Origin: Bacteroidota bacterium
GTDB lineage: Bacteria > Bacteroidota > Bacteroidia > Flavobacteriales > Schleiferiaceae
Direction of reading: 5' to 3'
DNA length: 32,488 bases
Assembly (NCBI GenBank): GCA_003045865.1
Contig: PZPB01000025.1
Location: 1-32,488 of the forward strand
Shown here: positions 1 to 32,488 of the stretch, piece by piece
Layout: each line of letters begins with the position of its first letter
Numbering within the stretch: position 1 is the stretch's first letter
Translations under genes and position numbers: made by a program
The notes under the pieces: generated by a model
Database searches by the model: none
What the model was told of the DNA's origin: nothing
Seen by the model: the letters and a program-made list of their open reading frames with translations, nothing else

Positions 1-549
1 CTTCCCCCTAACCGCAAAGCCACTGATTTTAATGCTTTAAATCAAGATCAGATTAAAAAAGCAGCTGTTTTAGTATTAATAGAAAATAATAACAACCAGC
101 CACAGGTGGTCCTAATCCTTCGTACTACTTATAAGGGAACTCATAGTGGTCAAGTTAGTTTCCCCGGCGGAAAACGTGAAAAAGAGGATGTAGATTTCTT
201 AGACACGGCCTTGAGGGAATCTGAAGAAGAAATTGGCATCAGCCGCAATGATTTACAAGTTTTAGGGGCTTTAAGCCCCATTTATATTCCACCCAGTAAT
301 TTTTTAGTTTATCCATTTGTTGCAATAAGTCATAAGGTATTGGATAAGGTGCCGGAAGAAAAAGAAGTAGCAGGAATCTATACTCTTGCTTTAGATCAGC
401 TATTTGCCTCTGATACTCTTCGCGAAACCGAAATTTCTTCTGGTTCTGGGATAAAAGTAAAAGTCCCCGCTTTTCATATTTCCGATCTAAAAATTTGGGG
501 AGCAACAGCGATGATGTTGTGCGAGCTAAAATATATCCTAAAAAAATAA
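1..549 (+). CDS. NUDIX hydrolase, probable CoA pyrophosphatase (5' end cut by window)
   Basis: The frame is open from base 1 to the TAA at 547-549, so the N-terminus lies outside the window; a GTG at 106 is only an internal codon. The protein carries the NuCoA signature (LILR..YKGTHSGQVSFPGGK) directly followed by a Nudix box ending RESEEEIGI, with spacing like human NUDT7 and E. coli NudL. Family knowledge: these enzymes cleave CoA or acyl-CoA to phosphopantetheine and 3',5'-ADP using Mg2+ or Mn2+ bound by the Nudix glutamates. The C-terminal half (IPPSNFLVYPFVA, then KVPAFHISDLKIWGATAMML) also fits this subfamily. The next gene, an acyltransferase, is on the same strand but 234 nt away behind its own promoter-like box, so they are probably not one operon. 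Confidence in the family is high; the exact substrate is inferred. Confidence 0.9.
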   Translation, partial: LPPNRKATDFNALNQDQIKKAAVLVLIENNNNQPQVVLILRTTYKGTHSGQVSFPGGKREKEDVDFLDTALRESEEEIGISRNDLQVLGALSPIYIPPSNFLVYPFVAISHKVLDKVPEEKEVAGIYTLALDQLFASDTLRETEISSGSGIKVKVPAFHISDLKIWGATAMMLCELKYILKK

Positions 550-757
550 GCCGATTTAGACTTTAAACTCTTGGTAAATGCGGGTCTATCTGGAAATTCC
601 TCAAAACCAAAGAAGCTCGCTACTAATAAGTTAGACAAGTGAAAACGCCATTTAAAAAGAGCTTTGCTATTGCGCTTTTCCTTAAAATCCACACCCGGAT
701 ACTCTAATTTAAGGTTATACTGCAATGAATAGCACTTCGTAGAAATTTTCCAAAGCT

Positions 758-765
758 TATATTTG
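758..765 (+). promoter_or_regulatory. -7 promoter box TATATTTG upstream of acyltransferase
   Basis: TATATTTG matches the Bacteroidota -7 consensus TAnnTTTG and ends 18 nt before the ATG at 784. The predicted transcript would have a leader of only about 10 nt. No clear -33 TTG is seen at the usual spacing. Confidence 0.5.
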
Positions 766-783
766 CGCCGAAGGAACTAGAAA

Positions 784-1560
784 ATGAAGCTAAAATTTAA
801 AGACTCTTTTGGTAATTCGCTGCTGTTGAAACGTTTGCTAATATTCGTTTTCGGGAGTATCGCTTATTATCGTTTTAATATTGCCAACAAAACGAAGATT
901 TCAGGTAGTCATGTATTAAAAGGACTTCGCAAGCAAAATGTTCTTTTTGTTAGCAATCACCAAACCTATTTTGCTGATGTTACGGGCCTTTACCAAGTTT
1001 TTTGCTGTGCCAAATGGGGTATTTACGATCGCATCAATTTTCCATTCTTTGTTTTAAACCCTAAGCTCAATATCTTTTTTATTGCGGCTTTAGAAACCAT
1101 GTCTGCCGGCTTATTGCCCAAGCTTTTCGCTAATGTTGGAAGCGTATCTATAAAACGAACTTGGCGTTCTGCTGGTAAAAATGTCGACCGAGGAGTCGAT
1201 CCTCGCGATATCCAAAAAATATTTACTGCTTTAGAAAATGGCTGGGTAATAACTTTCCCGCAAGGAACCACTACTCCCTTTGTGAATGGCAGAAAAGGGA
1301 CAGCTCACATAATTAAAGAAACCAAACCGATTGTTATTCCTGTGGTGGTTGATGGTTTTCGCCGTGCCTTCGATAAAAAGGGCTTACTCTTAAAAAAGAA
1401 AGGGGTTAACCTTAGCATTCGTTTTAAGGATCCCTTAGAAATAGACTTCGATAAAGACTCGTCCGAAATTCTAGACCAAATTATGGATAGTATTGAGCAG
1501 AGTGAGGATTACAATACCATGAAAAAGATTGATGAAGTTAGCGAATTATCCAACGCTTAG
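784..1560 (+). CDS. PlsC-like 1-acyl-glycerol-3-phosphate acyltransferase family protein
   Basis: This 258-residue protein has the lysophospholipid acyltransferase fold motifs. Motif I is SNHQTYFADV (His59, Asp65) and motif III is FPQGTTTPF (158-166), followed by KPIVIPVVVDGF at 181-192. The family transfers an acyl chain to lysophosphatidic acid or a related lysolipid on the inner face of the cytoplasmic membrane. An N-terminal hydrophobic stretch (about 17-30) could anchor it. Two oddities: the catalytic motif is HX5D rather than the textbook HX4D, and the usual FPEGT glutamate is Gln160. It therefore belongs to a divergent subgroup, and the acceptor could be another lipid, for example an aminolipid. 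The ATG at 784 is chosen because a -7 box lies 18 nt upstream. The family call is firm, the substrate is not. Confidence 0.85.
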   Translation: MKLKFKDSFGNSLLLKRLLIFVFGSIAYYRFNIANKTKISGSHVLKGLRKQNVLFVSNHQTYFADVTGLYQVFCCAKWGIYDRINFPFFVLNPKLNIFFIAALETMSAGLLPKLFANVGSVSIKRTWRSAGKNVDRGVDPRDIQKIFTALENGWVITFPQGTTTPFVNGRKGTAHIIKETKPIVIPVVVDGFRRAFDKKGLLLKKKGVNLSIRFKDPLEIDFDKDSSEILDQIMDSIEQSEDYNTMKKIDEVSELSNA

Positions 1561-1584
1561 ATTGATTTTTACGTTTTACTAATA

Positions 1585-1592
1585 TAATTTCG
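1585..1592 (+). promoter_or_regulatory. Promoter: TTG then TAATTTCG upstream of lipoprotein pair
   Basis: TAATTTCG has one mismatch to TAnnTTTG. A TTG at 1562-1564 sits 20 nt upstream, the expected -33 to -7 spacing in Bacteroidota. The ATG of the first lipoprotein is 18 nt downstream. Confidence 0.4.
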
Positions 1593-1610
1593 ACCATAAT
1601 TTAAAACCAT

Positions 1611-2354
1611 ATGCGCCAATCACTTTTAGCCATTTGCTGCGGCCTTTTTTTACTAAGCAGCTGCCAAGAAAAAGATCTATTGGTAGATAATCCTCCACCA
1701 CCAACAGATAACCTTTTATGGAGCTTTATACCCTTTTATGGCGAAGAGGGTTTGGACTATGATTCCATTTATAAAAATGATTTAGGAATCAGCTTTATGA
1801 TCGATTCAGTTTCGCTTTTAATTACCGACGTTAATTTTTACGACGAAAACCTTAAGCAAATTATTGATACTGCTCCTAATTTCATCTATCTAACTCGTGG
1901 TAATAGCGAAAAGCTAAATGGCTTATTACCAGCTGGTGGTTATTATGGTAGCTATAATATCTTTTTGGGCGCCGACTCTCTCAATGCTTTAAGCTATCGT
2001 CAGGAAGTCCAAAAAATTGCTCCCTCCATGGTTAGAGAAGATATTTTTGGCTTAGACTTTTTTAAGATAAAAGGTAGAATTTTCGATCCTTCAAAACTAC
2101 CTGATACAGTTTTAATTCCAGTAGAATATACACTGGGAACCTATCTTTTAACCGACACGATGAATACTGACCTTAGAAGTTTTAGTATCGATAATAGTCA
2201 GCAAATTACCATTGTTCTACTCGCTGATTTAAAACCGGTTTTATCCAGTCTCAATTTCAATTTAATCCAAGATATCTATAGCGACCCTACTGACTTACAA
2301 GATTTTACTCTTGCGCAACAGCTAAAAGACAGTCTGGCTATTGGTATTTTTTAA
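1611..2354 (+). CDS. MbnP-like surface/periplasmic lipoprotein, divergent copy
   Basis: The 247-residue product starts with a lipoprotein signal (MRQSLLAICCGLFLLSSC, lipobox LSSC, lipidated Cys18), so it should be anchored to the outer membrane. The body is not a strong match to anything I know, but its layout parallels the next gene: a short leading strand, an 'IDSVSLLITDVNFYDENLKQI' style segment where the neighbour has 'FKLYLSNIRLMRND', then a middle region and a C-terminal 'ITIVLLADLKPVL' strand matching the neighbour's 'IVLNFDLEKLF'. I infer a diverged MbnP-type domain. Nine bases separate it from the downstream gene, so the two are surely co-transcribed. Lipoprotein status is seen directly; the domain assignment is an inference from comparison with the neighbour. 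Confidence 0.75.
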   Translation: MRQSLLAICCGLFLLSSCQEKDLLVDNPPPPTDNLLWSFIPFYGEEGLDYDSIYKNDLGISFMIDSVSLLITDVNFYDENLKQIIDTAPNFIYLTRGNSEKLNGLLPAGGYYGSYNIFLGADSLNALSYRQEVQKIAPSMVREDIFGLDFFKIKGRIFDPSKLPDTVLIPVEYTLGTYLLTDTMNTDLRSFSIDNSQQITIVLLADLKPVLSSLNFNLIQDIYSDPTDLQDFTLAQQLKDSLAIGIF

Positions 2355-2363
2355 CCCACCAAT

Positions 2364-3122
2364 ATGAAAACCTTAAAAATCTCTGCCCTAATCGTTCTTA
2401 GTCTAATTCTGGGTACTGCTTGTGAAAAAGACAATAATGAAGAATCTGTCCAAGGTATTTTAAGGTTTAGAACAGAAATGACCTCTGGACTGCAAAGTCA
2501 GAAGTTCAATATCGGGGATACCATTCAAATAGGAAACTATGATTTCAACTTAAAGAAATTTAAGTTGTATTTGTCTAATATCCGCCTGATGAGGAACGAT
2601 AGTACTTTTCTAGAGATTAAGGATATTCTTTTGGCCGATGTGGGTGATGATATTACGGGGCAGTTTAGTGTAAATTTAGATCCGGATGAATTTACAGGTC
2701 TTTATTTAGGCTATGGCCTAGATACCGCTCAAAATAATTCGATTCCTGAAAGTTTTGAAAGAGACCATCCCCTCTCCTCCTTTAATCAGATGTATTGGAC
2801 GATGTTAAAATATCGCTTTGCGATTTTAGAAGGACGTTCGAATTTAGTCGATTCTTTGGGTACTAATAGTGATAAACTTAATGCTTATCATCCTGGTACC
2901 GACGTTTTATACCGCACCAAAAGCTTTCCGCTTAATTTAAAAATTGAAGAAGATGGTTCAAAAACCATAGTGCTCAATTTCGATTTGGAAAAACTGTTTG
3001 TGGGAAACGATACTATTGACCTTATGACGGAACCCCAAACTCATTCGGAGCAAGTTGATTTTCATATTGCCACTAAATTTATGGACAATTTGAAAGATTG
3101 TGCAGAAATTTCTCTGCTCTAG
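2364..3122 (+). CDS. MbnP-like family lipoprotein
   Basis: The 252-residue protein has a lipoprotein signal peptide ending LGTAC (Cys20) followed by an acidic, asparagine-rich linker. The mature part shows the MbnP-family pattern: FNLKKFKLYLSNIRL near the N-terminus, a glycine-rich 'GLYLGYGLD' strand, and the characteristic 'MYWTMLKYRFAILEG' segment with a conserved Trp. MbnP proteins were first linked to methanobactin operons, where a partner di-heme protein (MbnH) oxidises a tryptophan and copper is bound. No di-heme peroxidase or TonB receptor is adjacent here, so a copper role is not supported by context. It follows the preceding lipoprotein after 9 nt and is followed, after 40 nt with its own promoter box, by mpl. 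Confidence 0.8.
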   Translation: MKTLKISALIVLSLILGTACEKDNNEESVQGILRFRTEMTSGLQSQKFNIGDTIQIGNYDFNLKKFKLYLSNIRLMRNDSTFLEIKDILLADVGDDITGQFSVNLDPDEFTGLYLGYGLDTAQNNSIPESFERDHPLSSFNQMYWTMLKYRFAILEGRSNLVDSLGTNSDKLNAYHPGTDVLYRTKSFPLNLKIEEDGSKTIVLNFDLEKLFVGNDTIDLMTEPQTHSEQVDFHIATKFMDNLKDCAEISLL

Positions 3123-3136
3123 TTCTTAGTATGCCG

Positions 3137-3144
3137 TAGCTTTG
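3137..3144 (+). promoter_or_regulatory. -7 promoter box TAGCTTTG upstream of mpl
   Basis: TAGCTTTG is an exact TAnnTTTG match. The in-frame TTG at 3142 lies inside this box, so it cannot be the translation start of a transcript made here; the ATG at 3163, 18 nt after the box, is the likely start. Confidence 0.5.
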
Positions 3145-3162
3145 TTCTACAAAATATCATCC

Positions 3163-4515
3163 ATGAAAATACATCTTATTGCCATCGGAGGCAGCGCGAT
3201 GCACAATTTAGCTATCGCCCTTCACCAACAGGGACATGCAGTAAGTGGAAGTGACGACGAAATTTTTGAACCTTCAAAAAGTCGATTGGCTAAATATGGA
3301 CTTTTACCCAACCAAATGGGATGGGATGAGAAAAATATCTCTGATAGTCTTGAACTAGTTATTTTGGGTATGCACGCCCGTACTGATAATATTGAGTTAA
3401 AAAAAGCCCAAGAATTGGGACTAAAAGTTCTCTCTTACCCCGAGTATTTATACGAAAACAGTAAAGATAAAACCCGCGTAGTAATTGCTGGTAGCCATGG
3501 GAAAACTAGTATTACCGCGATGGTTTTACATAGTCTCCACTTTCACAATCGTGATTGTGATTATATGGTGGGCGCACAGTTAGAAGGCTTTGAAACCATG
3601 GTAAGGCTTACTAATCATAATGAATTTATTCTTTTAGAAGGGGATGAATACCTCTCCTCGCCTCTCGATCCGCGACCTAAATTTATTCATTATAAACCCA
3701 ATATCGCACTCTTGTCTGGCATTGCCTGGGATCATGTAAATGTTTTCCCCGACTATGAGGATTATAAAAAACAATTCGATCAATTATTAGATTGCATAGA
3801 ACCGGGTGGAGTGATCATTTATAATGAGGACGATCCGGAAGTATTAGATGTTATTCATCGCACTAAAAATGAGGTGAAAAAATTCCCTTATAGCCTTCCT
3901 ACCTATCGAGTAGAAGATCAACATTTCATTCTCGACACCTTTGAGGGAGATTTAGAATTAAAAGTATTTGGCGCTCATAACATGAGTAATCTGGAGGGTG
4001 CACGTTGGATCTGCAACCAAATGGGCCTTAATGATGAAGAATTTTATGAGGCAATTGAAGAATTTGAAGGTGCTTCTAAGCGTCTCGAAAAAATGGATGT
4101 TGCGGTAAATTATGATATTTACCGTGATTTCGCCCACGCCCCATCTAAAGTTAGAGCGAGCGTTTCGGGTACTAAGGAAACCTATGGCGACAAAAAGTTA
4201 GTTGCTGTTTTTGAGCTTCATACTTTCAGCAGTCTTAGTATTAATTTTATTAGTCAGTATAAGTCCAGCTTAGATAAGGCCGATAGCGCCATTGTGTACT
4301 ATAACCCGAAAGTACTAGAGCATAAAAAGTTAGCTCCTCTTGATGCTATTTCGGTGAAGGAAGCTTTTGGCAATCCAAACATAGAGGTCATTACTGACCG
4401 CGAAGAGTTGATTAATACCATCAAAAATAGAGGTGCTTCTGCAGATGTGTTATTACTGATGAGCTCCGGTAATTTCGATGCCATTAACTGGACAGAAGAA
4501 CTAATTAAGGGATAA
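3163..4515 (+). CDS. mpl: UDP-N-acetylmuramate:L-alanyl-gamma-D-glutamyl-meso-diaminopimelate ligase
   Basis: The 450-residue product is a Mur ligase. It begins with the Rossmann-like MKIHLIAIGGSAMHNLA typical of Mpl and MurC, has the ATP loop AGSHGKTS (109-116), the central LLEGDEYLSS and 'SGIAWDHVNVFPDYEDY' segments, and a C-terminal 'YRDFAHAPSKVRAS' motif. Family knowledge: Mpl attaches recovered murein tripeptide to UDP-MurNAc, short-cutting peptidoglycan synthesis in the cytoplasm. Mpl rather than MurC is favoured by the 'FEGASKRLE' and 'DFAHAP' motifs and by the length of about 450. The frame is open further upstream to a TTG at 3142, but that codon is inside the promoter box, so ATG 3163 is used. 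It is followed after 24 nt by pyrR with its own promoter box. Confidence 0.9.
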   Translation: MKIHLIAIGGSAMHNLAIALHQQGHAVSGSDDEIFEPSKSRLAKYGLLPNQMGWDEKNISDSLELVILGMHARTDNIELKKAQELGLKVLSYPEYLYENSKDKTRVVIAGSHGKTSITAMVLHSLHFHNRDCDYMVGAQLEGFETMVRLTNHNEFILLEGDEYLSSPLDPRPKFIHYKPNIALLSGIAWDHVNVFPDYEDYKKQFDQLLDCIEPGGVIIYNEDDPEVLDVIHRTKNEVKKFPYSLPTYRVEDQHFILDTFEGDLELKVFGAHNMSNLEGARWICNQMGLNDEEFYEAIEEFEGASKRLEKMDVAVNYDIYRDFAHAPSKVRASVSGTKETYGDKKLVAVFELHTFSSLSINFISQYKSSLDKADSAIVYYNPKVLEHKKLAPLDAISVKEAFGNPNIEVITDREELINTIKNRGASADVLLLMSSGNFDAINWTEELIKG

Positions 4516-4523
4516 AAAAATGC

Positions 4524-4531
4524 TAATTTTG
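4524..4531 (+). promoter_or_regulatory. -7 promoter box TAATTTTG upstream of pyrR
   Basis: This is an exact TAnnTTTG match with only 8 nt between it and the pyrR ATG at 4540. A transcript starting about 5-7 nt after the box would be leaderless or carry at most 4 nt of leader. Confidence 0.5.
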
Positions 4532-4539
4532 ACGACTAG

Positions 4540-5094
4540 ATGGCCTTAAATAAAAAACTACTTCTTAGTCCCCGCAATGTCGATATCACCTTGCATCGCT
4601 TAGCCATGCAGCTAATAGAGAATCACGGTGATTTTAAAGATACTGTGCTTATTGGACTTCAGCCGAGAGGCAGCGCAGTACTGACCAAATTATTGGAAAT
4701 CTTAAACAATAAAGAGTCTGGAAAAATAGCGAGTGGAACCTTAGATATCACCTTTTTTAGAGATGACTTTAGAAGAAGGGATACGCCACTGCAGCCCAGC
4801 AAAACAAAAATTGATGTTTTATTAGAAGGTAAAAAAGTTGTTTTCATTGACGATGTGCTTTTTACCGGGAGAAGTGTGCGCTCTGCAATGGATGCTGTAC
4901 AATCTTTTGGACGTCCCGCCGAGGTCGAATTATTAGTTTTAATCGACCGCAGGTTTAGTCGTGAGTTACCTATACAACCCGATTATTCTGGTCAACATGT
5001 AGATAGCCTTATTGGCGATAAAGTATTAGTAGAATGGCAACATTTAGGTGCCTTAGAAGACGCTGTATATTTAGAAACTGGAGATAATGAGTGA
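4540..5094 (+). CDS. pyrR: Bifunctional pyr operon regulator / uracil phosphoribosyltransferase PyrR
   Basis: The 184-residue protein is a type I phosphoribosyltransferase. It has the PRPP loop VVFIDDVLFTGRS (100-112), the upstream LIGLQPRGSAVL motif (38-48) and the 'LDITFFRDDF' segment (68-77) that marks PyrR. In Bacillus, PyrR binds pyr mRNA leaders when UMP is high and also has weak UPRTase activity (uracil plus PRPP to UMP). Here its stop overlaps the pyrB start by 8 nt, so the two are translationally coupled and their link to pyrimidine synthesis is clear. The promoter box leaves almost no 5' leader and there is no gap before pyrB, so the classical leader-attenuation targets are absent locally. 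Confidence 0.92.
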   Translation: MALNKKLLLSPRNVDITLHRLAMQLIENHGDFKDTVLIGLQPRGSAVLTKLLEILNNKESGKIASGTLDITFFRDDFRRRDTPLQPSKTKIDVLLEGKKVVFIDDVLFTGRSVRSAMDAVQSFGRPAEVELLVLIDRRFSRELPIQPDYSGQHVDSLIGDKVLVEWQHLGALEDAVYLETGDNE

Positions 5095-6028
5095 GTTAAG
5101 CACTAAGCACTTATTAGGTATAAAATACCTTGTAAAATCTGATATCGAATTAATATTCGAAACAGCTAACCAGTTTAAAGAGGTGATTAACCGTCCTATT
5201 AAAAAGGTGCCGTCTATGCGGGATCTTACTGTTGCTAACTTATTTTTTGAAAACAGTACTCGCACCCGGCTTTCCTTTGAGTTAGCCGAGAAGAGGTTAT
5301 CAGCAGATGTAGTTAATTTCTCTGCTAGCAGTTCTTCGGTATCAAAAGGAGAAACCCTAATTGATACCGTTAATAATATTTTAGCTATGAAAGTGGATAT
5401 GGTGGTAATGCGCCATCCCAAACCTGGAGCAGCCTACTTTCTCAGTCAAAATGTAGATAGTATTATTGTCAATGCTGGTGATGGTGCGCATGAGCATCCC
5501 ACCCAAGCTTTATTGGATGCTTTCTCTATTAAAGAACGATTAGGCAGTTTAGAAGGTAAAAAAATTGCCATTGTTGGCGATATTCTTCATTCTCGAGTAG
5601 CCTTGTCTAATATTCTATGCTTGCAGAAAATGGGAGCGGAAGTACGAGTATGTGGACCTGCTACGCTTCTACCGAAACATATCGAAAGTTTAGGTATTAC
5701 AAAAAGTACAAATTTGTTGGAAACGCTTGAATGGTGCGATGTCGCCAATATGTTGAGAGTGCAGCACGAACGCCAAAATTTAAAGTTCTTTCCTAGTATT
5801 CGCGAATACAGCCAAATGTTTGGCATCGATAAAAAAACCCTTGAAGGTTTATCTAAAAAGATCATAATAATGCACCCTGGTCCTATCAATCGTGGTGTTG
5901 AAATTAGCACGGATGTAGCTGATAGTAATCAAAGTATTATTCTCGACCAAGTAGAAAATGGGGTGGCCATTCGTATGGCCGTACTTTATTTGTTGGCTTC
6001 AAAAAAGGAGATAAACTTCTCTAAATAA
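5087..6028 (+). CDS. pyrB: Aspartate carbamoyltransferase catalytic subunit
   Basis: At 313 residues this is the usual length for the ATCase catalytic chain. It has the carbamoyl-phosphate site FFENSTRTRLSFE (STRTR at 57-61), the lysine-bearing SSSSVSKGET loop (81-90), HPTQALLD (137-144) and the C-terminal MHPGPINRGVEI. It catalyses the first committed step of pyrimidine synthesis, carbamoyl phosphate plus aspartate to carbamoyl aspartate. The start overlaps pyrR by 8 nt and the stop shares one base with the rnz ATG (TAATG). No pyrI regulatory subunit is adjacent. Confidence 0.96.
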   Translation: MSELSTKHLLGIKYLVKSDIELIFETANQFKEVINRPIKKVPSMRDLTVANLFFENSTRTRLSFELAEKRLSADVVNFSASSSSVSKGETLIDTVNNILAMKVDMVVMRHPKPGAAYFLSQNVDSIIVNAGDGAHEHPTQALLDAFSIKERLGSLEGKKIAIVGDILHSRVALSNILCLQKMGAEVRVCGPATLLPKHIESLGITKSTNLLETLEWCDVANMLRVQHERQNLKFFPSIREYSQMFGIDKKTLEGLSKKIIIMHPGPINRGVEISTDVADSNQSIILDQVENGVAIRMAVLYLLASKKEINFSK

Positions 6029-6999
6029 TGGAGCATTTTAGCCTCAATATATTAGGGGCAAGTTCTGCCATTCCTTTAGCAAACCGCAGTCCAACGGCGC
6101 AGTTTCTGAGCATGGCAGATCATTACTTTCTCATCGATTGTGGTGAAGGCACACAGGTAAAACTTCGTCAGCATAACATTGGTTTATCGCGCATCGAGCA
6201 CATTTTAATTAGTCATTTGCACGGCGATCATTTTTATGGATTGGTTCCACTTTTAAGCAGTTTAAGTTTATTAGAAAGGCAAAAGCCTATTCACATTTAC
6301 GGCCCAGCTGCTTTAGAAGAAGGGATTAACCAGATTATGGCTTTATCAAATTCACGCCTAAATTTTCCATTACACTTTCATCCAACTGATCCCAATAAAA
6401 AAGCTTTAATTTTTGAAAGTGAGAGAATTGAAGTTTTCAGTTTCCCCCTTAGTCACAGCATAGAGTGCACGGGCTTTTACTTTAAAGAAAAACTTGGTCC
6501 TCGCAAAATAATTAAGTCGGCCATTGAAGGTTTAAACCTGAGCGTACCTGAATTACGCGCATTGAAGCAAGGCAAAGATTTGAAAGGGGCGAATGGCGAA
6601 GTTTTACTCAATGAAAAATTTACGCTTCCTCCTTTAGAACCATTCTCTTATGCCTTTTGCAGTGATACGCAATTAATTAAGCATCTCCATCGCTATTTTC
6701 AAAATACCGACCTTTTATATCATGAGGCGACTTTTACGGAAGAGTTTCGCCATCTGGCAACAAGAACAAAGCATAGCACTACCAAAGATGCTGCGCATAG
6801 TGCTAATATAACTGCGACTAAAAACCTTTTAATTGGCCATTTCTCCGTTCGGTATAAAAACTTTAAGCAGCTTTTAAAAGAAGCGCAAGAAGACTTTGAA
6901 GCCACCTATATTGCCAATGAAGGTTGTGTTTATACTATGAAACGCAAGAGTCGCAATTTGGAATTTAGCCGATTGGTTACGGTTCCAAAGGAGGAGTAG
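6028..6999 (+). CDS. rnz: Ribonuclease Z
   Basis: The 323-residue metallo-beta-lactamase-fold enzyme contains ISHLHGDHFYGL (His63, His65, Asp67, His68), the N-terminal 'LGASSAIP.ANRSPTAQ' of RNase Z, the metal ligand region around SHSIECTGF, FCSDTQ, and the C-terminal HEATFTEE and IGHFSVRY motifs. RNase Z cleaves the 3' trailer from tRNA precursors. It is the last gene of the pyrR-pyrB-rnz unit, with start and stop overlapping (TAATG at 6026-6030). Its last 23 nt overlap the 3' end of tamB on the opposite strand, so nothing resembling an intrinsic terminator can sit between them. Confidence 0.95.
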   Translation: MEHFSLNILGASSAIPLANRSPTAQFLSMADHYFLIDCGEGTQVKLRQHNIGLSRIEHILISHLHGDHFYGLVPLLSSLSLLERQKPIHIYGPAALEEGINQIMALSNSRLNFPLHFHPTDPNKKALIFESERIEVFSFPLSHSIECTGFYFKEKLGPRKIIKSAIEGLNLSVPELRALKQGKDLKGANGEVLLNEKFTLPPLEPFSYAFCSDTQLIKHLHRYFQNTDLLYHEATFTEEFRHLATRTKHSTTKDAAHSANITATKNLLIGHFSVRYKNFKQLLKEAQEDFEATYIANEGCVYTMKRKSRNLEFSRLVTVPKEE

Positions 7000-9900
7000 T
7001 TTCAGGCTTTGGCTCTTCCTCTTTACGTGCTTTGGCGAGAACTAATTGCCAAATTTCCCGATAGCTATCGAAATCCGTTCTAAAAGACATTCCTACTCCT
7101 TGCTGGTAAAGCTGCTGTTGACCAATATTTAAATTAAAACCATTATCCACTGATCGGTTAAACGCTTTTGCCCTTATACGCCCATCTGCCGTAAGGCTGT
7201 AAAGTACTTCAAAATCGCCAGCGATATTGCTGTTGTTTTCATTTAAAGGAACTTCTACCGAACTGTTTATCGTAAGGCGTTCATTAAAGAAATTCTTAGA
7301 AAGACCCACTTCAAATTCCTCATTACTTAAACCCCCATCAGTAGATGCAAGGTTATTAGCGGGCTGATAATTAAAACTAAACTCATAATCGCCAGTAAAA
7401 CGATTTACAAAGGCGGCGGCCTGATTGGCGATAATATCCCATTGATTAATACCATTACCAGCAGCGGCAAACATTTCCGATGGAGGTGTAAAACTATTAA
7501 AGGCCAATAAACTAAATACCTGCTGATTAATAGCTTGGTCGGTGTTTAAGCGGTTGGCTAGTATGGATTGAGTGGTAGAATTTGCGCGTGGCACTTTAAT
7601 GTCAAAAAGAATATTGGGATTGGTAAGTTCGCCACTGATGTACAAATAGACTTCAACTGGTGTAGAAACCGCATTTGACTCTCCCGTCAATAAACCTGGA
7701 TTTGCCTTGGTCACAAACTTGGCTATTAAATCTAAACGAGCTGCGTATGGGTCACCATTCCAAGTTACTGTGCCGCCTCTTTCTACTTCAAAGTTTTTGG
7801 CAAAAAGGCCTTCAATATTAAAGCGATATTCTCCTTTTGCGACGGTATAGGTACCATATAATTCTAAATCCCGACTGGGCTCAAGTTTCATTTTTATAAG
7901 TCCCTGCCCTCTTGCATTTAATTGGTTGCCAGTGCTTTCATTTAGAATGATACTCACTTTAGCGTTGGGATTAACATTCATGTCAAAATCTAAACTTACC
8001 CCTTCATCAATATTAAAGTCATTGCTTAAAATACCCAAGGAATCGGGGTTAAGATCAGGACTTACAAAGCTAACAAAACCACTTTGTTTAATTTCAGTAG
8101 CTCCACCAATGGGAATATTAAAGCTGGTATTGCGAGCACTTTCTACCACCGCTTTTACCTTTACTTTATTGGGTGGACCATTTACCAAAATAACCCCACT
8201 GGCGTAGGCTGTTCCATAATAGGCATCCTCCGCCTCCGACTTCGTATTAAGAACAAGTAATTCTTGGGCATCGATCTTTAAATCAATAAAGAAATCCTGG
8301 AAGTTATCATGCCTTACTTCACCCGAAAGTATTCCGGCGGTTCCGAAGCGAGTATCTCGCAATTTTAGTTCAGGAAAAGATATCTTGTTGTTATTTATGG
8401 TGATTTCTGGAGCGCCAATTAGGTTATAATCGGTTTGTAAGAAGGAAATTGTCATTGCCGCTTTGGGTAGACGTAAACTTCCATCAATTTTGGGATTTTT
8501 AATTGGCCCGGTAACGCTTATAGAACCGTTTAGTAATCCTCTCAAATTTTCGGCAATAGGACTTGCAAAAGGCTCCAAAGCCGCAATTTGAAAGCGATTG
8601 AAATCTAAATTTAGATTAATTAAGCCAGAGGAATCTGTATTATAATAGCCCTCTAATAGCAGTGATTCGAGATTTCCCAAAGTGAGCTCTCCATCTAGAA
8701 AAATTTTTTTCAATGAATTATCAAAATCACTAGTCACATCTAGATTCCCTAATCTTACCCCATTTAGATTTAAGCTATCGACTTGCAAGCTTGCTAGAAA
8801 CTTGGGTGATTCTAGCAATTGTGTAGCAACAATTTCAGTATGCAACTTGCCTTTAAAACGGGCATTTTCATTAGGAAAGAGGTAATTAAGAATCTTCAAA
8901 TCCAACTCTTCTGCATTTAAGCGCAGTATCTGGTTAGGATTTTTATTAATATAGCCCGAGGCGGTGATATTTTGCTTTAAACCCTTTAATTTTAGGTAGT
9001 CTATAGAAAAGCCATTTGTGTCTAAACGAAAAGAACTACCACTGGAAAAATGGAAAGCTTCTTTGTCCAAGTTAAAAGATGAGGTGTCAATTATTATTTG
9101 ATAATTATTACTCCCTTCAATAAGGGCACGACCACTTAAGTTCGCATAGGTATCAATACTATCGCGCAAAATAAAATCCAGTTGATAGTTCATACTATCT
9201 TCTAGGTAGCTATTAACCAATTTAATGCTATCGATACTAAAGCCCGAGGGACTGCTGTAATTCTGAAAAGTTAATGCGAGATTATTTTCATCATTTGAGC
9301 TGGAAAAGTTCAGGTCGATGTCTCTGAAAATATGGTTTTCATAGCGAATACCGCGTGAAAGAAGCTTGGCATTTAATTGATGGCTAGAACTTACAAAATT
9401 ACCTGAGATCTCGGTTCCGGGCTCAATTAAAAATTGCGGTAAAAGTAATTGGGTAAGTAAACTTGTGCTTTTTAACTTGAGGTGATAATTAAAATCCTTG
9501 GTGGTGATTAGATCGGGTTGATATTTTAGAGGCCAAAAGAATTTGTAAAGATTTTGCTCGAAGGTTACGGCTAAGCCAAGTAATGAAAAGTCTCCTTTAA
9601 TATCTCCTTCGAGGATATCACTATTAAAACGCAATTCACGCAGAGAATCCTTTCCTAAGGAAATCACTTTTATATCTTGGAAGTAATGGTTTTTTCGAGA
9701 GTTCTTGTATTGAGAGTCTTTCAGCGAAATAATCCCCTGCCAATGATCATAGTCTAGCGCTTGAAGATCGATGAGCAAATTACCCGAATACTGTGCACCT
9801 GAGTCTGAAACTAAATGGGTTGCAAAAAGATTGGCCGAGTCAATTTGAGCAACAAAATCGAAGGTTATGGTATCGGACGCAAAACTAGCTTGTCCCGAAA

Positions 9901-11326
9901 AATCGAGGTTTAAATTAGGATCGGCGGCTTTAAAATCACCGTCGAATAGTCCTTCCTCAAAAATCCCGTTAATACTTAAATTGTTGTAGCTGTAATTTTT
10001 ATAATCGAGGCGATTAATATCGCCTTGTACCTTTGTTTTCATGGTAAAGGGATCAAAACCTATTCCTTCAACCTTTAAATCTACAGCCGCTAAACCTAAA
10101 TCCTTTAAACCACTAATTAAAGCCAAGTCGATTTTTGTAGCCACAATTTGCCCTTTATATTGGGCTTCGTCAACTAAATTAAAATCCTTCGCTTCAAAGT
10201 TTAAACTGGCATCAATTAGGTCGCCAGCCAATTTACTATCTGTATTAAAGGAATAGATACCGCCGGTAAATTTACCCGACCAAGTGAACTCACCTACCTT
10301 ATCTACTAAGGAATTTATACTATCGGTAAAAAGGCCTATAATTCTTTTCACATCTGCCGAAGAGCTTTTTAAACTGAAATCTTCCGTTTGCATAAACAGA
10401 TTATCAGGACGAGTAGTCTCTTTTAGGTACAAATCCCCTTTAAAACTTGTTGCGTTTGCTGTTTCTAAAACGATTTCTCTCAGCTGAAAATCGTTAATCG
10501 TACCACTGGCCTTCCCACTTAATTGAGCATTAGGAAAATCAGGATAAGCTTCGGCAAAGTATTGTACATCGAGGGTATTAATACTTGAAAATAAGAGCTC
10601 AGTTTCTAGATGTACGGAATCTACAAAAGTGAGATACGCGGCAGGTGAATGATAGGAAAATATAAGATCGCCCGCTAAGTGGCTTCTGCTGGTGATTAGG
10701 TTTAATCTTTCGGCCTTCAAGCCTTTAGAACCATAAAAGAATTCCGAACGTAAATCTTTTAATTTAAAACCCGCAGGATCATTAAAGCTGAGCTTTTTAA
10801 TATGACCTGCAACATCAGGGCCACTAAGAATAAAATTTTCAATCTCCCCTTCTACTTCATTCCAAAAAAAACGTACCGAATTGACTGTATCATTGCGATT
10901 TTCTAGGTAAAATCGACTATTCTCCAAATTTAGATCTTTGATAGATAAGGTGAAAGCCTTTTCACTTTGAGGCTTGTTCGGATTTATGATTTGCGCTAAA
11001 AACAAGGAAAGATTAGTAGAGTTTTGTCCAGGATGGGTAAGCATGTGAAAAAAGAGGCTATCCCCTTCTAAGGTAGAAAGGGCCAATTTATTAGAAATCT
11101 GACTGTAGCCTAAAATTGCTGTTTGCAAAGAGCCTACATAAAATAAGGTATCGCCTTCTTCGTCGGGCAGAAGGAGTTTATTAAGCTCTAATTGATTGGG
11201 GAAAGTATACTTGATAGCCCCTAAACTAGCATTTAGAGCGAAAGTTTTATTAAAGTATTTCACGGCTTTTTTCGCGGCAAAACTCTGAACACTAGGCACT
11301 AGAAACAAAAGCCACAGCAGCAGCAT
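6977..11326 (-). CDS. tamB: TamB-like translocation and assembly module protein (very large)
   Basis: This 1449-residue protein has an N-terminal membrane segment, a long beta-rich body with repeating AsmA/TamB-type strands, and a C-terminal TamB (DUF490) domain from roughly residue 1030, including 'NSFTPPSEMF..AGNGINQWD' and the closing 'GVGMSFRTDFDS'. TamB-like proteins span the periplasm as a hydrophobic groove and are linked to outer-membrane protein assembly or lipid transport. The first ATG (11326) falls inside the membrane helix: the frame continues upstream with the plausible sequence RRFLKILRTLFLGIIGL but has no ATG, GTG or TTG before a TAA; an ATC at 11380-11378 precedes the arginines. 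The real start may thus be non-standard. The 3' end overlaps rnz by 23 nt. Confidence 0.92.
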   Translation of the reverse strand: MLLLWLLFLVPSVQSFAAKKAVKYFNKTFALNASLGAIKYTFPNQLELNKLLLPDEEGDTLFYVGSLQTAILGYSQISNKLALSTLEGDSLFFHMLTHPGQNSTNLSLFLAQIINPNKPQSEKAFTLSIKDLNLENSRFYLENRNDTVNSVRFFWNEVEGEIENFILSGPDVAGHIKKLSFNDPAGFKLKDLRSEFFYGSKGLKAERLNLITSRSHLAGDLIFSYHSPAAYLTFVDSVHLETELLFSSINTLDVQYFAEAYPDFPNAQLSGKASGTINDFQLREIVLETANATSFKGDLYLKETTRPDNLFMQTEDFSLKSSSADVKRIIGLFTDSINSLVDKVGEFTWSGKFTGGIYSFNTDSKLAGDLIDASLNFEAKDFNLVDEAQYKGQIVATKIDLALISGLKDLGLAAVDLKVEGIGFDPFTMKTKVQGDINRLDYKNYSYNNLSINGIFEEGLFDGDFKAADPNLNLDFSGQASFASDTITFDFVAQIDSANLFATHLVSDSGAQYSGNLLIDLQALDYDHWQGIISLKDSQYKNSRKNHYFQDIKVISLGKDSLRELRFNSDILEGDIKGDFSLLGLAVTFEQNLYKFFWPLKYQPDLITTKDFNYHLKLKSTSLLTQLLLPQFLIEPGTEISGNFVSSSHQLNAKLLSRGIRYENHIFRDIDLNFSSSNDENNLALTFQNYSSPSGFSIDSIKLVNSYLEDSMNYQLDFILRDSIDTYANLSGRALIEGSNNYQIIIDTSSFNLDKEAFHFSSGSSFRLDTNGFSIDYLKLKGLKQNITASGYINKNPNQILRLNAEELDLKILNYLFPNENARFKGKLHTEIVATQLLESPKFLASLQVDSLNLNGVRLGNLDVTSDFDNSLKKIFLDGELTLGNLESLLLEGYYNTDSSGLINLNLDFNRFQIAALEPFASPIAENLRGLLNGSISVTGPIKNPKIDGSLRLPKAAMTISFLQTDYNLIGAPEITINNNKISFPELKLRDTRFGTAGILSGEVRHDNFQDFFIDLKIDAQELLVLNTKSEAEDAYYGTAYASGVILVNGPPNKVKVKAVVESARNTSFNIPIGGATEIKQSGFVSFVSPDLNPDSLGILSNDFNIDEGVSLDFDMNVNPNAKVSIILNESTGNQLNARGQGLIKMKLEPSRDLELYGTYTVAKGEYRFNIEGLFAKNFEVERGGTVTWNGDPYAARLDLIAKFVTKANPGLLTGESNAVSTPVEVYLYISGELTNPNILFDIKVPRANSTTQSILANRLNTDQAINQQVFSLLAFNSFTPPSEMFAAAGNGINQWDIIANQAAAFVNRFTGDYEFSFNYQPANNLASTDGGLSNEEFEVGLSKNFFNERLTINSSVEVPLNENNSNIAGDFEVLYSLTADGRIRAKAFNRSVDNGFNLNIGQQQLYQQGVGMSFRTDFDSYREIWQLVLAKARKEEEPKPETTPPLEP

Positions 11327-11382
11327 TAGCCCGATGATGCCAAGGAAAAGCGTTCTTAGTATTTTTAGAAATCTTCTGATTG

Positions 11383-11390
11383 TACCTTTG
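11383..11390 (+). promoter_or_regulatory. -7 promoter box TACCTTTG upstream of tsaD
   Basis: Exact TAnnTTTG match. Only 4 nt separate it from the ATG at 11395, so the tsaD mRNA is predicted to be leaderless. The TTG at 11380 that would extend the frame partly overlaps this region and is excluded as the start. Confidence 0.5.
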
Positions 11391-11394
11391 TTTT

Positions 11395-12417
11395 ATGAAC
11401 GAAATAATTTTAGCCATTGAAAGCAGCTGCGACGATACTTCTATCGCCGTAATGCATCAACGTAAAGTACTTGCAAATGTAACTGCTAACCAGCAAATTC
11501 ATGCAGAATATGGAGGTGTTGTTCCAGAATTTGCTTCGCGCGCGCACCAGCAGAATATTGTGCCTATTTTAAGTAAAGCTCTAGCGGTCGCTAAAATTGA
11601 TATTTCGCAGCTTGATGCCATCGCGTTTACGGCTGGACCAGGACTTCTAGGATCACTTTTAGTTGGGACCTCCTTTGCCAAATCATTAAGTCTCGCTCTT
11701 GATAAACCTCTTATAGAAGTGAATCATATGCAAGCACATATTCTAGCGCATCTTATTGAAAATGAAGAAGGTAAATACCCTAATTTCCCTTTTCTCTGTT
11801 TAACGGTTAGTGGTGGTCATAGCCAGATTGTTAAGGTGAGTTCACCTTACGACTTCGAATTAATTGGTGAAAGTCTCGATGATGCGGCAGGTGAAGCCTT
11901 TGATAAAGCTGGCAAAATAATGGGACTAGAATATCCTGCTGGGCCAATTATCGATAAGCTTGCGCAAGATGGCAATCCCTCAGCTTTTAAGTTTGCCAAA
12001 CCCAAAGTAGCGGATTACAACTATAGTTTTAGCGGATTAAAAACCAGTATTCTTTACTTTTTGCAGAAACAAGTAGCGCTAAATCCAAATTTTGTAGAGG
12101 AGAATCTCAACGATTTGGCGGCCAGTATTCAAAAGACAATTATCGACATCTTATTAGACAACCTCACTAAAGTTGCGAAAGATTTAAATATTAAAGAGAT
12201 AGCCATTGCGGGCGGCGTAAGTGCCAACAGCGCTTTGCGAAAAGCTTTACAAGAAAAAACGAAAATTCTTGACTGGGAGGTTTTTATTCCTGAAATGCAA
12301 TACTGCACCGACAACGGTGGTATGATTGGTATTGCCGCTTATTATAAATATTTGGTGCAAGACTTTGCAGATCTATCTACCATCGCCCAAGCCAGAAAAC
12401 CGGTAAACGCTTTATAA
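11395..12417 (+). CDS. tsaD: tRNA N6-adenosine threonylcarbamoyltransferase TsaD
   Basis: The 340-residue ASKHA-fold protein starts MNEIILAIESSCDDTS, the standard TsaD/Kae1 opening. It has the metal-binding NHMQAHILAH (His111 and His115), the phosphate loop TVSGGHSQI (138-146), 'ESLDDAAGEAFDK' and a C-terminal CTDNGGMIG. It transfers the threonylcarbamoyl group to A37 of ANN-decoding tRNAs together with TsaB and TsaE, neither of which is nearby. Its stop shares one base with the rsmE ATG (TAATG at 12415-12419), so these two RNA-modification genes form a coupled pair. ATG 11395 is preferred because the promoter box ends 4 nt before it. Confidence 0.96.
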   Translation: MNEIILAIESSCDDTSIAVMHQRKVLANVTANQQIHAEYGGVVPEFASRAHQQNIVPILSKALAVAKIDISQLDAIAFTAGPGLLGSLLVGTSFAKSLSLALDKPLIEVNHMQAHILAHLIENEEGKYPNFPFLCLTVSGGHSQIVKVSSPYDFELIGESLDDAAGEAFDKAGKIMGLEYPAGPIIDKLAQDGNPSAFKFAKPKVADYNYSFSGLKTSILYFLQKQVALNPNFVEENLNDLAASIQKTIIDILLDNLTKVAKDLNIKEIAIAGGVSANSALRKALQEKTKILDWEVFIPEMQYCTDNGGMIGIAAYYKYLVQDFADLSTIAQARKPVNAL

Positions 12418-13106
12418 TGAATCATTTCTTTTGTGAAAGTATTAGCAATGAAATTGGCATCTTAAATGAACAAGATAGTCATCATGCTATTCGGGTATTA
12501 CGCCTGAAAGAAGGAAGTCAAATTTCAGTAAGTGCCAATGATGGAAGGGTTTATCTAGCTGAAATTTTAAATGGTTCGAAAAATGAGCTTCGCTTTAAAT
12601 GCTCACATTTAATTAGAGAAGAAATACGCCCCTTAATAAATATCGCCATTACCCCTACCAAAAGCAACGATCGCTTTGAATGGTTTTTAGAAAAGGCCAC
12701 GGAAATTGGCGTGGCAAATATCTACCCCATTTTAAGCGCTAACTCGGAACGTAAGATTTATAAAATTGAACGTGGCGAAAAAGTAATCATGGCGGCTGCC
12801 AAACAAAGTAAGAAAGGCTTTCTTCCGCACCTGCATGAACTGGAAAAGTTCAGCACTTTTATAACTAAAAATAATACTATGCCTAAGTATATTGGGCATC
12901 TTGTGAAAGGACCTAAAAAGACTTTACATGCAATAAATTTCAAGGAGGAAAATTTATTTTTAATTGGCCCCGAAGGTGATTTCAATGAAAAAGAACTTGA
13001 TACCGCCTTAAAAGCGGGCTTCCAAGCCATTTCTTTAGGGGATGAAGTTTTAAGAACGGAAACAGCCGGATTACAGGTAGCGGTAGCAGCGGCTTTACTG
13101 CGTTGA
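12417..13106 (+). CDS. rsmE: 16S rRNA (uracil1498-N3)-methyltransferase
   Basis: The 229-residue protein has the RsmE layout: an N-terminal PUA-like domain ('HHAIRVLRLKEGSQISVSANDG') and a C-terminal SPOUT knot domain with LIGPEGDF (about 181-188) and 'SLGDEVLRTETAGLQVAVAA'. It methylates U1498 of 16S rRNA using SAM. The start overlaps the tsaD stop by one base. A 70-nt gap with a new promoter box follows, so the tsaD-rsmE unit probably ends here. Confidence 0.95.
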   Translation: MNHFFCESISNEIGILNEQDSHHAIRVLRLKEGSQISVSANDGRVYLAEILNGSKNELRFKCSHLIREEIRPLINIAITPTKSNDRFEWFLEKATEIGVANIYPILSANSERKIYKIERGEKVIMAAAKQSKKGFLPHLHELEKFSTFITKNNTMPKYIGHLVKGPKKTLHAINFKEENLFLIGPEGDFNEKELDTALKAGFQAISLGDEVLRTETAGLQVAVAAALLR

Positions 13107-13163
13107 AATTATAGAGCCTATTTAGCTACTGAGCCCCAATGCCAAATTTAAAGTCGAATACTT

Positions 13164-13171
13164 TACCTTTG
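13164..13171 (+). promoter_or_regulatory. -7 promoter box TACCTTTG upstream of DUF4159 gene
   Basis: Exact TAnnTTTG match, identical in sequence to the tsaD and truA boxes. It lies 5 nt before the ATG at 13177, so the message should be leaderless or nearly so. Confidence 0.5.
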
Positions 13172-13176
13172 TTTCC

Positions 13177-13833
13177 ATGCGGAAATCTTTGCTTTTAGCT
13201 TTAATCCTACTGGGTTCAATGATAGTGTCGGCTCAAAAAGAGTCTTTGGCCATACTAAAATACCGCGGCGGCGGTGACTGGTATGCCAATCCAACTGCGT
13301 TAAAAAATTTAAGCCTCTTTTGCAATCAACAATTGCATACTAATCTGGAAAGCGATTACGATCAAGTAGCTGTTGAATCGCCTGAGATTTTTAATTATCC
13401 TTTCATTCACATGACGGGACATGGAAATGTGGTCTTTAATAAAGATGAAGCGGAAAACCTGGCTCTTTATTTAAAGTCTGGAGGATTTTTACATATTGAT
13501 GATAATTACGGTATGGACGAGTATCTCCGTAAGGAACTGAAGCGCATATTTCCTGAAAATGACTTGGTGCCACTTTCTAAAGAAAACATGATTTTTAATG
13601 CTCCTTTTCGCTTCGACAAAGGTTTACCTAAAATTCATGAACATGATAACAAGGCACCTGAAGCCTGGGGTATTTATTTCGAAGGCCGCTTGGCGGTAGT
13701 TTATACTTTTGAATCTGATATTAGCGATGGCTGGGAAGACCCTGAAGTTCATAATGACCCAGAGGAAAAACGCTTGGCTGCCTTAAAAATGGGGGCGAAT
13801 TTAGTACACTACGCATTTACCTCCGCTCAATGA
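13177..13833 (+). CDS. DUF4159 domain secreted protein
   Basis: The 218-residue protein has a signal peptide (cleavage likely after the SAQ at about residue 20) and a single DUF4159 domain: 'LKYRGGGDWYANPTALKNL' near the N-terminus, 'FIHMTGHGNVVFNKDEAENL' and 'LKSGGFLHIDDNYGMD' in the centre, and a 'GWEDPEVHNDPEEKRL' segment close to the end. DUF4159 resembles a glutamine-amidotransferase-like Rossmann fold, but no function is established. The conserved His, Asp and Gly residues of the central motif are visible. The stop overlaps the next start (ATGA at 13830-13833), tying it to the AI-2E-family transporter. Localisation is periplasmic by its signal peptide. Confidence 0.88.
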   Translation: MRKSLLLALILLGSMIVSAQKESLAILKYRGGGDWYANPTALKNLSLFCNQQLHTNLESDYDQVAVESPEIFNYPFIHMTGHGNVVFNKDEAENLALYLKSGGFLHIDDNYGMDEYLRKELKRIFPENDLVPLSKENMIFNAPFRFDKGLPKIHEHDNKAPEAWGIYFEGRLAVVYTFESDISDGWEDPEVHNDPEEKRLAALKMGANLVHYAFTSAQ

Positions 13834-14972
13834 ATTCGGTTAGTAAACAAATATTAATTAGTCTTTTTTATATCGTACTTGTGGTGTGGCTAGCCTACAC
13901 CCTTTGGGTAGTGCGTTATACCCTAACTTATATTTTAATTTCCGCATTAATATCACTTATTGCTAAGCCGATAGTTGATTTTCTCAGTGGGGAACGCTTT
14001 CCTAAAATAAAATTGGGACGGAATCTAGCGGCTATTTTAACCTTAATCTTACTTTTGAGCCTAATAGTAGGAGTAATTGGTCTTTTTATTCCTGCGCTTA
14101 TGCACGAGTTACAAGTATTGCGGGCGGTGGATTTTGAAAATCTATTCGGAGAATTTCAAAATAAACTTAAAGAGCTGCAGTTGGGCTTAGGCCTGACGAA
14201 TGATTATAATTTTAAAATTCCTAGTCAAGCCGAAATCCTGCCTAAAATTGGAGACGTAGTTAATGTCGAAAAAGTTACCGAAACCTTTACCAATTTAATT
14301 GGAAGCTTGGGTAATCTTGCTTTTGCTCTTTTTAGCATCCTCTTTATTTCTTTCTTCTTTTTGAAGGAGCGTAATTTATTTCGTACCATAATTATGGCTT
14401 TTGTTCCCGATCGCTTCGAAAATCGCGTGAAGAATATTTATCCACGTCTGAGAAGTAATATTAGTCGCTATTTTGTGGGTTTATTAATTCAGATTACCAT
14501 TATTACCACCTTGGTTTCCATTGGCTTAAAGCTGGGTGGCTTTCACAATACTATTGTTATTGGTTTTTTTGCCGGATTAATAAATGTAATTCCTTATTTG
14601 GGGCCTATTATTGGATTGTCTTTCGGCATAACCTTAGGAATGGCGCAAACCTTAGGCGATAGTTCGTTGCAATTTGCGCCTGCTTTTTTTATAATCATTG
14701 GCGTTTTTGGACTGGTTCAAGTATTAGACAATTTCATTACGCAACCTTTCATTTTCTCTACTAGTATAAGAGCACATCCTCTTGAAATTTTCTTGGTTAT
14801 TTCTTTTGCAGCTTCCTTAGCGGGCATTGCGGGAATGATAGTAGCAGTACCGGTTTACAGCGTTTTTAGGCTTTTAGCAGGGGAATTTCTCGGTCATATT
14901 AAATTTATCCGCTGGTTAATTCCCGCAGAACACGAAAACAAAAATGCTGAAGTTAGCCCAGCTGATAAATAA
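13830..14972 (+). CDS. AI-2E family transporter (PerM/YdiK-type permease)
   Basis: The 380-residue membrane protein has the family topology: two or three N-terminal helices (about 8-50 and 65-90), a soluble segment (about 95-155), and a C-terminal helical core with 'FFAGLINVIPYLGPIIG' and 'QVLDNFITQPFIFS..IRAHPLEIF', which are diagnostic. Despite the name, family members include quorum-signal exporters, sodium/proton antiporters and many of unknown substrate; I cannot tell which this is. It starts within the DUF4159 stop (ATGA) and its last 29 nt overlap the start of the methyltransferase gene, suggesting tight co-expression of three otherwise unrelated genes. Confidence 0.9.
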   Translation: MNSVSKQILISLFYIVLVVWLAYTLWVVRYTLTYILISALISLIAKPIVDFLSGERFPKIKLGRNLAAILTLILLLSLIVGVIGLFIPALMHELQVLRAVDFENLFGEFQNKLKELQLGLGLTNDYNFKIPSQAEILPKIGDVVNVEKVTETFTNLIGSLGNLAFALFSILFISFFFLKERNLFRTIIMAFVPDRFENRVKNIYPRLRSNISRYFVGLLIQITIITTLVSIGLKLGGFHNTIVIGFFAGLINVIPYLGPIIGLSFGITLGMAQTLGDSSLQFAPAFFIIIGVFGLVQVLDNFITQPFIFSTSIRAHPLEIFLVISFAASLAGIAGMIVAVPVYSVFRLLAGEFLGHIKFIRWLIPAEHENKNAEVSPADK

Positions 14973-16119
14973 AAAGGAGAATACGAGTTTCATTCAGCAG
15001 AATCTTAGCAAAGATAGCAGCTCACTACTTTTCAAATATGCCAAGGATGACGAAAAAAAATTACTGATCGAACAAATTGCTGCTCGTCAGAGAACGCGAA
15101 AAAAATTACCCGACTTCTATACGAATTTAGAACTCATCTTGCCCCCGAGCGAAAACCTAGAGCAATGCACTAGCACTGAGCTAGCCACTTTTAAATCTAG
15201 TTTAATCAATGATTATCAGAGCTTTACCGATCTAACATCGGGCTTGGGAATCGACTTTTTTCATTTTGCCAGCAAAGCAAAGGAAAGGACTTATGTGGAA
15301 CCCAATGCTCATTTATTTTCAATTGCTCAGCATAATTTTAAGCAGCTCAATTTAAATCATCAATCTTTTAACGCTAAAGCAGAAGAGGTTTTAGAACAAC
15401 TAAGTTTCCAAGATTTAATTTATATGGACCCATCTCGCCGCGACGGGGTAAATGCCAAAATTGTTCGATTGGAAGATTACTTACCCTCTATTTTTGACCT
15501 TTATTCCACCTTGGCCAAAAAATGCAGGCGCCTTATTATCAAATGCAGTCCGCTGTTAGAATGGCGTTCTTATTTAACAAAATTACCGCATTGTGAAGAG
15601 CTTTGGATTTTAAGTCAGCGTAACGATTGCAAAGAAATTTGCTTTGTTTTGAATTTCAGCGTCGAGCCGTCAGACATCGATTTAAAGATAAAGACTTATA
15701 ATCTTCAGGATAGTGATGTTCAAATATTTATCAACAAGTATCCCACTACAGTTGAATCGAAATTTGGTCCGATTGCATCCTTCCTCTACATGCCAAACAG
15801 CAGCATTATGAAAGCAGGTATAATGGATTCTTTAGCTGCAGAATTTGATCTGAAAAAATTGGCTACCAACACAAATATTTACAGCAGTGATATTTTAAAA
15901 CCCTCTTTCCCAGGGCGAATATGGTCTGTAAATCAAATACATAAGCCTTACTCAAAAGAATTGAAAGGTCGTCAGTTTAATGTTGTTAGTCGTAACTTTT
16001 TCGACAAGGCCTCTATCATTGAAAAGAAGCTAAAATTAAAAAGTGGCGGATCAAATTATTTGATTGCATTAAGCACAAATGATAGTTCCTATTTTGTGGA
16101 AGCCACAATCACTAACTAA
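14944..16119 (+). CDS. PG_1098-type THUMP-like class I SAM methyltransferase
   Basis: The 391-residue protein has an N-terminal helical region, a Rossmann methyltransferase core with motif I FTDLTSGLGIDFF (94-106) and acidic VEPN (118-121), a catalytic-type DLIYMDPSRRD (157-167), and a C-terminal THUMP-like/ferredoxin-like part (about 240-391). The MDPSRRD motif resembles the (D/N)PPx loops of base-modifying enzymes, so an RNA target is likely, though none is known to me for this Bacteroidota family. The ATG at 14944 lies inside the transporter gene (29-nt overlap). No later in-frame ATG precedes motif I convincingly, so the long overlap is accepted. Confidence 0.85.
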   Translation: MLKLAQLINKKENTSFIQQNLSKDSSSLLFKYAKDDEKKLLIEQIAARQRTRKKLPDFYTNLELILPPSENLEQCTSTELATFKSSLINDYQSFTDLTSGLGIDFFHFASKAKERTYVEPNAHLFSIAQHNFKQLNLNHQSFNAKAEEVLEQLSFQDLIYMDPSRRDGVNAKIVRLEDYLPSIFDLYSTLAKKCRRLIIKCSPLLEWRSYLTKLPHCEELWILSQRNDCKEICFVLNFSVEPSDIDLKIKTYNLQDSDVQIFINKYPTTVESKFGPIASFLYMPNSSIMKAGIMDSLAAEFDLKKLATNTNIYSSDILKPSFPGRIWSVNQIHKPYSKELKGRQFNVVSRNFFDKASIIEKKLKLKSGGSNYLIALSTNDSSYFVEATITN

Positions 16120-16179
16120 TTAACAAGACACTTTTAAACAGTAAGGCCAAATTGTAGAAGTTTCGAATTCTTTTTTTTC

Positions 16180-16187
16180 TACTTTTA
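16180..16187 (+). promoter_or_regulatory. Putative -7 box TACTTTTA upstream of secreted propeller protein
   Basis: One mismatch to TAnnTTTG. It ends 8 nt before the GTG at 16196, the same spacing seen at other genes here, and supports GTG as the start. The ATG at 16188 is out of frame. Confidence 0.3.
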
Positions 16188-16195
16188 ATGCCCTA

Positions 16196-19100
16196 GTGAA
16201 ACCAACTCGAAATCACATACTTTGGGGATTCCTATTAATGGGTCCATGGCTATGGGGACAGGCCATATTTGTAGCTAATCAGGGGCAATGGCAAGGCGAC
16301 TTTCAAACTAAAGTTGATCTTAGCAATGGCGCTATCTTTTTAGATTCAAAAGGTTATGTTGCCAGCTTTCTAAACATTCCCCACAATCATGACCATGAAG
16401 ATATTCATGTACAGGCTAATTCATTTAAGTTACAATCTTATAGAATGAGTTTTGAGGGCGCCAGCCCCGAAGCGAAATGGCAAGGAAAAGGAAAACAATA
16501 CTATCCGCGTCATTATTTCTTAGGAAAAGAGCCTGCCGACTGGCGTAGTAATGTAAATTCCTCCAATCAAGTTGAAATCAAAAATATTTATCCTGGCATT
16601 TCTATAGAAATGCTTGAAGCAGATGACCGTCTCAAGTATAATTTCATCCTAAAAGCAAAGGCAAATCCCAATTTAATTGCGATGCACTACGAAGGATTAA
16701 AAAGTATACACCTAAAAGAGAAGGTCTTATTCTTGGAAACTACACTAGGAATCGTTACAGAAAGTGTTCCTCTAGCCTACCAAGTTATTGATGGAAAACA
16801 AGTCAAAGTTAGTTGTGACTATGAACTTCAAGGAAATACTGTTAAATTCAAATTAGGCCGTTACAAAGAGAACTACCCTCTGATAATAGATCCAATCTTA
16901 GATTTTTCAACCTTTTCGGGTAGCGGCGATCTCAACTTTGGCAACAGTGCCAGTTATGGTGACAATGGCAGTATTTATGGGGCGGGGGTAAACTTTGGAA
17001 TAAACTATCCAGTAACCAATGGCGTATTTCAGTCAAGCTTTGAAGGTGATAGCGCCTTTAATGTAGATGTAACTATTAGTAAATTTGATGCCACGGGCAG
17101 TCAATTACTATATGCAACTTATTTGGGTGGTCGAGATATTGAAGTAGTTCATTCCATAATTGCAGCCGAAAATGGTGACCTTTATGTCTTAGGCAATACG
17201 GGTTCTTCCAACTTCCCTGTAACCGGCAATGCTTTTCAAAAGAACTTTGCGGGAGGTCCTTTTGCTACTTCTTTTGCATTTAATGACTATAATCACGGCA
17301 GTGATCTTTTCATTGCTACTATCTCCTCAGATGGAAGTCAATTACTCTCTTCTACTTATTGGGGAGGAAGCGGCAATGATGGTTATAACGAGGCGATCTA
17401 TAAGAATTACGGCGATCATTACCGCGGAGAAATAATATTAGATGAAAGTGGCAATGTTTTAGTCCTTAGCAGCACTAATTCGATGGATATCCCGCTAAAT
17501 CAAGCCAATGACATTCTTAGAAATGAAAGCTCTCAGGAAGCCATTGTAGCAAAGTTCAGTCCCTCTTTAGCAAACTTAGTTTGGGCTAAGTATTTTGGAG
17601 GCTCAGGTTCCGAAACAGGCTACTCTCTCAAAGAATTGGACAATAAAGTATACATTACGGGCACAACGGCAAGTGACGATTTAGAAGTTACCCCCAACGC
17701 CATTTATAATTCACGCCAAGGAGACTACGACGGCTACCTTGCAAGTTTTCATGCGGAAAATGGTAACCTATTAAACGCAACTTATTATGGCACAAATAAG
17801 GAAGACCAAAGTTTCTTAATGGATTATGACTATAATGGAAGCCTTTACATTTTTGGTCAAACAAAAGGGGCTTTTAGTGTAACGCCGGGAGTCTATTCGC
17901 AAGCAGGTTCGCGTCAATTTCTTAGTAAAATAGATAGTTCACTGAGTAACATTATTTGGCAAACGGTAGTGGGAAGTGGCCAAAATAAACAAGACATTGT
18001 TCCCAGTGCTTTTATGGTAGACGAATGCCTTAATATTTACATTTCTGGCTGGAGTGGTTTATCCAATTCGGTAAGCTTCCCAGCGATTCCCAATGGAAAT
18101 ACCTATGCATTACCGACCACTCCTGATGCCTTTCAAAATACAACTGACGGAAGTGATTTTTACTTTATGATTTTAGATCATAATGCGAATAACCTTCTCT
18201 ATGCTAGTTATTTTGGTGGAGCAGATAATGAACATGTCGACGGCGGAACTAGTCGATTTAGCAAAGATGGCACCATCTATCAAGCGGTTTGTTCTAATTG
18301 CAATAATAAAAGTTTTCCAACCACACCCAATGGCTACTCTCCCACTAGCGGAAGTAACTCATGCAATATGGCAGTTTTAAAATTCAGCTTTCAACAAATT
18401 TTAGATGCCGATGCCCAAATCAATTTCACTACCGAAATTGATAGTATCTGCGATGGCTTGAAGGTGAATTTTCAAAATGCAAGTAATAATGCCACGAATT
18501 ATCAATGGCTTTTTGGAAATGGCAATAGTTCTACGAGCTTAAATCCTAGTGTAACTTATAGCGAATTAGGCACTTATACTGTTACACTAATTGCTTACGA
18601 TACAATTTGTAATATTTCAGATACTACGGTAATAGAGATTATTCATGATAAAATAAGTGAGCCAATCGCTGATTTCAATAGTGACTACATTGCTTGTGAT
18701 AGTAGGCTTAGCGTTGATTTTGAAAATTTAAGTACCCGAGCCAATCGCTTTCATTGGGATTTTGGTGATGGAAGCACAAGCACGGATGCCACGCCCAGTC
18801 ATAGTTTCGGTGCTTTTGATAATTATGAAATTATGCTCATCGCGGAAGATAGTGTTTGTAATCGCGCTGATACTATCTATCAAATGGTAAGCTTTAGCGA
18901 TACCGCAGCTTTTCCTCAAGTAGAGCCCAGCATAAGTTCCTGCAGTAACGGCGCAATTGACATAAGTATTGAAAACGATCGCCCTTGGTTTTTATACTTC
19001 TGGGAAGTGGAAGCAAAAAGCTACCGCGGTAATGATCCCAATATTAAGTTTGAACAACCCGGCCAAAAAAACTTTAGCGTACTTATTAAAGACACCTTAT

Positions 19101-19414
19101 GTAATCGTGAGTATATCCAAAACTTCGAACTTACACTTAGCGAAATTCGCAATGAAATTTTCACGCCGAATGCTTTTAGCCCTAATGGAGATGGCTTAAA
19201 TGATTCGTACGAAATTTTTGGGGACCCCTGCTCGGTAGAAGCCAATTTGAAGATTTTTAACCGTTGGGGGCAAATGGTTTTTGAAACGGATCAGCCTTAT
19301 AGTAAATTTTGGGATGGCTCTATAAATGGAAACCCCGCACCAAGCGGAGTTTACACATTTGTGATTCTTGAAGCGGGAAGAAAAGAACAAGGCTTCTTAA
19401 GCCTTATTCGTTAA
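16196..19414 (+). CDS. Secreted beta-propeller/PKD protein with gliding-motility C-terminal domain
   Basis: The 1072-residue protein starts at GTG and has a signal peptide (cleaved near WLWGQ, about residue 22). Next come a DUF7948-like region ('NQGQWQGDFQTKVDLSNGAIFLD', ending near 'YPLIIDPILDFSTFSG'), SBBP-type propeller repeats (about 240-730; recurring LLYATYLGG, LLSSTYWGG, LLYASYFGG motifs, each in a G-x-x-x-E/D-x context), two PKD domains (about 740-905, with 'FGNGNSST' and 'WDFGDGSTS'), and a CHU_C domain (about 980-1072) beginning 'IFTPNAFSPNGDGLND' and including 'FNRWGQMVFE'. The last domain is the type B signal for the type IX secretion system. It is likely exported to the cell surface; the ligand is unknown. 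The final 11 nt overlap hutH. Confidence 0.92.
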   Translation: MKPTRNHILWGFLLMGPWLWGQAIFVANQGQWQGDFQTKVDLSNGAIFLDSKGYVASFLNIPHNHDHEDIHVQANSFKLQSYRMSFEGASPEAKWQGKGKQYYPRHYFLGKEPADWRSNVNSSNQVEIKNIYPGISIEMLEADDRLKYNFILKAKANPNLIAMHYEGLKSIHLKEKVLFLETTLGIVTESVPLAYQVIDGKQVKVSCDYELQGNTVKFKLGRYKENYPLIIDPILDFSTFSGSGDLNFGNSASYGDNGSIYGAGVNFGINYPVTNGVFQSSFEGDSAFNVDVTISKFDATGSQLLYATYLGGRDIEVVHSIIAAENGDLYVLGNTGSSNFPVTGNAFQKNFAGGPFATSFAFNDYNHGSDLFIATISSDGSQLLSSTYWGGSGNDGYNEAIYKNYGDHYRGEIILDESGNVLVLSSTNSMDIPLNQANDILRNESSQEAIVAKFSPSLANLVWAKYFGGSGSETGYSLKELDNKVYITGTTASDDLEVTPNAIYNSRQGDYDGYLASFHAENGNLLNATYYGTNKEDQSFLMDYDYNGSLYIFGQTKGAFSVTPGVYSQAGSRQFLSKIDSSLSNIIWQTVVGSGQNKQDIVPSAFMVDECLNIYISGWSGLSNSVSFPAIPNGNTYALPTTPDAFQNTTDGSDFYFMILDHNANNLLYASYFGGADNEHVDGGTSRFSKDGTIYQAVCSNCNNKSFPTTPNGYSPTSGSNSCNMAVLKFSFQQILDADAQINFTTEIDSICDGLKVNFQNASNNATNYQWLFGNGNSSTSLNPSVTYSELGTYTVTLIAYDTICNISDTTVIEIIHDKISEPIADFNSDYIACDSRLSVDFENLSTRANRFHWDFGDGSTSTDATPSHSFGAFDNYEIMLIAEDSVCNRADTIYQMVSFSDTAAFPQVEPSISSCSNGAIDISIENDRPWFLYFWEVEAKSYRGNDPNIKFEQPGQKNFSVLIKDTLCNREYIQNFELTLSEIRNEIFTPNAFSPNGDGLNDSYEIFGDPCSVEANLKIFNRWGQMVFETDQPYSKFWDGSINGNPAPSGVYTFVILEAGRKEQGFLSLIR

Positions 19415-20921
19415 AAAGCACTTCCCGTTCTAAATTAAGACTATCAATAAAAGCTCGGGCCTTTACTATATCTTTCTGTATAATTCTATCCTCCTCTATA
19501 AAAGGTACTTCTTCGCGGAAAGCGGATAAAAAGGATTCTAGAAAAGGTGAAGTTTTAGCTTCTCTAAAAAACAGAGCTTGTGAGGCCGTGATGAGCTCAA
19601 TCGCTAAAACTGTTTTAACGTTGTCTATAACCTTTTGAAGCTTAGTGGCGGCATTGGCCCCCATGCTAACATGGTCTTCCTGACCATTAGAAGAAACGAT
19701 ACTATCTACCGATGCAGGGCTGCAGTATTGCTTATTTTGACTCACAATAGAAGCTGCGGTATATTGGGCAATCATTAAGCCACTGTTCAAACCTGGCTTG
19801 GCCACTAAAAAAGGTGGTAATTCACGTTGTCCACTTATTAATAAATAGGTTCTTCTTTCGGAGATGTTTCCTAACTCAGCCATGGCCATGGCAAAAGAAT
19901 CTAGTGCAAGAGCCAAAGGCTGTCCGTGAAAATTACCTCCAGATATAATTTTATCCTCTTCTGCAAAAATGGTGGGGTTATCGGTAACCGAGTTTAATTC
20001 TGTTTCAAATACCGAAGCCACATAAGAGATTAAATCTTTGGACGCGCCATGTACTTGCGGCACACAACGGAAGGAATAGGGATCTTGCACGTGCTTTTTA
20101 GTTCCTTGCAATAATTCGCTTCCCTCCAAAAGGTCTAAAATATGTGAAGCTGTTTGAATTTGCCCTTTATGAGGTCTGGCATAATGAATAAGGGCATCGA
20201 AAGGTTCGGGACGTCCGTCGAAAGCATCTAGCGAAAGTGCTGCTGCTAGATCCGCTAGATAAAGCAATTTTTTGGCCTCGAAATAGGCATTGATACCCAA
20301 TCCTAACATAAACTGCGTACCATTTAAAAGTGCCAAACCTTCTTTAGATTTCAACTTAATAGGGGCCTTGTTATGCAGTTTTAAGACCTGCGCACTCTCC
20401 TGCCATTCGTCGTTATAATAAACTTCTCCCTCCCCCATCAGCGCAAGCGATAAATGTGCAAGTGGTGCTAAATCGCCTGAAGCTCCTAAAGATCCTTGTT
20501 CAAATACTTGCGGAAAAATGTTATGATTATAAAAAAAGATCAGCTGTTCTAGAAGTTCTACCCTTACGCCCGACCGTCCTTGCGAAAAAGCCTTGGCCTT
20601 CAATAAAAGCATGGTGCGCACAAAACTGGAATCCATAACGGCACCTGTACCGCAGGCATGCGAACGAACTAAATTTTCTTGTAGCCTTTCGAGATCTTTA
20701 CCTTCAATAGCCACATCGCAAAGAGAACCGAAACCAGTATTTATGCCGTAAATGGCACCCTCTTCGCGCTCCATTTTTTGATCGAGATAATCACGTCCCG
20801 CCTGAACTAGTCGAGCGGATTTCTCCGATAAAACAAGGCTATAATGTTCACTAAGAATAGTGTAAAGTTCAGCTAAACTTAAGTAGCTATCTTTAATAGT
20901 ATGAATATTAGTGCGTTCCAT
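19404..20921 (-). CDS. hutH: Histidine ammonia-lyase
   Basis: The 505-residue enzyme has the MIO-forming triad Ala147-Ser148-Gly149 in GSLGASGDLAPLAHLS, Tyr59 in IYGINTGFG, His88 in LVRSHACGTG, 'DPYSFRCVPQVHGA', and QEDHVSMG. The SH and QEDH motifs point to histidine rather than phenylalanine or tyrosine as substrate. It deaminates L-histidine to urocanate and ammonia. It starts 14 nt inside the end of hisS, so the two share a transcript: an enzyme charging tRNA with histidine followed by one destroying histidine. No hutU, hutI or hutG is adjacent. The 3' end overlaps the secreted-protein gene by 11 nt. Confidence 0.94.
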   Translation of the reverse strand: MERTNIHTIKDSYLSLAELYTILSEHYSLVLSEKSARLVQAGRDYLDQKMEREEGAIYGINTGFGSLCDVAIEGKDLERLQENLVRSHACGTGAVMDSSFVRTMLLLKAKAFSQGRSGVRVELLEQLIFFYNHNIFPQVFEQGSLGASGDLAPLAHLSLALMGEGEVYYNDEWQESAQVLKLHNKAPIKLKSKEGLALLNGTQFMLGLGINAYFEAKKLLYLADLAAALSLDAFDGRPEPFDALIHYARPHKGQIQTASHILDLLEGSELLQGTKKHVQDPYSFRCVPQVHGASKDLISYVASVFETELNSVTDNPTIFAEEDKIISGGNFHGQPLALALDSFAMAMAELGNISERRTYLLISGQRELPPFLVAKPGLNSGLMIAQYTAASIVSQNKQYCSPASVDSIVSSNGQEDHVSMGANAATKLQKVIDNVKTVLAIELITASQALFFREAKTSPFLESFLSAFREEVPFIEEDRIIQKDIVKARAFIDSLNLEREVLFNE

Positions 20922-22290
20922 AAGTATCTGATTGTGAGCTGTTAAATTTTTCCAATAATTCTATTCTTCCCATTTCCAGCTGCTCTCCACTTATCATATC
21001 CTTCAAGGTAAAGCGACCACTCGACATTTCATTTGAACCAATCATTACTACAAAAGAAACTTCCTTTTTGTTGGCATAAGCCATTTGTTTTTTCAGCTTA
21101 GCTTCGTCGGGGTAAACCTCCGATTTAACGTTTAGTTGCCTCAGTTCCCGTGCTAGCTTCATGGAATAAAGGGCCTCTTCTTGACCAAAATTAATGAAGA
21201 GTACTTCGGTAGTTTCTGACTTCAGCTCGGGCAAAAGATTGGCTTCCATTAAGGCCAATTCGATGCGATCAAGTCCGAACGAAATACCAATTCCTGGCAT
21301 ATCGTTTAAACCAAAAATCCCGGTAAGATCATCATAACGACCACCTCCACCGATTGACCCAATATCTATACCACTGGCTTTCACTTCGAAGATTGCGCCG
21401 GTATAATAATCCAGTCCGCGTGCCAGCGTAAAATCAAAAAATAACTGTTTATCAACTCCAATCTCTATAGCCTGATTAAGAATAAAGCTTAAATCACTTA
21501 ATCCTTCTGCTCCCATTTCTGAGTTGCCAATTAAAGAAGGTAGCATGGCTAGCATTTCCTCATTTGAGCCTTTTAAGCCAGCAATGCTAGTTATGGCCGC
21601 TGCCGCAGATGCGCCCATTTCCTTAGCCTTCATTTCATTTATAACACCTTTCAGACCAATTTTATCTAATTTATCCAGCGCCACCGTAAAAGCACCAAAG
21701 TGATCGCTTAGTCCGAAATTCTCAACGATACCCGCCAATACTTTGCGATGATTAAGACGAATTTCTACTGGTAGTTTCAGGCTTTCAAAAACCTCGCTAT
21801 ACAATGATATAAAGTCAAGTTCTAAAAGAAGTGAATCGGAACCTACCACATCAGCATCACACTGATAAAACTCACGATAACGTCCCTTTTGAGGTCGATC
21901 CGCACGCCAAACTGGTTGAATTTGATAGCGCTTGAAAGGAAATACTAATTCATTGCGATTTTGCACCACAAAGCGAGCAAAAGGAACGGTTAAATCGTAA
22001 CGCAAGGCCTCTTCAACATTTTGATTTAAAGCTTTTTCCGCTTCATCTCCATCGGCCAGTGCCTTGGTTAATTTTTCGCCACGAGGCAATATTTTAAAAA
22101 TTAATCGGTCTCCCTCTTCACCATATTTCCCGGTAAGGGTAGAAAGTTTTTCCATGGCAGGAGTTTCAATTGCCTGAAAGCCAAACTTTTTGAAAGAATC
22201 TTTTAAAATTCTTAATATATACTCGCGATTAAGCATTGCTTGCGGCAATTGATCTCGCGTTCCTTTAGGTAGAGAGGGACTGTAAGACAT
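20908..22290 (-). CDS. hisS: Histidyl-tRNA synthetase
   Basis: From the ATG at 22290 the product is 460 residues, the normal length. It has PKGTRD (8-13), the motif 2 region 'QPVWRADRPQKGRYREFYQ', the histidine-specific RGLDYYTGAIFEV (291-303), GGGGRYDDL (314-322), motif 3 GIGISFGLDRIE and a C-terminal anticodon-binding domain (about 365-455). The frame is open to an ATG at 22347, which would overlap the dnaJ-like gene, but a perfect -7 box lies between the two ATGs and the extra 19 residues look unlike HisRS, so 22290 is chosen. It may thus have its own promoter despite lying behind the dnaJ-like gene. Confidence 0.95.
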   Translation of the reverse strand: MSYSPSLPKGTRDQLPQAMLNREYILRILKDSFKKFGFQAIETPAMEKLSTLTGKYGEEGDRLIFKILPRGEKLTKALADGDEAEKALNQNVEEALRYDLTVPFARFVVQNRNELVFPFKRYQIQPVWRADRPQKGRYREFYQCDADVVGSDSLLLELDFISLYSEVFESLKLPVEIRLNHRKVLAGIVENFGLSDHFGAFTVALDKLDKIGLKGVINEMKAKEMGASAAAAITSIAGLKGSNEEMLAMLPSLIGNSEMGAEGLSDLSFILNQAIEIGVDKQLFFDFTLARGLDYYTGAIFEVKASGIDIGSIGGGGRYDDLTGIFGLNDMPGIGISFGLDRIELALMEANLLPELKSETTEVLFINFGQEEALYSMKLARELRQLNVKSEVYPDEAKLKKQMAYANKKEVSFVVMIGSNEMSSGRFTLKDMISGEQLEMGRIELLEKFNSSQSDTYGTH

Positions 22291-22304
22291 ATAAAATTTT
22301 GCCG

Positions 22305-22312
22305 CAAAAGTA
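22305..22312 (-). promoter_or_regulatory. -7 promoter box TACTTTTG upstream of hisS
   Basis: Reads TACTTTTG on the minus strand, an exact TAnnTTTG match, 14 nt before the hisS ATG at 22290. It decides the hisS start against the longer frame. Confidence 0.5.
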
Positions 22313-22331
22313 GCCAAAAAATAGCGTCTGT

Positions 22332-23246
22332 CTAGAGTATACGACAATCCTTTAAAGCTTCATTATAACGTGAGGATAGTTCAAAGAAATACCAAGTTAC
22401 CGCGTTATTTGAATAGTTTTCAAAAGGATTTTCATTGGAAAAGTAAATGGCAGACCAACCTTTAAGACCAAAATACTCGTAGGTTAATAGGGCCATGCAG
22501 CGCGCCTTGTGCTCTGTAATTTCGGCAGCAGTACCCTTCTGGTTTTGGTAAAGTTTTAAAATGCGATTGGTAACTTGATCCAAGTAGCGATTAAAAGTTA
22601 AACTTGAAACTCTATCGTAAAGTATCCGGTGCCAGTTCGGTGAGCCCGTCCGAAATTGGAGGGTAAAAGAATCACCAATTTTTAGTGGCATACCATTGCC
22701 CGCTAGCATTTGCACCCCTACGCCTCGCACATATGCTTTATCGCGATGATACTCATCGCCCACTTTGAAGCGATAAATTACCCGATTTCTTTCTATCCCT
22801 ATTACTTCTGCTGTGCTATTGCTTGGGTCAGCATTAATATAAAAGGCCAAAACGAATTGATAACTATAAATACTGCTGAAGGATAAAAATACAATGACAA
22901 AAAAGGTAGTAATAGCAGCACGATAAGCTCTATTTTGTTCTTCTTGTTTCTGCTCGCGCCGCAAAGCAGCTCTTGCAAAAGCTTTTTTCCGCGCTTTTTC
23001 CGCGGCGGCCTTCTTCAGTAATTCGTATAGGCGCTGTCGTTCTTCGTCGCTCAGCTCTCTATTTTGATTCTTAGTTTTACGATAGCCGCTTATTATTTCG
23101 TAGGCCTCTACAATTTCTTTAAATTTCTCTTTTCCGTTCGGATTCAGATCGGGATGATAGCGCATCGCTAAACTGCGATAAGCTTTTTTCACCTCTACTT
23201 TGGAGGCATTGGCTGATAAGCCTAAAACTTGATAGTACTGATCCAA
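22332..23246 (-). CDS. Membrane-anchored DnaJ-domain protein
   Basis: The 304-residue protein begins with a J domain (1-56): [12 protein letters not shown], helix II, the HPD motif at 31-33 in MRYHPDLNP and a helix III ending [11 protein letters not shown] charged Lys/Arg/Glu-rich helix (about 62-108) follows, then one membrane helix (about 111-136) and a soluble C-terminal domain (137-304) I do not recognise. J domains stimulate Hsp70 (DnaK) ATPase, so this would recruit DnaK to the inner membrane. The J domain should be cytoplasmic. The start is TTG at 23246: a TAG lies only three codons upstream and there is no ATG before the J domain. The stop lies just past the hisS promoter region. Confidence 0.85.
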
Positions 23247-23328
23247 AAAATCCTAAAAATTTGTTTATTGCGGCTTTAAAAATACTCTGATAAATCCTTA
23301 ACTTGACAATTATTAATTAAACAATTTT

Positions 23329-24237
23329 ATGCTACCGTATATTTCACTCCTAGTTCTCCTGCTGGTTATAATTTTCTTTGGACTTTTTATCGTTAAACAG
23401 CAGCAAATTGCAGTGGTTGAACGATTTGGGAAATTCCGAAACACAAGATCACCAGGTATTCATTTGCTGATACCTTTAGTCGATCGAGTGGCTGGACGAG
23501 TAAATTTAAGAATACAGCAATTGGATGTTTTGGTAGAAACGAAAACGAAAGACGATGTTTTTGTTCAAATGAAGGTTTCAGTGCAGTATATGGTATTAAA
23601 CACGGCGGTATTTGATGCCTTTTATCGTTTAGAAAATCCACAAGCCCAAATCACTTCCTATGTATTTGACACAGTGCGTGCAGAAGTACCGAAGCTACGC
23701 CTCGACGACGTTTTTGAAAAGAAAGATGATATTGCCAATGCTATTAAGCGTGAGCTTGAAGAAGCGATGAATACCTATGGTTATGGTATAATTAAAGCCC
23801 TTGTTACGGACATTGATCCCGATGATGCGGTGAAAAATGCCATGAATCGCATTAATGCGGCCGAAAGAGAAAAGGTAGCCGCCGAATATGATGGCGAAGC
23901 GGAAAGAATTCGGATCGTAGCCAAAGCTACAGCAGAAGCGGAGAGCAAACGATTACAAGGACAAGGAATTGCGGATCAAAGAAGGGAAATTGCTCGCGGA
24001 TTAGAAGAGTCCGTTGAAGTATTAAATAAAGTAGGAATTAACTCGCAAGAGGCTTCTGCTTTGATTGTGATTACGCAGCACTACGATACTTTGCACGCCA
24101 TCAGTGAAAACACACAAAGTAACCTAATCTTAATGCCCAACTCTCCCAATGCCGCTAGCAATATGCTAAATGAATTGGTTACTTCATTTGCCGTGGGTGG
24201 TGAAGTATCTAAAATGAATTCTAAAAAATCAGATTAA
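23329..24237 (+). CDS. SPFH/Band 7 (stomatin/QmcA-like) membrane protein
   Basis: The 302-residue protein has an N-terminal membrane helix (about 4-23), then an SPFH domain beginning 'QQQIAVVERFGKFRNTRSPG', then a coiled-coil rich in Ala, Glu and Arg (about 170-225, including AEREKVAAEYDGEAERI) and a hydrophobic C-terminal tail. Family members form ring-shaped oligomers in the cytoplasmic membrane and often scaffold or restrain membrane proteases such as FtsH. No NfeD-type partner is adjacent. An 82-nt divergent intergenic region separates it from the dnaJ-like gene, with a TTGACA at 23303-23308 but no clear TAnnTTTG. Four bases separate it from the next gene, so they are probably co-transcribed. 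Confidence 0.92.
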   Translation: MLPYISLLVLLLVIIFFGLFIVKQQQIAVVERFGKFRNTRSPGIHLLIPLVDRVAGRVNLRIQQLDVLVETKTKDDVFVQMKVSVQYMVLNTAVFDAFYRLENPQAQITSYVFDTVRAEVPKLRLDDVFEKKDDIANAIKRELEEAMNTYGYGIIKALVTDIDPDDAVKNAMNRINAAEREKVAAEYDGEAERIRIVAKATAEAESKRLQGQGIADQRREIARGLEESVEVLNKVGINSQEASALIVITQHYDTLHAISENTQSNLILMPNSPNAASNMLNELVTSFAVGGEVSKMNSKKSD

Positions 24238-24241
24238 AGAT

Positions 24242-24901
24242 ATGCGCATCAACAGACTTATAGTCCTATTTTGCCTAAGCCTATTTTCTTTAAACACCTT
24301 TGCTCAAAATCAAACTTTTGGATTTGGCTTAGGAGGAGCAGCCTTCAAGGGTGAAACCTCAGATGACTTACAATCTATTGTAGAAGAAATTGGTGTTCAA
24401 TCTCATCTTTATTATGCCATCGCTTTGAAGGATAGTCGCTGGCAAATAATGGCTCAAGTATACTACAACCGAATCGTCGCCGATATTAATATCAATTCCG
24501 TTAATGGTCAATTAGTTAGCTTTAGCACTAATTCCGAGCATTTTTTCACCTCCGCTGGTTTGCGTTTCTATTTTGACTCTTACACGCGACGATACCTTCC
24601 GCGCTTCGGCCATTCGGCACCTTTTCTTGGCGCTCATATTGGCGGAACTTTTTTTACTAATGAAACCAACACTCCCTTATTTAGTAATGAAGACAATATC
24701 ATCATTAAGGATGGCGCTAGCCGAGATTTAGCTTTTCAATTAGAAGCCGGTTATCGTTTTTATCTAAATGAAATTTGGAGCATAGAAGCCAATGCCAATT
24801 TTCGTCACGGAACCAATGACTTGTGGGACGGAATTGGTGGGCATACCGAATTTAATGATTGGATCGTTTCACTATCTCTCGGCTTTGCCATTAATTTGTA
24901 A
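24242..24901 (+). CDS. Outer-membrane beta-barrel protein, first of three in tandem
   Basis: The 219-residue protein has a signal peptide (through NTFAQ, about residue 22) and alternating amphipathic strands such as FGFGLGGAAFKGE and LAFQLEAGYRFYL, ending in the hydrophobic strand LSLGFAINL. This is the pattern of a small porin-like barrel. It shares with the next two genes an N-terminal G-E-x-S/T motif and, near the end, a '[ST/N]D..DGI.G' loop (here NDLWDGIGG), then a closing strand. No function is recognised; it resembles the PorG/DUF6089 or OmpW-like small barrels in outline only. It follows the SPFH gene after 4 nt. Confidence 0.8.
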   Translation: MRINRLIVLFCLSLFSLNTFAQNQTFGFGLGGAAFKGETSDDLQSIVEEIGVQSHLYYAIALKDSRWQIMAQVYYNRIVADININSVNGQLVSFSTNSEHFFTSAGLRFYFDSYTRRYLPRFGHSAPFLGAHIGGTFFTNETNTPLFSNEDNIIIKDGASRDLAFQLEAGYRFYLNEIWSIEANANFRHGTNDLWDGIGGHTEFNDWIVSLSLGFAINL

Positions 24902-24924
24902 GTGCTTCGCTCAAACCTATTTAT

Positions 24925-25584
24925 ATGCTATTTTTAAAACGATCTCATACTTTTATTCTCTTTCTAATCATTGTATTGAGTAGTTTCCACATTGAAGCAC
25001 AAAGAAACAATTTAAACTTTTTTGCGGGAATCATGGTAGTACAAGGTGAAGCTTCCGGTGGGGCATTACTTAGTGATGATATGGCAATAGGAGCTGGCCT
25101 TGGCTTTAATGCCCCGCTCTATAAAAATAAAATCGAGTTCGTTTCGAAATTGGAGTATTACTGCCTCCGTCTAGATTATATCGAACAAAGCAACCCTCAA
25201 AATATCGGCATTATGGAAGGAACTTGTACCCAGACCTCTGTGGGTATCGGTTTAAATATCTTTTTGAATAAAAGTACTGACTTAGTAAGTTTGTACCAGC
25301 CCTTTCGTCGCTACATTTCTGTTTTAGCAGGACTATTGGTACAAAACAATAGTTTAAATTTTAGCGATAACTTTAACTTTCCCAACCTACAAGGAACTTT
25401 TATTTTGCCCTTTGGTGAATTAGGCGCAGGCTTAAAAGTTAGAGTTAATCCCACTTGGTCAGTAAACTTTAATGCCGCCATTAGAACTACTCTTTCGGAT
25501 GAAGTTGATGGCCTTATTGGAGCAACAGATTCGCCAGATATTATGGGCCTTATTCGTTTTGGAATTTCTTATAACTTAAAATAG
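24925..25584 (+). CDS. Outer-membrane beta-barrel protein, second of three in tandem
   Basis: The 219-residue protein has a signal peptide (through HIEAQ, about residue 25). It is clearly paralogous to the third copy: GEASGGALLSDDMAIGAGL matches GETTGGSRIGDDFGLGLNL, LYQPFRRYISVLAG matches MYHPYRFYISGYAG, and LPFGELGAGLKVRVNP matches FPYGDLLGGIKIRIDP. It ends SDEVDGLIG followed by the closing strand IRFGISYNL. A barrel in the outer membrane is likely; function unknown. It follows the first copy after 23 nt and is followed by a 175-nt AT-rich gap. Confidence 0.8.
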   Translation: MLFLKRSHTFILFLIIVLSSFHIEAQRNNLNFFAGIMVVQGEASGGALLSDDMAIGAGLGFNAPLYKNKIEFVSKLEYYCLRLDYIEQSNPQNIGIMEGTCTQTSVGIGLNIFLNKSTDLVSLYQPFRRYISVLAGLLVQNNSLNFSDNFNFPNLQGTFILPFGELGAGLKVRVNPTWSVNFNAAIRTTLSDEVDGLIGATDSPDIMGLIRFGISYNLK

Positions 25585-25759
25585 ATCTCCAACACTTCAC
25601 CATTTGATAATCAATTAAAATGACTATCAAAAATAAAAAGTTAGAATTCGTTTAACTCTTATTATCAATTATTTAAAGACTAAATTGGCATATCAAATTA
25701 AATTTCGATAGCTTTACCCGATTCAAACATCTAAGTGAAATTTAGTTTATCAAAGCTTA
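25585..25759. other. AT-rich intergenic region between barrel genes 2 and 3
   Basis: I see no gene here. It holds a 7-bp inverted repeat, TTTGATA at 25603-25609 and TATCAAA at 25625-25631 with a 15-nt loop, too weak for a convincing terminator, and ATCAATTA-type repeats. TAGCTTTA at 25709-25716 has one mismatch to the -7 consensus but lies 43 nt before the third gene. The third copy may therefore have separate expression. Confidence 0.25.
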
Positions 25760-26395
25760 ATGAGGGTATTTGTAGTTTTATTAATTGTTTTTTTAGCCAA
25801 GACTTCTAAGGCGCAAAACTCTAGCGTAGCCGTGCATGGAACTGCCCTTAGTATTTTAGGCGAAACCACTGGTGGCTCTAGAATTGGTGATGATTTTGGC
25901 CTTGGACTAAATCTACGAATGGCCGCGCCTTTTTTCTTGAGAAATTTGGAAATTAATGGCGAAATCAGTTATTATCAAATCAATATCGATTACACCCAGT
26001 CAGGGTCTGAAATCAGTTTTAATCATACCAAAGCAAGTCAATACAATATAGGTGGAGGATTGACTCTTTACCTTTTTCAAAAGGGCAAAAGACCCTCTAT
26101 GTATCATCCCTATCGCTTTTACATATCCGGTTATGCGGGTGCAAGTGCGCATACTAACGAAATAGTTGAAAGCCACAATATCAACCCCCGTTTTACAGTG
26201 TTTGAGGGCTTAAGCCTCTTCCCTTACGGAGATTTGTTAGGGGGAATTAAAATCCGCATTGATCCGCGAAACAGTATTGACCTTTTTACGGGAGCAAGAA
26301 TGGCATTAAGTGATGCTGTTGACGGTATTGCGGGCACAGGAGGCGCTCCCGACCTTATGATTCGCCTTGGTCTTGGTTTTTGTCATAGCCTATAG
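25760..26395 (+). CDS. Outer-membrane beta-barrel protein, third of three in tandem
   Basis: The 211-residue protein has a signal peptide (through SKAQ, about residue 19) and the same strand order as the second copy, including GETTGGSRIGDDFG, the YHPYRFYISGYAG strand, FPYGDLLGGIKIRIDP and SDAVDGIAG before a closing aromatic strand ending LGFCHSL. The family arose by tandem duplication, with copies 2 and 3 closest. Function is unknown. The 175-nt spacing from the second copy contrasts with the 23 nt between copies 1 and 2, so it may be regulated separately. Confidence 0.8.
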   Translation: MRVFVVLLIVFLAKTSKAQNSSVAVHGTALSILGETTGGSRIGDDFGLGLNLRMAAPFFLRNLEINGEISYYQINIDYTQSGSEISFNHTKASQYNIGGGLTLYLFQKGKRPSMYHPYRFYISGYAGASAHTNEIVESHNINPRFTVFEGLSLFPYGDLLGGIKIRIDPRNSIDLFTGARMALSDAVDGIAGTGGAPDLMIRLGLGFCHSL

Positions 26396-26485
26396 TTTGT
26401 ATTCTTTCAAAAATCGATTTATTTATTCATGGAAGTCATGTTTTTAATCGGTAGCATGCATCACCAAATTGCTGTGGTTAGAACC

Positions 26486-26493
26486 TATCTTTG
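26486..26493 (+). promoter_or_regulatory. -7 promoter box TATCTTTG upstream of yeiH-type gene
   Basis: Exact TAnnTTTG match. An in-frame TTG at 26469 lies upstream of it, and an in-frame TTG at 26508 lies 14 nt downstream, so the downstream codon is the more likely start. Confidence 0.45.
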
Positions 26494-26507
26494 CAAAAAA
26501 AATAGTC

Positions 26508-27440
26508 TTGTTCAAACCGTCAGCCCTCCTCTTAAAAGTATTTTTTTGGATTTTAATTGTCCTAAGTCTTAGCCCCTGGATTAATCCCCCAGTAGCCTTA
26601 CTACTTGGCTTTTTGTTTAGCCATTTCTTATCTAACCCCTATGCTAAGCAAAACAAAGAGGCAGTAAATTGGACTTTAAAATCGGCAGTAGTTGGTTTGG
26701 GTTTTGGCCTATCAGCCGAAAAGGCTCTGAGTGCTGGTGCAGATGGATTCTTAATTACAGTAATAAGTATTAGCACTACTCTGCTATTAGGCTGGCTTTT
26801 AGGGAAAGCCTTAAAATTAAATAGCCGTTCTAGTTATTTGCTCTCTTCAGGCACCGCCATTTGTGGAGGTAGTGCCATTGCTGCTATCGCTCCAATTATA
26901 AAAGCTAACGAACGCGATATTAGTATGGCGATGGGTACGGTTTTCTTATTGAACTCTGTAGCCTTGATTATCTTCCCTTTTATTGGTGAAGCTCTTAGCC
27001 TTAGTCAGGAACAGTTTGGCTTATGGGCAGCCATTGCCATACATGATACTAGCTCTGTTGTGGGAGCGGCCGCTGCCTACGGTGAAGAAGCCTTAGAAAT
27101 TGCTACCACCGTAAAGCTCGCGAGAGCCTTATGGATTATTCCCTTAGCACTAATTACCGCTCGGATCTTTAAAAGCGAAGGGAAAATTAAGTTTCCTTAT
27201 TTTATTCTACTTTTTATCGCAGCAATTATTATTAACTCCTACCTGGGTTTCCCAAAGGAGTTCAGTGACGGTATCAGTCAAGTTTCGAGGCGAGTACTTA
27301 CCGCCACGTTATTTTTAGTAGGAGCTGGACTTTCGGTTAAAAAAATCAAGCAAGCTGGAGTGCCATCCTTAATTTTAGGATTGAGCTTATGGATTTTTAT
27401 TTCCCTTAGTAGTTTGGCCTTTATCTTTTGGTATAACTAA
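26508..27440 (+). CDS. YeiH/UPF0324 family putative sulfate exporter
   Basis: From TTG 26508 the product is 310 residues with about nine or ten membrane helices. It has the family hallmarks: 'INPPVALLLGFLFSH' near the N-terminus, 'SSGTAICGGSAIAAIAPII' in the middle, 'IHDTSSVVGAAAAYG', and 'FLVGAGLSVKKIK' near the end. Family members are annotated as putative sulfate (or taurine-derived sulfonate) exporters, without firm biochemical proof. The frame is open further up to TTG 26469, but a perfect -7 box lies between the two codons. No ATG is available. The stop overlaps the convergent small membrane protein by 4 nt. Confidence 0.88.
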   Translation: MFKPSALLLKVFFWILIVLSLSPWINPPVALLLGFLFSHFLSNPYAKQNKEAVNWTLKSAVVGLGFGLSAEKALSAGADGFLITVISISTTLLLGWLLGKALKLNSRSSYLLSSGTAICGGSAIAAIAPIIKANERDISMAMGTVFLLNSVALIIFPFIGEALSLSQEQFGLWAAIAIHDTSSVVGAAAAYGEEALEIATTVKLARALWIIPLALITARIFKSEGKIKFPYFILLFIAAIIINSYLGFPKEFSDGISQVSRRVLTATLFLVGAGLSVKKIKQAGVPSLILGLSLWIFISLSSLAFIFWYN

Positions 27441-27787
27441 AAAAGGAGTGCTTCAAAACCTAAAAGCAATTGCCAAATTAGGGTTATCAAGGACAATAGG
27501 ATGTAAAGATATTTTCTAACGAAATTTTTTAGCTTCTTTCTATTTAGCTTGAATCCTGCACTTTCCAGTAGATGCGAATAAAAAGTAGTATCGTCGCTTA
27601 CATCTAAATCGTGCTTAGCATTTAATAAGCACCTATTGAAAACTATGAATTGAATTACGACTAGTAGGTAAGCAGTAACCATTAAGTACCATGAAAATAA
27701 AAATGGCCCGAGCCAAGCCAACAGTGTAATTAGTAGGTGAAACCAAAAAACCCAATTGCGGGCACTATGTGATTGAGCATTACTCAT
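27437..27787 (-). CDS. Small membrane protein of unknown function
   Basis: The 116-residue protein has about three hydrophobic helices (roughly 11-30, 33-52 and 92-114) around a conserved-looking soluble loop (53-88) with NRCLLNAKHDLD, then DDTTFYSHLLE and a basic KLNRKKLKNFVRKYLY. I do not recognise the family with certainty. It is the last gene after truA and the ABC exporter (14-nt gap to the exporter stop), so it could serve the exporter or be an unrelated passenger. Its stop overlaps that of the yeiH-type gene by 4 nt. Confidence 0.75.
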   Translation of the reverse strand: MSNAQSHSARNWVFWFHLLITLLAWLGPFLFSWYLMVTAYLLVVIQFIVFNRCLLNAKHDLDVSDDTTFYSHLLESAGFKLNRKKLKNFVRKYLYILLSLITLIWQLLLGFEALLF

Positions 27788-27801
27788 CTTAAAGGTTCAA
27801 T

Positions 27802-29625
27802 TTATACTTGAGAGAATTGCATCGAATAAAGTCGGGTATAAAATCCACCCTTAGCTAAAAGTTCTTCGTGGGTGCCCTCTTCCACCACTTCACCATGATC
27901 CATAACTATAATTTTATTAGCCTTTTTAATGGTCGCTAATCTATGCGCAATAACCACTGAAGTGCGGCCTTCCGTAATCTTTTCAATTGCTTTTTGAATC
28001 AATTGCTCACTTTGGGTGTCAATAGAGCTGGTCGCTTCATCTAAAACCAAAACTGAGGGATTAGAAACATAGGCCCTTAAAAAGGAAAGTAATTGTCGTT
28101 GTCCCACGGAAAGCATATTACCTCTTTCCTGCACATTATAATTATACTGATCAGGCAGAGATTCAATAAAATCGTTTACCCCAATAAAGGCGGCAGCTTC
28201 CGCCACTTCTTCGTGACTAATATCCTTGTTTAGGGTAATGTTGTTTTTAATGGAATCACTAAATAAGAACACATCTTGGAGAACCACAGCAATATTCTCT
28301 CTTAAATTACCCAATTTTATTTTTCTAATATCCACCCCATCGAGTAATATTTCACCTTCCCAAATTTCATAAAAACGGCCCAGAAGGTTTATCAAGGTTG
28401 ACTTACCTGCTCCTGTTGCGCCAACTATCGCTAGGGTTTCGCCTGGAGCCGCTCTAAAGCTTACATTTTTAATAATTGGCTCATCTGGTAAATACCCGAA
28501 GGTTACATTTCGAAATTCTATTTCCCCTTTTACCTCCGAAAGTTCCTCTTCACCCTTATCCTCAATTCGATCTTTAGTATCTAATACCTTAAAAACTCTT
28601 TCACTACTTACCATGCCCATTTGCAAAGTATTGAAGCGATCGGCTAGCTGGCGCAAAGGACGAAATAGCATGTTCACAAAAATAATAATGGCTGTTATTT
28701 CACCAAGTGTTATGTCTCTACTTGGAGCATCACCAGCCCAGTTAAAGAAATTGTGCATCCAAATTTGTAGCGAATATTTTTCACTAACACCTGCCGCTTG
28801 TAAACCACCATACCATACTACTAGACCAATACTTATGGCACTCATAATTTCTATAACCGGCAGAAAGATTGAAAAATACCAAATTGAGCGAATGTGCGCC
28901 TCGCGATGTAAATCGTTATTTTCTTTAAAGCTTTTCATTTCTGAGGCCTCACGATTAAAAATCTGCACGACGTTCATACCGCTAATATGTTCTTGTACGA
29001 AAGCGTTAAGCGTGGCCACTTGGGTTCTAACGTCTTGAAATGATGCCTTTATTTTAAGCTGAAATAAGCGTGTAGCATAATATAAAACAGGCACAACAGA
29101 AAGAGATATAAGCACTAAGCGATAGTCGAAAAAATAAAACATCGCTAGGACCATAACCACAATTTTTAGCAGGTCACCAAAAATAACGAGGATGCCCGAA
29201 GCAAAAATATCCGCAATGGTTTCTATATCGGAAACCGCCCTGGTTACTAAGGTACCGATTGGCGTTTGATCGAAATACTTCAGTTTGAAAGATAGAATGT
29301 GCTGGTAAAGCTGAATGCGTAAATCGCGGATAATACTTTGACCTAAAAAATTTGCTCCAAAAATAAATAGGAATTGAATTAAAGCCTCTAGAACCAAAAG
29401 AACCCCTAAAATTAGGGTGAAGTTCAATAACATATCCGCATTAGGAACAAGGATAAAATTATCGATGCTGTACTGAATTAAAATAGGCCTCGCGGTAGAC
29501 AAGGCACTGAGCAATAGCGTGAGAACGAAAGAACCGTAATATACAAAGCGATAAGGCTTCACATAGGTTAAAATTTTTGCTAAAAGATTCAAATCGAATG
29601 CTTTACCACTAACTCCTTCTGCCAT
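27802..29625 (-). CDS. ABC exporter (fused permease and ATPase, MsbA/MdlB-like)
   Basis: The 607-residue half-transporter has six membrane helices within about residues 25-330 and a nucleotide-binding domain from about 368. It carries Walker A GATGAGKST (402-410), the Q-loop at VVLQD, signature LSVGQRQ (505-511, a GQ variant of LSGGQ), Walker B VLVLDEATSS and the H-loop His561. As a half-transporter it probably works as a homodimer or with another chain, exporting lipid or drug-like substrates. Residues 276-308 form an extra loop between helices 5 and 6 ('QAAGVSEKYSLQIWMHNFF'). Its ATG follows directly on the truA stop with no gap, so they share an operon. Confidence 0.94.
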   Translation of the reverse strand: MAEGVSGKAFDLNLLAKILTYVKPYRFVYYGSFVLTLLLSALSTARPILIQYSIDNFILVPNADMLLNFTLILGVLLVLEALIQFLFIFGANFLGQSIIRDLRIQLYQHILSFKLKYFDQTPIGTLVTRAVSDIETIADIFASGILVIFGDLLKIVVMVLAMFYFFDYRLVLISLSVVPVLYYATRLFQLKIKASFQDVRTQVATLNAFVQEHISGMNVVQIFNREASEMKSFKENNDLHREAHIRSIWYFSIFLPVIEIMSAISIGLVVWYGGLQAAGVSEKYSLQIWMHNFFNWAGDAPSRDITLGEITAIIIFVNMLFRPLRQLADRFNTLQMGMVSSERVFKVLDTKDRIEDKGEEELSEVKGEIEFRNVTFGYLPDEPIIKNVSFRAAPGETLAIVGATGAGKSTLINLLGRFYEIWEGEILLDGVDIRKIKLGNLRENIAVVLQDVFLFSDSIKNNITLNKDISHEEVAEAAAFIGVNDFIESLPDQYNYNVQERGNMLSVGQRQLLSFLRAYVSNPSVLVLDEATSSIDTQSEQLIQKAIEKITEGRTSVVIAHRLATIKKANKIIVMDHGEVVEEGTHEELLAKGGFYTRLYSMQFSQV

Positions 29626-30372
29626 TTATATAAAAATATCTTGAGGGTAAACTACCCTAATTAAGTATAATCCTTGTGCTGGAACAGACTGTCCAGCTTT
29701 TTTTCGGTCTTGCGCTTCTATCATTTTCTGAAAGTCCTCCAAACACATTCTTCCTTTACCTACTTCCAGCAAACTGCCCACAATCGCTCTAACCATGTTT
29801 CGTAAAAACCGATCCGCACTAATATGAAAAACCCACTCTGCCCCGCGGTCTTCCCAATAAGCTTGGCGAATGTCGCAGATATTTGTTTTGGTTTGCGTTC
29901 TCGATTTTGAAAAGGAGCTAAAATCCCTTTTACCAATGAGTAAATTAGATGCCGCTTGCATGGCTTCTAAATTTAGGGGGTAAAAAATATTAGCTGCTAA
30001 GTTATGATTAAATGGACTTCTTTGCCTGTTTATTCGATACTCGTAAGATCGTTGAATGGCATCAAAACGAGCATGGATATTTGGTTTAACAACAAACATG
30101 GCATTAATAACCACATCTGGCGCAAGCAGCTTGTTTAGGTTTTGCACTAAGGTAGAAGTGTCTTCAATCCCTTCATCCCAATCGAAATGAGCGAACATCT
30201 CTTTAGCATGCACTCCCGTGTCGGTGCGACCAGCAGCAATAACATTAATATCCTTTCTTAACAAAAGTGATAAATGCTTGTTAAGATGTTCTTGTACCGT
30301 ATAGCCATTAGGCTGAATTTGCCAACCGTGAAAATGGGTGCCGAGATAAGCAAGTTTTAGGAAATAGCGCAA
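29626..30372 (-). CDS. truA: tRNA pseudouridine(38-40) synthase
   Basis: The 248-residue protein has the TruA fold: an N-terminal 'RYFLKLAYLGTHFHGWQIQPN', the catalytic AAGRTDTGVHA (47-56, Asp51) and C-terminal 'DRFLRNMVRAIVGSLLEVGKGR'. It converts uridines 38-40 in the anticodon arm to pseudouridine. The start is TTG at 30372; the frame is open upstream without ATG, and a -7 box ends 17 nt before this TTG, fitting a short leader. The stop TAA and the ATG of the ABC exporter are contiguous with no gap. Confidence 0.95.
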   Translation of the reverse strand: MRYFLKLAYLGTHFHGWQIQPNGYTVQEHLNKHLSLLLRKDINVIAAGRTDTGVHAKEMFAHFDWDEGIEDTSTLVQNLNKLLAPDVVINAMFVVKPNIHARFDAIQRSYEYRINRQRSPFNHNLAANIFYPLNLEAMQAASNLLIGKRDFSSFSKSRTQTKTNICDIRQAYWEDRGAEWVFHISADRFLRNMVRAIVGSLLEVGKGRMCLEDFQKMIEAQDRKKAGQSVPAQGLYLIRVVYPQDIFI

Positions 30373-30378
30373 AAGGAC

Positions 30379-30386
30379 TTTCTTTG
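30379..30386 (+). promoter_or_regulatory. Possible -7 box TTTCTTTG for the phosphodiesterase
   Basis: One mismatch to TAnnTTTG. Its TTTG forms part of the palindrome CTTTGC-G-GCAAAG at 30382-30394. The ATG at 30420 is 33 nt downstream with AGAAGA just before it. Confidence 0.3.
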
Positions 30387-30389
30387 CGG

Positions 30390-30397
30390 CAAAGGTA
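30390..30397 (-). promoter_or_regulatory. -7 promoter box TACCTTTG for truA
   Basis: Reads TACCTTTG on the minus strand, an exact match and identical to the tsaD and DUF4159 boxes. It lies 17 nt before the truA TTG start and interleaves with the divergent box at 30379-30386. Confidence 0.5.
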
Positions 30398-30419
30398 TTT
30401 AAAAGCTAGAAGAAGATAC

Positions 30420-30920
30420 ATGAAGATTACTCTATTAAGCGATAGTCATTCTTATATGGATGAGCAAGTTTTAAAGTTATGCGCAGGAAGCGATGAAATT
30501 TGGCATGCGGGTGATATCGGTAGCCCGAGAGTATGCGATCAACTAGCTAAAGTGGCTAAAGTTAGAGCCGTTTTTGGGAATATTGATGACCCAAGCCTAC
30601 GGAGAGAATGGCCCGAAGAACTAGCTTTCGAAATTGAAAATTATAAAGTTTGGATGACCCATATTGGTGGTTATCCTGGTAGATATCATCGTGGCATTAA
30701 AGAAAAGCTTCGTGAATTCAAACCCGATCTTTATATCTGTGGTCATAGCCATATATTAAAAGTGATGTCTGACAAGGATTTGGGATTACTCCATATGAAT
30801 CCTGGTGCGATTGGTAAACAAGGTCTACACCAAATAAGAACCTTACTCCGCTTTAAAATTGAGAACGGAAAGTTAAGTGATTTGGAAGTTGTTGAACTGG
30901 AACGCTGGCCTAAAAACTAA
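30420..30920 (+). CDS. YfcE/MJ0936-type metallophosphodiesterase
   Basis: From ATG 30420 the product is 166 residues. It has the calcineurin-like metal-binding series: SDSHSY (7-12), WHAGDIG, FGNID, a His in 'MTHIGG' and CGHSHI, then 'MNPGAIG'. The length fits the YfcE/MJ0936 family of small, single-domain phosphodiesterases that act on model substrates; the natural substrate is unknown. A TTG at 30384 would extend it by twelve basic residues but lies in the promoter-like box, so ATG 30420 is used; an AGAAGA stretch precedes it. Its stop overlaps the DUF4293 stop by 4 nt. Confidence 0.9.
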   Translation: MKITLLSDSHSYMDEQVLKLCAGSDEIWHAGDIGSPRVCDQLAKVAKVRAVFGNIDDPSLRREWPEELAFEIENYKVWMTHIGGYPGRYHRGIKEKLREFKPDLYICGHSHILKVMSDKDLGLLHMNPGAIGKQGLHQIRTLLRFKIENGKLSDLEVVELERWPKN

Positions 30921-31321
30921 CGTAAGCGATCGGCCGCTCTAATCATCATTTCGTCTTGCATAACTCCACGGTTGGCTAGCGAAATTAAAACAACACTTAC
31001 GATAGGCAGGAAAATACCGATGCCTAAAGCTTTAGGATCGGTGCCGAAATTCTCGTACCAGAAGTAAAAAAGAAAACCGATCACGATAAAAAGAAGTATA
31101 ATATTGAGTCGCCCCAACACCACTTGCAGCTGACGCCTTTTAAACATAAAAAGAGCTACAAAACTTAAAATAGCACTTAAAATAAAGAGCGTCAAGAAAA
31201 TAGGATAATCCACCAAAGTCTTACGCCCTGTCTCGCTTTGAAAAAAGCTCACAAAAAAAGCAAGAAGGCCCATGATTAAACCTGAGGCCGCGAAATATAG
31301 CGTCTGAATTCTCTGAATCAT
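30917..31321 (-). CDS. DUF4293 family membrane protein
   Basis: The 134-residue protein has four membrane helices (about 8-28, 40-58, 68-88 and 98-115) and the DUF4293 opening MIQRIQTLYF, closing with 'MMIRAADRLR'. The family is restricted to Bacteroidota, often near rho, and has no known function. A CAATTTTG at 31343-31336 on the minus strand, one mismatch from the -7 consensus, lies 14 nt before the ATG. The 3' end overlaps the phosphodiesterase gene by 4 nt. It is divergent from rho across a 195-nt region. Confidence 0.9.
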   Translation of the reverse strand: MIQRIQTLYFAASGLIMGLLAFFVSFFQSETGRKTLVDYPIFLTLFILSAILSFVALFMFKRRQLQVVLGRLNIILLFIVIGFLFYFWYENFGTDPKALGIGIFLPIVSVVLISLANRGVMQDEMMIRAADRLR

Positions 31322-31389
31322 TTTAAAATTTTCGACAAAATTGCTAAAAATTGTGGGATAAGCTTAGGCTTAATGGAATTCTTTGTAAT

Positions 31390-31457
31390 ATTGTGCACCT
31401 TGTTAAGGAGAACGATTTGTAAAAATATCCTAGTTAAAGGATATGCCTTAGCACAAT
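31390..31457 (+). ncRNA. Candidate structured RNA upstream of rho
   Basis: A nested fold can be drawn: ATTGTGC (31390-31396) pairs with GCACAAT (31451-31457); TAAGG (31404-31408) with CCTTA (31446-31450); ATATCCT (31425-31431) with AGGATAT (31438-31444) around a 6-nt loop. On the 3' side the three arms are contiguous apart from one G. A competing hairpin CCTT-GTT-AAGG (31398-31408) would exclude the middle stem. ATTCTTTG at 31378-31385, a poor -7 match, could start a transcript near 31391. A T-rich stretch follows from 31464. It may be a small RNA or cis-element; it does not match a family I know. Confidence 0.3.
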
Positions 31458-31499
31458 CACCATCTTTTATTTCATCTTTTTAGAAAGATTAAGCAAAAT

Positions 31500-31509
31500 T
31501 ATCTTTTTG
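31500..31509 (+). promoter_or_regulatory. Possible -7 box TATCTTTTTG upstream of rho
   Basis: A TAnnTTTG-like box with two extra T residues, ending 7 nt before the rho ATG. If used, rho mRNA would be nearly leaderless and exclude the upstream RNA fold. Confidence 0.3.
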
Positions 31510-31516
31510 TATTCCC

Positions 31517-32488
31517 ATGTACGACATTAATCAGTTAAAGGCTTTAAAGCTGCCCGAGCTTAGGCAAATTGGAGAAGCCGCCCGCATTAGTAAATTCCGC
31601 ACTATCAAGAAATTAGAGCTTATCTATGCGATTTTAGATAAACAAGCCGTAAATCCAGAGGCGGTTAAAGACATTAAGTTTACGCCGGTACCGGACGACA
31701 AGCCTGCTGAAGTTGAAATGGCTCCAGAACCAAAAGAAAAAGTTATTTCGGCGAAGCCAATCCTTCGGAAAAAAAATCCCGAGGAAAATAAAGAGTCTAG
31801 CACTGAAAACCCTAAAGCTGCTGGCGACCAACGCAGAGATCCGCGTGCCAAAAACACCGACTCGCGTCCTCCACGCGGAGATAGACAGAACGAAAAGCTT
31901 CCCAATAAGCGTACAAATCCCGACTTAAAAGAGGACGAAGCAAAGGATGGTCCTGAGAATAGTGCAAAACCTATTATCAAAGATCGAAGAAACGATAACC
32001 CTCGCGATAACCGTCCTCATAAAAACGATAATCGTAAAAACGATCCCCGCCCAGAAGCTCGTAAAGACGAAAGAAAGGAGGATCGTAATGATGATCGAAA
32101 AGAGGACAGAAAGGAGGATCGTAAAGAAGAGCGCAATGATAATAACCGCACTGAAAATCGCTCGGATAACAACCGTAACGATTCTAACCGCGGCCAAGAC
32201 TCAAGGCAGAATAACAATCCTAGACAAAACAACAATCAACGTAATCGCCATCGCGAATATGACTTTGATGGTATTGTAGTAAGCGAAGGCGTATTAGAAA
32301 TGATGCCGGATGGTTATGGTTTCTTGCGTTCAAGCGATTTCAACTATTTAAATTCCCCTGACGATATTTATGTGTCACAAAACCAAGTAAAGCTTTTTGG
32401 CTTGCGCACGGGTGACACAGTAAAGGGTCAGATTAGGCCTCCGAAAGAAGGTGAAAAATATTTTCCATTAGTTAAAGTAGAAAGTATT
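31517..32488 (+). CDS. rho: Transcription termination factor Rho, N-terminal part (cut by window)
   Basis: The frame is open from ATG 31517 to the last base, giving 324 residues and no stop. Residues 1-45 form the Rho N-terminal helical domain ([18 protein letters not shown]). Residues about 48-247 are a long disordered insertion; about 155-246 is dominated by Asp, Arg, Asn, Lys and Glu with RKED/DRKE repeats. Residues 254-324 are the RNA-binding cold-shock-like domain ([16 protein letters not shown], '[18 protein letters not shown]'). The helicase domain lies beyond the window. Rho is a hexameric RNA-dependent ATPase ending transcription. Bacteroides Rho has a comparable insertion that can drive phase separation. 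Other frames in the repeat region give long but spurious reading frames. Confidence 0.95.

Follow-up and report, generated by a model that had tools for sequence, protein, structure and literature searches.

The window analysed here is a stretch of 32,488 nt from a member of the Schleiferiaceae (Flavobacteriales; contig PZPB01000025.1). Near its right end a 195-bp space separates the divergent genes DUF4293 (minus strand) and rho (plus strand), and the feature under study sits in this space. The rho gene is preceded by its own promoter, with a -7 box at 31386-31393, and then by a 119-nt leader that runs from the predicted start to the ATG. The features of the locus are listed below by coordinates and strand.

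30917-31321, minus: DUF4293 gene, divergent neighbour (Pfam PF14126, E 4.8e-26)
31336-31343, minus: likely -7 box of DUF4293, CAATTTTG, with one mismatch to TAHHTTTG
31386-31393, plus: rho -7 promoter box TAATATTG, with one mismatch to TAHHTTTG; kept as TAWTATTGC in relatives
31390-31396, plus: 5′ arm of stem 1 as first drawn; promoter DNA, before the predicted +1
31398-31516, plus: predicted rho leader RNA, 119 nt, with the start placed from the -7 box
31398-31408, plus: competing mini-hairpin, CCTT 31398-31401 / AAGG 31405-31408; pair probability 0.03-0.05 in the leader
31401-31408, plus: outer helix 5′ arm TGTTAAGG in the minimum-energy fold from +1; sampled pair probabilities 0.47-0.60
31425-31431, plus: inner hairpin 5′ arm ATATCCT (stem 3); sampled pair probabilities 0.87-1.00
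31438-31444, plus: inner hairpin 3′ arm AGGATAT, from the same sampling of pair probabilities
31446-31453, plus: outer helix 3′ arm CCTTAGCA in the minimum-energy fold from +1
31454-31516, plus: G-poor, pyrimidine-rich tract of rut-like composition (C 0.18 and G 0.07 over the final 60 nt, which ranks at the 86th percentile among 123 control regions)
31517-32488, plus: rho coding sequence (Pfam Rho_N and Rho_RNA_bind), truncated by the window end

By motif search 24 of 30 family loci have the start of DUF4293 ahead of rho, and the block CAAAATTGC at the likely DUF4293 -7 box is found in all seven of seven genus members. Separately, TAATTTTG on the minus strand at 31494-31501 is a full match to TAHHTTTG and could start an antisense RNA over the rho leader. 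The Rho protein itself displays a long charged low-complexity insert, encoded at 31690-32270, between Rho_N and the RNA-binding domain. The insert recalls the disordered part of Bacteroides Rho that has been linked to condensates, which are under study in Bacteroides.

Start-site maps place the Bacteroidota -7 box at -12 to -5 (PMC9723704, PMC6847099). Since TAATATTG occupies 31386-31393, rho transcription is predicted to start near 31398, a position derived from the box. Leaders in F. johnsoniae average 33 nt (PMC6847099), and the 119-nt rho leader is thus long. The rho upstream regions of relatives have a strong common block, TAWTATTGC, and the fifth place of the box (-8) is an A in 90 of 100 non-redundant regions; the F. 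johnsoniae -7 consensus is described with a nearly invariant T at -8 (PMC6847099). The commonest form of the rho box is TATTATTGC (32/100 non-redundant regions). Three Bacteroidales loci (L074-L076) have TATATTTGC or TACTTTTGC at the rho box, which are full matches to TAnnTTTG. It should be noted that the box was picked as the best score in a search range, and therefore some of the relatives' boxes may be wrong.

A sequence-only reading of this region had drawn three nested stems, a weak -7 box placed before the first of them, a competing hairpin and a T-rich tract. The stems are complementary as drawn, with 7-nt and 16-nt bulges on the 5′ side: stem 1 is ATTGTGC 31390-31396 / GCACAAT 31451-31457, stem 2 is TAAGG 31404-31408 / CCTTA 31446-31450, and stem 3 is ATATCCT 31425-31431 / AGGATAT 31438-31444. 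The nest as a whole nevertheless differs from the minimum-energy fold, which, when stem 1 is included, consists of stem 1, stem 3 and the CCTT/AAGG pairing, with stem 2 unpaired. The -7 box is real and is kept in relatives, but instead of standing clear of the first stem it covers its 5′ arm. As an RNA helix stem 1 was rejected, because its 5′ arm falls in promoter DNA, within the -7 box and upstream of the predicted start, and because its complement is found downstream in only 2 of 100 leaders, those of the window and of L196. The exact 68-nt span folds with z -2.45 (3 of 200 shuffles as good), a value that belongs to a span selected for foldability; wider spans are ordinary, with z -1.01 for 31378-31516 and z -0.46 for the whole intergenic region.

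Folding from 31398 gives a structure in which an 8-bp helix, 31401-31408/31446-31453 (stem 2 extended), encloses a 7-bp hairpin, 31425-31431/31438-31444. The first 60 nt of the window's predicted leader (+1 to +60) fold with z -2.72. The leader structure is moderately supported.

A tendency to fold at the same place is found across the order. From 183 extracted rho upstream regions, 170 passed the filters (box score, leader length, unknown bases) and 100 were non-redundant; L041-L054, largely duplicates of family genomes already included, were left out of the extraction. Positions +1 to +60 of the 100 non-redundant leaders have a mean z of -1.18 against shuffles (t-test p 6.6e-15), with mean z -0.07 in the DNA upstream of the promoter (n=100) and -0.54 in the remainder of the leader (75 long enough). 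Of 24 leaders from the window's family, 22 have a negative z. Among 95 leaders profiled for pairing, 5′ arms are enriched at +1 to +12 and 3′ arms at +19 to +35. The hairpin sequence varies between clades while its position stays. Upstream regions of other genes (n=123; all controls are predicted genes) have a mean z of -0.51 at -100 to -41, compared with -0.87 for rho (p 0.004). In the 20 of these 123 regions with a usable box-anchored leader the mean z is -0.42, compared with -1.17 for rho (p 0.004). The controls, too, are slightly more foldable than their shuffles, so that some of the signal is shared by upstream regions in general; the rho excess is modest.

The seven leaders of the window's genus (the window and six genus mates) do not align and show no shared structure, and the window's stems stand outside the covariation results. 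Partial helices with few changed pairs are present in the subsets L013/L017 and L014/L015/L016, with several broken pairs in the latter. No helix was found in the small sets g4, g6 and g13; sets g12 and g18 and the trio L077/L078/L082 have helices without two-sided change, and a six-member set with L098 has a 4-pair helix that is broken in some members. The rho leaders of Christiangramia/Gramella (L055-L070) display a second conserved stretch, AAACTTTTT...GAGAAGTTTT, which could pair as a further hairpin.

A match was found in 107 Flavobacterium genomes, and the leaders come from part of these loci (46 collected). Alignment A4 holds 41 of the 46 (39 distinct), leaving out L132, L151, L153, L158 and L159 and taking in L232-L236, whose folds follow a different register and enter the counts unaltered. 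Alignment A5 and the covariance model R1 are made from 34 sequences, without L232-L236, L244 and L250; alignment A2 is excluded from the counts. In L237-L260 and other Flavobacterium loci the hairpin occupies rho-leader positions of roughly +4 to +30. In A4, 79.9% of its cells are paired, two-sided changes affect 29 cells compared with 15.3 in shuffles, and the covariation score is 0.295 compared with 0.182, each reached by 0 of 500 shuffles. Versions of the hairpin slid along the alignment all have fewer paired cells, fewer two-sided changes and a lower score. The two stricter of the five covariation measures are not above shuffles (3 vs 3.0 for the number of pairs with two-sided change; 11 vs 10.6 for further pair types), and RNAalifold does not predict the helix. 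An earlier alignment of 13 Flavobacterium sequences was weaker (score 0.216 vs 0.144, 6/500 shuffles; two-sided changed pairs 2 vs 2.3). By some measures the Flavobacterium rho-leader hairpin shows compensatory changes. The check for compensatory changes that accompanied the sequence-only reading turns out positive in part, for this hairpin only, and the leaders of the window's genus gave no alignment.

In the 34-sequence Flavobacterium core, GUA and CUUCAU are invariant. These invariant loop bases suggest recognition, at a possible sequence-specific binding site. With R1 at E up to 1, three Flavobacterium genomes gave one match apiece, at rho, and two genomes from other genera gave no match; the three matched leaders were themselves members of R1, and 150 of 1886-3252 first-look candidates were scored per genome. 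Over 44 loci R1 detected two Paenimyroides leaders weakly (E 0.085 and 0.39), both at the corresponding position, and part of L132 at E 0.98. It gave no match, at E up to 1, in L002, which carries the window's leader.

Downstream of the hairpin the leaders have a C-rich tract with little G that resembles Rho-loading sites. The T-rich tract noted after the stems is present, and it is also G-poor. The 100 nt before rho have C 0.197 and G 0.098, compared with 0.163 and 0.151 in 123 controls (p 1.7e-21), and YC dimers are enriched as well against these controls (p 2e-11). The excess of C over G extends to the last 40 nt (p 2.5e-11, 100 rho vs 162 controls). In rho leaders G falls to 0.06-0.10 from +30 onward, and C and G are about equal in the DNA before the promoter and in the coding start. 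The confinement of the bias to the leader therefore points to selection on the RNA. The window's own bias is moderate, at the 70th percentile of 20 control leaders and the 82nd-86th of 123 control regions. For the Rho proteins of B. subtilis and E. coli, mapped rut sites have more C than G, more U than G and less structure (PMC12350095); the same paper states that no combination of descriptors, composition included, identifies rut sites reliably.

The structured region, the conserved promoter and the rut-like tract together make a rho control element, one of the two possibilities raised from the sequence, the best reading, with the regulation itself being inferred. We give about an even chance to the locus being a rho promoter followed by a structured rho leader that acts in cis and plausibly serves the autoregulation of Rho. 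Transcription would begin near 31398, and the first 56 nt of the RNA would fold into a two-tier hairpin (outer tier 31401-31408/31446-31453, inner tier 31425-31431/31438-31444). The next ~60 nt, up to the start codon, would present a G-poor, pyrimidine-rich strand. Most likely this part of the leader is where Rho would load on its own message, and when abundant it would bring transcription to an early stop there. The 5′ hairpin may shield or position the tract, or may protect the mRNA end. A further proposal, somewhat short of an even chance, is that an undescribed Flavobacteriales rho element, composed of a promoter with an unusual -7 box (A at -8), a 5′-proximal hairpin kept in place with turnover of its sequence, and a tract with more C than G, sets Rho levels by Rho-dependent attenuation, and that in Flavobacterium the loop CGUAAG-N2-CUUCAU has become a sequence-specific site where a regulator binds.

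Two explanations, of about equal probability, do without feedback. The 5′ hairpin could be a plain mRNA stabiliser, with the G-poor tract merely keeping the start codon unstructured. A generic end structure would be expected to keep its position while its sequence turns over between clades, as is found here, and the upstream regions of control genes likewise fold slightly. The stabiliser is nonetheless rather unlikely, given that the excess of C over G is larger than upstream of other genes, and this holds for the last 40 nt as well (100 rho vs 162 controls, p 2.5e-11), and that the invariant loop bases in Flavobacterium suggest recognition. Alternatively, promoter and leader could be ordinary, the window's fold a product of chance and the relatives' hairpin not shared by the window. 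This agrees with the z values of -1.01 and -0.46 over the wider spans, and with a window leader that neither aligns to its genus mates nor matches the Flavobacterium model. Against it are the z of -2.72 for +1 to +60 of the window and the 22 of 24 family leaders that beat shuffles, and we regard a chance fold as unlikely.

Far less probable is an independent small RNA of 70-100 nt, the second possibility raised from the sequence, or a two-state switch between the stems and the CCTT/AAGG hairpin. The alternative pairing exists and could form first during transcription, but its probability of 0.03-0.05, compared with 0.47-0.60 for the outer helix, leaves the switch weakly supported. Nothing was found in support of the small RNA. 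A scan of 31250-31620 for an intrinsic terminator or attenuator (a G+C-rich hairpin with a T run immediately after it) gave 0 sites, and Rfam gave no match in the window or 20 rho-leader loci. Terminator-like sites are present in 7 of 100 relatives' leaders, compared with about 1 in mononucleotide shuffles, so that a few relatives may use a terminator.

The reading of the locus as a rho control element has some wider bearing. PMC13269538 describes Rho as an essential factor of Gram-negative species. The presence of a hairpin in the same position before rho in related bacteria hints that Rho's own mRNA helps set the amount of Rho. With a leader hairpin and a rut-like tract together, feedback by Rho can be tested directly in a laboratory strain such as Flavobacterium johnsoniae. 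The mRNAs of its phylum are described as being without Shine-Dalgarno sequences (PMC6847099).

The literature searched, which did not extend to subscription papers and preprints, gave no description of a leader element of rho for Bacteroidota. The nearest described motif is Pseudomon-Rho (Rfam RF01720), a structured RNA named for rho and classed as cis-regulatory (PMC2864571). The same source lists it for Pseudomonas, unlike the Flavobacteriales host of the window, and at gathering scores RF01720 had 0 matches in the window and 20 rho-leader loci. The Flavobacterium hairpin modelled by R1 shares with the window the rho gene and the same place after the same -7 box; the window is without its CGUAAG-N2-CUUCAU sequence. 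E. coli and other bacteria autoregulate Rho through attenuation within the rho leader (PMC6582626). Autogenous Rho attenuation as in E. coli and B. subtilis has in common with the rho leaders analysed here, taken as a group, a long leader directly before rho, with more C than G, poor in G and rich in YC, as Rho-loading sites are. The leader described here differs in having an additional 5′-proximal hairpin at a position kept across the order, and in that Rho binding and termination are here inferred.
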